58,644 nt of DNA, taken from IMG/VR virus record IMGVR_UViG_3300042691_031580, positions 1-58,644 of that record. One strand, 5' to 3'. The stretch's first letter is position 1. The number at the start of each line of letters is the position of its first letter. The notes below the pieces were generated by a model, which saw only the letters and a program-made list of their open reading frames with translations, had not been told where the DNA came from and did no database searches. Shown here piece after piece: positions 1 through 58,644 of this stretch. Position numbers and translations under genes: made by a program. The stretch is from a virus.

Positions 1-481
1 AAGGTGGAAGAACCATTTGGTCTAATTCACCTACATTCCAAGCTGAAACCATTAGTCGTCTTGAGTCAGGTTCTGTTTTTAGACTATGAACTAATCTTGC
101 AATTTGATCATACCAAAGTGAACCAATTGCTTTGCCATCTTTAACTAACCAACCTTGCCACTGTCTCCATTGCTTACCATAAATTGGACCTAATTCACCA
201 TCTGTTCTACCTGATTTAATGTAATCACCATCCCAAATATGGCAGTTATTATCATGCAAAAACTTAATGTTGGTATCACCTCTTAAAAACCAAAGTAATT
301 CAACTACCATTGTTTTCCAAGCCATCTTCTTGGTTGTAAGTAGTGGAAAACCCTCACTCATTTTATGACGTATTTGTCTTCCAAAGACACTGATTGTTCC
401 ACCGTTTCTAGTTTCTTTGGTTACTCCATTATCTAAGATGTCTTGGAGTAGGTCTGTGTAGGTTTTATCTAGTTTATTCAT
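1..481 (-). CDS. thyA: Thymidylate synthase, N-terminal part (runs off left edge)
   Basis: ThyA methylates dUMP to dTMP using methylene-tetrahydrofolate. About 160 residues are present and translate without a break. They show the family's N-terminal run: a TRNGG segment, a GFPLLTTKK segment (about residues 45-53), WFLRGDTN, HIWD, LGPIYGKQWR, and PDSRRLMVSAWN near the left edge. The reading frame leaves the window just after LPP, so the catalytic Cys (normally in a PCH motif directly afterwards) lies outside. The start is an ATG at 481 inside an 8-base overlap with the upstream gene. It is the last gene of the early small-gene operon and fits with NrdA/NrdB further upstream as deoxynucleotide supply. 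Identity is clear from the motifs. Confidence 0.95.
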   Translation of the reverse strand, partial: MNKLDKTYTDLLQDILDNGVTKETRNGGTISVFGRQIRHKMSEGFPLLTTKKMAWKTMVVELLWFLRGDTNIKFLHDNNCHIWDGDYIKSGRTDGELGPIYGKQWRQWQGWLVKDGKAIGSLWYDQIARLVHSLKTEPDSRRLMVSAWNVGELDQMVLPP

Positions 482-770
482 AACTTTCTATTTCTCCTGT
501 TCGTTTAATTGTAATGTTACATTCAATATATTGAGTTCCTTTTTTAGGTTGCACATAGGTATTACCGTCCGCATTTATTTTCCATTTTCCAAGTTCATTC
601 TCAAACTCTATTGGAAAATCTTCTTCAATAGTATGATTCTGGGTCAAATATGTATTTAGTGCAGAATCTAAGTCTTCCTTCATTTTCTTGATAACATCAG
701 AAACATTCTTTTCGCCCTCGTATTTTTCTAAGGTTTTTTGTGCGAGTATTTTAATTTCTTCTTTATTCAT
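474..770 (-). CDS. Hypothetical protein, 98 aa
   Basis: Not recognised. It is a soluble, Lys/Glu-rich protein with no membrane segment. The N-terminal 50 residues look helical; the C-terminal half is more beta-like (NTYVQPKKGTQYIECNITIKR). It overlaps both neighbours by the same 8-base ATGAATAA: its own start overlaps the stop of the next gene upstream, and its stop overlaps the thyA start. Such tight coupling supports it being a real gene. Function unknown. Confidence 0.75.
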   Translation of the reverse strand: MNKEEIKILAQKTLEKYEGEKNVSDVIKKMKEDLDSALNTYLTQNHTIEEDFPIEFENELGKWKINADGNTYVQPKKGTQYIECNITIKRTGEIESYE

Positions 771-969
771 CTTTTCCTAAGTTTTTTAATCCTTCAATAA
801 CTTCCTTATTAAACTCTATTGCAAAATCCCTCTCAATCATATTGGTAAGGGCTTGTTCGGCATCTAGTTTATCTTCAACTGTTGCCATTTCAACACAATC
901 ATCATCTGTCTTCTCACTCCAAAACATCATATGTTTGAGTAAATCGTTTCCATCAATTTTAATATTCAT
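763..969 (-). CDS. Hypothetical protein, 68 aa
   Basis: A small acidic protein, not recognised. It is coupled downstream through an ATGAATAA overlap (763-770). Its start at 969 follows the repeated leader AGAAAGTTATG that precedes several genes here. No domain or membrane segment is visible. Confidence 0.7.
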   Translation of the reverse strand: MNIKIDGNDLLKHMMFWSEKTDDDCVEMATVEDKLDAEQALTNMIERDFAIEFNKEVIEGLKNLGKDE

Positions 970-975
970 AACTTT

Positions 976-1107
976 CTATTTTTTTGGGTAAATTCCATTT
1001 TTAATTTCTTTTAAAATTTCATTTTGATATTTCTTCGAACATTTTTTAAGTTCAAATAATACCCATAGTCCAAATAAAGGTTCAATATCTTTTGGTAGTT
1101 TATTCAT
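976..1107 (-). CDS. Small hypothetical protein, 43 aa
   Basis: A short ORF that fills the gap between 969 and 1100. It starts MNKLPKDIEP and ends IYPKK, with TAG at 976-978. Its ATG lies in the same ATGAATAA overlap (1100-1107) that joins the flanking genes, and its stop codon sits 6 bases before the next ATG. The middle (FGLWVLFELKKC) is hydrophobic but short for a membrane helix. The shared junction sequence is the main reason to call it. Function unknown. Confidence 0.6.
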   Translation of the reverse strand: MNKLPKDIEPLFGLWVLFELKKCSKKYQNEILKEIKNGIYPKK

Positions 1108-1297
1108 AACTTTCTATTTTAATCATTGCAAAGTATTCAAAATCTGATATTGAAAATTCTTCAACCCTTCCTGGTGTTGATTTGAGGTATTCTACTATCA
1201 CCTTACTATCAGTTATCTCAACTACCTTAACTTCAACGGGTGATAATGAACCCAAATCTAAATTAAACTTTTTGCCTATTATTTCTACTTTATTCAT
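1100..1297 (-). CDS. Hypothetical protein, 65 aa
   Basis: A small protein of predicted beta character (repeated Val/Ile with SPVEVKVVEITDSKVIVEYL), not recognised. Both ends use the ATGAATAA start/stop overlap (1100-1107 and 1290-1297), and the protein ends IESYE because the coding frame reads through the leader of the next gene. Probably a real, translationally coupled gene. Confidence 0.7.
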   Translation of the reverse strand: MNKVEIIGKKFNLDLGSLSPVEVKVVEITDSKVIVEYLKSTPGRVEEFSISDFEYFAMIKIESYE

Positions 1298-1643
1298 AAC
1301 TTTCTATTATAGTGTCTTTGTATGTTATTGTGATTAGTTTGGTTGGAACATTGTGTTCATCACATAATTTATTACAATAATCAATCTCCGACATATTTGG
1401 TGTTAAATTCGCTAATTCCCAACGTTCAGACATATCTAACTCTCGTTCCTCAATCTTTAGTCCCCACTTTTCAGAGAACTCATTACCTCTTAAACTCCTT
1501 TCTTTAATAGATTTAATAAACCATTCTTTAGTCATTGGTTCATAATAACTTGGTTGAACATCTAAATTAGGTGGGCAAATTGGTCGTATGAAATTGATTA
1601 AGTAATTCTCATACGCCTCATCAATAATCTGTTCTTTATTCAT
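1290..1643 (-). CDS. Hypothetical protein, 117 aa
   Basis: Not recognised. It begins MNKEQIIDEAYENYL. There are three Cys (ICPP near residue 23, and DYCNKLCDEH near residues 89-95), but no clear zinc-finger spacing. Start and stop both lie in the repeated ATGAATAA overlap with the neighbouring genes. It ends IESYE like two other proteins in this operon, purely because of the shared junction sequence. Confidence 0.7.
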   Translation of the reverse strand: MNKEQIIDEAYENYLINFIRPICPPNLDVQPSYYEPMTKEWFIKSIKERSLRGNEFSEKWGLKIEERELDMSERWELANLTPNMSEIDYCNKLCDEHNVPTKLITITYKDTIIESYE

Positions 1644-2085
1644 AATTTTTTATTATAAAAGCTTTCAATGACTCATTTAAGTCATGACCATTTTCCCACA
1701 ATTGTTGTATTTTTGGTATGGTAATATTGTCTCTATCGTATTCTTCATCTTCACCATCAACATAACCATAATTCATACATTCAGCAAAAGCAATCACATA
1801 ATCATCAACATTGAAGTTTTCTTTGGTAATGTCGTCAGGACAAGTTTCAAATTTATTTCTTAACTCATTTGCTTTCTTTTGGAAATCCTCATTAAATTTA
1901 GGATTACCATATTCATCAACACTCTCTAAGTTGCTCTTAACTAATTCTGGATTTTGACATTCTTTTATAAGACCAGCTGCTGAAGTCCATAACACATCTA
2001 CATGCTCGACCTTATATCCTATTTTGTAATGGCCAAATTGAATTCTACAATATGGGCATATAATTTCTGGGTATAATTCTTCCAT
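1636..2085 (-). CDS. Hypothetical protein with one CPYC knuckle, 149 aa
   Basis: The start chosen is the Met at 2085 (MEELYPEIICPYC). It lies one base after the stop codon of the upstream gene (2087-2089), whereas the longer frame from 2127 would overlap that gene by 41 bases. A CPYC pair near the N-terminus could be half of a metal site; DVLWTSAAGL and an acidic region with CMNYGYVDGEDEEYDRDN follow. No family is recognised. It is coupled to the next gene by ATGAATAA at 1636-1643. Confidence 0.7.
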   Translation of the reverse strand: MEELYPEIICPYCRIQFGHYKIGYKVEHVDVLWTSAAGLIKECQNPELVKSNLESVDEYGNPKFNEDFQKKANELRNKFETCPDDITKENFNVDDYVIAFAECMNYGYVDGEDEEYDRDNITIPKIQQLWENGHDLNESLKAFIIKNYE

Positions 2086-2086
2086 T

Positions 2087-2548
2087 TTATGGGTGTGTTC
2101 CATTTGATAAACTAATACCATGTACAAAACCAGAAATAAATTGACTTATCTCATTTTCTGTCATATCTTTTAAAGCAGTCCCAACTGCAATGCCAATTTC
2201 ATTTCCAAGGTCAGAAATGTCACCATTATCGTATGTAGCAGTCTTCAATTTTGAACTAATAGTTTTAAGTGTTGCTTGAAAATCCATTTCTCTATCACTT
2301 AGTTCAAATGCACCATCAGGTCCTATTTGGAAATCATCACTTACATAAGGTTCATTTTCTAAACCATCCATAAGTGTAACATCCCAATCTGATAATTCTT
2401 CAGCATGTTCATCAATAGGTCTAAGACCATTATGTGGTGGTGGAAGTTCCATGTTAGAAAATTTCCAATCAGACCATTCTTCAAAAGTGAATGTTGATTC
2501 TGGGTTTTCGTTAAAATAGTTTTTGTATTGTGTTTCTAGTGTGCTCAT
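2087..2548 (-). CDS. Hypothetical acidic protein, 153 aa
   Basis: First gene of the small-gene operon that ends with thyA. It has a Bacteroidetes-like early promoter directly upstream (2562-2598). It is strongly acidic with a Pro-rich turn (ELPPPHNGLRP), and its C-terminal 60 residues look helical with Gly-rich stretches (GIAVGTALKDM, FISGFVHGIS). No domain is recognised. Confidence 0.75.
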   Translation of the reverse strand: MSTLETQYKNYFNENPESTFTFEEWSDWKFSNMELPPPHNGLRPIDEHAEELSDWDVTLMDGLENEPYVSDDFQIGPDGAFELSDREMDFQATLKTISSKLKTATYDNGDISDLGNEIGIAVGTALKDMTENEISQFISGFVHGISLSNGTHP

Positions 2549-2561
2549 AACTTTTTTCTAT

Positions 2562-2598
2562 ATTTTAAATATACGATGTGTAATCTCGTAAGCCTAAA
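2562..2598 (-). promoter_or_regulatory. Early-type promoter for the 2548-to-thyA operon
   Basis: On the coding strand, TTAGGCTTAC is followed by TATATTTAAA with 24 bases between the starts of the two boxes. The same two boxes at the same distance recur before four other early-side genes. The first box here has one mismatch to TTTGGCTTAC. The layout fits the known Bacteroidetes -33/-7 promoter (TTTG and TAnnTTTG). Confidence 0.7.
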
Positions 2599-2623
2599 TC
2601 TTCAATTAATTCATTTTATTTGT

Positions 2624-2692
2624 AGTCAGGACAGGATTCGAATCTGTAACTTTCGTAAATATAACTAGCGTCTACCATTCCGCCACCTGACT
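2624..2692 (-). tRNA. tRNA-like gene, Leu-type body, aberrant anticodon arm
   Basis: A perfect 7-bp acceptor stem (AGTCAGG/CCTGACT), a Leu-type D arm (GCGGAATGGTAGACGC) and a T arm around TTCGAAT are visible, with an A at the discriminator position and no encoded CCA. Between the D and T arms there are only 20 bases. I cannot fold these into a standard 5-bp stem with a 7-base loop, and the long variable arm expected of tRNA-Leu is missing. It may be an altered or decayed tRNA-Leu, so the anticodon is left uncalled. Confidence 0.6.
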
Positions 2693-2698
2693 ATTTTT

Positions 2699-2857
2699 TT
2701 ATTTCTTAAAAATATAACCTTGATGTGATTTATCCCAATACTTTCTTGTTAGACATATCCAAGTCAATACTTTTAATTTCCACCATCTTCTTAACTTAAT
2801 GTACCATGGATCTTTTTCCATTTCGTCTATTATTCTTTGAAATACTTTACTTCTCAT
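2699..2857 (-). CDS. Small basic Trp-rich protein, 52 aa
   Basis: The ORF lies exactly between the two tRNA-like genes: start ATG at 2857, TAA at 2699-2701. It encodes a Lys/Arg- and Trp-rich peptide with EKDPWYIKLRRWWKLK near residues 13-28 and a C-terminal RKYWDKSHQGYIFKK. I believe similar short proteins occur in other phage genomes, but I cannot check this. Composition and the tight fit in the gap support coding. Function unknown; it could bind nucleic acid or membrane. Confidence 0.65.
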   Translation of the reverse strand: MRSKVFQRIIDEMEKDPWYIKLRRWWKLKVLTWICLTRKYWDKSHQGYIFKK

Positions 2858-2873
2858 TGTTTAATTTTTTAGC

Positions 2874-2943
2874 AGCCAGGACAGGATTCGAACCTATAAT
2901 CATATCATGAGATACCTGCGTCTACCAATTCCGCCACCTGGCT
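2874..2943 (-). tRNA. Second tRNA-like gene, Leu-type body, aberrant anticodon arm
   Basis: A 7-bp acceptor stem (AGCCAGG/CCTGGCT), a Leu-type D arm (GCGGAATTGGTAGACGC) and a good T arm (ATAGG TTCGAAT CCTGT) are present. The central 20 bases, the same length as in the other copy, fold better as a 5-bp stem (GTATC/GATAT, one G-U) with a 4-base loop TCAT than as a normal anticodon arm. There is no long variable arm. The near identity of both copies in the outer arms suggests a duplication. Confidence 0.6.
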
Positions 2944-2965
2944 AATTTGAGGATGAGAAGTCCTC

Positions 2966-3029
2966 TGTGTTGTAGAGGTAAGTTGCAGAAGCCACTCTCT
3001 TGACATTCCTTTCTCAAGGGAACAACACA
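2966..3029 (-). ncRNA. Candidate structured RNA upstream of the tRNA-like pair
   Basis: On the minus strand TGTGTTGT (from 3029) pairs perfectly with ACAACACA (ending 2966), giving an 8-bp closing stem. Just inside it is a TTCC...GGAA hairpin (3006-3021), and weaker AGAG/CTCT pairing can close the rest. An alternative hairpin GAGGA/TCCTC (7-base loop) follows at 2951-2967. The stretch has no ORF and lies between the SPFH gene and the tRNA-like genes. It could be a small RNA, a processing signal or a degraded tRNA. Confidence 0.35.
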
Positions 3030-3037
3030 TTTTAATC

Positions 3038-3850
3038 TTACTTTATGTTTTTAACAAACGGTAATGTACTTCCAGCCCAAGTTGAGGGTAATTTTCCATC
3101 CCACTTTTCAATAGCTTGCTGTTGTAACAATTCAGGTGTAATACCTCGTGATTTAATAATGTTTTCTTGCGCTTGCAACTCAGCTAATTCATTTCTTTTC
3201 TTTTGTTCAATAATTTGTTGATCAAGTACAGATACGTTAGTGTTAACTTCATTACGAGAATCGATTTTAGCCTTTACTTTATCACTGAAATCCAAATTGG
3301 CACTAAAAGTAATTAGTTCTAAGCCTTTGTCTTCAAATGATTTCTTTACCAAAGCTTGTACTCTTTCTTCAAATTTAAGAGAACCTCCATTAGCCATAAG
3401 TGAATCAGTAATATACTTTCTACTTTCTTCTTTAATTAAATCATAGATATGAGGTTCAAGTACATTGTCTTCTAAAGATTTCATAAATGAATCACCACTA
3501 CCTAAACGAGCATTTTGAAATACCAAATCTACAACTCTATTTGGAATAGCTTTATAAGAATAAAGTGGCTTTGCATTAAACTCTGTGTTGTCAGCAGCTT
3601 TTAGTTTTAAAATACGATCTGTACCATCTTCATTTGTAAAAGCAGCTCTTTGTTCAAACGCAGGTACTTGAAACAACTCAGTACCAGGTGATGTTGTGTT
3701 TACTCGACCTTGTTGTTTTGAATAATCGTCCTTACCGTTTTTACCATAATTCTCCATTAACACCCCATAATAGTTAGGAGCAACTCTTTCACAAGAAGTA
3801 AGAGTGATTGTAGCAATTAACATTGCAAAAATAAATTTAGTTTTTTTCAT
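3038..3850 (-). CDS. SPFH/prohibitin-like lipoprotein, 270 aa
   Basis: An N-terminal signal sequence ends in a lipobox (ITLTSCE, Cys at about residue 20), so the mature protein should be a lipid-anchored envelope protein. The rest resembles the SPFH/prohibitin fold: a VAPNYYGVLMENYG opening, a central PNRVVDLVFQNA segment, an acidic-basic helical stretch (LIKEESRKYITDSLMANGG), then a long charged helix (LDQQIIEQKKRNELAELQAQENI), and a C-terminal WDGKLPSTWAGSTLPFVKNI resembling prohibitin-like C-termini. Such proteins form membrane rings in cells. In a phage it could alter the host envelope or protease control. The role is inference; the lipoprotein signal is directly visible. Confidence 0.75.
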   Translation of the reverse strand: MKKTKFIFAMLIATITLTSCERVAPNYYGVLMENYGKNGKDDYSKQQGRVNTTSPGTELFQVPAFEQRAAFTNEDGTDRILKLKAADNTEFNAKPLYSYKAIPNRVVDLVFQNARLGSGDSFMKSLEDNVLEPHIYDLIKEESRKYITDSLMANGGSLKFEERVQALVKKSFEDKGLELITFSANLDFSDKVKAKIDSRNEVNTNVSVLDQQIIEQKKRNELAELQAQENIIKSRGITPELLQQQAIEKWDGKLPSTWAGSTLPFVKNIK

Positions 3851-4016
3851 TTTGTTTTTTTGTTTTTTTGTTTATAACTAATTGATTAAATAATAATATA
3901 ACGGCAAAGCCAACTATAAAGCCGACCCACGGGTTAACATGGTTGAAAGTCCATGCAATTCCAAAAATACTAGCTATTATTAAGGCTAGTCCTAAAATGT
4001 ATTTGTTGTTTATCAT
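3837..4016 (-). CDS. Small membrane protein, 59 aa, two TM helices
   Basis: The ORF runs from ATG at 4016 to TAA at 3837-3839, overlapping the start of the SPFH lipoprotein gene by 14 bases. It has two hydrophobic segments, about residues 6-22 (YILGLALIIASIFGIAW) and 29-45 (GFIVGFAVILLF), and a Lys/Asn-rich tail. It may work with the lipoprotein, but nothing proves that. Confidence 0.6.
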   Translation of the reverse strand: MINNKYILGLALIIASIFGIAWTFNHVNPWVGFIVGFAVILLFNQLVINKKTKKQNEKN

Positions 4017-4023
4017 ATGTAGA

Positions 4024-4272
4024 TTAATCTAAATTTAATTCATACTCATGTAATAATGACCTAAGATATTCTCTTATTTTCTCACAAGCTTCCACCTCTA
4101 GTTCAGAAGCCTCACCTGTTTCATTAGCGCAAATAGAAGAACCATATTTCACAACAGATCGAAGTTTTTGATCTAATTCCCACATAGCTGCTTTCCATTT
4201 AGTACCATCTAATGCAGCTCTTGCATCATTTGCTTCTTCTTCAGAATCAAATTCTAAGATTATTTTTCCCAT
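4024..4272 (-). CDS. Hypothetical protein, 82 aa
   Basis: A soluble acidic protein beginning MGKIILEFDSEEEANDARAAL. It then has a helical WKAAMWELDQKLR segment and CANETGEASELEVEACEKIREYL. I recall this arrangement from unnamed phage proteins, but no function is known to me. It is preceded by a strong early-type promoter (4285-4320) and is the first gene of the unit that continues into the SPFH gene. Confidence 0.75.
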   Translation of the reverse strand: MGKIILEFDSEEEANDARAALDGTKWKAAMWELDQKLRSVVKYGSSICANETGEASELEVEACEKIREYLRSLLHEYELNLD

Positions 4273-4284
4273 AACTTTTATTTT

Positions 4285-4320
4285 TATTTAAATATATGAA
4301 AAAAAATTTTGTAAGCCAAA
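4285..4320 (-). promoter_or_regulatory. Early-type promoter
   Basis: TTTGGCTTAC (starting at 4320 on the coding strand) and TATATTTAAATA (starting at 4296) are separated by the usual 24 bases, with an A/T tract between them. The start codon at 4272 is only about 12 bases past the -7 box, giving a very short leader. Confidence 0.75.
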
Positions 4321-4325
4321 GTTTT

Positions 4326-4541
4326 TTAAAAATCTTCTAAATCTGAGTCTTCTGTGTCTTCTGAGTCAGTGTTGTCTGAGAATATTCTATCTATTATAGC
4401 AATATATATTACAGTTTTGATTTTATCAAAAATACTATTAATACTATCACTGGTGTCTTTAGTGAATTTTTTTAAAAGAAAAAAATCAATGATTAATACA
4501 CACACTAATATAATTGCGATTATTAAAAAAATTATAATCAT
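4326..4541 (-). CDS. Small membrane protein with acidic tail, 71 aa
   Basis: One N-terminal transmembrane helix (about residues 2-24, almost all Ile/Leu/Val/Phe), a short Lys-rich loop and a strongly acidic C-terminus (DNTDSEDTEDSDLEDF). Size and topology would allow a holin or antiholin, but no family motif supports that. It lies in a cluster of three small membrane-protein genes. Confidence 0.6.
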   Translation of the reverse strand: MIIIFLIIAIILVCVLIIDFFLLKKFTKDTSDSINSIFDKIKTVIYIAIIDRIFSDNTDSEDTEDSDLEDF

Positions 4542-4547
4542 AATTAT

Positions 4548-4781
4548 TTATGTTGGAGTGTTTTTATTTTTTTTAAAGATATTTATGATGAATTTAAAAA
4601 AAGCTACACTAGCCCCCAGGTATGCTAATAGTTGAGCGCTTTCTAATATAATAGGTGGTAGATGCATGTCTGCTGGGTTTGTTTCAAATATATGTCCTAA
4701 ACTTACGTATCCTAGACATTTTAAAAAAGCTTCACCTGGCCTTGCTAGGTCAATGTTCATTGGGTCAAAATTAAATTGCAT
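4548..4781 (-). CDS. Small membrane protein, 77 aa
   Basis: A polar N-terminal half (NFDPMNIDLARPGEAFLKCLGYVSLG) is followed by one transmembrane helix (about residues 48-68, ESAQLLAYLGASVAFFKFIINIF) and a basic end KKNKNTPT. It sits 6 bases upstream of the next small membrane gene. A holin-like role is possible but not shown. Confidence 0.6.
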   Translation of the reverse strand: MQFNFDPMNIDLARPGEAFLKCLGYVSLGHIFETNPADMHLPPIILESAQLLAYLGASVAFFKFIINIFKKNKNTPT

Positions 4782-4863
4782 TTTTAAATTTTAAAGTTTA
4801 AAACAATATAAATGTTAATTATATTTTTGTCCTATATACGTATTGAAAAGACTTATATTAGTA

Positions 4864-5097
4864 TTATACTTTTAAAAAAGAAATTAATATAGCTGTTATA
4901 CCTCCTAATAGAGTAAATAATAAATCCATCCAATTAAATCCTGATCTTTTTATGTCGTAAATTTCCTTAGATACTGCGAGTAAAACGCAGACCGATATAG
5001 CAGACACCATATTATATAAAAAAAGAATTATCGCTGTTATAACTAAACCATATATAAAATGGTTTGCTTTATCGTGAGGAATCATTGGTAAATTCAT
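4864..5097 (-). CDS. YfiM/VanZ-like small integral membrane protein, 77 aa
   Basis: The start chosen is the Met at 5097, whose ATG overlaps the stop of the upstream phosphoesterase as ATGA; the longer frame from 5130 would overlap by 37 bases. The protein has HDKANHFIYG, three hydrophobic stretches and KEIYDIKRSGFNWMDLLFTLLGG. This DKxxHF...KExYD...G...DLxxxLxG pattern recalls small YfiM-like membrane proteins, which also occur in phages. Function unknown; a role at the envelope during lysis is a guess. Confidence 0.65.
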   Translation of the reverse strand: MNLPMIPHDKANHFIYGLVITAIILFLYNMVSAISVCVLLAVSKEIYDIKRSGFNWMDLLFTLLGGITAILISFLKV

Positions 5098-5786
5098 ATG
5101 AAAGTTATAATGTTGGTTTCTTTTTCCCAATCAAATGTAATTGGTTTATGCATATAACTATATTGTTCTCCAAGAACAGCTGCGTTAAAGAAATGCACAC
5201 CACCATCAGTACTAACCTTATGCCCATATCCAGAGTGAATGTGGCCACAAACGTGTATTTTAGGTTTAACTTCAGCAATTTTGTCAGTCAAGTTTTCGCA
5301 ACCTAAGGGAATACCTTGACCAATTACAGTATCTAAATAACCAAAGGCAGGACCATGAGTGATTAATATGTCAGTGTCATTTGGAATCTTATCCCAATAT
5401 TGCTGAATGTCTTCTCCTCTATCAGCATTGAACGCCCAGTTCATAAATCTTGGTTGCCAAGGACTACCATATATCTTAATTGTACTTTCAGTATCTTCAC
5501 CAATAACTATAAAATCATCCTGTAAGTACTTTATGCTAGGATATAGTTCTAATATTTCTTTTATTTTTGTAGGATCATTTTGAAATCCCCAATCATGATT
5601 ACCAGCGATAAAAATTTTGTGAGTGTAGTTCTTAATACTATTGTACCACTTACAAAATTCTCTTATTTCGTGTTCATAACCCATACTGGAGATATCTCCA
5701 GCATGGATTAGAATGTCACCGCCTGGTAGGTCTTGAGTTATTTGTTTGTGTTTGTTGTGTGTATCACTGATTACTGTAATTCTCAT
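5094..5786 (-). CDS. Calcineurin-like metallophosphoesterase, 230 aa
   Basis: All metal-binding blocks of the family are present in order: SDTHNKH (7-13), GDI (30-32), GNHDW (62-66), THGPAFG (about 145) and GHIHSGYG (about 180). The length fits the short MPPED/UPF0046-type phosphoesterases. It should hydrolyse a phosphoester or cyclic nucleotide; the substrate cannot be read from the sequence. It is cytoplasmic, with no signal peptide. Its stop overlaps the ATG of the next membrane-protein gene. Confidence 0.88.
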   Translation of the reverse strand: MRITVISDTHNKHKQITQDLPGGDILIHAGDISSMGYEHEIREFCKWYNSIKNYTHKIFIAGNHDWGFQNDPTKIKEILELYPSIKYLQDDFIVIGEDTESTIKIYGSPWQPRFMNWAFNADRGEDIQQYWDKIPNDTDILITHGPAFGYLDTVIGQGIPLGCENLTDKIAEVKPKIHVCGHIHSGYGHKVSTDGGVHFFNAAVLGEQYSYMHKPITFDWEKETNIITFI

Positions 5787-5787
5787 T

Positions 5788-6147
5788 TTAAATATTTCTT
5801 ATACTTAACTCATATAGTGAGTTTTCAGTTTTGAATTTTATATAATTATCTTTTTGATCTAGAATTTCAATAATAATTGTTGTTAACCAAGCATAATTTA
5901 TTCTAGGGTCTAATAAGAGTGATCTGCCTATTTGAATATTATCATGTAATTCCTTTACTGTACGATCTTCATTCCATTCAACATATTTAATTTGATCTCC
6001 TCTTTTTATTAAACCATCATTTAGTCTAGTTAAAGTATATTTATATTCTTTAGTTAATATAAAATCACCCTGCTCATCAATATTAATAGGTATTTTAGGT
6101 TGAGTTCCACCTATAGCAGCAATATGTTTTAGATCATTTAAGTTCAT
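5788..6147 (-). CDS. Hypothetical protein, 119 aa
   Basis: Not recognised. It is predicted to be mostly beta, with a charged loop KRGDQIKYVEWNEDRTVKELHDNIQIGRSLLLDPR. Its start overlaps the folE stop by one base (TAATG), and the phosphoesterase follows after a gap of one base, so the three genes form one unit. The order suggests a nucleotide-related role, but this is only context. Confidence 0.65.
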   Translation of the reverse strand: MNLNDLKHIAAIGGTQPKIPINIDEQGDFILTKEYKYTLTRLNDGLIKRGDQIKYVEWNEDRTVKELHDNIQIGRSLLLDPRINYAWLTTIIIEILDQKDNYIKFKTENSLYELSIRNI

Positions 6148-6782
6148 TAAAATTCTACTCCGTTTTTAGTTATAGCATGTAAAAATTCTTCACGAATTAA
6201 GTTATCTTTTTCCATAAATACTCCACTAAATTTATTTGTTGTCATAGTACTTGTAGGATGTTTAATTCCACGATTAGAACAACACATATGTTTGCTAGAA
6301 ATACTTACCGCTACAGACCTACATTCCATCTTTTTAGCTATAAAATCATGAATTTGCTGTGTAAGCGATTCTTGCATTTGAGGTCTTCTTGCAAACCAAT
6401 CTACAACACGATTTAATTTGCTTAAACCAATAACATATTCTCCAGGCACGTAAGCTACAGTAGCAAAACCTACAAACGGTAAGTTATGGTGTGCGCAAAG
6501 TGATACAACAGGAATACCAGTTTGAATTACAATGCCGTTATAATTATCTTCATTTGGAAATATTGTAATGTTGGGTTCATCGGTTACAGAACCAACTATA
6601 AGATCTTTGAGCCAAGCTTTTGAGACTCTACGAGGTGTATCTATAGTTTGAGGATCAGCTTCGTAATCAAATCCTACTGCTTTTAAAAACTCACCATAAT
6701 GTTTGGTGGCTTTTTTAATCATTTTTTCAATCTCCTTTAATGAACGAGGAGTATTTTCGTTTGCTTTATTTAATAAGTTCAT
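6147..6782 (-). CDS. folE: GTP cyclohydrolase I
   Basis: It converts GTP to dihydroneopterin triphosphate, the entry step to both folate and 7-deazaguanine bases. Visible marks are the N-terminal TPRRVSKAWL, VSLCAHHNLPF (zinc Cys and two His), YVPGEYVIGLSKLNRVVDWFARRPQMQE, and a second zinc Cys in MCCSNRGIKHP. The start at 6782 is preferred over the upstream Met at 6827 because the promoter -7 box (6798-6804) lies between them. With queE, queD, queC and the DpdA-like gene upstream it completes the route to preQ0. It has its own early-type promoter. Confidence 0.93.
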   Translation of the reverse strand: MNLLNKANENTPRSLKEIEKMIKKATKHYGEFLKAVGFDYEADPQTIDTPRRVSKAWLKDLIVGSVTDEPNITIFPNEDNYNGIVIQTGIPVVSLCAHHNLPFVGFATVAYVPGEYVIGLSKLNRVVDWFARRPQMQESLTQQIHDFIAKKMECRSVAVSISSKHMCCSNRGIKHPTSTMTTNKFSGVFMEKDNLIREEFLHAITKNGVEF

Positions 6783-6794
6783 ATTTTTATTTTT

Positions 6795-6828
6795 TATTAA
6801 TATATTAAAAGAAATTTTGTAAGCCAAA
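6795..6828 (-). promoter_or_regulatory. Early-type promoter before folE
   Basis: TTTGGCTTAC starts at 6828 and TATATTA at 6804 on the coding strand, 24 bases apart. The -7 box has one change from TATATTT. The promoter lies between the queE stop (6831) and the folE start and decides the folE start codon. Confidence 0.7.
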
Positions 6829-6830
6829 TC

Positions 6831-7589
6831 CTATACTCCTGTTTTTTTATTCCAAATTGTTACGTGTAATCTATCAGTAAATCTTACTCCTTCCCTAATG
6901 GCAATATCTGCTGCCATTTCTCTTGTTTTAGATAGTTCTTCTTGTGTTTGCCCTTCAGGCATTATAATAATTTGTCTTCTTCGTATTAGACCTGAGTCAA
7001 GATAATCTTTTTTGATTTCTTCCCAATCTGATTCTTGAGCAACTACAAACTTGAACCAAGAGTTTGGTCTTTGTGCAAGATCTTTAATGATCTCTGGTTT
7101 ATACCTAGCTCGTTCTTTCATGCCTGAGTTAGCTAACTTTGGGCTATTGTTCCAACAACTAATTAAAGCTGCTAGATCTGCATCAGGCATTAATACACTT
7201 TCATTTTCTATCTCAATGTAAGGAAAGAATGAATACTTATGATAAAATGCCTCTAAGAATGCTACTAATCTTCTTTGTTGCTTTAAAGGAGATCCTCCAG
7301 TTAAGATAAGATGTTGACCACTACTAAATTTTGTAATAAGATCAATCTTTTCAAACATTTCAAAGATTTCATCAAAGGAATATTCATTTCCATGAGGCCA
7401 CACATCTAAAGTATCACACCAAACACATTGCAGAGTACAACCTTGTAACCTAATAAATGTTGATAATACACCCGCATTTACTCCCTCTCCTTGAATAGTA
7501 TCCGCAAACATTTCAGATATGATTAGCTTATCATCTCCTTCAACTTTCTTAGTAAAGGTAGGTTTTTGTTCAATTAATGTAACTGGCAT
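6831..7589 (-). CDS. queE: 7-carboxy-7-deazaguanine synthase (radical SAM), 252 aa
   Basis: QueE ring-contracts 6-carboxytetrahydropterin to 7-carboxy-7-deazaguanine. The radical SAM cluster motif is clear: C51-x3-C55-x2-C58 in RLQGCTLQCVWCDT, preceded by FADTIQGEG (substrate loop typical of QueE) and followed by LTGGSPLKQ. The C-terminal part has IIIMPEGQT and ADRLHVTIW-like strands typical of the family. It is longer than minimal QueE proteins but matches the larger phage and bacterial type. It lies in the operon dpdA-queC-trx-queD-small ORF-queE. Confidence 0.93.
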   Translation of the reverse strand: MPVTLIEQKPTFTKKVEGDDKLIISEMFADTIQGEGVNAGVLSTFIRLQGCTLQCVWCDTLDVWPHGNEYSFDEIFEMFEKIDLITKFSSGQHLILTGGSPLKQQRRLVAFLEAFYHKYSFFPYIEIENESVLMPDADLAALISCWNNSPKLANSGMKERARYKPEIIKDLAQRPNSWFKFVVAQESDWEEIKKDYLDSGLIRRRQIIIMPEGQTQEELSKTREMAADIAIREGVRFTDRLHVTIWNKKTGV

Positions 7590-7591
7590 GT

Positions 7592-7819
7592 TTATTTGTT
7601 TTTAAAGTAAATATCTAAAAATATTTTGGGATATCTCATAATCTTTCCAGTATATTTTGGAGTTGATACTTCATGTGTTTCTGTTGGTACTTTAGCAGAT
7701 GTAGAAGCTTGGTAAACTGCTTTACCTAATTCTGATCCTGCTGCTTTTCCTAGATACTCATAAAGGGACATCATTTGTACATCTTCAGTTGTTGTTTTTG
7801 TCCATAATTTATTCTTCAT
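7592..7819 (-). CDS. Hypothetical protein, 75 aa
   Basis: A small basic protein between queD and queE, not recognised. The start at 7819 (MKNKLWTK) is preferred over the Met three codons earlier because it lies in an AGTTATGAA junction, where the upstream queD stop overlaps by 11 bases, like other coupled starts in this genome. No membrane segment. Its position suggests a link with the deazaguanine pathway, but no motif supports that. Confidence 0.65.
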   Translation of the reverse strand: MKNKLWTKTTTEDVQMMSLYEYLGKAAGSELGKAVYQASTSAKVPTETHEVSTPKYTGKIMRYPKIFLDIYFKNK

Positions 7820-8276
7820 AACTTGCACTATTTTTGTTGTGTTCCATAAACTCTACTTGAGCTACTCTTACTCTTTCTTTAGTTTCTTCTTGAACAAAGA
7901 GATTTAACTTTTCGTAAATGTACTTAGCAAACTGCTCTGCTCCCGTTGCTGGAATGATTCTTAATTGGATTAATCCTTTAATATGCATAACTTTAAAAAG
8001 CGGTAGATGTGGGTCATCCTCAGCTATAATTGTAGTATGATCAAACATATGATCCATCCATGCTTTAGGATTCATACCATCGATAGTACCTTTAGCACGT
8101 TTCATGCCTCCAAAGTCCCATACCCAGTTTCTCTCATCTAAATCACCTTCAAACCATACTCTAAATGATATTCCATAACCATGTAAGAACTTACAATGAG
8201 TACCTTCTGCTTTCCACTGTCTGAAGCAAGTTGAGTACCCATCAAATAATTTAGTTGATCTATATATTTTACCCAT
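7809..8276 (-). CDS. queD: 6-carboxy-5,6,7,8-tetrahydropterin synthase, variant QueD
   Basis: QueD converts dihydroneopterin triphosphate to 6-carboxytetrahydropterin. The start at 8276 (MGKIYRS) lies one base after the upstream stop. Family marks are HCKFLHGYGISF, NWVWDFGGMK, FDHTTII, ATGAEQFAKYIYEKL, and RVAQVEFMEHNKNSA near the end. Compared with classical QueD, the AAH and HGH metal-ligand positions read TCF and HGY. I recall a bacterial subfamily with this pattern, so the enzyme may bind metal with other residues. Its place between thioredoxin and queE supports the call. Confidence 0.85.
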   Translation of the reverse strand: MGKIYRSTKLFDGYSTCFRQWKAEGTHCKFLHGYGISFRVWFEGDLDERNWVWDFGGMKRAKGTIDGMNPKAWMDHMFDHTTIIAEDDPHLPLFKVMHIKGLIQLRIIPATGAEQFAKYIYEKLNLFVQEETKERVRVAQVEFMEHNKNSASYEE

Positions 8277-8277
8277 A

Positions 8278-8529
8278 TTAACTATTAACAAAGTTTACTA
8301 ATTGCTCATAACTCATTGCTCCTGCTTTTTGTTTGATGATCTCTCCATCATTCATTATCATAGTAGTAGGAATACTTCTAACATTATATCTCTCAGTAAG
8401 AGCAGCATCGTAATCTACATCTACTTTTCTTACTTGAAATTGAGAATTTTTCTCTAATTGATTAATAACTGGGGCCATATTTTGACATGATGGGCACCAC
8501 GCTGCTGTGAAATACAAAATTTGTGTCAT
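8278..8529 (-). CDS. Thioredoxin-like protein, 83 aa
   Basis: A small thioredoxin/glutaredoxin-fold protein with active site WCPSC (Cys12 and Cys15), the RKVDVDYDAALTERYNVRSIPTTMI strand-turn with the conserved cis-Pro, and a GAMS loop before the last helix. It likely reduces the disulfide at the C-terminus of the phage ribonucleotide reductase (CVSC in NrdA). It sits between queC and queD, so it may be co-expressed for both processes. The length is close to phage glutaredoxin-like proteins. Confidence 0.9.
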   Translation of the reverse strand: MTQILYFTAAWCPSCQNMAPVINQLEKNSQFQVRKVDVDYDAALTERYNVRSIPTTMIMNDGEIIKQKAGAMSYEQLVNFVNS

Positions 8530-8535
8530 TTATTT

Positions 8536-9231
8536 TTATTTAAGATTAATATATTCTTTCCAACCGTTTGCTCTTAATTGACATGCTGGGCAAAATGGAT
8601 CTTCTTGTGTTCCACTTTCAGCACTCCATCCCCAATCGTGTTTATATAATCTCTTACCATTATAACAAGTATGAGACATTTCTATTACTTCATTTAAACA
8701 ATTTTCAGTTTCTGCTAATTTAAATGTTTCTGCTTTAGTTAAATACATTAATGGGGTTTCAATTTTAAGATCACTTGTTTTAGTTCCAAAAACTCCCATA
8801 TTCATAGTTTCTAACAATGTATCTACAAAATCTCGTCTACAATCAGGATAACCACTATAATCAGTTTGACATACTCCTGTTATTAATGAATCAGCGTTTG
8901 TTTTTAAAGTATATACATAAGCATTGTATAAAAATATACCATTTCGTCCAGGAACAAAAGATGATGGTAAACCATATTTATTTATTTGAGATACATCTCC
9001 ATTAGATGTTAAAGCACTTTCTGCTAAAAATCCCAATGATTGATCTAAATTAACAACAACTTGTTTTACACCTGTTTTTTCTAGAATTTTTTTAGATTGT
9101 TCAATTTCAATACTATGCTTTTGACCGTACTGGAATGTGATTGCTTCTACTTCTTTGTACCTATTTAAGGCCCAGTAAAGACAAGTAGTAGAATCCTGTC
9201 CTCCACTAAATACAACTATTGCTTTATTCAT
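8536..9231 (-). CDS. queC: 7-cyano-7-deazaguanine (preQ0) synthase
   Basis: QueC uses ATP and ammonia to turn 7-carboxy-7-deazaguanine into preQ0. The N-terminal PP-loop SGGQDSTTC (9-17) binds ATP. FQYGQKHSIE, PGRNGIFLYNAYVYT and the zinc-site cysteines (HTCYNG and FCPACQLRANG) are all present. The length of 231 aa is normal. No queF is seen in the window, so preQ0 or a derivative rather than preQ1 is the expected product. It is followed directly by thioredoxin and preceded by the DpdA-like gene. Confidence 0.94.
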   Translation of the reverse strand: MNKAIVVFSGGQDSTTCLYWALNRYKEVEAITFQYGQKHSIEIEQSKKILEKTGVKQVVVNLDQSLGFLAESALTSNGDVSQINKYGLPSSFVPGRNGIFLYNAYVYTLKTNADSLITGVCQTDYSGYPDCRRDFVDTLLETMNMGVFGTKTSDLKIETPLMYLTKAETFKLAETENCLNEVIEMSHTCYNGKRLYKHDWGWSAESGTQEDPFCPACQLRANGWKEYINLK

Positions 9232-9233
9232 TT

Positions 9234-10031
9234 TTATAAATTATTTATTGTTTTAAACATTTTTATGTTATGAAGCACCATCTCATATGTCTCATCATCG
9301 ACCGTTGAATTAAACGCATTATTCATATTAGATTTAGGTTTTTCAGTTAAACCTAGTGGTGCTACATATTTTATTTTTTCTAAACCAGCCATTACTGGGC
9401 TTGATGTGTCTATTGATTCAATAAATGGAAAACCAGAGTAAAATTGAAATTCTCCAGGAATACATGTTCCTAATAAATGAATTCTATCTGTTGATTCAAG
9501 TGCTCCACAAGCGTATAATTTAGATATAGCTGCTATTCTACCAAATGCTTTAGCTAAATCTTTATTTGGATGTGGAAACAAATGAGAATAATAATCTGCT
9601 CCATAACTGAATGCTAATTTTTTATAACCTAAATTTTTATACATATCACAACATGCTATAGCGTCATATATACTTGTTGCTTGCACTACAGCTACTTTAG
9701 TAGTTTCAGGAGGCATATCTATAGTACTCCAATGTTTAGCAGATTCAACAGATTTATTATAATCCATCCATACATCAGGAACAATAAATTCTTGAGGTTT
9801 AATAATATTAATCCAATAAAGTAATCTATCCGTATCATATGCACTTCCTAACTCATGTAATGAGTTATCCATTATAATATATCTATCTTTAGCTTTAGCA
9901 GAAGTAAAGTAATCAGCATATTCTTTATGCAGATCACATAGATGAGGTAAACAATAATCACCATCAGTGTGCTCCTGTACTTTATCCATTATAGATAAAG
10001 GAGCTTCATGAAATATTTTTATTTTAGACAT
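9234..10031 (-). CDS. dpdA: DpdA-like tRNA-guanine transglycosylase paralog (DNA base exchange), 265 aa
   Basis: Phage DpdA proteins exchange guanine in DNA for a 7-deazaguanine base (known for several phages). Visible are IIMDNSLHELG (about 52-62; replaces the DSGGF/DNGA block of the TGT barrel), FIVPDVWMDYNKS (about 77-90), VAVVQATS, LAFSYGADYY and IHLLGTCIPGEF near residue 190. The length fits small phage DpdA types. It is the first gene of the operon under a strong early promoter, followed by queC, trx, queD and queE, which would supply its substrate. The family call rests on motifs and context; the exact DpdA subfamily is not assignable here. Confidence 0.8.
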   Translation of the reverse strand: MSKIKIFHEAPLSIMDKVQEHTDGDYCLPHLCDLHKEYADYFTSAKAKDRYIIMDNSLHELGSAYDTDRLLYWINIIKPQEFIVPDVWMDYNKSVESAKHWSTIDMPPETTKVAVVQATSIYDAIACCDMYKNLGYKKLAFSYGADYYSHLFPHPNKDLAKAFGRIAAISKLYACGALESTDRIHLLGTCIPGEFQFYSGFPFIESIDTSSPVMAGLEKIKYVAPLGLTEKPKSNMNNAFNSTVDDETYEMVLHNIKMFKTINNL

Positions 10032-10044
10032 TTGATATAACTTT

Positions 10045-10080
10045 TATTTAAATATACGAAAAAAAATTTAGTAAGCCAAA
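10045..10080 (-). promoter_or_regulatory. Early-type promoter of the deazaguanine operon
   Basis: TTTGGCTTAC starts at 10080 and TATATTTAAATA at 10056, 24 bases apart on the coding strand. It lies between the nrdA stop and the dpdA start and almost equals the promoter at 4285-4320, including the T tract between the boxes. Confidence 0.75.
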
Positions 10081-10098
10081 CTTATATAAAAGATCATG

Positions 10099-11823
10099 CT
10101 ATCCCTCACAACTCACACATTCACTCAAACGTTGTAGATTGTCACCTCTTAATACACTTTCAGTACGAAGATAATATAATGTTTTAATTCCTAATTTATG
10201 AGCTTCTTTATGTACTTGACTAATCCATTTTGGAGTATCATTTGGATCAAAGCACAAATTTAATGAAATAGCCTGATCAACATATTTTTGACGAATTGCG
10301 TTTTGACGAACAATTTCTAATTGATTAATTTCTTTAAATGTTAAGAATACTTCTTTTTCTTCATCTGTTAAAATATAGTCAGGTAAACCTACTACTGATC
10401 CTTGATCTTTTAAAATTTGATCCCAAACACTATCAATATTATATCCTTTTTTCTCTAATAATTCTTCTAATATTTTATTACGTTTAATAAAAACACCCTT
10501 TGCTGTTTTTAAATTATAAACGTTTGCAGGAATTGGTTCAATTGAAGGCGATACACCTCCTGAAATGTGAGCGTTTGATACTGTAGGAGCAATTGCAATA
10601 TGATGAGTATGTCTTAAACCTGTTCCTTTACACCATTCTGGTTCACCATAAAGTTCCGCTTGTTCCTTACTTGCTTTAATAGCTCCGTTATAGATAAAAT
10701 CTGATATTATTCTTGTTTGTGAACTTGCTTGAATACCAACAAATGGTAAACCTTTTGATTGTAAATAAGTGTGCCATCCTAAAACACCGATTCCAATTGC
10801 TCTACCTTTAGTGGCAGAACGAACTGTGTTTTCCATGAATTTAATATTTTTAGCTCTATCAATAAATTCTTGTAATGCACCTTCTAGAAACCAACATGTT
10901 AGTTCAGGTAATGTCATTCCATTTTCAAATTTATAGTCTTTCCATTCATCCCAACGTGCTAAATTCAATGAAGATAAACAACAAATAAATGAATGTAATT
11001 CATCTGTATAAAGTGAAATTTCACTACAAATATTTGTCATTGAAACATGCAAGTTATTTTTCTTATATGCTTCAGGAGATGCGTTATTAACATTATCTTC
11101 AAACATAATATATGGTTCGCCTGTTTCCAAACGTGTTTTAAGTATTTCACCCCATAATTTTAATGCTTTAGGATCTCTATTGTCTAGATCTGTCATAAAT
11201 TTATCATCAATTACTACACACTGATGCAGATTTAAACATTGGCGGTTCACATCTCCTTTTGGTCTGCGAATACTCATGAATTCTTCAATATCAGGATGAT
11301 GTATGCTTAAGTTAACTGATGCTGCTCCTCTGCGAACTGAACCCTGATTAGTGGCTAAAATTGTTGAGTCATATATTTTACACCAAGGCACTACTCCTTC
11401 GCTTACACCGTTGTCTTTAATTGATTTACCGCGTCCTCTAATACGAGATACACCAATACCAACACCACCACCTTGAGATGATAAACGCATTAGTTCTGAA
11501 TTAGCATCAGCAATTCCTTCAATACTATCGCCTACATCAATACCAAAACATGAAATAGGCATTCCACGTTCTGTACCCATATTTGATAGTACAGGTGATG
11601 CTAAACATAGCCAATTTTTAACAATTGCTTCGTAAAAGAATGGTTGTAAATCTTTACGTTTTAATCTACGAGCGGCAGCTTTACTTACTCGTTTAAAAGC
11701 ATCAAATACATCTTCATCAGGTAATAAATAGCCTTTTGAAACCATGCTCACTACAATGTCGTCCATAAATTCGGGATAATTTTTTCCCTTAATCCAATTT
11801 GTTGTGTCTATTTGTATGCTCAT
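10099..11823 (-). CDS. nrdA: Ribonucleotide reductase class I large subunit, 574 aa
   Basis: It reduces ribonucleotides to deoxyribonucleotides together with NrdB. Active-site marks are PISCFG (Cys92), NICSE (Asn265, Cys267, Glu269) and ICCLSSLNLA (second redox Cys at 281/282), the GVGIGVS and GSVRRGA blocks, a radical-transfer LYYLRT near the end, and the C-terminal CVSCEG shuttle pair. It is shorter than T4 NrdA and lacks an N-terminal ATP cone, so the usual dATP inhibition is likely absent. nrdB lies downstream in coordinate but upstream in transcription, separated by three other genes. Confidence 0.95.
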   Translation of the reverse strand: MSIQIDTTNWIKGKNYPEFMDDIVVSMVSKGYLLPDEDVFDAFKRVSKAAARRLKRKDLQPFFYEAIVKNWLCLASPVLSNMGTERGMPISCFGIDVGDSIEGIADANSELMRLSSQGGGVGIGVSRIRGRGKSIKDNGVSEGVVPWCKIYDSTILATNQGSVRRGAASVNLSIHHPDIEEFMSIRRPKGDVNRQCLNLHQCVVIDDKFMTDLDNRDPKALKLWGEILKTRLETGEPYIMFEDNVNNASPEAYKKNNLHVSMTNICSEISLYTDELHSFICCLSSLNLARWDEWKDYKFENGMTLPELTCWFLEGALQEFIDRAKNIKFMENTVRSATKGRAIGIGVLGWHTYLQSKGLPFVGIQASSQTRIISDFIYNGAIKASKEQAELYGEPEWCKGTGLRHTHHIAIAPTVSNAHISGGVSPSIEPIPANVYNLKTAKGVFIKRNKILEELLEKKGYNIDSVWDQILKDQGSVVGLPDYILTDEEKEVFLTFKEINQLEIVRQNAIRQKYVDQAISLNLCFDPNDTPKWISQVHKEAHKLGIKTLYYLRTESVLRGDNLQRLSECVSCEG

Positions 11824-12497
11824 AATTCTATATCTTTAACTTTTTCTATTGCTTGTGGAGGTATATTATTTAAAGTATAATATCCTTGTTTATAATTAGG
11901 ATCAGTATATAATTTTAAATAATCTCCAGGAATCATATCTATCTTTATTTTTAGTATTGTCCAGTTTTTTATTCCTGTTTTTTGGTAAAACATTTCTCCT
12001 AAATTTTTTATATCTTTTAAATCTTTAGATAAATAAACTCTATCAGGATGATATGATGCTTTTGATCTTGATTTAGGTACTAATCCTATGCTTAATATTT
12101 TATCAGCATTTTGAGTTGGAGTAATATGATATAAAATAGAAGGAATATTTTCAACTACTTCTTCATCAAATTTAGCCTCAAATCTTAATTTAATTTCACC
12201 TTCTTTAAAATATTTTTTATCCCATTTACCAGTGTATTTTTCAGTTTCCATAAATGAAGGAAACCATCCTAAAGTATTTGCGTCTTTAATAATACCATTT
12301 AATAAAGCATTAACGTTTGTACTAAATGTTTTAATATAAAATGAATTTTTACTTCTAGTAAATATAAATTTTGATGAATATTTTTTTTCTAAAATATTTA
12401 ATGTTTTACCAATATTATTGGTTTTAATTAAACCTTCTTGAAGATTTAATTCATATTCTTCTTTATATACTTCTAATAAAATTTTTAATAATTTCAT
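11820..12497 (-). CDS. ADP-ribosyltransferase/KptA-like protein, 225 aa
   Basis: The N-terminal 115 residues are not recognised. The C-terminal part reads LYHITPTQNADKILSIGLVPKS (about 121-142), then HPDRVYLSKDLKDI. This pattern is like ADP-ribosyltransferase-fold proteins (KptA/Tpt1 or DarT-like), in which His-Thr and a later aromatic residue bind NAD. It could modify host proteins or nucleic acids or repair RNA ends. The assignment is tentative, as only the local pattern was read. It overlaps the nrdA start by 4 bases (ATGA). Confidence 0.5.
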   Translation of the reverse strand: MKLLKILLEVYKEEYELNLQEGLIKTNNIGKTLNILEKKYSSKFIFTRSKNSFYIKTFSTNVNALLNGIIKDANTLGWFPSFMETEKYTGKWDKKYFKEGEIKLRFEAKFDEEVVENIPSILYHITPTQNADKILSIGLVPKSRSKASYHPDRVYLSKDLKDIKNLGEMFYQKTGIKNWTILKIKIDMIPGDYLKLYTDPNYKQGYYTLNNIPPQAIEKVKDIEL

Positions 12498-12506
12498 AAT
12501 TTAATT

Positions 12507-12767
12507 TTAAAATCTGTCGTCTGCTCCAGGAGCAATAATATGTTTTGGATCTTTTTCTCCAATGTAATTTAATATTTTCTCTTGTGGGATAACTTTAAAA
12601 TGTACTCCTTTAATAGTTATTTCACCTCCATCTTTAAGAGTTTTCTTAAATAATGTTTCTTGTCTTTCGCTCCATTCATTGCTTAATGCAACTACTTCTG
12701 ATTTCTCAGCTTGAGTACCATTGACATAAATAGTAACTCCTGATCTAATGGATTGTGGTTTTATCAT
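12507..12767 (-). CDS. Hypothetical protein, 86 aa
   Basis: Not recognised. It has a short beta-type start (SGVTIYVNGTQAEKSEVVAL), a helix with SERQETLFKKTLKDGG, and a second beta part ending PGADDRF. Its start overlaps the stop of the HNH gene by 4 bases. It sits in the segment inserted between nrdB and nrdA. Confidence 0.65.
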   Translation of the reverse strand: MIKPQSIRSGVTIYVNGTQAEKSEVVALSNEWSERQETLFKKTLKDGGEITIKGVHFKVIPQEKILNYIGEKDPKHIIAPGADDRF

Positions 12768-13267
12768 AGTTTATTATATTTTTTTCTATTATCTGACATA
12801 GGAAGAGGTCTTGAGTTATCCCATCTTATAGTTCCTCCTTTACTTAAAGGAATTTTATGATCTACTTCCCAATACGTACCATAATTTTCCCATGTCATAT
12901 TTTTATCAAATTGTTTTTCTAAATGTAACATAAATTCTTCTCTACTACAACCTATAAGATCTAAAGTTTTTTGACTTTTATATTCTTTTAACATTAATTT
13001 GTAAACTCTATTTCTTAAATTAAATATTACTCGTTGTTGTGGAGTGGATTTTCTTTTATATTCTCGTTGATATTGTTTCCAACCATCATTATTTTCTCTC
13101 CATTTATTATAATATTCTGCTCTAGCTTCTTTGTTTTGTTTATTGTAATTTTTACTTTCTTCTCCCCAACATGGTTTACATTTTGGTGAATAATTATTTC
13201 GAGATTTTCTCCAATAAAAATTTTCTATAGGTTGAATAGTTTGACATTTTGTGCATTTCTTTTCCAT
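12764..13267 (-). CDS. HNH endonuclease (free-standing, homing-type), 167 aa
   Basis: An N-terminal zinc-knuckle pair (CTKCQ ... CKPC) and a C-terminal HNH block WEVDHKIPLSKGG ... NSRPL ... DNRKKYNKL are visible, with a helical linker between. The pattern matches phage homing endonucleases inserted next to conserved genes, here between nrdB and nrdA. The start codon lies in a small hairpin whose loop holds a late-promoter-like sequence (13279-13287). Confidence 0.9.
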   Translation of the reverse strand: MEKKCTKCQTIQPIENFYWRKSRNNYSPKCKPCWGEESKNYNKQNKEARAEYYNKWRENNDGWKQYQREYKRKSTPQQRVIFNLRNRVYKLMLKEYKSQKTLDLIGCSREEFMLHLEKQFDKNMTWENYGTYWEVDHKIPLSKGGTIRWDNSRPLPMSDNRKKYNKL

Positions 13268-13278
13268 ATGTTGTTTTA

Positions 13279-13287
13279 TTATACATA
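13279..13287 (-). promoter_or_regulatory. Late-like promoter in hairpin loop before HNH gene
   Basis: The coding strand has TATGTATAA, one mismatch from the late motif TATTTATAA, followed by TAAAA. It overlaps the left arm and loop of a 5-bp hairpin (ATATG/CATAT, 13266-13270 with 13284-13288) whose other arm contains the start codon. The arrangement is weak but resembles that at 32480-32516. Confidence 0.35.
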
Positions 13288-13315
13288 TTAAAAATGGACA
13301 AATAGTTGACTCTTT

Positions 13316-14269
13316 TTATAAATCATCCCAATTCGCTGTTGATTTAGCATATGAAGTAGGTCTTTGAGCAAAAAAGTCTTGGTGTTCAACCCCATTAGTT
13401 AAATGTCCAAACCATTCTATTTGCTTAAGTAATGATGGATCTATATCATTGTATATTCCACTATATCCTAGTTCTACTAGTTTTTCGTTTGCTCTTGCTT
13501 TAATGAAGTTTTTTAATTGGTCTTTAGTTAAGCCCTCAATGTTACCCATCTCAAATGCTTTTTCGATAAAATCTAACTCTAATTGAATTGATAATTCACA
13601 TGCTTCTACAACTTTACTTCTTAATTCTGGGGTATCTAGTTCTGGTTGCTCTTGAAGTAATGTTCTAAATAACCAGCATCCTGCTTTTGAATGTAAAGAT
13701 TCATCTCGAACACTCCAAGCGACAATCTGACCTGTACCTTTCATTAAGTTTCTTAATTGAAAAGACATTAAAATAGCAAATGAAGAAAACAAATTTACCC
13801 CCTCAGTAAATGCTGAAAATACAGCTAATGAAATTGCTTGTTCTTCTATTGTATCACCGGGCATTTCAATTAGACGATCTATTTTGGCTTTAGATGTTTC
13901 ATCTTCCATGAATGCTTTAAAATCATCTAAACCTAGTTCCTCATTCAAACGAGCATATGCTTCAGCATGGATACTTTCGAAATCAGCAAACGCACGAGCC
14001 ATTGCTTGTATTTCAGGTTTTGGAAACCAAATTGATACTTTTGTTGACCAATAGTCATTTACATGGACTTCAGTTTGAGCAAATGATTTTAAAATATTAC
14101 CAATCAGATTCTTTTCAGATTCTGTTAGTTTTAATTTCCAATCATTTAAATCAGATGCTAATGGTACCTCATCTGCTAACCAATGCGCTCTATGTTGATT
14201 TTTATAAAAATCGAATGCGTCTTGGTATTCGAAAGGTTTGTAATAAATTCTAGGTTCTGTTATAGGCAT
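13316..14269 (-). CDS. nrdB: Ribonucleotide reductase class I small subunit, 317 aa
   Basis: It carries the diiron-tyrosyl radical used by NrdA. Metal and radical residues are visible: Glu67 (QTEVHVNDYW region), FESIHAEAY (Glu98, His101, radical Tyr105), a TEGVNLFSSF Glu, and RDESLH with Glu and His. The C-terminal tail ends TANWDDL, like R2 tails that bind R1. The length is normal for a short phage R2. Confidence 0.95.
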   Translation of the reverse strand: MPITEPRIYYKPFEYQDAFDFYKNQHRAHWLADEVPLASDLNDWKLKLTESEKNLIGNILKSFAQTEVHVNDYWSTKVSIWFPKPEIQAMARAFADFESIHAEAYARLNEELGLDDFKAFMEDETSKAKIDRLIEMPGDTIEEQAISLAVFSAFTEGVNLFSSFAILMSFQLRNLMKGTGQIVAWSVRDESLHSKAGCWLFRTLLQEQPELDTPELRSKVVEACELSIQLELDFIEKAFEMGNIEGLTKDQLKNFIKARANEKLVELGYSGIYNDIDPSLLKQIEWFGHLTNGVEHQDFFAQRPTSYAKSTANWDDL

Positions 14270-14278
14270 AAGTTATGT

Positions 14279-15649
14279 TTAATTATTTAATGAGAAGAAT
14301 TGTTGTGCTAAATATTCTCTATCTAAATTGTCAAAATTGGTTCCATTTATTTTCTTAGTACTTTTCATTTCTATTTCTTCTTCATCTTCTGTTAGTTCAC
14401 TTAGTATTTCAATATGTCCTGTAGATGTATCTACTTTTGCATTAAATGACATACCATCCATTCCATATCTGTTTTTCATAATATGAAATCTACCAGTTCC
14501 ATTTACTTTATCTTTTTTCTGTCTTGATAAAGACATTGCTACATCTGCTATCATAATTTTATCATATGATCCAGCGGCTTTATCACCTTCAATAATATTA
14601 TCTTTAGCACCGGCTCTATTTACTTGAGATACACTCCAAATTGGTAATTTTAATTCTCGTGCTAGACCTTTTGTGCTTATATAAATATCATCTATTTCGT
14701 CTTTACGTTCACGATTATTCTTTTTTGAACGAAGAAGATCAATATAATCAATAATAATCAAGTCAGGTTTGAAATCTAAATCAATACATTTTTTAATATG
14801 TGATTCTATAGTAGAAATTGTAGCTTTACCCATTGGATATTCTCGAACAATTAAGTTACCTGTTAGTCCCTCTATTGTTTCACCAATGTGACTTTTATGA
14901 TGTTTTAATTTATCAACCTGTATTCCTGTAAATACAGCGTCATATCTTCTTCCTACATATCCTTCACCTAATTCAAGTGTATAATGGATAACATTATATC
15001 CTGATTGTACAGCACATGCTCCTAAAGCAATTAAACACCATGATTTGCCTCCACCCGGATTACCAAATATTAATCCTAAATCACCTTCACCTAATCCACC
15101 TTGTAATAATTCATTAAATGGAGCCCAAGGTGTTGGTATTGGTCTTCTATCATCTTCAGCATAACGAGATTCAACATCTTTATTATATTCATGGCCTATA
15201 TTTTTATCTTGACCTGAACGTAAAGCGCTATCAACTAATGATCTAATTGAATCATAATCTCCGGCTTTTAATAAATCAACTGAATTTAGTAGTGCCTTTT
15301 TTAGTTGCTGATTTTTACAAAAATTAGTAAATTCTTCTTTGACATAAGTTAAATCACTTTCATCAGATGAACGATATGCTTCTTTTAATTGTTCTTTAAT
15401 AGATAATTGTAGTACTTCATTTTCGACTCGTTTTAATTCTACTTTAAGAACATCCATTGTTGGATTACAATGATATTTTTGATAATAACTTTGTACTTGA
15501 TTTATAATCCATTTATGTGCGCCATTACTAAAATGTTCATCTGTTAGTATGTCATTAACATTTTGTAAAAAGGGTTTGTCAGTTAATAAAGCTGATATGA
15601 CTTTTGTTTGGAATCCGATTCCGTAGTTTTCTAAAGATTGTAATGTCAC
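14279..15649 (-). CDS. Replicative DNA helicase (DnaB/T4 gp41 type), 456 aa
   Basis: A hexameric 5'-3' helicase with an N-terminal DnaB-like helical domain (1-140) and a RecA-type motor. Walker A is GNPGGGKS (196-203), a DLIIIDYIDLL Walker B lies near residue 300, SVSQVNR is the Q/H sensor block and KNRYGMDG holds an arginine-finger-like region. The C-terminus is acidic. It lies next to exonuclease, UvsX and gp32 genes as in a T4-like replication module. No separate primase was recognised in the window. Confidence 0.92.
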   Translation of the reverse strand: MTLQSLENYGIGFQTKVISALLTDKPFLQNVNDILTDEHFSNGAHKWIINQVQSYYQKYHCNPTMDVLKVELKRVENEVLQLSIKEQLKEAYRSSDESDLTYVKEEFTNFCKNQQLKKALLNSVDLLKAGDYDSIRSLVDSALRSGQDKNIGHEYNKDVESRYAEDDRRPIPTPWAPFNELLQGGLGEGDLGLIFGNPGGGKSWCLIALGACAVQSGYNVIHYTLELGEGYVGRRYDAVFTGIQVDKLKHHKSHIGETIEGLTGNLIVREYPMGKATISTIESHIKKCIDLDFKPDLIIIDYIDLLRSKKNNRERKDEIDDIYISTKGLARELKLPIWSVSQVNRAGAKDNIIEGDKAAGSYDKIMIADVAMSLSRQKKDKVNGTGRFHIMKNRYGMDGMSFNAKVDTSTGHIEILSELTEDEEEIEMKSTKKINGTNFDNLDREYLAQQFFSLNN

Positions 15650-15661
15650 TTTTTATAACTT

Positions 15662-16714
15662 TTATTTGTTTATTACTTTATTATACCTGTCAACTAATGT
15701 CCAATTATCTCGTATCCAATAGTCTACGTTTTTTAAGACATTTCCTAATCCATCTTTATGATAAAATCTTAAAAATGTTTCAATATTTAACTCATATGGA
15801 GGCTCTTTAACTTCCTTTAATATATGTTCTTTTTCTTGCTTATCCAACATAGGGTTACTTAAATTCATAATCTTATAAGCTTTCCTTAAATTATCAAAAT
15901 TTTCTAATGTTCTACAATATATGATGTGTTCTTTAAATTTTAAAGCACAAATGTCATAAATGTGATCCATAGTTAGCTCTTCTGAACCCATTACTTCTGG
16001 GAAGTATTTTTCTAATTTGTTTTGGCCTAACCCTTTAACACCACCCACCTTATCAGATTTATCTCCCATTAATGTCTTATATATAAGAAAATTAAAAGGA
16101 TGAACTCCGTATTTTAATTTAACATCTTTGGGTGTAACAAATTCTTTTTCTACAGATCTATATATTGTAATATTTTCATCTACTAACTGAAGAAAATCAT
16201 TATCAGCGGATACTAAGTATACTTTATTATTTTTTTCTTTAGTAAGTTCTTTACTTAAGAAAGCTATAATATCATCTGCTTCAACTCCATCTAGTGATAA
16301 AATTTTAACAGGTAAACACTGTAAATAATGAATTAGATGAATAATTTGATCTGTTTTAGATTCGTTTTCTTTTTCAACACTATCAAAAGAAGTTTTATTA
16401 ACTCGATTGACATTCCTTCCAGATTTATATTCAGGTAGTAAGTTCTTCCTGTTTATAGAAGAACCTACCCCATCGAATATAATATAAATTGATGTTGGTT
16501 TTAGTTGTTTAACTAAAGATCCTAATGAACGTAAAAATCCACCTAAACCTCCTATATGTGTACCTTCCGTATTTATATAATTTAATACTGCAAAGTTTCT
16601 TAGAAATAGATTTAATCCATCTACTATTAGAATTCTTTCTCCAGTTTCTTCAGGGATTGGTACTATATCTTCTTTAATGTCATCAAGAAGTTTAAGTAAA
16701 TCTTTATTGTTCAT
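15662..16714 (-). CDS. 5'-3' exonuclease / flap nuclease (RNase H-like), 350 aa
   Basis: A PIN-like FEN nuclease that removes primers and flaps. Acidic metal residues are visible in VDGLN (Asp32), IIFDG (Asp81), GVEADDI (Glu145, Asp147, Asp148), SADNDFLQL (Asp171, Asp173) and MGDKSDKVGGVKGLG (Asp218, Asp221, with a helix-hairpin-helix turn). YKSGR marks the DNA-binding arch. The length is close to T4 RNase H. It has a small gap to uvsX upstream and to the helicase downstream. Confidence 0.9.
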   Translation of the reverse strand: MNNKDLLKLLDDIKEDIVPIPEETGERILIVDGLNLFLRNFAVLNYINTEGTHIGGLGGFLRSLGSLVKQLKPTSIYIIFDGVGSSINRKNLLPEYKSGRNVNRVNKTSFDSVEKENESKTDQIIHLIHYLQCLPVKILSLDGVEADDIIAFLSKELTKEKNNKVYLVSADNDFLQLVDENITIYRSVEKEFVTPKDVKLKYGVHPFNFLIYKTLMGDKSDKVGGVKGLGQNKLEKYFPEVMGSEELTMDHIYDICALKFKEHIIYCRTLENFDNLRKAYKIMNLSNPMLDKQEKEHILKEVKEPPYELNIETFLRFYHKDGLGNVLKNVDYWIRDNWTLVDRYNKVINK

Positions 16715-16718
16715 GTTT

Positions 16719-17807
16719 TTAATCTTCAGATTCTACAATGTCAGTGATATCTGCTTTTTCATTCCATTCACTGTTATCTTCAACAGTTTTATAATTTCCT
16801 TCTCCTAAAATACCAGCCCATTCATGTGAATGTTCTTTTTTATATTTAGTAACTTCTTTAGGATCATCAGGTATAAAACCATGTACTGTACTGATAACAG
16901 TATTTTTAGTAGTGATTCCATTTACATGGTTTTTATCACAAGCAACTTTGGTTCTTAAAGCAAATTCTACATCTTTACCATCTTTTTGTGCTTTAATCTT
17001 TGATGTTCCGCTATTAGTAACGTTACCAAAAGTTAAACATAATGAAGCATCATAATAGAATGTATTACCACCTTTATTAGTCATTCTTGGTTGTGAGAAT
17101 ACATTTTCAGCTGGTGCTACCCCTGTTTTATTAATGATTAAGAATGTATTTGTATATTTACTTTCTTCTTTTCTGGATAAAATAATTCGTTGATTAATAA
17201 AATTTCCAAATTGAGTTGAAATTGCTCCAGCATTCCACATTGGATTGTTTTTACCTTGTTCAATACTCATTCTGCAAGCAATAGATCCTACTGAGTCCCA
17301 TAAAAATAACAAATCATATGGTAAATTACCTTTGTCTTGTTCATTTAAAAGATCAATAATAAAGTCAGCTACATCTTCAATTGAAGATAACTTACCTCTA
17401 TCTTTATAAATAAAAAATCCATCATAATCAATAACATTACCTTTATCATCTTTTATTTCATTCATTTCAAAACCCATTGTTTTCCAATGTTCCCAACTAT
17501 GTTTCATTTCAGTAATGATAAGAATAGGTAAAACACCCATCTTTTGAGCTGAGACTGCGGCTTCTATAGACGTGGTGGTTTTTCCAGTATTACTGGCACC
17601 ACGTACTATATTGATATGACCCATAGCTATTCCAGGAATTGAAAGCGCTTCTTGCATTGCTGGAGAAAAAGGAATCCATTTTTGCTCTTTGAATTTTACA
17701 TTTCCACCTAATGATTTCTTCTCTTTAAACTTATTTAAGTCAAATTTAGACTTGAGTTCTTTAGAGACTGCTTCCATTAACGAATCTTTATCGTTTGATT
17801 TAGCCAT
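16719..17807 (-). CDS. uvsX: RecA-like recombinase (UvsX), 362 aa
   Basis: It forms filaments on single-stranded DNA for strand exchange and recombination-dependent replication. Walker A is GASNTGKTT (70-78). LLFLWDSVGSIACRMS is the Walker B region, and a QFGNFINQRI helix with an LIINKTG strand gives the RecA core. The C-terminus is acidic as in T4 UvsX. It follows the gp32 gene by 19 bases. Confidence 0.92.
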   Translation of the reverse strand: MAKSNDKDSLMEAVSKELKSKFDLNKFKEKKSLGGNVKFKEQKWIPFSPAMQEALSIPGIAMGHINIVRGASNTGKTTTSIEAAVSAQKMGVLPILIITEMKHSWEHWKTMGFEMNEIKDDKGNVIDYDGFFIYKDRGKLSSIEDVADFIIDLLNEQDKGNLPYDLLFLWDSVGSIACRMSIEQGKNNPMWNAGAISTQFGNFINQRIILSRKEESKYTNTFLIINKTGVAPAENVFSQPRMTNKGGNTFYYDASLCLTFGNVTNSGTSKIKAQKDGKDVEFALRTKVACDKNHVNGITTKNTVISTVHGFIPDDPKEVTKYKKEHSHEWAGILGEGNYKTVEDNSEWNEKADITDIVESED

Positions 17808-17826
17808 TTTTAATTAATTTTAGATT

Positions 17827-18663
17827 TTAGTCTTCTTCAAATAAAGCATCAAACTTGTCTGCTTTTGAGGTTTTAGTTACTTTAGGAGCGGTTTTAGAAA
17901 CTACTTTTGGTTTTTCTTCTTCCCAAGGTAAATCATTATCCTCTTCTTTTACTTCTTCCTCTTCAATTTCTTCAGCTTCAGTTTCGCTTTCAGGATTTAA
18001 CCAATTTTGAAGAGTTTCTTTCATTTTATCGAAAGTCATTTTATATGTAGCTTGAAGTTCTAAAACATCTGGTTGTTCTTCTAACCACTTTTCTATATCT
18101 GATTTGTTTGCACTTAGTGGAGATGTTTTTGGTTTGATACGAATTGATGATTTTAAACCTTGACGACCACCAATATCACCCATAACCGCTTCAACAGTGA
18201 AGTCACGTCCTTCATTCATATCTGTGTAGTCACCATAATCTTCATCATCAGCGATACCTAGTAATTGCATGTAAATTTCTTTACCAAATTCCCAAAGGCG
18301 AACACCTTTGTCTTCTTCACCCCTAACAATTACTGGAGCGAATATTCTCATTTTTGGTTCTAATTTTTTAGATAATTTCCAATTTTCTTTATCGTTTGTT
18401 TTTTGCAATTGTTTTGCAAATTCTACAATTGGATCTTTTTCACCCCAGTTTGTAAGAGCATACATTGGAAATTTAGACATACCATAGTGTAAAAACACTT
18501 CTTTAAATGGATTGTTTTTGTCTAATTTGGATGGTACAATTCTAATTTGATATTTACCTTCTTGTTTTGGTTTCCATAGATATTTTGAATAATCTATTTT
18601 TTCTTTTTTTTGCCCGGATGTCTGTAAGGCACTCAGTTTGTTTTTGATTGAATTTAAATCCAT
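17827..18663 (-). CDS. gp32: Single-stranded DNA-binding protein (T4 gp32-like), 278 aa
   Basis: It coats single-stranded DNA and recruits replication proteins. A basic N-terminal segment (LNSIKNKLSALQ) is followed by KYLWKPKQEGKYQIRIVP, VFLHYG, the OB-fold core, and a very acidic tail (EEEVKEEDNDLPWEEE) ending KADKFDALFEED, a typical protein-recruiting end. The protein has no cysteine, so the zinc finger of T4 gp32 is missing. It is preceded by two early-type promoters, fitting high expression. Confidence 0.88.
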   Translation of the reverse strand: MDLNSIKNKLSALQTSGQKKEKIDYSKYLWKPKQEGKYQIRIVPSKLDKNNPFKEVFLHYGMSKFPMYALTNWGEKDPIVEFAKQLQKTNDKENWKLSKKLEPKMRIFAPVIVRGEEDKGVRLWEFGKEIYMQLLGIADDEDYGDYTDMNEGRDFTVEAVMGDIGGRQGLKSSIRIKPKTSPLSANKSDIEKWLEEQPDVLELQATYKMTFDKMKETLQNWLNPESETEAEEIEEEEVKEEDNDLPWEEEKPKVVSKTAPKVTKTSKADKFDALFEED

Positions 18664-18686
18664 CTTTATTTATTTTTATTGGTTAC

Positions 18687-18721
18687 TATTTAAATATACT
18701 ACTTATTTTTTGTAGGCCAAA
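18687..18721 (-). promoter_or_regulatory. Proximal early-type promoter of the gp32 gene
   Basis: TTTGGCCTAC starts at 18721 and TATATTTAAATA at 18698 on the coding strand, one base closer together than in the other copies. It differs from the consensus at one base of the first box. Confidence 0.7.
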
Positions 18722-18777
18722 TTTAGCTTATAAAGCTCATGAATGCCTTTTATTTGTAGTGTTATACTAGTTATTTG

Positions 18778-18812
18778 TTATAAATATACGAAATTTATCT
18801 TTTAAAACCAAA
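18778..18812 (-). promoter_or_regulatory. Distal promoter of the gp32 gene, early/late hybrid
   Basis: TTTGG starts at 18812 and TATATTTATAA at 18788 on the coding strand, 24 bases apart. The second box contains a complete late motif TATTTATAA, so this site may work in both phases. The rest of the region 18664-18838 has no ORF. Confidence 0.55.
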
Positions 18813-18838
18813 TTTATTTTTAAAAACTTAAAGTTTTA

Positions 18839-19297
18839 TCATAGTTCTACAATTTTAAATATCTTAGTATTCAGTTGCTTTATGTCTCCTTGTTGAGTAA
18901 GTAAAATACAGTTTTTATAATTTTGCCAATTTATTCTATATGTAGCGTCAACTACTCCATTATTTAATTTTCTAATTAAATCGTTAAGAGCATTAATTGT
19001 ATATAGAGTGTTTGATTCTTTTTTACGGTGTACTAAAATAGTATTTTGAGGAATGCTGTCAATATTTCCTTGTTCTACATTATATGTTATAACATATTCG
19101 TTTGTAGATTTGATAAATAGTACAAACATTTTTTTGTACATTATATCATATGTCGATGATAAATTATATACTAATTCATCTATTAAGTCTTGCTGAGTGA
19201 AAGTAGCAAATAGTCTATTATTCATAAAATCAGTTTCTGTTGTAAAGTCATACTGATTATACATATCTAACGAGGGTTCAAATGTAATTTGTGTCAT
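18839..19297 (-). CDS. Hypothetical protein, 152 aa
   Basis: Not recognised. It is soluble, rich in Asn, Thr and Tyr, with mixed alpha/beta character (ITFEPSLDMYNQYDF; KMFVLFIKSTNEYVITYNVEQG; NCILLTQQGDIKQLNTKIFKI). Its start overlaps the stop of the family A polymerase gene by 4 bases, so both are probably translated together. Context suggests a replication role; no motif supports a specific one. Confidence 0.65.
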   Translation of the reverse strand: MTQITFEPSLDMYNQYDFTTETDFMNNRLFATFTQQDLIDELVYNLSSTYDIMYKKMFVLFIKSTNEYVITYNVEQGNIDSIPQNTILVHRKKESNTLYTINALNDLIRKLNNGVVDATYRINWQNYKNCILLTQQGDIKQLNTKIFKIVEL

Positions 19298-20577
19298 ATA
19301 GTTATCATGCTTCCATAGTTGAAGCCTTTGGTTAATTTAATTTTTAAATTATGTTTTGTAAATATTTCTTTAATTTGTTCTAATAAGTTTTCGTCTTCAT
19401 TATAATCTATAAGTATAGAATCATAAACATATAAAACTACTTGTGTTTGTTTTTTTCTAGTTAATTTAATAACCTCCCATAATATCTCCACGTTAAAATA
19501 AGTTTCTGCTCCTTGAATAAGGTAGCTTAATAACTTGTTAGGATTCATATTTTTTAAAACATTTTGTTTAAACACAACTCCTGATAATGATGTATATTTA
19601 CCAGTTGTTTGAAATTCTTCCCATATGTTTTCTAAGTACTCAGATAGTTTACTAAAAAACAACACATCTTTATATTTATCTTGAATTCCACCATACATTT
19701 GTTTTATAAATTCTACTTTAGCTTCTTTAATATCAATATTAACTTCTCTGGCAAAATATTCATACGGTGTTTCATCTTTAAAATCAAATCCAATTAATTT
19801 ACCTACTATTGTAGGATGATAAGCAGTTATATCAATTTCAATAAAATAATCATTTTCAGGTATAAATGCTTTTCTACATCCATCTGTTTTATTTAAGGCC
19901 GAAAAATTGACACCATTAAAACTATCGGAAGGCCTTCTGGTTGTAGTATGTAAATTATATTGGGTATGTATTTTGTTATTAAATATTGAATGTGATTCAT
20001 TGTGGAGTTTAAAAAATTCATCAAAAACATTTTTATTTATTTTAAGACCGTTTTTTTCTATAATAAAAAATATATTAGATAATCTGTTATAGAATTTCCA
20101 ATTATCTGGGATAGTACAGTATTTTTTTACTTCATCAAATATTAATTCACACTTCTCATAATGTTTGACTAAAGGTATAACAGTGTTAATATTGGGTTTG
20201 TCTTCGTATTTAAAATAAAAAAACTTATGTGTTTGAGTAGTAATGTCAATTTCTTTATCTAAATTAAACGAAATATCTATTATATTTGGCGCAGGAAAAT
20301 GAAATATAAACGCTTTTCTGTCTCTAACATATACTTCATCATAAGTTAAAAGTAAATCGTTTATATGCGATTTATGTAAAGATAATGATTCACTATGGGA
20401 AATACATAACATGTAACCTTTATCACCACACAGTGGTTTTAAATATAATAAAGATATATCATTTAAGATAGGATGAACATTATCATTAAAGTATATAGGT
20501 TCTACAAAGATTTTTTTATAGTTTTTTTCAAAAAGTTCATTTAGTTGCTCAGTAGTTTCTACTATGTAAAAAGCCAT
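19294..20577 (-). CDS. Short family A (Pol I-type) DNA polymerase with decayed exonuclease, 427 aa
   Basis: Residues 1-120 have the spacing of a 3'-5' exonuclease domain, but the DxE metal site is lost (IFVEPIYF). The polymerase part shows TTTRRPSDSFNGVNFSAL (212-228), motif A FIEIDITAYHPTIVG (Asp249), motif B KVEFIKQMYGG (Lys292, Tyr295-Gly296), a SYLIQGAETYF helix, and motif C YVYDSILID, where Asp386 is kept but the usual His-Asp-Glu is Tyr-Asp-Ser. It is much shorter than Pol I. T4-like phages normally use a family B enzyme; whether this is the replicase or an accessory polymerase is open. Confidence 0.82.
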   Translation of the reverse strand: MAFYIVETTEQLNELFEKNYKKIFVEPIYFNDNVHPILNDISLLYLKPLCGDKGYMLCISHSESLSLHKSHINDLLLTYDEVYVRDRKAFIFHFPAPNIIDISFNLDKEIDITTQTHKFFYFKYEDKPNINTVIPLVKHYEKCELIFDEVKKYCTIPDNWKFYNRLSNIFFIIEKNGLKINKNVFDEFFKLHNESHSIFNNKIHTQYNLHTTTRRPSDSFNGVNFSALNKTDGCRKAFIPENDYFIEIDITAYHPTIVGKLIGFDFKDETPYEYFAREVNIDIKEAKVEFIKQMYGGIQDKYKDVLFFSKLSEYLENIWEEFQTTGKYTSLSGVVFKQNVLKNMNPNKLLSYLIQGAETYFNVEILWEVIKLTRKKQTQVVLYVYDSILIDYNEDENLLEQIKEIFTKHNLKIKLTKGFNYGSMITI

Positions 20578-20590
20578 AACCTTGATTTTA

Positions 20591-20625
20591 AAATAAATAT
20601 ACTAAAAACTTTTACAGTTTCCAAT
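20591..20625 (-). promoter_or_regulatory. Probable promoter of the family A polymerase gene
   Basis: ATTGG starts at 20625 and TATATTTATT at 20601 on the coding strand, with the same 24-base distance as the early promoters. The first box lacks the CTTAC extension, so it is a weaker match. It overlaps the 3' end of the neighbouring virion gene. Confidence 0.45.
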
Positions 20626-21211
20626 ATTTAGTAAAATCTTTTTTTAAATATTCTGAAAGCATGGGAAGAATTAATTGCTGTGAAGTTAATTCTGTTATGT
20701 TTTTATTAACTGTAAAAACTTGTTCTCTGTTACCTGTTAGTTTCCAAGACAAATTAAATGGAAAATACAATTGATATTGTATTGTGGGATCTTGACTTAT
20801 TAATTGATTGTATGTGTCTTTACTAATTTCTATATATAGAATTTCATTAGTTTTTTTACAAAAATATCTTCGATATTCCCCAACGTTATAATCTTGTGGT
20901 GTAGGAATATTTACAGAATATTGTGGAGGTATAGCTGGGGCGAGAGGTTTAATTAGATCTATATATACTTCATTATTGTCATCTGTTTGGTTATAATATG
21001 AGTTTACTAAGGTTGATGTTAATGTACCCAAACTATCAGATAACGGAATTATTTCTTGAGTTGGTTTATCTTGAGGAGTTTTTCCAGTATAGTATTTTCC
21101 AGTTGATGTTTTCCAATAATTACCAAAATATGGCAATTGTGTACTCACATATATAAATTCACCTTCATTAGCGAATAAATTTGTTGATATTTGAGATAAA
21201 GGAAAATACAT
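20612..21211 (-). CDS. Putative virion/baseplate protein, 199 aa
   Basis: Not assigned to a T4 gene. It begins MYFPLSQISTNLFANEGEFIY, followed by YWKTSTGKYYTGKTPQDKP, a Tyr/Pro-rich middle, and YRRYFCKKTNEILYIEISKDTY. I associate such openings (a short structural display with GEF and TG-K-Y-GK repeats) with tail proteins of other phages. It overlaps the muramidase gene by one base and lies at the end of the baseplate operon, so a virion role is likely. Confidence 0.55.
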   Translation of the reverse strand: MYFPLSQISTNLFANEGEFIYVSTQLPYFGNYWKTSTGKYYTGKTPQDKPTQEIIPLSDSLGTLTSTLVNSYYNQTDDNNEVYIDLIKPLAPAIPPQYSVNIPTPQDYNVGEYRRYFCKKTNEILYIEISKDTYNQLISQDPTIQYQLYFPFNLSWKLTGNREQVFTVNKNITELTSQQLILPMLSEYLKKDFTKYWKL

Positions 21212-21852
21212 TATTTGAAAAATTTATTTAGAGGAGTATTTCTAGTTGTATCAGAATTATATTTTATTAGGTCTTTTAGTAAATCTTTTATATATTTTTC
21301 AGTATTGTTTTCATTTGGTGGAGCGTAAGTATAGACAAATTGAGCTACAGTTGGAGAATTTCCTGCTTTATATGGAGAACCTCCATTATTTTTTTTAATC
21401 AAAGTTGTGTTACCCACCGTAACAGGCATATTACCTCGAGCCCATGCTCGTATCTTAGTTTCTATTAATGCTTTGACACCAGATTCAGCTGTTGGAAAAG
21501 CAGCAAATCTATTTTTTTTACCATATGGATTTTTTTCTAGAGTTACGCCTGGAGCAACTATTTGTAAATTACGACTATAATCTAAATTACCTGGGTTATT
21601 ATTTCTGTATGACCTACTACCCACACCCCCATTAGCTGTTGCTGACCAGCCTTCTTTAGTTCCTATAGCATATGCAAATATAAATTCAATTGAATTTTCA
21701 GAGTATCCAGCATCTAGAATTACTTGTTTCAATGATGGGTTTCCTTTTTTAATAAGACTATCTAACCCCTGTGAAAATCCAGCGTATGTTATTTCGGCTA
21801 TGTCGTTTTTAAAATTGGTAGGGCCTAAAGGATATATATTTGGTCGTATCAT
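21211..21852 (-). CDS. Virion-associated peptidoglycan hydrolase, 213 aa
   Basis: A lysozyme-fold/transglycosylase-type protein. Residues about 60-130 read FAYAIGTKEGW ... SRSYRNNNPGNLDYS ... NRFAAFPTAESGVKALIETKIRAW. The Glu in KEGW is a candidate catalytic acid, and the RNNNPGNL and FAAFPTAESG blocks are typical of phage tail muramidases. No signal peptide. Its position between baseplate genes suggests it is built into the tail and opens the cell wall at infection. Confidence 0.75.
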   Translation of the reverse strand: MIRPNIYPLGPTNFKNDIAEITYAGFSQGLDSLIKKGNPSLKQVILDAGYSENSIEFIFAYAIGTKEGWSATANGGVGSRSYRNNNPGNLDYSRNLQIVAPGVTLEKNPYGKKNRFAAFPTAESGVKALIETKIRAWARGNMPVTVGNTTLIKKNNGGSPYKAGNSPTVAQFVYTYAPPNENNTEKYIKDLLKDLIKYNSDTTRNTPLNKFFK

Positions 21853-24218
21853 GAGTGTGTACTATCTTGAGATATACAGTATGAATCTATATGGGTAGTC
21901 CATTTATTATTTTCTATTCTATGTTCAAGATTTTTAATCAAGAATTTTACAGTTTCAGGATAATTTGATGGTAAATATTTAGTATCTATATTGAATCTAC
22001 TATTTATTCTCATTCCTGATAAACCATCCATTGTTAAAGACAAATTAAAAGGAATAAATCCAGTTAATGGTTTGAAACTACTGGTGCTCGATATTGCTTC
22101 AAATTGAATTTTTTTAGTTATAAAACTATTTAAAGATTCTCTGTATGTGTTTGCTTGTTCTTCATTAAATTTGAAGTTTGCTAAATCAATAATGTAATCT
22201 CTATAAGCTTTATAAGCAGGACCAAATATTTGTAGCAGTTTGAAAAAAATATTACCTCCTGGTCCGAAACCAAGACCAAAACCCCCACTAGAACTACTTC
22301 CACTTGCGGGAAGACTGATTGATTCTTTGTATCTATCTCTTAAACCTCTATTTAGTCTAGATAAAGCAGTAGAATTTTCTCCAACTACTTCACTATTAGC
22401 AGTTGCTCCTACTGTAATCATTGTTGAAAAAGCGGGGGTAATTTCTGTTTTAAATGAAAATTCTTTTATAAAACCAGCGTTCACCCCAGTCTCAGTTGCT
22501 GTGTATCCATATAAATAAAACATGGCGTAATCAGCATAAATTGTGTATTTTTTATTTTTTAAGTAATCAAGAACTCCATTTATATCTGGGAGTGGATTTT
22601 TGTCAATAATTTTTATAGTGGTAGTATCTTCTTCTATAAAAATATCTAAATCATTAACTCCACCTAAATTTCTACTAACATCTGCTAATATTTCTTTTAA
22701 AAAATCTACTAGTACTACCTTTTGAGTTGTTTTATCTTTTAATGATTCCATTTTTAATAAAACATATTTCATATTAAGATATATATTCATTATTTTACCA
22801 TATTGAATACCTAAATCACTTTCAAAAGGTTCAGTTCTTGGATTTAATTTACCAGGACCGGCTTTTACTCCGTTAGCTCTTCCTAACTCAACTGTTACTA
22901 TGTTACCATTTTCATCATTTATTGTTACATCTCGTCTTACCACACATACAGAAGGATCCACACTTATTTGAAGAGGATCAACATACATTAAGTTAGATTC
23001 AACATCATAATCAAAATTTAATATTGGATTTTTGTTATTACCTACTGTAGCTACATACATGTAATTTTTTTCTAACCATTCAAGAAACGCTCCTAGTCTA
23101 ACATAATAAAATGGTTCACCTTGCGAACCATTATATGTTGAAAAAAAAGTATCAGTTGTTTTTGAATTAGGTATAATTATAGATCCTCTAGAAGTTGATG
23201 TAGAAGGCGTATTGGTTGGTGAGGTATACGCTAAACCCGAAACTATAGCAGTAGGATTTGCTCCGTATGCCTGCACAAATGTATTGCTGTCTATATTTGC
23301 TTTTTGTAGACTATAAAAATATCTTCCTATTTCGTGTCTCTCAGAAAATAAAGTAAGTAATTCAGGAGAAGCTAAATCTTCTATTGGTTTAGAATTAACA
23401 AGAGAACCACTTGAATTTACTCCTTGATATAACGCATTTATTTTAAATGATTCAACTACATCACCAATACTGACTAAATCTAAAGTTATATCATAACTAC
23501 CATCAGGCATAAATGACCAATGAAAATTACTTACTTTAGCAAACATAGCATCATAATTCCCATTGGATATTTTTCGTTGTTCTTCTATTTTTCTAAGAAA
23601 TTCACTATATGTTCTTAACCCTACTATAAAAGGAATAGCTAAACTATCATTGGGGTTTGTAATTAATTCTCCTTTATTATTGTAATACATTGAATGTCCC
23701 CATTCTAGTAGTACTGAGAAACCTAATCTAAGATATAATAAATCTATTATGTCAAATTGAGTTTTGTTAAATGCTTTTATTTTAACAGATCCTCTTCTAA
23801 TTGAACCTCGATTTTCATATCTAACATTAGCAGATTGAATTCCCATCATTGGTCTATAACCAAAGTCGGTACCTCCAATTCCGTATGCTGCTTCTTCTCC
23901 AAAAACATCATTTGTTGAACTCAATCCGTATCTAAATTGATATTCTTGTCCTTCAGTTCCATTAAACAAGATAAATTTTCTAGCTAATTCATTATCTTGT
24001 ATGCCTGGTATGTTTTTTAAAGAAGGAGTATTAATTAAATTTTGATCTACAATATTAACAGAAGAAACTAATTTAACCCATGATGTATTTGCATTTAAAT
24101 AAACTATCTCTTCAGATGTACGAGATACGCCGGAAGCATATCCTGAACCGTAAATCTTTTGTCTTTGTTTGACTTGTTCTGTTATTTCTTGTGGGAATCC
24201 TTCACCTAATACATTCAT
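21849..24218 (-). CDS. Large baseplate hub-like protein, 789 aa
   Basis: A structural protein without enzymatic motifs. The N-terminal half has repeated beta segments (IQSANVRYENRGSIRRGSVKIKAF, LLYLRLGFSVLLEWG, FHWSFMPDGSYDITLDLVSIG), as in tube-like hub domains. The centre has a Ser/Thr linker (TSPTNTPSTSTSRGS). The C-terminus (KFLIKNLEHRIENNKWTTHIDSY) resembles ends of hub and late-control-D type proteins. It is followed by the tail muramidase gene with a 4-base overlap. The exact T4 equivalent is uncertain (gp27-like is possible). Confidence 0.6.
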   Translation of the reverse strand: MNVLGEGFPQEITEQVKQRQKIYGSGYASGVSRTSEEIVYLNANTSWVKLVSSVNIVDQNLINTPSLKNIPGIQDNELARKFILFNGTEGQEYQFRYGLSSTNDVFGEEAAYGIGGTDFGYRPMMGIQSANVRYENRGSIRRGSVKIKAFNKTQFDIIDLLYLRLGFSVLLEWGHSMYYNNKGELITNPNDSLAIPFIVGLRTYSEFLRKIEEQRKISNGNYDAMFAKVSNFHWSFMPDGSYDITLDLVSIGDVVESFKINALYQGVNSSGSLVNSKPIEDLASPELLTLFSERHEIGRYFYSLQKANIDSNTFVQAYGANPTAIVSGLAYTSPTNTPSTSTSRGSIIIPNSKTTDTFFSTYNGSQGEPFYYVRLGAFLEWLEKNYMYVATVGNNKNPILNFDYDVESNLMYVDPLQISVDPSVCVVRRDVTINDENGNIVTVELGRANGVKAGPGKLNPRTEPFESDLGIQYGKIMNIYLNMKYVLLKMESLKDKTTQKVVLVDFLKEILADVSRNLGGVNDLDIFIEEDTTTIKIIDKNPLPDINGVLDYLKNKKYTIYADYAMFYLYGYTATETGVNAGFIKEFSFKTEITPAFSTMITVGATANSEVVGENSTALSRLNRGLRDRYKESISLPASGSSSSGGFGLGFGPGGNIFFKLLQIFGPAYKAYRDYIIDLANFKFNEEQANTYRESLNSFITKKIQFEAISSTSSFKPLTGFIPFNLSLTMDGLSGMRINSRFNIDTKYLPSNYPETVKFLIKNLEHRIENNKWTTHIDSYCISQDSTHS

Positions 24219-24220
24219 TT

Positions 24221-24544
24221 TTAACTATTTAATATTTTATAACTATTTAATACTTCAGCGTAATTAGCTGGAATTCGTATCTGTTGACCTTCAGGTATAA
24301 CTAATGAATTTTGTGATAAATCTGATGGTAAGGAAGTACCCGCTACTGCTGTATTTGCTATGGATATTATCCACCATAACGATTGATCTCCATAATATCG
24401 ATTAGCTAACACATCAAATCTATCTCCTTGTGAGGTATAAACATATACATCGTTATCAGATAATGGAATTTCGGGGTATTTAGTTGTTTGATACACCGGT
24501 TTATTATCTATTTTAGTGATAGGTATAGATTGATATCTATTCAT
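24221..24544 (-). CDS. LysM-type baseplate protein (gp53-like), 107 aa
   Basis: A small protein with one LysM-like unit: TSQGDRFDVLANRYYGDQSLWWIISIAN (about 35-62), followed by LVIPEGQQIRIP. T4 gp53, a baseplate wedge protein, and other tail proteins have this unit. It lies between the two large baseplate genes and overlaps the upstream one by 8 bases. gp53-like is inferred from motif and place. Confidence 0.7.
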   Translation of the reverse strand: MNRYQSIPITKIDNKPVYQTTKYPEIPLSDNDVYVYTSQGDRFDVLANRYYGDQSLWWIISIANTAVAGTSLPSDLSQNSLVIPEGQQIRIPANYAEVLNSYKILNS

Positions 24545-26543
24545 CGTAATTGTTATTGACTGCTTTTAAAGCTATATATCTTTCTTGACCATATCCGTTT
24601 ACTGTGCCATTTTCGTCAAAATTTAGTTCTTGTAATTTTGGTACAAATTCATGAATTGGTATAAAATTAAAACCAGTTACTTTAATTAGGTGTGGTAATT
24701 CTTTAACTGTGTCATCACTTCCTGCTTCGGCTTCATCATTTATTCCTATTTCCCAAGTTGAATTATCGTCATTCATTTGATAACTAAAACCAGTTATAAC
24801 GCCAGGTTGGTTATAAAAATATCCACCTACAGTTAGTCTAGCTATATTTCCTTGCATGTATCCATTTTCGCTATAGTTTGGAGCACATATTGATGCTAAA
24901 TAATTAAGTTTTTTATACATAGGAATTAATTCGGCTTTTGATTGAGCTGCTACTGTCCAAGATAATGAAACTTTTCTGTCAAATCCATTGTAAGTATAAA
25001 AATTTTCACCTCTTCCTATATATTTTGTTGGATTCCAATCTGATGAAAATGTGTCGTTGATTTGATCTAAAAAAGCTCTAAAATGAATATTATTAACTTG
25101 ATTTGTTTTTGTATCAATAACACTAATAGCGAACTTAACTAAATCATTTTTATCACCACCAAAAGTAGCTTGCCCGCTTAATCCTGCCCCACCATTATTT
25201 GCTGTACTTGAATATATCGGAAGATAATTTATTTTATCATACGTTCCCAGGGATGCTGCTCCATATAGTGGATCTCCTTCTACAAAACCCCCCGCAGTGT
25301 ACGAAACTATACCCCTAATTCCAGTTCCTGGGTCTCCTATGTTTACTCTTAAAGCTATATTTTTTTTATCATAGTTTGGAGCTTTAGCTATTTTATTATC
25401 TTGTATATTTCTTAATATTGTTCTAAAATCTCTAGGGTAAGCAGAGTCTAAATTTTTTCCAACATAAAATGATTCAGTTGCGGCTAAATTACTAGTTATA
25501 GCTCTTAAATCAGTTTGGGTATATACGTTTTTTAACGACCCCCTAAAATCAAACTTACCATCTGATCCAGTATCTGGGTAAACTTTATTTTCAAGATATG
25601 GAGAAGTGACACTTATTAAAGAATCATTAGTCAATGAACCTGTAGGGATACCATAATATCCGCTGGCTCCAGTAAACCGTATCGTGTTTACAATTAGGTC
25701 TGTGGGTATAGGTTTGTATTCTCCTGCTAATGTTAGATAATCTGTTTGTACATGATTTATAGTAGAAGCGTCATTTTTTAAAAGAATACTATTAACACCG
25801 GTCCTTAATTGAGCACCAAAGTTGTCAGTAGCAAATCTAATGTTTGTTCTACCTATACCTAAATCAGATCCAGGACCTCCACCATATGATAAAACATTTG
25901 TTTCATTGGGAGAATCAGATATAATTAAATCACTATATAGACCTAATGTTCTATTTGGTTTTTTAATAATAGTCTCATTAACAACCGGAATAGCATCTAA
26001 TCTGTTTTCTGTTTCTTCTATTGGTGAATTAGAAGCATTACGAGTTATAGTAGAAATAAGAGATCCGGTTGCAGATGTATTGCTTTTTCTAGCAGCGTCC
26101 CAATATTGATTTGGGGTGTATGTTCCTTTTAAACCGAGTCCTGCAAACGGATTTATACCTTGTTTATTTAAATGTCCTCCAAAAGCATTGACTCCAACTT
26201 GAGATAATGTACTTAAAGGAGTATAAACTCCTTCGTTTAAAATACCACTAGCTTGAGTACGAACCGCAGTTCTAGAAAGTAAATTTTGTTTTGCTATAAA
26301 TAAAAACCCACTGGGGTTTTTAAAATCAGTGAAGTATTTTCCTAATCTTATAACATCTGTTGCAGAGTCAGTGACTGCTTTTGATCCTCCTCTAAGGATA
26401 AAATCTTCATTTAAAAAACCAAATTCACCTATTTGTTCAGGAATTGATTTTTTAATATAAGGTTCATTTGATGAATCTCCACTAATTCTATCATGTCCAA
26501 ATTTATTGTTTTTTAAATTGGTTGTAAGATTAATTAATGGCAT
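24537..26543 (-). CDS. Large baseplate protein, tube-initiator-like C-terminus, 668 aa
   Basis: A structural protein, Gly/Asn/Ser-rich in its first 450 residues. The C-terminal 180 residues have a tube-protein look: TYNGFDRKVSLSWTVAAQSKAELIPMYKKL, RLTVGGYFYNQPGVITGFSYQMNDDNSTWEIG, and ELPHLIKVTGFNFIPIHEFVPKL. T4 gp48/gp54 use such domains to start the tail tube, so that role is suggested. No exact homolog was recognised. Confidence 0.55.
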   Translation of the reverse strand: MPLINLTTNLKNNKFGHDRISGDSSNEPYIKKSIPEQIGEFGFLNEDFILRGGSKAVTDSATDVIRLGKYFTDFKNPSGFLFIAKQNLLSRTAVRTQASGILNEGVYTPLSTLSQVGVNAFGGHLNKQGINPFAGLGLKGTYTPNQYWDAARKSNTSATGSLISTITRNASNSPIEETENRLDAIPVVNETIIKKPNRTLGLYSDLIISDSPNETNVLSYGGGPGSDLGIGRTNIRFATDNFGAQLRTGVNSILLKNDASTINHVQTDYLTLAGEYKPIPTDLIVNTIRFTGASGYYGIPTGSLTNDSLISVTSPYLENKVYPDTGSDGKFDFRGSLKNVYTQTDLRAITSNLAATESFYVGKNLDSAYPRDFRTILRNIQDNKIAKAPNYDKKNIALRVNIGDPGTGIRGIVSYTAGGFVEGDPLYGAASLGTYDKINYLPIYSSTANNGGAGLSGQATFGGDKNDLVKFAISVIDTKTNQVNNIHFRAFLDQINDTFSSDWNPTKYIGRGENFYTYNGFDRKVSLSWTVAAQSKAELIPMYKKLNYLASICAPNYSENGYMQGNIARLTVGGYFYNQPGVITGFSYQMNDDNSTWEIGINDEAEAGSDDTVKELPHLIKVTGFNFIPIHEFVPKLQELNFDENGTVNGYGQERYIALKAVNNNYDE

Positions 26544-26546
26544 GCT

Positions 26547-26975
26547 TTAAAGAGTATATGGAGTTATAAAATCCGTGTATGTGTTTTTGGGATTGAACAT
26601 TTGTTCAAATTTAAGTGATGCGGATGATGGTGCGGCAAAATATCCTCTAATAGCAGATGTATGATTTGTATTTGCGGGATATACAGTTGGGTCATTTAAT
26701 GATTTATAAGGTATACCACCATTTACTCCTGGGTCTTCAACATCTAAATTAGTGATATTTAGAGTATTAGTTAATCCAGTAGTTGTAAGTGAAGGTAAAT
26801 TACTTAAATAAGTATTATTAGCATTATATATTTGATCAAAATTAACTGGAGGTCCACCTGGATTAGCAGTCACAGTAGGAGTACCAGTAGTAGTAGCTGG
26901 GTAAACAGTTACTAAATCTGGGTCAAGAATGTTTAATTGTGCTTGACTATTATTATATAATATCAGTAATCCCAT
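26547..26975 (-). CDS. Small virion protein, 142 aa
   Basis: Rich in Thr, Asn, Pro and Gly, with the opening MGLLILYNNSQAQL. It has a PTVTANPGGPPVNFDQIYNANNTYL segment and ends KFEQMFNPKNTYTDFITPYTL. No family is recognised. Its start overlaps the stop of the next upstream gene, which also begins MGLL. Composition and location indicate a tail or baseplate component. Confidence 0.55.
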   Translation of the reverse strand: MGLLILYNNSQAQLNILDPDLVTVYPATTTGTPTVTANPGGPPVNFDQIYNANNTYLSNLPSLTTTGLTNTLNITNLDVEDPGVNGGIPYKSLNDPTVYPANTNHTSAIRGYFAAPSSASLKFEQMFNPKNTYTDFITPYTL

Positions 26976-27262
26976 TACTGAGGTAGATAGTTAAGATAAG
27001 GTAATAAACCAGGTACGTTTGGAATTTGCCCATTTAAATCCAACTGTGATGGTTGAGGTAAAATATTATTTACACCATCATTATACTGTTGAAAAGCTGA
27101 ATTTACAACAGTAAAATCAGATCCATCTAATGAGTATCCGGGTTGATTACCATCAGCATGTAATTTAGATAATGTTGTAGCTCCTGGGTTAGTAGCTGGG
27201 GTGGTTCCATTTCCATATGAATATGGAGAACCGGCGGTAGTTAAAAGTGTTAATAGTCCCAT
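26975..27262 (-). CDS. Small virion protein, 95 aa
   Basis: Begins MGLLTLLTTAGSPYSYGNG and is rich in Gly, Asn, Pro and Leu. It has the same MGLL-L opening as the following gene, which may reflect a duplicated N-terminus or docking sequence. It is the first gene after the tape measure and has a late-type promoter at 27275-27283. Function unknown. Confidence 0.55.
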   Translation of the reverse strand: MGLLTLLTTAGSPYSYGNGTTPATNPGATTLSKLHADGNQPGYSLDGSDFTVVNSAFQQYNDGVNNILPQPSQLDLNGQIPNVPGLLPYLNYLPQ

Positions 27263-27274
27263 TGTTTATTTTTA

Positions 27275-27283
27275 TTATAAATA
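27275..27283 (-). promoter_or_regulatory. Late-type promoter
   Basis: TATTTATAA on the coding strand, inside ATATTTATAATAAAAA, 12 bases before the ATG at 27262. No TTTGG box lies 24 bases upstream. Confidence 0.6.
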
Positions 27284-27292
27284 TATTATTTG

Positions 27293-29788
27293 TTAAGCTT
27301 TAACAGCTTTTCGATTAAAATTAGTGTTAAAGGTTGTTGGGTATTGAGCCACAGCCGCTGCTAATTTTTGGCCATCAACATCTATACCAACATGAATTGG
27401 TCTGTTGTTTAAATTATTAATAGCTAAAATAAGTGCTTCTATTTTATTTATAAGAATTGAATTGTCTTGTTGTTGAGAATTTTCTTTTCCTCCCAAATTA
27501 GTACCAGCTATTATTTTTTCACCATTAAAAAATCCTGTGTCTTTAGGACTTAATTGAACACTACCAAATCCTCCGGTTACTACAGGACCTTCACTATAAT
27601 CTATCTCACCATCCTTCATAGAACTTAAATAAGCATAAGCTGCCGCCCCGGCGGCTAAACCTATAGCAGCTGTTACTCCAAATGAAGCAGCTCCAGAACC
27701 GGTCATCTTAGCAACAGCAGTTTGTATTTCAAATGCTTTTATTTGAGCCGCTATTATCAAATCCTGTGCTCTTAAAGCTAAAGATCTTGTTTGCAATAAT
27801 GTTGTAGCAAGAGTAATGGCTTTAATTGTAGTAAAAGCTACCAAAGTTGAAGCTATTAGTTTTTGCCATGTTGTTAATTGTTCTGTTCCTCCTTTAAAAA
27901 TACTAACTATAGATCCCACAACCCCACTAACAGTAGACAATACTGGTAGTAAAATATCGACAAATGGTGAAACAATTTGTAAAACTGGTTCAGCTATAGA
28001 AATAAATATTTCTTTGAGTTTTTCAATAGAAGCATTAAAACGTTCTTGGATAGATTGTTGTTTTAGTTGGCGAGCATATTCTTCATTACCTAACTCTGCA
28101 GCAATTTGAGTATCAGATAATCCTTGTTTTTTTAATCTATTATAAGCTTCAAGTCCTGTTTTATCTTTATCTCCTAATCTAGCTAATGCTTCTCTTTCAA
28201 TTAATGATTTAGCTAAATCTTCTCTACTCATACCAACAGCTTTAGCTATAGCTTCTTGTTGAATACGATTCATTGCTGTAAACTCAGCACTACTTCTTAC
28301 TTGTCTTAAAATTTCAGCTGAAGCTTCAGATACTTTTCCATTTAATGCTAATAACCTAGCACGTTCTAAATTTAAATCTCGACCTGTTAATAATTCAGCT
28401 GATAATTCATTAGAGATAGATGATTCAAAATCTAATAAACTTTCAGATATTCTATCTGCTTGTTCTAAATTAATACCAAACTGTTTAGCTCTAAAAGCGG
28501 CTTTAGCTAAATCTTCGGCTGTTCCACCGATTGATAATCTGATTGCTACTGAAGTATTGGCTACTTCTTTTAATAATTGTTTTTCATTTATTGTTAATTT
28601 ATTTTGAGCATTTAGAGCAGCTGTTACGCCTAAGAAACTTTTAACATTATCCTTTAACGGTTTATCCATAGCTAAGGACATTTTTTGCATACCAATTAGT
28701 TCTTCATTGGTATAGCCTGCCATTTCTCTTAATTCAGTAAATGTTTTAAGATCTTCTTCATTTAATTTAGCATTAGAACCTAATGATTTACCTACAGCAA
28801 CCATTGATTCTTGTAATGATCTTGCATTTAAAGCTATATTTCCTGAAAGATTACCTGTTTCTATAAGTTCTCCTCTTAAGTTAGCAGCTTCATTATATGT
28901 TAAATTAAAATCTTTAGCTAGATTTCCAGTAGCTTTATCTGCTTGTTTGAGTGCTTCAAGAAATTCAAATATAAGATATAGAGGTCCAAATGCTTTAGCT
29001 AAGGCAGGACCTAATGATTTAAGACCAACCATTAATGGGGTTGAAGCTCCAGCTACTGCATTTGTTATACCTAAAGCTTTAGCTCTTAAGGCAGCGCTAG
29101 TTCCAGAAAGAGTACCTAATTTTCCTTGTTTATCAGTTATCCCTAACTGTTTAGCAAATTCAGCTGTTAATCCTTTTCCTGTTTTTAAACTTTCTAATTG
29201 AGCTTTAGTTATGCCCTTAACATTACCAAATATAAGTTGATTTTTAGTAGCTACTTTTTCAGTAGCCTCCGCTGCTTCTTTAAATGGTCCTGAGAATCTA
29301 CTTAATCCTGGTATTTTATTTATAATGTCTGAGAATGCTCCAAACATTTTGGTGCCAATGTATTCATTAATAGGTTTAAGCTCCTCTTTAAGTTTTTTAG
29401 TATTATCTACTATTTCTTGAGATTTAGATATTAATTCATCATAGTTATCTATTAATAATAATAATTGAATTTTTTCAGCTCTAGTGGCAATAGATAGTCT
29501 AGAAGCTATCACTTCTCTTTGACGAGTTAAACCAACTATTTCTTTTTGAACTTGTTGAAGTTTAGATTCAAGTTGTAATCTTTCTTTATAAGAAGATAAA
29601 GACTGTTTACTAGCTTTTGCTAATTCGTCTGTTAAATTTTTAACATTAGAGATAAAAGGTTTAAATCCTTTAGCTGTGTCTCCAGTTAATTTAGATAATA
29701 GTTTAGCATTATTTTTAATTTGTTCTTGTAGAGTTTCAAATGCTATTTTTAACTCAGCAGCAGTTTGACCTAAATTTTCTAAATCCAT
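27293..29788 (-). CDS. Tail tape measure protein, 831 aa
   Basis: A long helical protein. The first 130 residues are coiled coil (KLQQVQKEIVGLTRQREVI), followed by a long Ala/Leu/Lys-rich helical body. Near residue 620 on come hydrophobic, membrane-like segments (FVDILLPVLSTVSGVVGSIVSIF; SFGVTAAIGLAAGAAAYAYL). The layout is typical of tape measures that set tail length and help DNA pass the membrane. At 831 aa it would span roughly 120 nm if fully helical (inference). It lies among tail genes and carries its own late promoter. Confidence 0.82.
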   Translation of the reverse strand: MDLENLGQTAAELKIAFETLQEQIKNNAKLLSKLTGDTAKGFKPFISNVKNLTDELAKASKQSLSSYKERLQLESKLQQVQKEIVGLTRQREVIASRLSIATRAEKIQLLLLIDNYDELISKSQEIVDNTKKLKEELKPINEYIGTKMFGAFSDIINKIPGLSRFSGPFKEAAEATEKVATKNQLIFGNVKGITKAQLESLKTGKGLTAEFAKQLGITDKQGKLGTLSGTSAALRAKALGITNAVAGASTPLMVGLKSLGPALAKAFGPLYLIFEFLEALKQADKATGNLAKDFNLTYNEAANLRGELIETGNLSGNIALNARSLQESMVAVGKSLGSNAKLNEEDLKTFTELREMAGYTNEELIGMQKMSLAMDKPLKDNVKSFLGVTAALNAQNKLTINEKQLLKEVANTSVAIRLSIGGTAEDLAKAAFRAKQFGINLEQADRISESLLDFESSISNELSAELLTGRDLNLERARLLALNGKVSEASAEILRQVRSSAEFTAMNRIQQEAIAKAVGMSREDLAKSLIEREALARLGDKDKTGLEAYNRLKKQGLSDTQIAAELGNEEYARQLKQQSIQERFNASIEKLKEIFISIAEPVLQIVSPFVDILLPVLSTVSGVVGSIVSIFKGGTEQLTTWQKLIASTLVAFTTIKAITLATTLLQTRSLALRAQDLIIAAQIKAFEIQTAVAKMTGSGAASFGVTAAIGLAAGAAAYAYLSSMKDGEIDYSEGPVVTGGFGSVQLSPKDTGFFNGEKIIAGTNLGGKENSQQQDNSILINKIEALILAINNLNNRPIHVGIDVDGQKLAAAVAQYPTTFNTNFNRKAVKA

Positions 29789-29806
29789 TGTCTAAATAAT
29801 TGTTTA

Positions 29807-29815
29807 TTATAAATA
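29807..29815 (-). promoter_or_regulatory. Late-type promoter of the tape measure gene
   Basis: TATTTATAA within CATATTTATAATAAA on the coding strand, 18 bases before the ATG at 29788. Confidence 0.6.
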
Positions 29816-29819
29816 TGAA

Positions 29820-30179
29820 TTATTTATAATTTGTTTTAAGTTTAGCGGCTGGTGAAATAGGTTTAGGAACACTATTCCATGCTTCTTTATTAACATTACC
29901 TGAAGAATCTATCAATGTAGATTTATTTCCTGTTTTAGATTGAGCATTTTCATGTGCTTCATTTTCTTTTTGGTAATGCTCTTTTATCTTATTAAATGTA
30001 AATTGACGTAACCATCTAGGCATATTGTAGACTGTATGCCAGTCATATCCACCCTTACCATGGAATACTATTTCATGGATTTGGGTAAATAGATTAGCAC
30101 GGGCGGTGGGGGCGGTTTTTGGGGTTATGTTAAATAAATTTAATCCCAACGGAACATTAATTATTTTATTTTGCATCAT
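29820..30179 (-). CDS. Probable tail assembly/baseplate protein, 119 aa
   Basis: Residues about 38-62 read GKGGYDWHTVYNMPRWLRQFTFNKI, a pattern (YNMPxWLR) I know from small proteins between hub and tape measure genes in T4-like phages. The C-terminus is polar and Lys-rich. Its start overlaps the stop of the GIY-YIG gene by 14 bases, so the endonuclease gene is wedged directly between it and the gp26-like gene. An assembly-chaperone role is a guess. Confidence 0.6.
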   Translation of the reverse strand: MMQNKIINVPLGLNLFNITPKTAPTARANLFTQIHEIVFHGKGGYDWHTVYNMPRWLRQFTFNKIKEHYQKENEAHENAQSKTGNKSTLIDSSGNVNKEAWNSVPKPISPAAKLKTNYK

Positions 30180-30849
30180 CAGTAAATTTAAATGTATATC
30201 CTTTAATTTGTTTATATATTCCTTTACATACTTTTATAATTGAGGCCGATGGAATATTTAAATTTTTTGAAGCTTGATTAGCACTTTTATACGTGGTATT
30301 AGTTTCTAAACATATGATTGAGTATTTAAATCTACTTTGACTCATATTATCAATATGTTCTTGAGAAAATTTTATACCTAATCTTGCTTCGCTGATGTTT
30401 TTGTTGTGTTTTTGAGTATTTTTAACTCCTAATGAAGATTTAGATATTTTATCTTTAGATAATTGACTCAATTTAGCCCCCAACCTATTTTTATTATCTT
30501 TATTTCTACTTATTCCTTTATTAGCTTTTGATATTTTCTCTTTAGTTTTTTCAGATTTAGGTCCACCTCCACCATCATAAATTTCACAAAATAAGACTTT
30601 TTCCCAACCAAATTTGTTTACGATTTGTTGTTTATAATATATTTCCTTTTCGTTTAATTGTTCAATAGAGCATTCCTCAATAATTTCAAAAATATGATTT
30701 TTAAAACCATATTTTAAAATAGATCGATATATTTTGGGTTGTTTTTTACAATCAAGTAACCTATAATGTATCCATCTTTTTTCAATATTAACGCTCTGCC
30801 CTATATAAATTTTATTGCTAGGAGAAATAATTTTATATATACCTACCAT
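30166..30849 (-). CDS. GIY-YIG homing endonuclease with NUMOD repeats, 227 aa
   Basis: The N-terminal GIY-YIG nuclease is visible (VGIYKI ... KIYIGQS, residues 2-18; WIHYRL; Glu in NEKEIYY). It is followed by Lys-rich NUMOD3-like modules (EKTKEKISKANKG; KDKISKSSLG; HNKNISEARLG; HIDNMSQSRF) and a final NUMOD1-type helix-turn-helix (YKSANQASKNLNIPSASIIKVCKG). A selfish, free-standing homing endonuclease between two baseplate genes. Its start lies 3 bases after the stop of the gp26-like gene; no late promoter is seen here. Confidence 0.9.
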   Translation of the reverse strand: MVGIYKIISPSNKIYIGQSVNIEKRWIHYRLLDCKKQPKIYRSILKYGFKNHIFEIIEECSIEQLNEKEIYYKQQIVNKFGWEKVLFCEIYDGGGGPKSEKTKEKISKANKGISRNKDNKNRLGAKLSQLSKDKISKSSLGVKNTQKHNKNISEARLGIKFSQEHIDNMSQSRFKYSIICLETNTTYKSANQASKNLNIPSASIIKVCKGIYKQIKGYTFKFTDDAK

Positions 30850-30852
30850 TTA

Positions 30853-31578
30853 TTAAAAATCAGGCCAGAAGAAACGAACTGATATAGGGATATCTGTAGC
30901 ACTGCCATTTTCAGTAGTAAAAGTCAGATCAATGTCTGGTTGTGTTTCTTTTATGTGATTTCTTAGTTCTCGTGAGTCTCGGGCTAGTAAGTATTTATCT
31001 ACAAACTCTCGAATTGTTTTAGTTTCTCGATCTCCGTTTACTGATGTTATGATATATTTTAAACGAGTAGATAATTCAGGTGCTGAATTTGGGCTTAATT
31101 TTTTTAATCCTTCTAATTCATTTTGAATTTTTTGTTCATCACCATGAGTTAATATTTTGTATGTGATATTAACACCAGTACTAGGTAATGTATAATCAAA
31201 TTCATTTACTCCTTTAGTTTTAGCAGTAAAGGGTTTATTATCTAATTTTGATAAGTCAACTGTATAATCTTCTCCTCTATATTCAAATGTGTAATCTTTA
31301 CCATATCCTAAAATACGAGCTGCCACCATAATTGCGTTTTTATCGCCGACAATTAAATCGTTATAGTCTATCTTGCTAACAATGAGTGCTTGCAGTAACT
31401 TGTCTAAAACTGTGCCTTTCTGGATATATGTTTGATTGGTTAAGATATCTTCATGTTGAGCAGTCATATATCTCATTTCAATTTTACCTTGAGATAAAGG
31501 ATTGGTTTCAGGATATATTAATCCTTGAGATGGTAATTCGATTATTTCCGTTGGGAAATCGTGTTTTACTTGGTCCAT
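30853..31578 (-). CDS. Baseplate hub protein gp26-like, 241 aa
   Basis: It resembles the T4 gp26 baseplate family: IIELPSQGLIYPETNPLSQGKIEMRYMTAQHEDILTN... (written here in short pieces: ELPSQGLIYP at 17-26, MRYMTAQHEDILTN, KLLQALIV), then GDKNAIMVAARILGYGKDY and a beta domain. Such proteins sit at the hub of the baseplate. A late-motif variant precedes it at 31606-31614. Confidence 0.8.
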   Translation of the reverse strand: MDQVKHDFPTEIIELPSQGLIYPETNPLSQGKIEMRYMTAQHEDILTNQTYIQKGTVLDKLLQALIVSKIDYNDLIVGDKNAIMVAARILGYGKDYTFEYRGEDYTVDLSKLDNKPFTAKTKGVNEFDYTLPSTGVNITYKILTHGDEQKIQNELEGLKKLSPNSAPELSTRLKYIITSVNGDRETKTIREFVDKYLLARDSRELRNHIKETQPDIDLTFTTENGSATDIPISVRFFWPDF

Positions 31579-31605
31579 AGATTTTATTTAGTAACGTTTA
31601 TTTGA

Positions 31606-31614
31606 ATATAAATA
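31606..31614 (-). promoter_or_regulatory. Late-type promoter variant
   Basis: TATTTATAT on the coding strand, one mismatch from the late motif, 28 bases before the ATG of the gp26-like gene. Confidence 0.4.
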
Positions 31615-31624
31615 TAATGAAAAT

Positions 31625-31657
31625 AAAGGAGCTCACCAAGTTTAGGTGAGCTCTTTT
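31625..31657 (-). terminator. Intrinsic terminator at the end of the Vsr-like endonuclease gene
   Basis: A perfect 9-bp stem GAGCTCACC/GGTGAGCTC with a 7-base loop. On the minus strand it is followed by CTTTATTTT. The gene's TAA stop lies in the loop, so the last codons are part of the stem. The other strand has a T run too, but no plus-strand gene needs it. Confidence 0.75.
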
Positions 31658-32475
31658 TTAAGCGTTTCTATTATTTGTTGAGGATTATTATTAATATCAG
31701 TTTCCCAAAATCTAAGTAATTTAAAACCGTTGTCTTTAGCCCATTGATTTTTTTGTTGGTCACGTTTAAGATTTTTTTCTTGGGTCTTACATATAGGTCC
31801 TTCTGGGTATTTGTTTGGGTTGCAGTGGTAGAAGTCTCCGTCTATTTCAATTAACGTGTTATAGTTAGGTAAGTAAAAATCATAAAATGCTTTTATTTCT
31901 TTAACATAATATGAATGGGTATTTTCAATATTTTGTTCAAGTAATATATTTTGGAATGTTGTTTCTAATTTGGAAGTATGTATTTTATCTTCTTTTATGA
32001 TTCGTTTCATTGCTGAGTCGCTCATTTTTTGTTTAGTTTCTTTTGATTGTATCCGACCTATACCAAACCCTTTAGGTTTAGGTTTGGGGATACCTTTGGC
32101 TCCTTTAGATATTTTTTTACCTAAATCCGGTTGTTTTCTATTTTCTTTTACTGCTTTCTTTATGTAATCATACTCACCTGATGTAAATTTTTGTTTGCGG
32201 GTTGATATGATTTTTTCTACTCGTTTTGGGTCGTTCCAATCACCCCAATGTCCTTCTTTTCGAGAATGATGACCTACTATAAATTTAAAAAAATCTCCAT
32301 TTTCAGGAGAATATTTAGTTTTTTCACTACAACCACATTCACATAATGGATTTACCCCATTATACTTAACTTGAATAAGATATTCGGGAAATTTAAGTTT
32401 ATGATAAAAAGAAGTATGTTTACTTAACTTCTGCTGTTTATCAGTTTCATAATTACAAAGTTGACATTTAAGCAT
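31642..32475 (-). CDS. Homing endonuclease with zinc finger and Vsr-like nuclease domain, 277 aa
   Basis: The N-terminus has a C2H2-like finger (CQLCNYETDKQQKLSKH, residues 4-20) and a CECGCSEKTK pair. The middle has Lys-rich NUMOD3-type modules (KGIPKPKPKGFG; KETKQKMSDSAMK). The C-terminus is a Vsr/DUF559-type nuclease: YNTLIEIDGDFYHCNP, KRDQQKNQWAKDNGFKLLRFWETDI. I-Bth0305I-type (EDxHD) enzymes share this domain. The gene sits between tail tube and gp26-like genes and has its own late promoter inside a hairpin (32480-32516) and its own terminator. Confidence 0.85.
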   Translation of the reverse strand: MLKCQLCNYETDKQQKLSKHTSFYHKLKFPEYLIQVKYNGVNPLCECGCSEKTKYSPENGDFFKFIVGHHSRKEGHWGDWNDPKRVEKIISTRKQKFTSGEYDYIKKAVKENRKQPDLGKKISKGAKGIPKPKPKGFGIGRIQSKETKQKMSDSAMKRIIKEDKIHTSKLETTFQNILLEQNIENTHSYYVKEIKAFYDFYLPNYNTLIEIDGDFYHCNPNKYPEGPICKTQEKNLKRDQQKNQWAKDNGFKLLRFWETDINNNPQQIIETLKKELT

Positions 32476-32479
32476 AAAG

Positions 32480-32516
32480 AATCCTCCTCATTTATTATAA
32501 ATATACGAGGAGGATT
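32480..32516 (-). promoter_or_regulatory. Hairpin hiding the ribosome site, with a late promoter in the loop
   Basis: On the coding strand AATCCTCCTC (32516-32507) and GAGGAGGATT (32489-32480) form a perfect 10-bp stem. The 17-base loop GTATATTTATAATAAAT contains the late motif TATTTATAA at 32503-32495. The right arm carries GAGGAGG, a strong Shine-Dalgarno sequence 7 bases before the ATG at 32475. Read-through transcripts should fold and hide it; transcripts starting in the loop should not. Confidence 0.75.
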
Positions 32517-32546
32517 TAAGATTGGTCTGGATTGTTGCTTTTTTAA

Positions 32547-33035
32547 CTAGAAGTTTAAAATTGCGTAATCAAGTCCCAGATTTACTGTTATTTCTTGAGC
32601 AGTTGCATCATTATCCCAATCGTAGTCACCAAAACTAGTTGATTTAATAAATGCTCCTTTAATAATCCACTCACTAACAATATCACCTACTGGACCTAAG
32701 ATATTGATAGTTACATCTTTTTTATAAAAATCTGAATAACCATCTCTACCTGTAACAGATTCATGATGTAAACGTACCCATTCCATTACGGCTTGAGCAC
32801 CTGATGGAGTGATAGGATCAAATAATGTCATTTCAATATCTGCCCATTTAGCTCTACCTTTGATTTTACGGTAAACATTAATATGGTTTAATTTAATTTC
32901 GTCCATATCTACGCTTACTTGGCCTACTTTTTTAATAGTATAGGCGGGGATTCCATCTACATACATAATGAAACGGTTTTTAACTTTCGGTTCAAATGCT
33001 GTGAAAAATATTTCGTTTGGATCTAATACTGCCAT
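32547..33035 (-). CDS. gp19: Tail tube protein gp19-like, 162 aa
   Basis: Forms the inner tube of the contractile tail. The family pattern is visible: FEPKVKNRFIMYVDGIPAYTIKKVG, ... KIKGRAKWADIEMTLFDPI, a WVRLHHESVTGRDGY loop, and a final beta run ITVNLGLDYAIL. The length equals T4 gp19. It sits next to the sheath gene, as expected. Confidence 0.9.
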   Translation of the reverse strand: MAVLDPNEIFFTAFEPKVKNRFIMYVDGIPAYTIKKVGQVSVDMDEIKLNHINVYRKIKGRAKWADIEMTLFDPITPSGAQAVMEWVRLHHESVTGRDGYSDFYKKDVTINILGPVGDIVSEWIIKGAFIKSTSFGDYDWDNDATAQEITVNLGLDYAILNF

Positions 33036-33056
33036 TTTGTTTTATATTTTATTTTG

Positions 33057-33065
33057 TTATAAATA
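33057..33065 (-). promoter_or_regulatory. Late-type promoter of the tail tube gene
   Basis: TATTTATAA followed by CAAAA on the coding strand, 21 bases before the ATG at 33035. Confidence 0.6.
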
Positions 33066-33081
33066 TATGTGTTTTAAAAAA

Positions 33082-35175
33082 TTATCCCGGGAAAGTAGCT
33101 CCAGTTGCTGTCACATTAAAGTCTAAGTAAATGAATTCAGCTGTTTTAGTAGGCTGTAGATAAATCTGACCTATTAATTCATTTCTATCAATCACGTCTG
33201 GGGTATTATTTGTGTCATCCATGATTACTCTAAAAGCATACAATCCTTGTCTTTGTTGAACACTTGTTAAATACGGATTAACTTGACTTAGGAATTGATT
33301 TCTTGTAGCAATTGTATTTTGTTCAAATACTAAATTATTAGCGATTTGAGAAATATACGATTTAAGAGCAATTAGCAATCTTCTAACATTCACACGATCA
33401 AGAGCTGATGCTTGAGTTTGTAATGTTTTCTGACCGTATACTACAATACCTTGACCTGGAAATGTAGCTATTGGATTTATTTTTCCGTTATATAAAGTAT
33501 CACGATTTGTTTGAGCTAACTTTTGTTCTGCTCTTACTACTGTAGATAAACCACCTCTGTTAATACCAGCTGGTGCAAACCAAGGCTCAGATACTGAATC
33601 GTTATAAGCATATACTCCACCAATCATTGTTGAGGCCGGTACCCAAACTAATTCGCCTGAAGCTGGATCTACTACTTGACACCACGGCCAATATTCTGTA
33701 GCATATGATGTGTTACGAGTAGATGCTTGACTTACTACAGTAGATATTTGTTCACCATATCCAACTGGGTCTAATACATATATGTTATCTCCTCTATCTT
33801 GAGTATTATTAATAATTGTTGAGACTTGTTGAGCATAGTCAGCATCATATAACCCTGGGGTTAATAATATATTAAAACGATAATCATCTTTATTAGATAA
33901 TAAATTAATCATGTTATCATAATTGGCCCCAACAAGACCTTGAGTATTAGAACTATTAATATTATGGTAAAAATTAGCTCCACCCTTAATATTTCCAACT
34001 GCACTACCAAATGTTCCACTAGCATTAACTGGGATAGATGCTGAATAAGCCGCTACAGATAGGTTTCCTACACTATTTAAATAATTAGGAGTTGTATAAT
34101 TGATTTGTTTAACTCTAACATATTTTGATTTATTAGAGAAAGTTCCATCATATATAATCTGATTATTTACTGAGTCATATGCTTCTCTCATGTCTCCAAT
34201 TACTCTAGAAATATAATTATTAGAGTTAGGATCTAAATTTAAATTAGTCCAAGTTTCTAATATCACAGGTTGAAGAATATTATCATCTCCTCTACGAATT
34301 AATAAATCAAAAGTTCCAGATGATGTATTTGCGTTCACAATTTGCCATCTAACATTATCTTTAGAACCGCTTGGTAAAATATTATTAGAAATTTCAGTTG
34401 AAGTGCTATTTACTATAATTCCTTTTGAAAGAGTTTCTAAAACAAAAGCTGTAGATGTAGTACTTGGTGTAGCTCCACCTAATGTAGCTGCCAATCCTCC
34501 AGCATCTCCAATATAGCTAGATGTATATAATGTAACCCCATTAATTGCTGTGTTTCCAGCTGAACCAGATAAAATCAATGTTGACCCTGCTGTACTAGCT
34601 GACACATATGGTTGAAGTTCTGTCCAGTTGTTTATAGCTGTAGCTAATCCTCCCACCCAGTTAGATCCTGTACTAAAATAAGCATAATCTAAAGCATTAT
34701 TATAAGAAGTACTATTTCCCCATCCTGAGAAATACCATGTATTACTTCCAACGGAAATATATGCTCCTTGATATATTGAACCAGTATTAGCCGCAGTAAA
34801 GGTATATGATCCGGTAGCTGGAGCTCCACTTGTATTAACTATATTATTAGTGATAGCTGAGCTAGAAGCGGCTGTGTAGGATCCTGAGACTGTTCTTGCT
34901 ACTAATAGAGATTGACCTCCATTTGTGAAATAATTATAAGCCGCAATAGATGTGAAATACGTGTATGTTTTTAAATTTGTAGCACTTCCGCTTGTAAATG
35001 TTGTGCCAAATTTATTAACATATTCACTATATGTAGTGACAACTGTTGGAACTTCTACAGGACCTTTAACAGTTGGACCTATAATTGCTGCTCCTACTGT
35101 TACGGGTCTACTAGATACAAAAGATGAATCGTTTTCTCTTGGTAAAACGCCTGGTGAGATTAAAGTTTCTGCCAT
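33082..35175 (-). CDS. gp18: Tail sheath protein gp18-like, 697 aa
   Basis: The contractile sheath subunit. The N-terminus ETLISPGVLPRENDSS and VGAAIIGPTVKGPVEVPTVVTTYSEYVNKFG are typical sheath openings. The C-terminal block has LDRVNVRRLLIALKSYISQIANNLVFEQN and NTPDVIDRNELIGQIYLQPTKTAEFIYLDFNVT, a signature of sheath C-domains. A Ser/Thr/Gly-rich surface insertion fills residues about 100-300. Length is near T4 gp18. Confidence 0.95.
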   Translation of the reverse strand: MAETLISPGVLPRENDSSFVSSRPVTVGAAIIGPTVKGPVEVPTVVTTYSEYVNKFGTTFTSGSATNLKTYTYFTSIAAYNYFTNGGQSLLVARTVSGSYTAASSSAITNNIVNTSGAPATGSYTFTAANTGSIYQGAYISVGSNTWYFSGWGNSTSYNNALDYAYFSTGSNWVGGLATAINNWTELQPYVSASTAGSTLILSGSAGNTAINGVTLYTSSYIGDAGGLAATLGGATPSTTSTAFVLETLSKGIIVNSTSTEISNNILPSGSKDNVRWQIVNANTSSGTFDLLIRRGDDNILQPVILETWTNLNLDPNSNNYISRVIGDMREAYDSVNNQIIYDGTFSNKSKYVRVKQINYTTPNYLNSVGNLSVAAYSASIPVNASGTFGSAVGNIKGGANFYHNINSSNTQGLVGANYDNMINLLSNKDDYRFNILLTPGLYDADYAQQVSTIINNTQDRGDNIYVLDPVGYGEQISTVVSQASTRNTSYATEYWPWCQVVDPASGELVWVPASTMIGGVYAYNDSVSEPWFAPAGINRGGLSTVVRAEQKLAQTNRDTLYNGKINPIATFPGQGIVVYGQKTLQTQASALDRVNVRRLLIALKSYISQIANNLVFEQNTIATRNQFLSQVNPYLTSVQQRQGLYAFRVIMDDTNNTPDVIDRNELIGQIYLQPTKTAEFIYLDFNVTATGATFPG

Positions 35176-35196
35176 TTTTTATTTTGTTTAATTTTG

Positions 35197-35205
35197 TTAT
35201 AAATA
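35197..35205 (-). promoter_or_regulatory. Late-type promoter of the sheath gene
   Basis: TATTTATAA followed by CAAAA on the coding strand, 21 bases before the ATG at 35175. Its spacing and context match those of the tube-gene promoter. Confidence 0.6.
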
Positions 35206-35226
35206 TGGTGAAACGATTTAAAAATA

Positions 35227-35475
35227 CTAGTTACTTACAATTTCTCCCTTTTCAAGATTGATTGTTCCATCCCCATATTTTTTCTGTAGATTTTCACCTA
35301 CTGTGTTTTCTTCTTGACGTAATTTTTTTAATTCTTCTTTAAGTAATTCTTTTTGTAAATTAAATTCTTGAATTTTTATTTCAAGTATACCAAATTGTTC
35401 TATCAATTGAAATCTTTCTTCTTGAATTGATTTTAATGAACTAATTTCTTCTGATGTTAAAACTTTTACTTCCAT
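35227..35475 (-). CDS. Small coiled-coil protein, 82 aa
   Basis: Nearly all helix, with heptads of Leu/Ile (IQEERFQLIEQFGILEIKIQEFNLQKELL). The C-terminal 20 residues are polar and contain YGDGTINLEKGEIVSN. It lies between the gp15-like and sheath genes. It resembles small phage proteins of unknown function; a tail assembly role is possible. Confidence 0.65.
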   Translation of the reverse strand: MEVKVLTSEEISSLKSIQEERFQLIEQFGILEIKIQEFNLQKELLKEELKKLRQEENTVGENLQKKYGDGTINLEKGEIVSN

Positions 35476-35483
35476 AAATTTTA

Positions 35484-36359
35484 TTAATTATTGTTTATAT
35501 TATTTACTACTTGCTCAGAGATAGCTATCTCTACTACATCTGGGATTTGTTTAGGGATTGTTGTATCTTTTTGTATTAAGTCTGGAATGATATGACCGTT
35601 CATTTTAATAGAAAAAGTACTACTTACTGTTCTCTCTTCTTTATCTGCTAACTCAGTTTTAATAGCAAATGAATCAATCATAGCCCTAAATTGAAAACGT
35701 GATGGATCACCCCAATATGAATCAGAAGCATATTCAATTGCTTCAACAATCTTATTTAATTGATCCATATAGTATGTATTGATAGCACAACTATATGTTA
35801 CTGTTATATAATCAGGAACTACAACAGCGTAATATTTTTTTTGAGGTTTGATATTATTCAAAACACCAAAATTATCATATGCATTTTTAGGACTATAATT
35901 TTTACCCTGTACAGATATGTTATGAGGATTATTAGCGTCTAACTTATTAGCTACAGATCTTATTTTTTCAATATTATCTCTTTTAAACATAATAATAGGC
36001 ATCATAATTCTGCCTTGAGAGTCTCTGAAATATCCAAATTTTTGAAATGAAGCCCACTTTTCTGGTGAACCATAAATTATAGGCACTTCTATTCTTTCTC
36101 CGTTTTGTATTACAAATGGTCTAATTACATTTACAAAATAATACATAATAGCCTCATCAATATCTTGAATACCTATTGAAAATGGTTTTGTAGTATCTCC
36201 TCTAAATGAAATTTGATCACCTCTATTAGGTATATTGGCTTCATTTGGGTTTCCGGTAGGAGAAAAACCAGGTGCTCCTGCCGGTGGAATATACGGAGTT
36301 TGCTGAGAGATTAATATCTCTTTTTGTGTTTTAGGTATTGGTTTTCTTCCTTTAGACAT
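35484..36359 (-). CDS. gp15: Tail terminator/completion protein gp15-like, 291 aa
   Basis: It matches the order of T4 gp15: after a Pro/Gly-rich start, DIDEAIMYYFVNVIRPFV and RIEVPIIYGSPEKWAS (about 90-105), VPDYITVTYSCAINTYYMDQLNKIVEAIEYASDSYW, then ERTVSSTFSIKMNGHIIPDL. gp15 caps the tail tube and sheath. Its start overlaps the stop of the GIY-YIG gene by 8 bases. Confidence 0.78.
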   Translation of the reverse strand: MSKGRKPIPKTQKEILISQQTPYIPPAGAPGFSPTGNPNEANIPNRGDQISFRGDTTKPFSIGIQDIDEAIMYYFVNVIRPFVIQNGERIEVPIIYGSPEKWASFQKFGYFRDSQGRIMMPIIMFKRDNIEKIRSVANKLDANNPHNISVQGKNYSPKNAYDNFGVLNNIKPQKKYYAVVVPDYITVTYSCAINTYYMDQLNKIVEAIEYASDSYWGDPSRFQFRAMIDSFAIKTELADKEERTVSSTFSIKMNGHIIPDLIQKDTTIPKQIPDVVEIAISEQVVNNINNN

Positions 36360-37050
36360 TTTGTGATATATATTTAAATATAAAACCTCTACATGTTTTG
36401 TATTTTCCCCCTAAATGGAGTCTCATATTAATTTCATGTACTCCTATATATTTAGCCGCTTTTTTAGCAGAATCAAACATATTAAGTATATTTCCTTCTT
36501 TATCAAATTGGGATACCGGTTTTTCTTTTGTTTTACCTATTTTTTCACCTGTACCCAATGGTAGTGGTACCCCTATTTTTGCTTTACTTAATTTTTCTCC
36601 AAATCCTTCTGGTTTGGATTTTCCTTTTAATAATTTACTATGGTTTTCTCCAAATCCTTCTGGTTTGGGTTTTCCTTTTAGAATTTGGCTTTTTTTCTTT
36701 TTAGTTTCTTCACTATCTTTTTTCCCTAAATGGGATTTACTCATTTTTTGTTTAGTTTCATCACTACATGCTCCTCTTCCATTACCTAATCTTAAATTTA
36801 AACCGCTTTTACCTAAAACACCATAATGTGATCCCCAATATATTTCTCGCTCATTTAATTGTTCTAAGCTACATTCTTCAATTATTTCAAATATATGTTG
36901 TTCCCAACCATATTTTTTAAGAGAATTAAGAAGTTTTGGTTGTTTTTTACAATTATATGTTTTATAAAAATTAGTTCTTATTTCAATTTTAGTAGATTGC
37001 CCAATATATGCTTTACCCTTAGGATTAGTTATTTTATATATACCTATCAT
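36352..37050 (-). CDS. GIY-YIG homing endonuclease with NUMOD repeats, 232 aa
   Basis: GIY-YIG nuclease (IGIYKI ... KAYIGQS; Glu in NEREIYWG), then repeated NUMOD3 modules (DETKQKMSKSHLGK, EETKKKKSQILKGK), three near copies of KPEGFGE-type spacers, and a NUMOD1-type end (NMFDSAKKAAKYIGVHEINMRLHLGGKYKTCRG). Its N-terminus resembles the enzyme at 30166-30849 closely (both have LKKYGW/LKYGF and IFEIIEECS.EQLNE.EIY), so the two likely share a recent ancestor. It is inserted between the gp14-like and gp15-like genes. Confidence 0.9.
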   Translation of the reverse strand: MIGIYKITNPKGKAYIGQSTKIEIRTNFYKTYNCKKQPKLLNSLKKYGWEQHIFEIIEECSLEQLNEREIYWGSHYGVLGKSGLNLRLGNGRGACSDETKQKMSKSHLGKKDSEETKKKKSQILKGKPKPEGFGENHSKLLKGKSKPEGFGEKLSKAKIGVPLPLGTGEKIGKTKEKPVSQFDKEGNILNMFDSAKKAAKYIGVHEINMRLHLGGKYKTCRGFIFKYISQNV

Positions 37051-37051
37051 T

Positions 37052-37072
37052 TTATTATAAATATTATAATAA
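37052..37072 (-). promoter_or_regulatory. Late promoter overlapping an inverted repeat before a GIY-YIG gene
   Basis: The late motif TATTTATAA (37063-37055) sits in a perfect 8-bp inverted repeat TTATTATA/TATAATAA with a 5-base loop. It is only 4 bases from the ATG, so late transcripts would be nearly leaderless. The stop of the neck gene lies in the same repeat. Confidence 0.5.
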
Positions 37073-37579
37073 TCTAGTTCTTTGCAGATTCACTCTATCT
37101 GCTGGCACATAATGACAATCACAGAATACTTCAACATTGTAACCAAAATTAGATAATCCTGGGTTTAAAGGATTTGGTTCATAAGGATAATCTGGATCTT
37201 TACCTACCCAATATTGAGTCACTCGAGCGTTATCTATTTCCCAATAGCTTTCTTGATATAATATAACATCTCCTACTTCTGGATGCACATTTGCTTCAAC
37301 TAAATCGTCTCTTAAAAATGCAAAACTTATAGGCCAATCAAAATTGACTCCTAAATCACTTGTAGGACTAGTACTCTCACCAATAGTAATAAGAGCATTA
37401 AATAATGTAGGACCATCAAAAAATTTTCCTCCTGATGCTTCTCCATACATATTAATTTTGGTTTCATTTAACTTATATTTGTAAAAAGCACATTGTTGAG
37501 AAATAATGTTACCCATTAATTCTCTATTCATTCTTCTTACAAATGACACATCTCGACTAGAACCAAATAATGCACACAT
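37064..37579 (-). CDS. gp14: Neck protein gp14-like, 171 aa
   Basis: A head-to-tail connector protein. Residues about 12-30 (FVRRMNRELMGNIISQQCAFYKY) and the block VHPEVGDVILYQESYWEIDNA (about 97-117) resemble T4 gp14 in order and spacing; FCDCHYVPADRVNLQRTRL ends the protein. It is preceded by the gp13-like gene with a 4-base gap and has a late-type promoter at 37590-37597. Confidence 0.7.
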   Translation of the reverse strand: MCALFGSSRDVSFVRRMNRELMGNIISQQCAFYKYKLNETKINMYGEASGGKFFDGPTLFNALITIGESTSPTSDLGVNFDWPISFAFLRDDLVEANVHPEVGDVILYQESYWEIDNARVTQYWVGKDPDYPYEPNPLNPGLSNFGYNVEVFCDCHYVPADRVNLQRTRLL

Positions 37580-37583
37580 ATTT

Positions 37584-38717
37584 TTATCCTATAAATATTG
37601 TTAATGGAGAATAACTAATTTCTTTAACTCTATAATCACTCTCTAATGATTTTCTTTCTAATAATTTTTGTTTTGAAGTTTCATCAAGATATAATCTTAA
37701 TCTTTCAAGTAAAGCTGCTTTTTCAGCTGTTGCTGCTGAGATTAAATCAGATTGATTTAATGTTACATTATTATTAGGTATAGGAACCTGAGTATATTTT
37801 CCACGAACATACCCTAATATCTCTTTACATAAAGATAAAGTATATTCAAAAATCCATTGTCTACCTATTGAATTTATTTGCGAGTATGTTGGATTATTAT
37901 ATCCAGCATTTGAAGGATTAGTTATACTTCCTGATACTTGTTGAACAATACTATTAATTCTGTCTTCTAGTTTAAGATACTGAAACCATAAACTATGTCC
38001 ATCTTGTGGAGGTATAGGAAATATTCTTAGTTTATTATTTATTAACTCAAACGTATAATCCGGCAGTGCCGTTTGATTTTGCATTTCGATTGCTTGAGCA
38101 GTTTGTATAAGTAAACTTGTAGGATACATTAAGAATCCTGTTGATCCAAATAAACCATAAGTACCAACAGCTGGAACACCTCCTAATCCTGAGAATAAAT
38201 TTAAATTAAATACTTGATTAACAGCAGGGATAGGTTGGTAAAATATTCTTTTTATTTCTATTCCTCCAGTTATATTATTTTCAATAGCCCACTGACCTAA
38301 ATCATAATCTTGAATAGATGCTGTTAAAGGAATAGATCCACTATAATAAGTGATATTTCCTCCTACTCCAGCTTCAGAAGCATATTGTTGAGATAATCTG
38401 ACAAGATTAGCAAAACTAGGAGTTATAATTGCGTTATTTAAGTTAGAAGATGTTGGAGTATTCATAACATCTAATAAATTATCTCTTAATTGGTATGAAT
38501 ATAACTCATTACCGTAGGTTGTGATTGCTTCTTCAAACGCCGCGTAAAAGTTTAAGTCTTGTAATTCAACATCCATAATAGGATATCCTAATCTTCTAGC
38601 ACAAAATGTTACTACTTTATCAGCATCTATTTGAAATTGAGGATCATTATCATAGAAACCAAAAGGTGTACTTCCGGTATAAAATGAACTTGAGCCTGGG
38701 TAGATAGGGATATTCAT
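37584..38717 (-). CDS. gp13: Neck protein gp13-like, 377 aa
   Basis: A head completion protein. It has a LGYPIMDVELQDLNFYAAFEEAI opening, LRIFPIPPQDGHSLWFQYL in the middle, and a clear gp13-type end: WIFEYTLSLCKEILGYVRGKYTQVPIPNNNVTLNQSDL (read in pieces). It pairs with the gp14-like gene directly after it. Confidence 0.78.
   Translation of the reverse strand: MNIPIYPGSSSFYTGSTPFGFYDNDPQFQIDADKVVTFCARRLGYPIMDVELQDLNFYAAFEEAITTYGNELYSYQLRDNLLDVMNTPTSSNLNNAIITPSFANLVRLSQQYASEAGVGGNITYYSGSIPLTASIQDYDLGQWAIENNITGGIEIKRIFYQPIPAVNQVFNLNLFSGLGGVPAVGTYGLFGSTGFLMYPTSLLIQTAQAIEMQNQTALPDYTFELINNKLRIFPIPPQDGHSLWFQYLKLEDRINSIVQQVSGSITNPSNAGYNNPTYSQINSIGRQWIFEYTLSLCKEILGYVRGKYTQVPIPNNNVTLNQSDLISAATAEKAALLERLRLYLDETSKQKLLERKSLESDYRVKEISYSPLTIFIG
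37590..37597 (-). promoter_or_regulatory. Late-type promoter
   Basis: TATTTATA followed by GG on the coding strand, 10 bases before the ATG of the gp14-like gene and inside the 3' end of the gp13-like gene. Confidence 0.45.
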
Positions 38718-38731
38718 ATGTTAGTTATTTA

Positions 38732-38740
38732 TTATAAATA
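38732..38740 (-). promoter_or_regulatory. Late-type promoter of the gp13-like gene
   Basis: TATTTATAA followed by TAAA on the coding strand, 14 bases before the ATG at 38717. Confidence 0.6.
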
Positions 38741-38742
38741 TA

Positions 38743-40677
38743 TTAAAATAAAGCCGGATCAGCAGGATTATTTCCTAATCCATAATATGATGTAGGTTGA
38801 TATGTAATTGGATTATTGTGAGCTAATCCAAATGCACTTCCACCTTCAAAACTTATAAAACCTAAATTAGTGTTACTTCTACTTCCTCTACTAGATAATA
38901 GTTTTACTTGTCCTCTTCTGGAGATTGTCATATTAGAGGGTGATACCCACCTTGCAAATTTTTCAAAACCATCAGTAAATATAATTGTTACGTTTGTGGT
39001 ATTTGTGGATCTTACTACACAAAACCTTCCTGGTCTTCCTCCAAAAAATTCATTCATTGTTTGAGTTGTTCCACCAGTTATTGTGACTGTATCAAAAGCT
39101 ATTCTATGCATATTTACCCATCCAGCACTAGTTGCAGTAACAAGTAAAGTTGTTCCTCTAGCTATTACTGTTCCTTTTATGTAGTTTAAATTTCCGTTTT
39201 TATATAGATTTGGAAATGTAGTATTAGCTGATGCACCTAACCTATAGGTTCCTCCGGTATTAATTACTAGAGGATTTGAAAAAACAGTAGATGATCCTCC
39301 ATGTACCCAAAATCCACTACCAATTAAATTGATAGTAGCTGTTCCTTGGACTGCCCCAGAATTAGAATTTTCTAAGCTTCCGTTTACATATATACTAGAT
39401 CCATTTAAAGTTAGACCAACAGTTGCTGCAAATCTTAGGTAGGTACACCAAATATCTATAAGTATACTCCACGTACCAAAAGTTACATTAGACCCAATGT
39501 CTACTCTATTCCAGCTTGTGCCTAAGGTATCAATTGATCCTATTGCGTTTGTGATACTTAATACTCTTGGTGGTATAAATGTCCCACTTGTTAATTTAAA
39601 AGAAACATCTGTAAGAGAGCCTAAAACAAAAATATCAGTTGTAAATGTAACTAAAGGCATATCTATATCAATCAATTTCCAAGCGTTTATGGTATTGGAT
39701 GATATAGAAATTGTACCTGATGTTGTACTGGAAGTTCCTCCATTAAAGTTTAAAGTAGGTTTTGTTCCACCACCGCTTGGAACTTGAACGTTTCCTAGAG
39801 TACCGGTATATGTGTTTAAGTAAATTTTGAAATCACCAACTAAACCCAATGCTCCAGACATATTTAATGTGTTGCACCAAAGGTCGTTAGTTAAAGTTGT
39901 AGTTCCACCACCTGCTGCTATTATTATGTTCCATTTTACATTAGATCCTAGATTAAGAGTTCCTAGAGTCATGGTTAAAGTTGCTGAAGCAGCGTTCACT
40001 ACTCCAGAAGTGTATGAGAATGTACCTGTTGTACTGCTAAAGTTAACAGCTGATATAGTTATAGCATTTGCACCACTGTTTAAATTAAGATTTGTTAACG
40101 TTCCAAACTGTCCATTTAGTGTGCCCCCAGCAATCACAAACGTGGTTAAAGAAGTCACTCCTTGAAAAGGCTGGTCAACTGTATTATTGATACCAGCATT
40201 GCAAGTTATTGTTCTTCCACCAGCAAATATATTGGCTAAGGCACCTCCTACACTACCGGTATTTGTTACTACTCCACCAAAGGTACAATCTGCGGCAATT
40301 GTATATGTTTTTGACGTAGAGATGGTAATAAATCTAAATTCATTAGGCCATATATAACCATTTGGAGTATAGGTGGCTGAGACGTTATTAAATGCTAAAA
40401 ATCCTGTGCCTCCTACACCCATTCCAGCTCCAAGCGTTATGTTACCACTCACACTGATACCAAAATCCATTGTAATGGTATTTATGTAATTAGTAAAGTT
40501 TATGGTAAGACAAACTCTATTAGAAGCGTTTACTGTACAATTTGCTGAGTTTGCATCAAATATTGCATCATCAGCTGCAGTTGGAACTGCTCCATCTGCT
40601 GGTCCTCCTGTACTTAATGACCAATTAGTAGCATCTCCCCAATTTGCTCCGGCGTTTCTAAAATAGTACGTAGCCAT
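38743..40677 (-). CDS. Beta-rich tail fibre/surface protein, 644 aa
   Basis: The start ATYYFRNAGANWGDATNWSLSTGGPADGAVPTAADDAIFD is typical of phage and bacterial surface proteins with parallel beta repeats. The body is made of short repeats rich in Thr, Asn, Gly and Val, with no enzyme motif. It probably forms a fibre, spike or capsid surface structure that contacts the host. Its place between neck genes and the fibre gene supports a virion role. Confidence 0.7.
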   Translation of the reverse strand: MATYYFRNAGANWGDATNWSLSTGGPADGAVPTAADDAIFDANSANCTVNASNRVCLTINFTNYINTITMDFGISVSGNITLGAGMGVGGTGFLAFNNVSATYTPNGYIWPNEFRFITISTSKTYTIAADCTFGGVVTNTGSVGGALANIFAGGRTITCNAGINNTVDQPFQGVTSLTTFVIAGGTLNGQFGTLTNLNLNSGANAITISAVNFSSTTGTFSYTSGVVNAASATLTMTLGTLNLGSNVKWNIIIAAGGGTTTLTNDLWCNTLNMSGALGLVGDFKIYLNTYTGTLGNVQVPSGGGTKPTLNFNGGTSSTTSGTISISSNTINAWKLIDIDMPLVTFTTDIFVLGSLTDVSFKLTSGTFIPPRVLSITNAIGSIDTLGTSWNRVDIGSNVTFGTWSILIDIWCTYLRFAATVGLTLNGSSIYVNGSLENSNSGAVQGTATINLIGSGFWVHGGSSTVFSNPLVINTGGTYRLGASANTTFPNLYKNGNLNYIKGTVIARGTTLLVTATSAGWVNMHRIAFDTVTITGGTTQTMNEFFGGRPGRFCVVRSTNTTNVTIIFTDGFEKFARWVSPSNMTISRRGQVKLLSSRGSRSNTNLGFISFEGGSAFGLAHNNPITYQPTSYYGLGNNPADPALF

Positions 40678-40916
40678 TAAAAAATAATATCCTTGTTAAC
40701 TTCTATTTGTGGTATTAAAGCTTGAATTTCTAATGCTAACCTTTTCTTTTCTATTTCTGTTAACCCTCTATTAATAATATTCTGATTTATTTCATTTATG
40801 TCTTTAGGAGCAAAATGAGCTACTTCTACTTCAAATTCATCATTATATCTCACAAGCGTATATAAAAATTCTCTGTCTGTTCTTGTACTTAAAATTACAA
40901 ATTTATTTTCTTCCAT
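40677..40916 (-). CDS. Hypothetical protein, 79 aa
   Basis: A small charged protein: a beta-type first half (KFVILSTRTDREFLYTLVRYNDEFEVEVAHF) and a helical second half. It overlaps the beta-rich fibre gene by one base. Possibly a fibre assembly helper; no motif. Confidence 0.6.
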   Translation of the reverse strand: MEENKFVILSTRTDREFLYTLVRYNDEFEVEVAHFAPKDINEINQNIINRGLTEIEKKRLALEIQALIPQIEVNKDIIF

Positions 40917-40927
40917 ATTTTTTATAA

Positions 40928-41359
40928 TTAATAATTTCCTGCGAATGCTTGAGCATCAAATTGATCAAGAGGACTATTAAAGGCTGATTGGGCAACAAAT
41001 AAAGCTGAGCCTGAAGGCATATATAATGGTAAGTCAAACGTATAGATTGAAGTGGCACCAACTGTTCCAACAGCTCTTGTGACTGCACTGGTTAATACTT
41101 CGCCTACAAGAAAGCATGTACCAGAACCAGATTGATTTGTTGGTGAATAAAATATCTTGTGAGTCATGGCTGTTGTTGCTCCTGCGGAAGCGGTTGCTGA
41201 GTTACGAAACCTGACCCCATCCACTCTTGTTCCATCTAATGATGCTGTTAATAATGTTACTAAAGTTCCAGCTCCATTTGAAGCTGTTGTAGCCGCTGTT
41301 ATTCTAGCTACTCCTACGTTAGGCGTGAGTACAAAAATTGGGTTTAAATTTTGTGCCAT
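40928..41359 (-). CDS. Small virion protein, 143 aa
   Basis: Ala/Thr/Ser/Gly-rich and beta in character (ASLDGTRVDGVRFRNSATASAG; THKIFYSPTNQSGSGTCFLVGEVL; PLYMPSGSALFVAQSAFN). I recall such short proteins next to fibre genes in other phages, probably as fibre heads or decoration proteins. It is 3 bases downstream of the long fibre gene. An alternative frame (40903-41088) is a shadow. Confidence 0.65.
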   Translation of the reverse strand: MAQNLNPIFVLTPNVGVARITAATTASNGAGTLVTLLTASLDGTRVDGVRFRNSATASAGATTAMTHKIFYSPTNQSGSGTCFLVGEVLTSAVTRAVGTVGATSIYTFDLPLYMPSGSALFVAQSAFNSPLDQFDAQAFAGNY

Positions 41360-41361
41360 AA

Positions 41362-43428
41362 TTACATAAAATTATAATAATTAAAAAGTTTTGTGCTATT
41401 GTTTGCTACTGAGTTAATTGTTACTGATCCAGTACCTGATGTTGGACTTATAGTTACATTTTGTCCGGCTATAATTTGAGTGACTCCACCTCCCCCACCA
41501 CTACCTGTGTCAACTGTGATTGGAAAAGTACTTCCATCTCCTTTTGTAAAAGTTATAGTGTTTAAACTGACTGATGCTGTAGTCAGTAAACTTCCAGTTG
41601 ATACTGAAGGTCCTCCGCCGATCGCTGAAGAAGCTGTATAAAATAATTGACCTGAAGCAGTATCATATGTTATGATATGTCCTGAGCCTCCACCCTGTAA
41701 TGTACCAGATATAAATACAGACCCACTAAATTGAGTACTTCCTGATATTATTATTAAGTCTTGGGTACCGTATGTTATTGCTGGTGTGGTACCATCTGAG
41801 TAATATATTTCTCTTTTAGTTCCAAAATCAATTGATTTGTTTCCAGATGGGTCATATAATATTCCAAATTTACCATACTCTAAAGCTGGTGTTGTTCCAT
41901 CATATGATAGTAGTCTGTTCTCAAAATCAACTGATAAAAGTCCAGTTAAATCATTTAATTGGGACTGCAATTGATATTGGTTAGAAGTATCTATTTGTAA
42001 TATTTGACTGGATAGACCTGGTGGTAATCCATTTAGAGCATAAGAAGCTGTTTCTGAATAACTGCTTGAGAGACTGTATGAGGATGATTCTGCTAGTGAA
42101 CTACTTAAACTATAAGAACTTGATAAAGTATAAGATGCTGAGGTGGCGTAACTTGATGAAAGCGCATATGAAGCAGATGTAGCCTGTGATGATGAATAAG
42201 CCCAACTTGCTGTGCCTATAAGTTCTCCTGTAAATGATCCTGTAAACGAACCTGTATTGCTTAAAAATTGATCTACTCTATTTACTGTTAAGATAACTGA
42301 AGGAATACCAGGGTGTGTTCCTGAGATTGGTTCTGCTAGTAACCTCATACTGGTATCAGCTGATATCCATATAATTTGGTAGTAGTCGTTTGCTGCTGAG
42401 GTTACAAACCAGTTCCAAGCTGCTACTACTTTAGTAGAGTTCCCAACTAATGTTATAGTAGTAGCAGTGTCTGTTAAATCAATTCCATTTTTTCTTAACC
42501 AAATTACTATTTCATCGGTTCCAGAATCTGTTTTTTCTACTTGAGCAGAAAATTGAATATTATATACACCTGCATTTTTTGTCTTGATGTAAGTGTTAAA
42601 AGGATTTGTTGATCCTGATATTGATACCCCATTTGTAATATCTGTTTCGTTAAGAGACATTGAACGAGGTACGTTTGCAACAGGATTAGTTTGTGTGGTT
42701 GTATCATAAAACGATCCATAAGATCCAGTTGCGGTATTAAAAATTGTACTTCCACTTAATGTAGCACTAACTGTGACTTGGCCTAAACCATTTGTTGGAG
42801 ATAGAGATATATTTGGTCCTGCTAATAATTGTGTAACACCGCCATTTGAAGCATAAGAAGCTGTAGTTGAATATGAACTACTTAAAGCATAACTGCTACT
42901 TAAACTATATGATGAACTTAAAGCATATGAAGCAGAAGTGGCTTGTGATGATGAATAAGCCCAAGAAGCAGTACCATTAAAAATACCAGTAAATGAACCA
43001 GTAAAACTACCTGTATTGTATGAGGAAGTAAAATTATTAAATGAGGATGTAGTTACAAATGAGCCAGTATCTATAGATGTTGCGGAACCAGTATCTACAA
43101 TTATAGTAAATTGACTTGTGTCACCTTTAGTAAAAGTAATTTGGTTTAATATAGCAGAGGCTGTTACTAATAATGAACCAGTATTTGTAGGAGAACCTCC
43201 TCCTGACCCTGTGTTAACAGTAATAGGAAATGTACTCCCATCACCTTTAGTAAAGGTAATAGTATTTGAAGATACTGATGCTGTGGTTAAAAGTGAAGCA
43301 GTATTAGCGCTAGGTAATGTAACTAATGAACCAGTCCCATCATAAAATGTAGTTCCATCTGGTGTTTGTAGAACCCTTTGGTAAGTATTTTCAATATTTT
43401 GACCTGTAAAATCAAAAGGTCCAGCCAT
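41362..43428 (-). CDS. Modular tail fibre protein, 688 aa
   Basis: A fibre-type protein built from repeats. The unit TFTKGDGSTFPITV appears near residues 58 and 625 with a divergent copy near 97, and the unit GTASWAYSSSQATSASYA appears twice (nucleotides about 42960 and 42200), each followed by runs of Ser-Tyr-Ala/Leu pairs. The middle (residues 230-390) is a less repetitive beta domain (NVPRSMSLNETDI; VYNIQFSAQVEKTDSGTDEIVIWLRKNG), probably a receptor or trimer domain. No chaperone domain is visible at the end. Confidence 0.75.
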   Translation of the reverse strand: MAGPFDFTGQNIENTYQRVLQTPDGTTFYDGTGSLVTLPSANTASLLTTASVSSNTITFTKGDGSTFPITVNTGSGGGSPTNTGSLLVTASAILNQITFTKGDTSQFTIIVDTGSATSIDTGSFVTTSSFNNFTSSYNTGSFTGSFTGIFNGTASWAYSSSQATSASYALSSSYSLSSSYALSSSYSTTASYASNGGVTQLLAGPNISLSPTNGLGQVTVSATLSGSTIFNTATGSYGSFYDTTTQTNPVANVPRSMSLNETDITNGVSISGSTNPFNTYIKTKNAGVYNIQFSAQVEKTDSGTDEIVIWLRKNGIDLTDTATTITLVGNSTKVVAAWNWFVTSAANDYYQIIWISADTSMRLLAEPISGTHPGIPSVILTVNRVDQFLSNTGSFTGSFTGELIGTASWAYSSSQATSASYALSSSYATSASYTLSSSYSLSSSLAESSSYSLSSSYSETASYALNGLPPGLSSQILQIDTSNQYQLQSQLNDLTGLLSVDFENRLLSYDGTTPALEYGKFGILYDPSGNKSIDFGTKREIYYSDGTTPAITYGTQDLIIISGSTQFSGSVFISGTLQGGGSGHIITYDTASGQLFYTASSAIGGGPSVSTGSLLTTASVSLNTITFTKGDGSTFPITVDTGSGGGGGVTQIIAGQNVTISPTSGTGSVTINSVANNSTKLFNYYNFM
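42040..42985 (-). repeat. Two copies of a Ser/Tyr/Ala repeat block in the fibre gene
   Basis: Blocks at about 42040-42210 and 42845-42985 encode almost the same sequence: GTASWAYSSSQATSASYALSSSY-type units. They are separated by a unique beta domain of about 200 residues. The similarity at the DNA level suggests duplication or recombination inside the gene. Confidence 0.7.
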
Positions 43429-43435
43429 AACTTAT

Positions 43436-44005
43436 TTATTTTCTTTTAGACAAATTACTCATAATTCCATCAATTACTTTTGGAAAATATGATTCTTGAA
43501 TTGGGTTTGTTTGAATATATGTTGCAATAATGTTGTTAACTTTATTTTTCTTAATTGTTAAATTATCTATATTAATATCTTCTTTAATTAACATTTTAAC
43601 TATTTTTATAACATGTTCTAATATAGGATCTTTTACTTCCTCCTTAATTCCACTCACATGTACTTTTGGTGCACTTTCCATTATCAATTCAGCATCTTGT
43701 GACTTAACTTCTACTGTTAACTTCTTGCTCGCTTCAACTACAAATTCCGATTTCCAGGGAGTAAAATACGTATCTTCTGCTATGACTTCAAGCTTAATTT
43801 CACCTTTTGTATCTCCTTCTAATAAACCTTTTAGTTTTTTAATTGGTATTGTACATTTACCATCAGAATCAATTTTTCCTTTAAATAAAAGGTTAATATC
43901 TTCCGACTCAATTATTAGTCGCGCTTGACTGTTTTTTAGTTGGGCGCCTTCTAATTTAATATTACATTCAAAAAGTTCTGTTTTATCTGTAAATAATCTA
44001 TACAT
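43436..44005 (-). CDS. Hypothetical protein with beta N-terminus and helical C-terminus, 189 aa
   Basis: Residues 1-110 look like beta-sandwich repeats (FECNIKLEGAQLKNSQARLIIES; GDTKGEIKLEVIAED). Residues 125-189 are helical and Lys-rich (HVIKIVKMLIKEDINIDNLTIKKNKVNNIIATYI). It begins one base before the end of the following gene and lies next to the fibre gene. Probably a virion or head protein; not recognised. Confidence 0.6.
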   Translation of the reverse strand: MYRLFTDKTELFECNIKLEGAQLKNSQARLIIESEDINLLFKGKIDSDGKCTIPIKKLKGLLEGDTKGEIKLEVIAEDTYFTPWKSEFVVEASKKLTVEVKSQDAELIMESAPKVHVSGIKEEVKDPILEHVIKIVKMLIKEDINIDNLTIKKNKVNNIIATYIQTNPIQESYFPKVIDGIMSNLSKRK

Positions 44006-44334
44006 TATAAATCAATTTTTATATTTATGCCTAGTACTTCTTTAGCTACTAAAGCTACGTCTGATATACGTATTTTATAATCTGTTACTTCTTTGGTTTC
44101 TTTGTATTCTTTATCCATTACTCCACACTTCATCATTAAAGTAATAAATTTTTTCTTTTTCTTTTTATCCCAATATTGGTCTTCTACTTTTCCTCCACCA
44201 CCTAAACCACCTATAACTTCAATTATTAATGCAACATCATCCCAAGTAAACGGATTGCGGCTTTGATTAGGAAATGGATTTGTTTCCCAAGCAAAATTAG
44301 CATTACCCCATTTAAATGGTATTCTTGTTGTCAT
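44005..44334 (-). CDS. Hypothetical protein, 109 aa
   Basis: Begins IPFKWGNANFAWETNPFPN, followed by TWDDVALIIEVIGGLGGGG and a Lys-rich part (WDKKKKKKFITLMMKCG), and ends with a helical VALVAKEVLGINIKI. I associate the KWGN-xF-W opening with small phage structural genes, but no function is known. It shares one base with the next gene. Confidence 0.6.
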   Translation of the reverse strand: MTTRIPFKWGNANFAWETNPFPNQSRNPFTWDDVALIIEVIGGLGGGGKVEDQYWDKKKKKKFITLMMKCGVMDKEYKETKEVTDYKIRISDVALVAKEVLGINIKIDL

Positions 44335-44405
44335 AAACGTTATTATTTTAACTTAAATTTAATTTAGTGTGATTGGTATGTAAGATAATAGGTAGTGCGT
44401 TAAAA

Positions 44406-45065
44406 TTAATTACCGTACTCATAATCGAGTATTTTACCTACCAAGTCCGATCTATGATTCTCTTTTAACTTAATCCACTTTATTTCTTCTATTTTTTTAG
44501 ATAATTCAATAGCATATGATAATCCAGTAATAGATTCTTTTGTATCCTGTTGTTCATTATCACCATTAATAACAATTTTACCAGTTTTACCTAAACGAGT
44601 TAAAATAGCTAACATTTCTGCTTTTGTTAAATTTTGAGCTTCTTCTACAATCAAAATATCATCTATTGTTTTACCTCTAATAAACTGAACTGGCATTGCT
44701 TTTATTTTCTCATCTTTAACAAGTTGAGGAATTTCTGTTGGGTTTGTACAACATTTACTAAGATTTTCTATAAATGCTTCCATATATGGATTAAATTTTT
44801 CATTTAATTCACCAGGTAAAAATCCTAAAGATTTACCTACTTCTATCGCTGCTCTTGTATTCCAAATACAGTTAACTTCTTTCTTTTTTAAAAAATCTAA
44901 TGCTGCTTGAGCGCAAACTAAACTTTTTCCTGATCCTGCTCTTCCAGTTACAATAACTATTTGATTTTCAATTATTAACCTTTTTGCTTCTTTCTGCTCT
45001 TCATTTAATTGTAAAACATTAATAGCTTTAATTTCGTTTTTTCTTTGACGATTAGGTTCTTTCAT
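44406..45065 (-). CDS. phoH: PhoH-like ATPase, 219 aa
   Basis: A P-loop ATPase of the PhoH family. Walker A is GRAGSGKS (41-48), Walker B is ILIVEEAQNLTKAEM (about 137-151), and KTGKIVINGDNEQQD is the third motif, followed by KLKENHRSDLVGKI near the end. Many T4-like marine phages carry phoH, with an unclear role. It lies between virion genes and the capsid, with its own late promoter and the capsid terminator just upstream. Confidence 0.9.
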   Translation of the reverse strand: MKEPNRQRKNEIKAINVLQLNEEQKEAKRLIIENQIVIVTGRAGSGKSLVCAQAALDFLKKKEVNCIWNTRAAIEVGKSLGFLPGELNEKFNPYMEAFIENLSKCCTNPTEIPQLVKDEKIKAMPVQFIRGKTIDDILIVEEAQNLTKAEMLAILTRLGKTGKIVINGDNEQQDTKESITGLSYAIELSKKIEEIKWIKLKENHRSDLVGKILDYEYGN

Positions 45066-45077
45066 AATGTTTGTTTA

Positions 45078-45086
45078 TTATAAATA
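45078..45086 (-). promoter_or_regulatory. Late-type promoter of phoH
   Basis: TATTTATAA followed by TAAA on the coding strand, 12 bases before the ATG at 45065. It starts directly after the capsid terminator, so phoH is an independent unit. Confidence 0.6.
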
Positions 45087-45089
45087 TGA

Positions 45090-45120
45090 ATAAAAAAAGC
45101 CGAGCTTACGGGCTCGGCTT
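45090..45120 (-). terminator. Intrinsic terminator after the major capsid gene
   Basis: A 9-bp stem AAGCCGAGC/GCTCGGCTT with a 6-base loop is followed on the minus strand by a run of T (TTTTTTT within the stem end and beyond). It is 24 bases past the capsid stop. Confidence 0.85.
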
Positions 45121-45143
45121 AATTTTATCTTACACTAAGATTA

Positions 45144-46859
45144 TTAAAGGGTATTCAAACCACTAACGTAAATCTTACCATAGAACTCAGGACGCAACAT
45201 TTTCTTAGCGTAACGAGTCATCAAACCTTTACGTGGAGTGAAGGTATTAGGATCGTACACAAGAGGCGTCATGATCAACGGAATGTATGGAGCAAACACA
45301 GCACCTGATTCAAGGAATTGTTTACCGCGGAAGCCCATCAAGATTACGTTTTCAGTCATGTATGGATTTTTGTATACAGTATAGCGGCTATTGATAGCTC
45401 CTACTTTCTGAACACCCATCGCATATTCCGTGTTAGCAGCGTCACCATTAGTATTAGCAGCGAATCCAGGAATTGATTCCAAAATTGTAGCTACTGTTGG
45501 AGAACATACTAAGAAATTTGCACCACCACGAAGTGTTAATTGGTGAATCTTGTTACTTACTTTTTGCATTTTAGTACCAAGAGTTTGGAACCAACCACCT
45601 TGAGTGTTATAGAAACCTAAACTTGCTGTAAAATCTGTTCCAGCTGCGTTTAAAACAGTATTATTAACAGCTGACCAGTACTCAGTAGCTGCGGCTGCAT
45701 CTTCAATCAACATATCAAGGATTTCGAGATCAATTTCCATAGAAATATACTCACTCATGATGTTAGTTAATTCTGCTTCAGCATCAATATTTTGGTAAGC
45801 GTTAAGATCTTGAGCAAACTCAGGAGTCCATACTGCTTTTAACTTTTTAGTCTTAGCTGTGATGGCTTGAGATTGCATCTTGATATTAATTTCTGGAATA
45901 GAAATTGTAGTTGCGCTTTGAGCATTTGGAACTGAGAATGAAGGAGCACTTGTATCTTCAAAATCACCACGATTGTTGTCAGCAGTAATTTTGTTATAGT
46001 AACAAACGAAACCAGCACCACCAGCAGCTACACCTAAAGCAGCAGAAGCTGTAAAGAAGAAACTAATAGTATTAGCTGTGTAGTTGTAAGTAGTAAATGC
46101 AGGTAAAATAGATGCTGAGGTAAATACTGAACCTGAAGTCATTACAAATGCACGAACACCATCTGGATCAAAGTTAGGTAAGAAAGTTGAAGCAGTAGCT
46201 ACAGTTACTTTATAGATTCTGTTACTTACTACTGATGCTGATAAATCAGAATCATAATTCAATTCTGCCCAAGAAGCAGTAACCATTGAACCTGTACCAG
46301 CACCTACTGTAGGTAATGTACCACCACCTGTTGAACCAGTTACAAACAATGAAGATGAAAATTGGTTAGTTGAGTAAGCAAATCTACCAGCACCATATAA
46401 ACCACCAGTTGTACCAGTTGTTTGGAAAGGAAACTGACCTGATGTGTTACGAGCACCGTAAAGTGAGTTACCAGAAGCAAATGGATTAACGTTAGTACCA
46501 TACTGGAAATCTAGGAAAAATACTAGACCTGAAGGTAAATTCATTGGCTGAACGCTAACAAATTCTTTAGCTGCTATTGATCCAAATACTTTACGTACTA
46601 ATGGAAGAGCAATGCCAGCCCAGTTTTCAGATTGACCTACAGTAAATGTACCTGCTGTAGGAGAAGCACCAGTTTGACTAGTTTCAACTACTAATTGTTT
46701 TGCTTGGTTTTCAAGAAGGATAGACATATTGTTTCTCTCAACTTCTCCCAACCCTTCAAGTAAGCCAGTTTTGACCCACTTGGACGCTAATCTACCTGCA
46801 TCACTTTGAAGTGACTTCCAAGGATTAGCGGATTCGAGTAAATTTTGAATTGTGTTCAT
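45144..46859 (-). CDS. gp23: Major capsid protein gp23-like, 571 aa
   Basis: The main head protein. The N-terminus (NTIQNLLESANPWKSL, ... MSILLENQAKQLVVE) looks like a prohead-type leader that the gp21-like protease may cut. The core has ENWAGIALPLVRKVFGSIAAKEFVSVQPMNLPSGLVFFLDFQYG, a gp23 signature, and PEFAQDLNAYQNIDAEAELTNIMSEYISMEID. The end matches PLVYDPNTFTPRKGLMTRYAKKMLRPEFYGKIYV, close to T4 gp23 ends. It follows the scaffold gene by 21 bases. Confidence 0.95.
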   Translation of the reverse strand: MNTIQNLLESANPWKSLQSDAGRLASKWVKTGLLEGLGEVERNNMSILLENQAKQLVVETSQTGASPTAGTFTVGQSENWAGIALPLVRKVFGSIAAKEFVSVQPMNLPSGLVFFLDFQYGTNVNPFASGNSLYGARNTSGQFPFQTTGTTGGLYGAGRFAYSTNQFSSSLFVTGSTGGGTLPTVGAGTGSMVTASWAELNYDSDLSASVVSNRIYKVTVATASTFLPNFDPDGVRAFVMTSGSVFTSASILPAFTTYNYTANTISFFFTASAALGVAAGGAGFVCYYNKITADNNRGDFEDTSAPSFSVPNAQSATTISIPEINIKMQSQAITAKTKKLKAVWTPEFAQDLNAYQNIDAEAELTNIMSEYISMEIDLEILDMLIEDAAAATEYWSAVNNTVLNAAGTDFTASLGFYNTQGGWFQTLGTKMQKVSNKIHQLTLRGGANFLVCSPTVATILESIPGFAANTNGDAANTEYAMGVQKVGAINSRYTVYKNPYMTENVILMGFRGKQFLESGAVFAPYIPLIMTPLVYDPNTFTPRKGLMTRYAKKMLRPEFYGKIYVSGLNTL

Positions 46860-46880
46860 TTTTGATTTTTGATTTGATTT

Positions 46881-48140
46881 TTAGTTATTTTTTAAACCCG
46901 CTAGTTCACGCATGCGAGCAAATGCGTCATTTGTAATAATTGGTTTGGTAGAAGCACCACCTAACATTTTAGAAGCTGAGCTTAATGATTCTCTAATTGG
47001 AGCTTTAGTTGTATTTGTTGTTTTCAAGCTTTCTTGTAGAGTTTCGTAAACTAATTGAGCTTCTTTTTTGGTTTTTGCTTTGTCAAACATTGTTAAAACT
47101 TTAATTTTCTGTGACTCGTTTAATGATTTGTTGCGGAAAATTTTGTTAGTGTAAAGAAGTTTAGCGTTCAAAAGATTAACTTCTTGAAGTTCAGATTGAA
47201 GAGTTTTAATAGCTCTGTAAGCTTCGTTAAGTGATTCATCAACTGAAGGAAGTTCAAGATCATCTAAACTTTTAGATGCACCTGAGCCTTTTGTACGGCC
47301 TCTTTTCCCAGCACTTGGACTACTTAAAGCATCAACATATTTAGCTAATTTTCCATCTTTTTCTAAATAACTTCTAGTTTTAGGATTATTCCAAGTAGCA
47401 ATATCCTTACCAGTTTCTTTAGCTAATTGTTGAAGATCTACTTCACCTTCATCTGCTAAAGTAGTAAACATGTTGTACAAAGAAGTACCTTTACTGGTAA
47501 CTGCATCTCTAACTAGCTTAATAGCTTGCTTAGCATTTTCTTTGTTAGCAGTATCTTTTATTTTATAAAAAGATGCCATTTCGTTAAGTGTGTCTTCGTC
47601 TAATTGCTCAGATTCTTCTTCTGGTTTGTTTTTGCGTTTTTTAGCTTCTTCAATTTCAGCTAAAATGTCATCTAAAGAAACTTCTTCTTCTTCTTCTGTT
47701 TCTACACCTTCTTCATTTTCCATACCTTCATGACCAGCTTCGAGTTCACCTGAACCGATCATGTCTTGGATTACATCTTCAATGAATGATTTAAGATCAG
47801 ATTCAGACATGTCTTCAATAGACATTTCTTCTTCTTCTTTTTCTTTAGCTTCATAAAGCTCTTCTTCCATAGGAGAGTCATCTAATTCAGCTAAAAGTTC
47901 ATCCAAAGAAATTTCTTCAATGTCACCTTCGTACATTGATTTTTCTACTTCAGTAGATCCCATTTCCTCTAATTCTTCTTCAGAAAGTTCATCCATCTCG
48001 TTAATTTTTTGAGATAATTTTTCTCTTAAGAATGGAGTAAATGATTCTTCTAAAGCAGCTTTTGCATTTGCGATAGCGGTTTCTTTAACAGCTTTAGCAT
48101 CTGCGATTGCTTCTTTAAGCAAGTCTCTGTTTGTTGCCAT
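46881..48140 (-). CDS. gp22: Prohead core scaffold gp22-like, 419 aa
   Basis: A helical, highly acidic protein (EEMGSTEVEKSMYEGDIEEISLDELLAELDD; several Glu-rich blocks to about residue 190), then a basic stretch (KRGRTKGSGASK), coiled coil (AYRAIKTLQSELQEVNLLNAKLLYTNKIFRN) and an ending FARMRELAGLKN. The segment from AYRAIKTL onward resembles the conserved end of T4-like scaffolds, and the order protease-scaffold-capsid is as in T4. Confidence 0.82.
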   Translation of the reverse strand: MATNRDLLKEAIADAKAVKETAIANAKAALEESFTPFLREKLSQKINEMDELSEEELEEMGSTEVEKSMYEGDIEEISLDELLAELDDSPMEEELYEAKEKEEEEMSIEDMSESDLKSFIEDVIQDMIGSGELEAGHEGMENEEGVETEEEEEVSLDDILAEIEEAKKRKNKPEEESEQLDEDTLNEMASFYKIKDTANKENAKQAIKLVRDAVTSKGTSLYNMFTTLADEGEVDLQQLAKETGKDIATWNNPKTRSYLEKDGKLAKYVDALSSPSAGKRGRTKGSGASKSLDDLELPSVDESLNEAYRAIKTLQSELQEVNLLNAKLLYTNKIFRNKSLNESQKIKVLTMFDKAKTKKEAQLVYETLQESLKTTNTTKAPIRESLSSASKMLGGASTKPIITNDAFARMRELAGLKNN

Positions 48141-48175
48141 TTTTCCTTAAATTTTTAAATTGTTTGTTTTGGAAA

Positions 48176-48207
48176 TACGCTTAGTGTGAATAAAATATTC
48201 AAGCGTA
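48176..48207 (-). promoter_or_regulatory. Stem-loop in the scaffold gene leader
   Basis: A perfect outer stem TACGCTT/AAGCGTA (7 bp) encloses an inner stem GAATA/TATTC (5 bp, 3-base loop) with a 5-base asymmetric bulge. It lies 35 bases before the scaffold ATG. It has no clear T tract, so a leader element is more likely than a terminator. The gene-free stretch 48141-48351 otherwise holds a terminator and AT-rich DNA. Confidence 0.45.
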
Positions 48208-48290
48208 ATAAAATTATGATCGGTAATGCCTCATAGGGTTGGGCATATTCTTATATACGTATATATAAATTTGTTCAAAGTCACAAAAAT

Positions 48291-48323
48291 GAAAAAAGAA
48301 AGGCACTTTTTTTAAAAGCGCCT
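48291..48323 (-). terminator. Intrinsic terminator after the prohead protease gene
   Basis: On the minus strand AGGCGCTTTT pairs with AAAAGTGCCT (10 bp with one G-U, 3-base loop), followed by TTCTTTTTTC. A second hairpin CCTAAAA/TTTTAGG (48328-48346) lies between it and the protease stop. Confidence 0.8.
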
Positions 48324-48351
48324 TGGTCCTAAAAGACTATTTTAGGAGGGG

Positions 48352-48954
48352 TTAAAATATTGGGCATGTTCCATTAGCACATAAAATATCTGTTATAATG
48401 TTATTTACTTTAGAGTATGGATTTATCTTTGAATAATTTAAATTTTCGTTTAATGAAGTCATAAATGAACCTGGGTTTGAAGGTGTTGAAACAAAATCCC
48501 AACATAATAGTTCAAAATCATCTTGTACTTCTAATACTTCACCTACTTGTTTTAGACTACCCATTCCACGAGATGAAACGCCTATTCTAATACCAGATCC
48601 TATTAGTGCTTTTACTATATTTCCCGATGGAGTAGGTAAAATTTCTATTTCACCCATAACATTATCTCCATCCCACCATATTTTAGTAATGTTATGAGAT
48701 ACGTTTTTTAAGTTAATTACTTGAGAATCAGGATGATCTAGTTCACCACATGCTCTTCTTTCTTTAATAGAGGCAGAATATTTTTTTAATTCGCGTTCCC
48801 ATAAATCTTTAGCATAATATCTACCATTACCGTTTTTTACTTCAACAGTAGCTAATATACCTTCTACTATAGGATTTTTACCTGTATTCTTACTTTCTGT
48901 AAGAACCGAAGGAGAAATTGTGAATGGGCGTGTTTCTATTAGTAGTGATTTCAT
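48352..48954 (-). CDS. gp21: Prohead core protease gp21-like, 200 aa
   Basis: It cuts the scaffold and capsid leader during head maturation. The catalytic His is in GELDHP (His74), the Ser in IGVSSRGMG (127/128), and an acidic residue in CWDFVSTPSNPG (Asp153), matching the order in T4 gp21 and related herpes-type proteases. Length is close to T4 gp21. It ends CANGTCPIF. Confidence 0.9.
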   Translation of the reverse strand: MKSLLIETRPFTISPSVLTESKNTGKNPIVEGILATVEVKNGNGRYYAKDLWERELKKYSASIKERRACGELDHPDSQVINLKNVSHNITKIWWDGDNVMGEIEILPTPSGNIVKALIGSGIRIGVSSRGMGSLKQVGEVLEVQDDFELLCWDFVSTPSNPGSFMTSLNENLNYSKINPYSKVNNIITDILCANGTCPIF

Positions 48955-48961
48955 ATTTGTT

Positions 48962-50908
48962 TTATAAGTTGGATGCTATAGAATTATAAGCTTGCTGTTC
49001 TATTGAGGCACCATCCATTTTTGTTTTACCTATTTCATCAGCTAATAACTTATAAAATTCTTTTTTTTCTTCTTTAGTTCTTCCATTAAGAGTTTTTTTA
49101 GCTAACTCATAAACATCTGTTTTAGATTTTTCTGAAAATTTATTGTCTGTTAGTTTTTTTACAAGATTACTTACTATACCTTCTGTATCTAATATACTAC
49201 CTACATTTTCGCTTAATTCTTTTTTAGTAGCGTTTTGATGTAAAGTATTAATTTCATCCCAAGCATCATTACTTACTGCGATTCTATCTTTAGTATCATC
49301 ATCATATGTAACATTGTATGATGAATCTCCATTTTGAGTATATGTTTTAACCGTTTTCCCATTTATTTCAATATAATCAGCTCCGCTACTACTTCTCTTT
49401 AATTCTTCTTTAATAAGTTCACCAATAAACTCACGAAGTATCTGTTCATCTATATCTTTTGGTAAAGGCATTTCATATTGAGCTCTTCTATCATTATATT
49501 TTACAGGAATATCTAATAAATAATAGTCATCTTTTTGAGGTACTAATCTTTCATTAGCGTTTAGTACTTTAACAAGTTTTTTAAATTCGCCTGATAATTG
49601 ATTCATTTCAACAGGTGTAATACCTGTTCCTATTTTAGAAGCAGTCATGCTTAGTTTTGAACGACCTCTTTCAGAACTTCCTATAGTGTCTAATAATAAT
49701 TTAGATATCATTAATTTAATATCATCTTCTTTTCCTAATACTTTAACATGAGGTTTACTCCAGTTAGATCTTCTTAAACCAGCAGCATTTAAAGCATCTA
49801 CTGCAGCTTTTGATAATGCTGTTGTGCTAGGAATAAAACGTCTTCCACCTAAACTACCACCAACATTAGGTTGAACTGACACTCCTTGGTGTTGAGGAGC
49901 TTCATTTAAATGCATATATGGAAGATATTTTTCTAACGCGTTTGTAGGCTGCAGTGCACCATTTTTGTCTATTTGTTGACCTACCTCATAACTTTTTAAA
50001 TATTGGAACATTTTGTTTTCTTTTTCTTTAGCCAGTTCTTTTTTTCCATATTCAAGATATGTATCTATATCTGCGATATAGTCTATGACATTATTAAAAA
50101 GTTCATGTTTTTTACCATAATCAGAAGCAATTTGATATAATAAATCATGGTATCTATGAAGTTCTGTAGGGATATCAAATTGTGATTCTTGCAGTTTAAT
50201 CTTTTTTTCAGAACCAGGCATTTTCATTTTTTTGACACCAGATGAGTTTTGAGGTGTTACTGGCATTTCTTTTACTTTTTTAGGCATTGAAGTTTCTGCT
50301 TCTTTATCACCCAATGAGTTTTGAACATTTGCTTTTATTTTTACTTCTTTTTCAATATCACCGTAGCCTGAGGATTTATGTTTACCTTTAGGTTCTTTTG
50401 GAGTACCTAAACCTGGCGCTTCAGTATTATATCCAACTCCTTTAGTTCCAAATTCACCATCTTTAGTATAGTATAAACAATCTTTAGCTAAGTTTTTAAC
50501 AACTATATCTTTGATTTCGTCACCTGTTTTATTTTTATTTTTCTCGTCTTTTAACTCAGCGTAAAAACCTTTCATGATTTCATTAAAATTAATGTTATCA
50601 GCGTTTTTCTTGTCTGAGTTGTTGTAAGTATTCTTTTGATTATCTAGTACTTCTTTAGATGTTTCCTTTTCGGTTGCTTTAACTTCTTCAGCTAATATCT
50701 TTTTCCAATCAAATATATCAAAACCCTTAGTTACAACACCACCTGCTGCCTCACTAATGATTTGTTTTGATTTTAATATGTTAGTTGCAGTATTAAAATC
50801 AGTATATTGATTGAAATATTCTGGGAATAAACTACGGGCTTGTTTTAGAAATTGAGTTTTATTTCCTTTACCGTTTTTAATCTGGTTAAAATGTTCTTGT
50901 AATGTCAT
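48962..50908 (-). CDS. Large hypothetical head-region protein, 648 aa
   Basis: Not recognised. The N-terminal 60 residues are helical (LQEHFNQIKNGKGNKTQFLKQARSLFPEYFNQY), followed by long charged, Lys-rich linkers. An ordered region at about 240-310 (PTELHRYHDLLYQIASDYGKKHELFNNVIDYIADID) and another near 500 (LLDIPVKYNDRRAQYEMPLPKD) stand out. It lies between portal and protease genes, so it may be an internal head or prohead core protein. Confidence 0.65.
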   Translation of the reverse strand: MTLQEHFNQIKNGKGNKTQFLKQARSLFPEYFNQYTDFNTATNILKSKQIISEAAGGVVTKGFDIFDWKKILAEEVKATEKETSKEVLDNQKNTYNNSDKKNADNINFNEIMKGFYAELKDEKNKNKTGDEIKDIVVKNLAKDCLYYTKDGEFGTKGVGYNTEAPGLGTPKEPKGKHKSSGYGDIEKEVKIKANVQNSLGDKEAETSMPKKVKEMPVTPQNSSGVKKMKMPGSEKKIKLQESQFDIPTELHRYHDLLYQIASDYGKKHELFNNVIDYIADIDTYLEYGKKELAKEKENKMFQYLKSYEVGQQIDKNGALQPTNALEKYLPYMHLNEAPQHQGVSVQPNVGGSLGGRRFIPSTTALSKAAVDALNAAGLRRSNWSKPHVKVLGKEDDIKLMISKLLLDTIGSSERGRSKLSMTASKIGTGITPVEMNQLSGEFKKLVKVLNANERLVPQKDDYYLLDIPVKYNDRRAQYEMPLPKDIDEQILREFIGELIKEELKRSSSGADYIEINGKTVKTYTQNGDSSYNVTYDDDTKDRIAVSNDAWDEINTLHQNATKKELSENVGSILDTEGIVSNLVKKLTDNKFSEKSKTDVYELAKKTLNGRTKEEKKEFYKLLADEIGKTKMDGASIEQQAYNSIASNL

Positions 50909-50913
50909 TGTAT

Positions 50914-51438
50914 TTATTTTTTTATAAATAGTTTTATTAAGTCGTCTAAGTAATCTAATGCTATATCTGTCCCATATTGAACTTTAAAATCAGGAGATAT
51001 TTTATAATAATCCATAGTTTCTTTTTTAGCTCTTTGTAATAACGGAAGCAAAGTATTTAATTTATCTTCAATTTTATCAAAATCTTCTACTCTACCCGCG
51101 ACAAATTTACTTAAAGCTGGTTCTTTTAAATTTAAAGAATTTAAATATCCTTGAGTTGATTCTTCATTTTCTTTTAATTTTTTGGACCATAAATCTTTAT
51201 GTTCAATTCCTTTAGCTTGAGAATGAAGTTTAGGGGCATCAACAGGTTTCCAACCTAATTTATAATAATAAATGTTTTTAGCACCTTTTGCTTTTTTATC
51301 AGGATTATAAGCATATTTAGGAGCATATTGAGCTCCTTCACCTGGTTCAAAATGAGCAGCGCTAGCTCCTGCTCCAGTAGCACTCATTTCTTTTAGTGTT
51401 TTAAAAATAAGTGTTTTAAGTTTTTTCTTATTTTCCAT
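50914..51438 (-). CDS. Hypothetical head-region protein, 174 aa
   Basis: Begins with a Lys-rich helix and SATGAGASAAHFEPGEGAQYAPKYAYNPDKK, a Gly/Ala-rich segment also found in unnamed phage head proteins as I recall. The rest is helical and charged. It overlaps the preceding gene by 11 bases. A late-type promoter lies just downstream of its stop, within the 5' end of the next unit. Confidence 0.6.
   Translation of the reverse strand: MENKKKLKTLIFKTLKEMSATGAGASAAHFEPGEGAQYAPKYAYNPDKKAKGAKNIYYYKLGWKPVDAPKLHSQAKGIEHKDLWSKKLKENEESTQGYLNSLNLKEPALSKFVAGRVEDFDKIEDKLNTLLPLLQRAKKETMDYYKISPDFKVQYGTDIALDYLDDLIKLFIKK
50922..50930 (-). promoter_or_regulatory. Late-type promoter of the 648-aa gene
   Basis: TATTTATAA followed by AAAAAT on the coding strand, 13 bases before the ATG at 50908. 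It overlaps the last codons of the upstream gene. Confidence 0.5.
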
Positions 51439-52285
51439 TAGTTTTTTCTAATTCTTCAATTAAATCATAATATTGTAACAGATTAATCATATGATCATTA
51501 TCAATTTTATCATTTTTACCTAATGGAGTTAAAAGATTTTTAACAATTTCGTTTAACTTAATCTTAGTAACTTCATTTTTAGTAGTTTTATTCAATAAAA
51601 TAATATCTTTTTTTATTGTAGTAAGTCTACTATTATAAAATTCTTTTAATTTAATAGGATTATCAGCGCTATTAATAATTTCTTTAAGAACAGCTTTTTT
51701 ATCTCTATTAAAGTCAGAATATTTTTCGTTAAACTTATTAAGTAAAATCTTATAAGTTAAAATACGAGTATCTTTATCATATTGAGAAAATTCTTCAACA
51801 ATTTGATTAGATTTTTTCTTATCATTTGATGTTGAAGTTAAATGTTCTAATATAACTAACTTATTTGAAATAGTATGTTCTACAGAAACTAATTTAAGCC
51901 CACACGATTCAATTAATGTATATAAAGCAGCGTGTACTTTATAATTAGGTAATTTAGTTTTAAAAAATTCTTCTAAATTATAATGCTCTTTTAATTCTTT
52001 AATTAAATTATATTTTTGTCTTTTAAGAGCAGATTTATTTAATTGTTTAGAACTCTCAATGACTGAATTAATTATTAATTCTGCTTTACCCTCAGTTAAA
52101 TTAGTGCGTTTTAATAAACTTTCATATAGTTTATATTCACGACCTAATTCAGTTTTATTAAAGTATTTCTTTAGTATATTAGTAGCTTTAGACTCAGCAC
52201 CTGATAGAGTATCGGATGTAATTTGTCTAACTAATAATTCAAAAAGAATGCCTGTATTTTTAAACTTTGAATGTTTTATGAGCAT
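51428..52285 (-). CDS. Hypothetical helical head-region protein, 285 aa
   Basis: Almost all alpha helix, rich in Lys, Leu, Asn and Glu. It begins with HSKFKNTGILFELLVRQITSDTLSG (about 4-28), a pattern I recall from T4-like marine phage genes next to the portal, but with unknown function. It has no cysteine motif except one Cys near residue 127. It follows the portal gene by 38 bases and has its own late promoter. Confidence 0.65.
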   Translation of the reverse strand: MLIKHSKFKNTGILFELLVRQITSDTLSGAESKATNILKKYFNKTELGREYKLYESLLKRTNLTEGKAELIINSVIESSKQLNKSALKRQKYNLIKELKEHYNLEEFFKTKLPNYKVHAALYTLIESCGLKLVSVEHTISNKLVILEHLTSTSNDKKKSNQIVEEFSQYDKDTRILTYKILLNKFNEKYSDFNRDKKAVLKEIINSADNPIKLKEFYNSRLTTIKKDIILLNKTTKNEVTKIKLNEIVKNLLTPLGKNDKIDNDHMINLLQYYDLIEELEKTNGK

Positions 52286-52303
52286 TTATATTGATTTTTT
52301 TTA

Positions 52304-52312
52304 TTATAAATA
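52304..52312 (-). promoter_or_regulatory. Late-type promoter
   Basis: TATTTATAA followed by TAAAAAAA on the coding strand, 18 bases before the ATG at 52285, between portal stop and the next gene. Confidence 0.6.
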
Positions 52313-52323
52313 TATATAAAGAA

Positions 52324-54189
52324 TTAATCTCTCAACTGTCTTTCATCTAATAGTGATTCTCCTGGGGTGTTAGGTTTGAATACTATTTTTTTCTCCATTT
52401 CATTTAAAAATTGTTTATTTTTTAAATAAGTACTTTCGTTAAGGGTTTTACTATTATAATCTGGTTGATCATCTACTTTCATAGCTTGTCTACCTAATCT
52501 ATCTCTACCAAAAACATCTTTTTGAGTATTAATATTAGATGCTTTTTCTTGTGGACGACCTAATTTAACTTCTTCATCATATCCTATAGGTACATTACCT
52601 GGATCTGAGGCCATTCTGCTCTTTCCGTATAATGTAGCTAAGTCATGAGGTGTACCATATGATTTGCCTGTTTCTAAAGGATCATTACCTTCTTCAGTTA
52701 TTTGACCTAATCTAAATTTGCGTTTTGCGTCTTGTAGAATTAAATCTCTATATTCATCAAATTGATCTTCACTAAAATGGAAAATATGATGGTAAATCCA
52801 ATCTGTAGGTAATAATTGACCCTCCATTATGCTTTTAGCTAAATCTACTTTTTCTTTCATCAACATAATACGTTCTTGATCGTAAATAATTGATGGAGTA
52901 GTTAATGAAAGTTCAAAATTAGTTAATACTTCACCTCTATAGCCTTGAACATACAGATGAACTAAAGCTATCTTATACAATTCAGATAAAATAATACGTT
53001 GAATTCTATCAATTGTGCGAGCAAAACGAATATCTTCTGCTGCTAATGTTGCTTTACCCGTTAAATCTTTATCATAACCCATAAATGCTTTAGGTACTTT
53101 AAGAGCAGCAAATAACTTATCTCTTAGATAATTAACATCTTCAATACCGTTATATTCTAAACCTTTAGTTGTATCGATTTTAGTAGCACTATCATTACCA
53201 CGAACAGGAATATAAAAATCTTCTAACATGTTTTGCATGTTATATTTTAAATTATATTCACCCGTTTGTTCATCTATATATGGTGTTTTTTTCATGGTGC
53301 GAATAGTCTTCTGCATGAAACTTTCTACTTCGTTTGGAGGAATAGAACCAACATTTATATAAAATACACGTTTTTCTGGAGCACGAGAAATTCTATGAAT
53401 CAGCATAGCATCTTCCATCAATGTATACTGTTTAAATAATTTACGAGCTGGTTCTATATATGATCTGCCGTATGGAAGATAATTAACATCTGTTAATAAT
53501 CTAAAGTGAGCCATCTCATAATTATCAAAATATATACCTGCTGATTCTTTATTAAATTGATGAGGTAAACTAAATTGACCATACCCCCCACCGATGTATC
53601 CATCAGGACTAAATTTGAATCTTACGGATGTAGGTGTGTCTTTATCGTATCCCTCTTGTCTTTCAATATGATATGCGGTATAAGGTATTACGTTGTAAAC
53701 ACCAAATTTTTCAGCGATTTCTAGTTTTAAAAAGAAATCACCATATTTACACATTTGTCTAACCCAAGACCATAAATTAAATTCAATATTTAAAACATCA
53801 TAAAATAAATTGTATAAAATTTTCTGTATATCTTCATCTGAACTACGAATCTGTAGTACTTCACCCATTTCATTTTTTAATGAAGACTCATCTGAAACAA
53901 TATCAAGAGCTGATGCAATAATAGCATCAGTATCCATAACATCATAGTCTGAGTATAATTGTGCTCTTAAGTATTGATAATTAACGTTTAATTGTTGTCC
54001 ATAAAGTGAAGTAGCGTTAGCAGAATAAATTCTACTATATCTATCTGTTAAAGAATTGGTTTCATATTCTCCACTTCTTTGAATAGAATCAACATCCATT
54101 ACTTTAAGTTGATTACCTCCTTCATTACGAATGATAACATCTGTTGAGAATAATCGTTTTAATCTAGGAAATATGCTTGTATCTGCCAT
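52324..54189 (-). CDS. gp20: Portal protein gp20-like, 621 aa
   Basis: The twelve-fold head vertex through which DNA passes. Length is near T4 gp20. Signature regions are MDTDAIIASALDIVSDESSLKNEMGEVL (about 84-111), LPYGRSYIEPARKLFKQYTLMEDAMLIHRISRAPEKRVFYINVGSIPPNEVESFM (about 230-290, read in parts), GYDKDLTGKATLAAEDIRFARTIDRIQ, and EDQFDEYRDLILQDAKRKFRLGQI. It follows terminase directly. Confidence 0.93.
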   Translation of the reverse strand: MADTSIFPRLKRLFSTDVIIRNEGGNQLKVMDVDSIQRSGEYETNSLTDRYSRIYSANATSLYGQQLNVNYQYLRAQLYSDYDVMDTDAIIASALDIVSDESSLKNEMGEVLQIRSSDEDIQKILYNLFYDVLNIEFNLWSWVRQMCKYGDFFLKLEIAEKFGVYNVIPYTAYHIERQEGYDKDTPTSVRFKFSPDGYIGGGYGQFSLPHQFNKESAGIYFDNYEMAHFRLLTDVNYLPYGRSYIEPARKLFKQYTLMEDAMLIHRISRAPEKRVFYINVGSIPPNEVESFMQKTIRTMKKTPYIDEQTGEYNLKYNMQNMLEDFYIPVRGNDSATKIDTTKGLEYNGIEDVNYLRDKLFAALKVPKAFMGYDKDLTGKATLAAEDIRFARTIDRIQRIILSELYKIALVHLYVQGYRGEVLTNFELSLTTPSIIYDQERIMLMKEKVDLAKSIMEGQLLPTDWIYHHIFHFSEDQFDEYRDLILQDAKRKFRLGQITEEGNDPLETGKSYGTPHDLATLYGKSRMASDPGNVPIGYDEEVKLGRPQEKASNINTQKDVFGRDRLGRQAMKVDDQPDYNSKTLNESTYLKNKQFLNEMEKKIVFKPNTPGESLLDERQLRD

Positions 54190-54201
54190 GTTTTGTTTTT
54201 G

Positions 54202-55770
54202 TTAAAGCAACCAGTTTAAGTTTTCTTGTTGCCCCTTTATGTTCATACTATATGGGTTATCAGGGCCTGATGCAAAATATGCTCCCTGATATTGAGGTGA
54301 TCGTTGAATATTATTTAAGGTTATTTTTGTCATTTCTAAACCTTGCTGTCTGTATTTTAAAGCTGTGTCTCTAATGTACATAGCTGTACTGTATGCCATT
54401 ACTAAATCGTCGTTATATCCAGTTTGGGCTTCTGCTCTACCGTTTTTCCAAACAAATACTTTCATTTCTTCGATTAAACGTTTTGATTTAAGAATAACAC
54501 TATGGTCACCTAAATATTCTCTACCCTTATTAATTACTAAAGGTCGTGTTTTTAATGATGTAGTAAAACCAGGAGTCATTCGAGATATATCTTCATATTT
54601 ATTAAAATATGACTCTACTAATGCATTATCACTTTTAGGTGAATAATATAGATTTCTGTAGTTTCTTTCTTGAATAGAATCTAATGTAGCCCAACCTATA
54701 GAAGCATTTTCTACTACTAATAAGGCTTCATTATATTCTGTGGCTATACCAACTAACATATAACCGAATTCTTTGGGTGGTAATTGACCTTTATATTCTG
54801 CTACTTGAGCATTTGTCTCTAAATCAAAAACATGAAAAGCAGAAGAGTCTTTTCCGTCTCCCCGAGCTACATCTGCTACTACTAAATAGTTTCTAGTATA
54901 ATCAGCTGATTCCCATATCCATAAATTTTTATCTACTCCTCTTCTTTCTATAGGATCAGTAATGTAAGAAGTAACCATGTATTCTAAATGTTCAGGAAAA
55001 TATACTACATCACCTGATGTTGTAAAGTCACAATCACATTCTTGAGCTGCTAATCTAGGATCACCTAACTCAATATTTTGTTTATCTCTCCATGCTTGAT
55101 CTCGTTCAGGATGAACATACCATGGTAACTTAATAGGTAAAAAATTATTTTCTTGAGCTTCTGCTTTAACCCACGTTTTATGAAACCAGTTTCCAGTTCC
55201 ATATGGTGTAGATAATACAATTGCTCCACCTCCTGTAGCTAAAGTTTGTTGAGCTGAAGCCCATATTGGTTCAATACCCTCAATAAAGGCAGCCTCATCT
55301 ATAATTAGTAATGAAACTGCTTCAGATCTACCAGCATCGCTAGCAGCTGAAGTTGCTTTCATTTGTGAACCATTATTTAATCGTAATGTTAATTTATTAT
55401 TTTCTTCAGCAGGTATTTTTAACCAAGTAGGTAAATTGTCATACATAAACTTGGTTTTAGTAACCATATTTTTAGCAGTTTCTTGTTTAGTTGCTATACA
55501 TAAGATATTTTTATCTTTATGAAATAACATTAACCATAAAGAATAACCGGCTGCTAATGTTGATATACCTAACTGACGAGATTTTAATATTAAAGAATAA
55601 GGATTATCTTGCCATAAATTTAATACTTTGCTCTGAAATGGATATAGATGAAATATTGTTCGTCCTCGCTGAGGATGTTGTATAAAGCAATATTTGCGCA
55701 TAAAGTGTGCTGGATCTTTAGCGCAAAGAACATATTCGTCTCTTATTATTTGTTTTAAATCTGGGGTCAT
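54202..55770 (-). CDS. gp17: Terminase large subunit gp17-like, 522 aa
   Basis: The packaging motor. The ATPase part has Walker A SRQLGIST (64-71), Walker B LLIIDEAAF (Asp158, Glu159) and VLSTPYGTGNWF as coupling motif. The nuclease part has VVADVARGDGKD (Asp300, Asp305), VVENASIGW, and GYNDDLVMAYSTAM near the end. No intein or insertion is seen. Confidence 0.95.
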   Translation of the reverse strand: MTPDLKQIIRDEYVLCAKDPAHFMRKYCFIQHPQRGRTIFHLYPFQSKVLNLWQDNPYSLILKSRQLGISTLAAGYSLWLMLFHKDKNILCIATKQETAKNMVTKTKFMYDNLPTWLKIPAEENNKLTLRLNNGSQMKATSAASDAGRSEAVSLLIIDEAAFIEGIEPIWASAQQTLATGGGAIVLSTPYGTGNWFHKTWVKAEAQENNFLPIKLPWYVHPERDQAWRDKQNIELGDPRLAAQECDCDFTTSGDVVYFPEHLEYMVTSYITDPIERRGVDKNLWIWESADYTRNYLVVADVARGDGKDSSAFHVFDLETNAQVAEYKGQLPPKEFGYMLVGIATEYNEALLVVENASIGWATLDSIQERNYRNLYYSPKSDNALVESYFNKYEDISRMTPGFTTSLKTRPLVINKGREYLGDHSVILKSKRLIEEMKVFVWKNGRAEAQTGYNDDLVMAYSTAMYIRDTALKYRQQGLEMTKITLNNIQRSPQYQGAYFASGPDNPYSMNIKGQQENLNWLL

Positions 55771-56174
55771 GTAGCTATATACGTTCCCAACAGTATGGAT
55801 ATAATACTAATGGTATACGCTATTATTTTTCTATTTTTCTGTTTTTTAACTTCTTTTTTATATAACTTTATTTCAGTATCTTTATTACTTATAATTTTAA
55901 TATAGTCTTTCTTAATACTAGAGCAAGCTGTAAGTGAAGTATCTTTACAATATATAATAGAATCTTGATTAAGCATTGTATTTTTAAGCAAAGAAATAGA
56001 ATCTCTAGCCACGCTTAACTGTTGTTTAGTGTAGGTAAAATCATTTTTCATGAGTAAAGCGTTTCTTAAAGTACTACACGGCACACAACATAAACTATCA
56101 GTGTTTAAACGCGTTTGTGAACTCCCCAACAATGGATTTATTAGAAAGATTAGTAAGACGATTACGTTCTTCAT
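55767..56174 (-). CDS. Envelope protein with signal sequence and C-terminal TM, 135 aa (possible spanin partner)
   Basis: The N-terminus is a signal sequence (MKNVIVLLIFLINPLLGSSQ), followed by CCVPC and a helical, Lys-rich periplasm-type body. A C-terminal transmembrane helix (IIAYTISIISILLGTYIA) is followed by only a few residues. It overlaps the gene upstream by 77 bases in another frame, as in nested spanin pairs, but no lipobox Cys is at the cleavage site. It overlaps the terminase start by 4 bases. Function is inferred from topology only. Confidence 0.55.
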   Translation of the reverse strand: MKNVIVLLIFLINPLLGSSQTRLNTDSLCCVPCSTLRNALLMKNDFTYTKQQLSVARDSISLLKNTMLNQDSIIYCKDTSLTACSSIKKDYIKIISNKDTEIKLYKKEVKKQKNRKIIAYTISIISILLGTYIAT

Positions 56175-56460
56175 TATATTTTTGTTTATTTTGATCTGCT
56201 ATTATTTGTAAATTCGCTAGTTTATTTTTATTTGAGTCTATTCTAGATTTATATATTTGAATTAAAGAATCCATTTTGTAAATCTTAGATTCACTCTTAC
56301 TTATACTTAAAAGTAAAGAATCATTTTGACGATGAAGATTTACTATTTGGTGTTTAAATTTATTATCGTGATTTTTATTAAGAGTAAAATATTGAATTAT
56401 AATTATTAATAATAGTACACCAATAGTAATAATTAAACCTGTGTCTTTTGATTGATTCAT
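56098..56460 (-). CDS. Membrane-anchored coiled-coil protein, 120 aa (possible i-spanin-like)
   Basis: One N-terminal transmembrane helix (about 8-27, GLIITIGVLLLIIIIQYF) and a long coiled coil (HRQNDSLLLSISKSESKIYKMDSLIQIYKSRIDSNKNKLANL). Size and topology fit an inner-membrane spanin (Rz type), and the overlapping next gene could be the partner. Another possibility is a structural membrane protein. No motif can prove it. Confidence 0.55.
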   Translation of the reverse strand: MNQSKDTGLIITIGVLLLIIIIQYFTLNKNHDNKFKHQIVNLHRQNDSLLLSISKSESKIYKMDSLIQIYKSRIDSNKNKLANLQIIADQNKQKYNEERNRLTNLSNKSIVGEFTNAFKH

Positions 56461-56465
56461 AATAT

Positions 56466-57347
56466 TTATCCAATTATATCTCCAACAAGATCTTTTAAAC
56501 TAACACCTTTATCTTTAAATAATTTCTTAATATCTTCTTTATTAATCAAAGCTCTTAATACTTGTAAATCTGGAGATTTAGCTCTTTCTGAGGCGCTCAT
56601 GTCAGCTAATTTTTTTATTTTACCTTCAATACCCTTTCTGACTTTTTGGTATTTTTCTTCATCTTCAGGTGATAATTTTTTACCATACTCACCACCAAAT
56701 TCTTTCTCAGTACTCTTAATATCAGCAGCAGATGGTTCAAATTCAGTAGGAAAATCTTCTTCTTCTTCTTTCTCAGGTTCTTCTTTCTCAGGTTCTTCTG
56801 TCTCTGGCTCTTCAACTTCTGGTTCTTCTGTTTCTGGCTCTTCTACATCTGGAAGTTCTGAATCTTCAGCGTCTGGAAGATCTAGATCTGATGGTAAAGT
56901 TAAATCTTTATCAGAACGAGTAAATACTTTGGCTATTTCAAATTCTTTAATTCGTGGATTTAAGATAGATGTATATGTTCCCATTTCTGTAGCTATATCT
57001 TCTTGAGTAGTGCCGTTTTCTCCTGCGTCACGAACCATTTGAAGAATTTTTCCTTCTATAGTGTCAGTACCATATAAATCTAAAGCTTCATCAAATTTAT
57101 CTTGGTCTTCAATTTTAATAGTTTTTCTATGGCGAGCCATTTCTGATACATTGCTAATTAAACCAGATGGATTTTGGTCGATTTCATCTTTAGCTTCTTT
57201 TTTAGCATCACCCGATAATTTAGATTTATCAATTTGTTGTTTAGCTTTATTTTTATTAGCCGTATTCCAAGCTACAGCTTCTTCTTCTAAACTTAATTCA
57301 TTTATGATTTCAGTACGAATATAATCTTTTAATTCTTTACGCTTCAT
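56466..57347 (-). CDS. Winged-helix-like protein with Glu-Pro repeats, 293 aa
   Basis: Residues about 95-140 look like a helix-turn-helix or winged helix (EGKILQMVRDAGENGTTQEDIATEMGTYTSILNPRIKEFEIAKVF). Then comes a strongly acidic repeat (EEPETEEPEVEEPETEEP type, about 165-200) and a helical end (KSPDLQVLRALINKEDIKKLF). It lies near the terminase, so it might be the small terminase subunit or a regulator, but neither is supported by a family signature. A late promoter lies at 57361-57369. Confidence 0.55.
   Translation of the reverse strand: MKRKELKDYIRTEIINELSLEEEAVAWNTANKNKAKQQIDKSKLSGDAKKEAKDEIDQNPSGLISNVSEMARHRKTIKIEDQDKFDEALDLYGTDTIEGKILQMVRDAGENGTTQEDIATEMGTYTSILNPRIKEFEIAKVFTRSDKDLTLPSDLDLPDAEDSELPDVEEPETEEPEVEEPETEEPEKEEPEKEEEEDFPTEFEPSAADIKSTEKEFGGEYGKKLSPEDEEKYQKVRKGIEGKIKKLADMSASERAKSPDLQVLRALINKEDIKKLFKDKGVSLKDLVGDIIG
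56755..56870 (-). repeat. Short tandem repeat coding for Glu-Pro-Glu units
   Basis: A run of near-identical 12 to 15-base units (TCTTC, TCAGG and CTCTGG variants on the plus strand) encodes EEPE(T/V/K) units. Such repeats can change length by slippage. Confidence 0.7.
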
Positions 57348-57360
57348 TATATTAATTTTG

Positions 57361-57369
57361 TTATAAATA
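57361..57369 (-). promoter_or_regulatory. Late-type promoter
   Basis: TATTTATAA followed by CAAAATT on the coding strand, 13 bases before the ATG at 57347. Confidence 0.6.
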
Positions 57370-57900
57370 TTATAAATTTAAGTAAAATTTTATTTGTTCT
57401 ATTCGATATTCAGTAGAACCTGATATGATTCCAAAATTACTAATTTTATTTAAATTGGATTCACATATGTATTTAATCATCTTGTCTATTTGTTTTCTAT
57501 AGTCTGCATCAGTAGTACGTACTGCATTATCTTCTATTTTTACTCCTGAAGGACTGACATAAAATATCCAGTCATATTCATCAATAAATCTAGAAGCATA
57601 TTCTTCAAACCTATCTTTATCAAAAGAATCAATAGAATCAGCACACATTGTAAATGCCATAACATCTATAACTGTACGATCAGTGATAATATTTTCATGA
57701 AGTAATTCACTACAACGTTCAGCTAAAAATATAGTTTGACCTTTTAATGTACTATCCGTATTTAATGGAATGCCTAAATCGCGTAAGTATTTACTACGTT
57801 CAGTAGCAAACTTATAGTCTTTAAATTCAGGTAATTCTTTTAAAGTGTTAACTAATGTTGTTTTTCCAACGGAGACTGTTCCACAAAATCCTATTTTCAT
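57370..57900 (-). CDS. P-loop kinase-like/NadR-type ATPase, 176 aa
   Basis: Walker A is GTVSVGKTT (7-15). DRTVIDVMAF is the DR-type second motif, a DWIFYVSP strand is the Walker B-like position and RTTDADYRKQID a lid-type region. It looks like an AAA_28/NadR-type nucleotide kinase of the thymidylate kinase-like group. The substrate is not clear; nucleotide or NAD precursor phosphorylation are both possible. It overlaps no gene and has a 1-base gap upstream. Confidence 0.75.
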   Translation of the reverse strand: MKIGFCGTVSVGKTTLVNTLKELPEFKDYKFATERSKYLRDLGIPLNTDSTLKGQTIFLAERCSELLHENIITDRTVIDVMAFTMCADSIDSFDKDRFEEYASRFIDEYDWIFYVSPSGVKIEDNAVRTTDADYRKQIDKMIKYICESNLNKISNFGIISGSTEYRIEQIKFYLNL

Positions 57901-57901
57901 A

Positions 57902-58132
57902 TTAATGTCTCATTTTAGCAGTTCCTGATTTATACCATGGTAATCCTTCACCTTCTTTTTTACGTTTTTTAAACTCATCTTTAGTGTAGGGAAAACCATT
58001 TAAATAATATTCTTCTTTACCATCTGGATAAATTAAAGCTGGGCCATCAGTGTTATGGAGTTTTCCATCTTTAATAAATCTAACAGTACCATCTGTTGCG
58101 TTATAACGCTTAACTTGTGATTCTACTTTCAT
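57902..58132 (-). CDS. Small protein with a MORN-like repeat, 76 aa
   Basis: The middle reads FIKDGKLHNTDGPALIYPDGKEEYYLNG, a MORN-like DG-x-LHN-x-DGPA repeat common in small phage proteins. A Lys-rich helix and KSGTAKMRH end follow. No function is known. Confidence 0.7.
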   Translation of the reverse strand: MKVESQVKRYNATDGTVRFIKDGKLHNTDGPALIYPDGKEEYYLNGFPYTKDEFKKRKKEGEGLPWYKSGTAKMRH

Positions 58133-58153
58133 AAACTTTATTTTTTATTGTTT

Positions 58154-58644
58154 TTAAAAATTTTCGTCAAAATAAGCTGAGAATTCTTCGTATAAGAAGT
58201 CTCTAGGAGAAGTATCATACTCAACCATATCTTCCATATAATTAAATATATCTACAGTTTTATTATCTTTTTTAACTTCAGGATAATATTCTCCTGTATA
58301 TTCCCATCCTGTTTTTTTTAAATGATCAACTATATAAGGAAGTAAAAATTTATTTGACATTATATACCAAGAATCGTTAACATTCCCGGTTTGCATATTT
58401 GGATTTAAAAGCTCTGATTTATTAGAAGGATAATTTATATTATATTCTTCTTTATCTTCTTTATCATATTCTTGGCGAAATGAACTATAATAATCCCAAA
58501 CTGCCTCTAAAATTTTACTTTGGTTTTTTAGTATTATATTTTCTATGCCCGAGTTTTTAAATATGTCTTGATCGTTTTTGAAAAAATTATAAGCACTCTT
58601 AACAAAATCATTTTTAAGCACTGCACTTGGAGGTGTAATCTCCA
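58154..58644 (-). CDS. Hypothetical protein, 5' end outside the window
   Basis: At least 163 residues in an open frame that continues past the right edge. A GTG at 58621 is the first possible start inside the window, but the frame upstream (EITPPSA) stays open, so the true start is probably outside. It is acidic and helical, with VKSAYNFFKNDQDIF, AVWDYYSSFRQEYDKEDKEEY, SWYIMSNKFLLPYIVDHLKKTGWEYTG. No family is recognised. Confidence 0.6.
   Translation of the reverse strand, partial: EITPPSAVLKNDFVKSAYNFFKNDQDIFKNSGIENIILKNQSKILEAVWDYYSSFRQEYDKEDKEEYNINYPSNKSELLNPNMQTGNVNDSWYIMSNKFLLPYIVDHLKKTGWEYTGEYYPEVKKDNKTVDIFNYMEDMVEYDTSPRDFLYEEFSAYFDENF

Follow-up and report, generated by a model that had tools for sequence, protein, structure and literature searches.

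Hairpins that cover the ribosome site of a phage homing-endonuclease gene and contain a promoter of their own are described for I-TevI, I-TevII and I-TevIII of T4 in those parts of PMC2988022 and PMC3014915 that deal with these genes. These are intron genes in early/middle transcription units, the ribosome site lies in the 3' arm, RNA from the internal promoter lacks the 5' arm, and the outcome is early/late timing. Ribosome-site hairpins also accompany the free-standing homing-endonuclease genes segB of T4 and mobE of Aeromonas phage Aeh1 (PMC2988022, passages on these genes), and for the T4 genes e, soc and 49 a long RNA is folded and silent while RNA from an internal late promoter is translated (PMC3014915, corresponding passages). 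With I-TevI/II/III, segB and mobE, the principle is already known.

The locus described here shares with I-TevI, I-TevII and I-TevIII a homing-endonuclease gene, a ribosome site in the 3' arm and a promoter whose RNA would lack the 5' arm, but the gene is free-standing beside a late structural gene and encodes a Vsr-like nuclease, the promoter has another motif, and in distant homologues it is the start codon that is hidden and the RNA is predicted to be leaderless. In being free-standing it resembles segB and mobE, which differ in nuclease family, host and site, and for which the relevant passages of PMC2988022 present no compensatory data across families; it differs from e, soc and 49, which are the phage's own genes, in encoding a mobile nuclease. 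Novel here are the form that hides the start codon, with its predicted leaderless RNA, the occurrence of the device across nuclease folds in phages of Bacteroidota, and the evidence from compensatory changes. The initial annotation of this DNA had proposed an I-TevI-like switch; the literature supports that precedent, the anatomy holds, and the proposed mechanism is supported in large part, though it needs correction. The reach of a classic T4 regulatory trick now includes another lineage of phages and nucleases of Vsr-like, GIY-YIG and HNH-like type, and compensatory mutations found in nature take the place of the usual mutagenesis.

The nuclease gene and its hairpin

Within the window (the whole stretch of viral DNA analyzed, 58,644 nt), a homing-endonuclease gene encoding 277 aa occupies 31642..32475 on the minus strand, as identified by Pfam, alignment, fold matching and the comparison of occupied with empty sites. 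The protein has an N-terminal zinc finger, a weak NUMOD3 match and a C-terminal Vsr/DUF559-type domain (DUF559/MTES_1575 in Pfam), and acidic and His residues are conserved in the alignment. Sequence-only profile matches to the PDB were weak (E 0.25-0.7), and the nuclease was placed by fold search instead, in which a model built from 14 homologues (pLDDT 77.6) matched Vsr (1cw0, E 8.6e-4) and I-Bth0305I (3r3p, TM 0.76 over the target). The modeled nuclease has the Vsr/I-Bth0305I fold; it resembles I-Bth0305I in this predicted nuclease-domain fold, but identity is 18-19%, and here a zinc finger is present at the N terminus and the gene occupies a phage tail-tube site. The Vsr-like assignment of the initial annotation is upheld by these matches. 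A correction to it is that unrelated nucleases encoded by free-standing genes were already known, from segB and mobE, to employ the device. A search of genome contigs recovered seven distant nuclease relatives and no host; a Bacteroidota host is suggested by the nearest isolate only. The window also contains a tRNA-like gene at 2872-2943, with an unreadable two-base anticodon according to ARAGORN.

The element preceding the gene reads AATCCTCCTC-GTATATTTATAATAAAT-GAGGAGGATT-CTTT-ATG (32516-32473, minus strand). Its 5' arm AATCCTCCTC (32507..32516), which co-varies with the 3' arm in homologues, and its 3' arm GAGGAGGATT (32480..32489) form a perfect 10-bp stem around a 17-nt loop, GTATATTTATAATAAAT (32490..32506), and the loop contains the promoter motif TATTTATAA at 32495..32503 (core ATATTTAT at 32504-32497). 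Four nucleotides, CTTT, separate the 3' arm from the nuclease ATG at 32475, and the Shine-Dalgarno-like GAGGAGG within this arm ends 7 nt 5' of the ATG. The promoter inside the hairpin and the ribosome site in the 3' arm were both features of the initial annotation, and the observation is confirmed. The 41-mer RNA folds at -17.9 kcal/mol, as compared with -5.5 +/- 2.0 for shuffles (z -6.1); the identical hairpin is predicted in a 131-nt read-through RNA context, and it cannot form in RNA from 32493 onward. Its stem score of 27.5 is the best around any promoter-motif site in the window (next 18.5), and the top score of 3000 random window positions was 26.5. A tract containing ATCCA at 32517-32540, about 22 nt 5' of the loop promoter, is conserved at many occupied sites.

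The window contains 16 copies of the motif TATTTATAA where 6.3 are expected, mostly just 5' of minus-strand genes, and from these positions we infer that it is a late promoter; a literature search found no paper on Flavobacterium phage promoters. The spacing between ATAT[T/G]TAT and the ATG is sharply bimodal in the window and L189-L251 (contigs G001-G010): 56 genes have 4-6 nt, no gene has 7 nt, and a second peak lies at 14-16 nt. Genes with the shorter spacing are most readily interpreted as leaderless, which would make such genes numerous in Bacteroidota T4-like phages, and on this reading RNA would start about 4-6 nt past the motif. Promoter-to-ATG distances accordingly place the predicted start of the nuclease RNA at ~32492-32490, beyond the 5' arm; motif position and distance histogram agree on this predicted start downstream of the arm. 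A separate case of a motif within a repeat precedes an 831-aa gene (27293-29815), where a 9-bp inverted repeat composed of A and T only, TAAATAATT..AATTATTTA, contains the promoter motif immediately 5' of the ATG.

Compensatory changes in the stem

The initial annotation had suggested comparing related phages for compensatory changes in the two arms, and such changes were found. The close group comprises 13 distinct sequences, including three with a GIY-YIG gene; L014, with a loop one base shorter, was excluded from the final alignment because MAFFT misplaced the gap. Over nine pairs, 100% of cells are paired, and 8/9 pairs have changed on both sides, which is matched by 0/500 shuffles; a control with a slid partner gave 44-58% paired. 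The arms themselves vary, from CCTCCTC/GAGGAGG to CCTTTC/GAAAGG and CCCTCTCG/CGAGAGGG. A distant group, whose proteins are about 35% identical, has the arms ATTCCCAT/ATGGGAAT, with the start codon inside the 3' arm; here 97.7% of cells are paired and three pairs are double-changed, and coding changes from MGIF to MGNF or MEFF are mirrored in the non-coding 5' arm. These patterns show that the pairing of the hairpin is selected.

A Shine-Dalgarno sequence hidden in the stem, as had been proposed, is found in close relatives, but in homologues of about 35% identity it is the ATG that is hidden. It follows that blocked initiation, rather than Shine-Dalgarno hiding, appears to be the conserved feature. 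With 4 nt between motif and ATG, the distant group is predicted to make a leaderless RNA starting at the ATG within the 3' arm.

Freely varying arms also bear on whether the inverted repeat is instead a DNA-level operator, for instance for autorepression by the nuclease, with no role for RNA structure. I-TevI represses its own promoter too, according to the passages on it in PMC2988022, inverted repeats can bind dimers, and the conserved ATCCA-containing tract 5' of the hairpin is possibly an operator or activator site. An operator is nonetheless very improbable as an explanation of the repeat: arm sequence varies while pairing holds, including through G-U pairs, and the layout is common to unrelated nucleases, whose arms differ in sequence.

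Insertion at the tail-tube locus and the source of the transcript

The nuclease lies in the 3' intergenic region of a tail tube gene (T4 gp19-like; 32547..33035, minus strand), whose own promoter motif TATTTATAA at 33057..33065 (minus strand) is of the same class as the hairpin promoter. All of the 80 nuclease homologues fetched from viral contigs directly follow a tail-tube gene. Natural empty sites, represented by tube relatives without the nuclease, have the order tube stop, intrinsic terminator, promoter and next gene, with the terminator directly 3' of the tail-tube gene; the isolate Flavobacterium phage immuto has the same layout. In the window, an intrinsic terminator (GAGCTCACC..GGTGAGCTC, then a T-rich tail; 31629..31653, minus strand) is found at the far end of the nuclease gene, with the nuclease stop codon within the terminator loop and the last codons and stop formed by the terminator. 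The promoter motif (31608..31616, minus strand) of the next gene, a baseplate-hub-like gene at 30853-31578, is retained 3' of the insertion. Since the tube terminator is now 3' of the nuclease, comparison with the empty-site layout indicates that a mobile nuclease gene, equipped with a promoter hairpin of its own, entered between the tube gene and the tube terminator. The promoter-in-hairpin is present at 53/56 distinct nuclease-occupied tail-tube sites versus 2/50 empty sites, and at two of the three occupied-site misses the hairpin surrounds a different promoter-like motif, TATATTTG. This comparison, together with the covariation, rules out a chance origin of the hairpin.

Hairpins that have outlasted loss or replacement of the nuclease, i.e. 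fossil insertions, were seen in L183 (2791-2819), L175 (2332-2362), L116 and L117; the leftover hairpins of L183 and L175 carry T6, the start codon of L183 has changed from ATG to ATT, and L116/L117 retain a comparable hairpin that lacks the promoter. In L098, L102, L108, L112, L114, L133 and L141 the tail tube gene is followed by a terminator with a promoter-like loop, GAGCCCTC-cTATTTATTAg-GAGGGCTTTTTT, and this GAGCCCTC/GAGGGCTTTTTT terminator lies about 10 nt 5' of a gene of 168 aa with no hit in Pfam.

Because the insertion displaced the tube terminator, the hairpin might be mainly a replacement intrinsic terminator for the tail-tube transcript, with the loop promoter starting the nuclease RNA and the overlap with the ribosome site being incidental. 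Some copies (L002, L049, L130) have a T-run after the stem, a T-rich spacer there is compatible with termination, and persistence of the hairpin with T6 in L183 and L175, where the nuclease is gone or replaced, and without the promoter in L116/L117 would fit a terminator. The window hairpin, however, is not called as a terminator, whereas the displaced tube terminator is; in L011, L013 and L016, ACTTTT after the stem breaks the T-run while perfect pairing is kept; and the 3' arm holds a Shine-Dalgarno-like tract or ATG in nearly every copy, neither of which termination needs. We regard termination as the main role as possible though rather doubtful; some of the copies that carry a T-run probably terminate the upstream transcript as well, and both roles can coexist.

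The preferred reading is a free-standing homing-endonuclease gene with a self-contained module, in which the promoter lies inside a hairpin whose 3' arm is the translation start region and which blocks read-through RNA; we consider this highly probable. RNA entering from the tail-tube promoter would contain both arms and fold, so that ribosomes would be blocked from the nuclease start, while RNA begun at the loop promoter would be missing the 5' arm and would be translated. The hidden element would be a Shine-Dalgarno-type sequence in close relatives; in distant ones it would be the start codon, and the mRNA is predicted to be leaderless. This silencing of read-through but not loop-initiated RNA is deduced from the arrangement of insertion site, hairpin, loop motif and compensated pairing. 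With the upstream gene under the same promoter class, and the tube gene cut off from its own terminator by the insertion, the likely benefit is uncoupling, whereby nuclease output would be kept independent of a tail-tube message presumed to be abundant.

A timer of the classic I-TevI type, in which read-through RNA of the early or middle stage is kept silent and translation is confined to late RNA, has an architecture that fits the T4 cases as set out in parts of PMC2988022 and PMC3014915. The nuclease gene, however, sits among structural genes with the same motif (tube, sheath), so that read-through RNA would itself be late, and no early promoter was identified upstream of the hairpin. A timer is thus unlikely, and the I-TevI-like reading of the initial annotation needs correcting on this point: with the same promoter motif at the tail-tube neighbor, the switch is better read as one of which promoter made the RNA, rather than early versus late. 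The predicted blocking of read-through RNA by the module suggests that mobile nucleases beside abundant structural genes need insulation from the message of their neighbor.

Spread among nucleases and translation initiation

A pattern scan of viral contigs, on DNA only, gave 28 stretches, among them the same hairpin 5' of GIY-YIG genes flanked by sheath and tube (L167, L171, L180). An HNH-like gene at the tube site of L130/L131, called by eye from a His-rich N-terminal motif and without a Pfam hit, has the same hairpin layout. Six of the 28 stretches (L173, L174, L178, L181, L182, L185) represent one shared sequence with no nuclease start, and L165 likewise has no nuclease start following; these were set aside as unrelated or chance.

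In a gene survey of 11 contigs (1346 ORFs, called by a simple method), hairpins that hide the start and enclose the motif preceded, at the strictest threshold, 15/46 nuclease-labelled genes versus 12/1300 others (p 1e-16), and 7/38 nuclease-labelled genes when the tail-tube family was left out (p 3e-7), with all thresholds in agreement; the genes are not fully independent, and these p-values are indicative. Some of the 12 others resemble, by eye, missed mobile genes (GIY-YIG-like, zinc-finger/HNH-like, intein-bearing PhoH-like and TnpB-like), and several non-nuclease matches are A+T-only repeats, which were not counted as support. The promoter-in-hairpin thus appears to be a general habit of nucleases in related Bacteroidota phages. 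Many nuclease genes are without the device, including the GIY-YIG gene of the window at 30166-30849; contig G003 has no motif-centred stem scoring at least 21 at 309 sites, and isolate immuto has no nuclease-led match at 144 motif sites, with one weak stem only. Both further GIY-YIG/NUMOD homing-endonuclease-like genes of the window differ in their start regions: that at 30166-30849 lacks a hairpin and begins 3 nt beyond the preceding gene, and that at 36352-37050 has a promoter 6 nt 5' of the ATG and is without the strong form of the device.

As the initial annotation had noticed, the GAGGAGG of the nuclease is the strongest Shine-Dalgarno sequence of the 62 window genes (pairing -11.5 kcal/mol), and it ties for third among 1192 genes in 11 related contigs. 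In these contigs Shine-Dalgarno sequences are nearly absent, with 2.2% of genes at or below -6 versus 0.8% in shuffles. Bacteroidia ribosomes normally ignore Shine-Dalgarno sequences, the anti-Shine-Dalgarno being sequestered in a bS21-bS18-bS6 pocket, and ribosomes without bS21 use strong Shine-Dalgarno sequences (PMC9976891); in F. johnsoniae, according to parts of PMC6847099, initiation is tuned by mRNA structure, which favors the reading of the hairpin as a block to translation. Because such ribosomes normally ignore it, GAGGAGG may be a stem arm only; otherwise it may be read by special ribosomes. A phage bS21 gene is present in two contigs with an ATG-hiding nuclease hairpin (G004:C1:87246-87404 and G005:C1:76666-76812), and none was found in the Shine-Dalgarno-type contigs examined, a small sample of mostly fragmentary contigs; that bS21 is encoded in ATG-hiding-type contigs and not in Shine-Dalgarno-type ones is only a hint.

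Nucleases of unrelated fold in Bacteroidota T4-like phages may converge on, or exchange, the promoter-in-hairpin module. Translation would then depend on the promoter of origin of the RNA, and the module could deliver either of two interchangeable products: a Shine-Dalgarno mRNA, a rarity in hosts with ribosomes that normally ignore such sequences and one that bS21-lacking ribosomes perhaps read, or a leaderless mRNA with its start codon in the arm; we see the chances of this wider scheme as evenly balanced. The combination of a rare strong Shine-Dalgarno sequence, a host normally blind to Shine-Dalgarno sequences and many predicted leaderless genes offers a handle on translation start in Bacteroidota phages.
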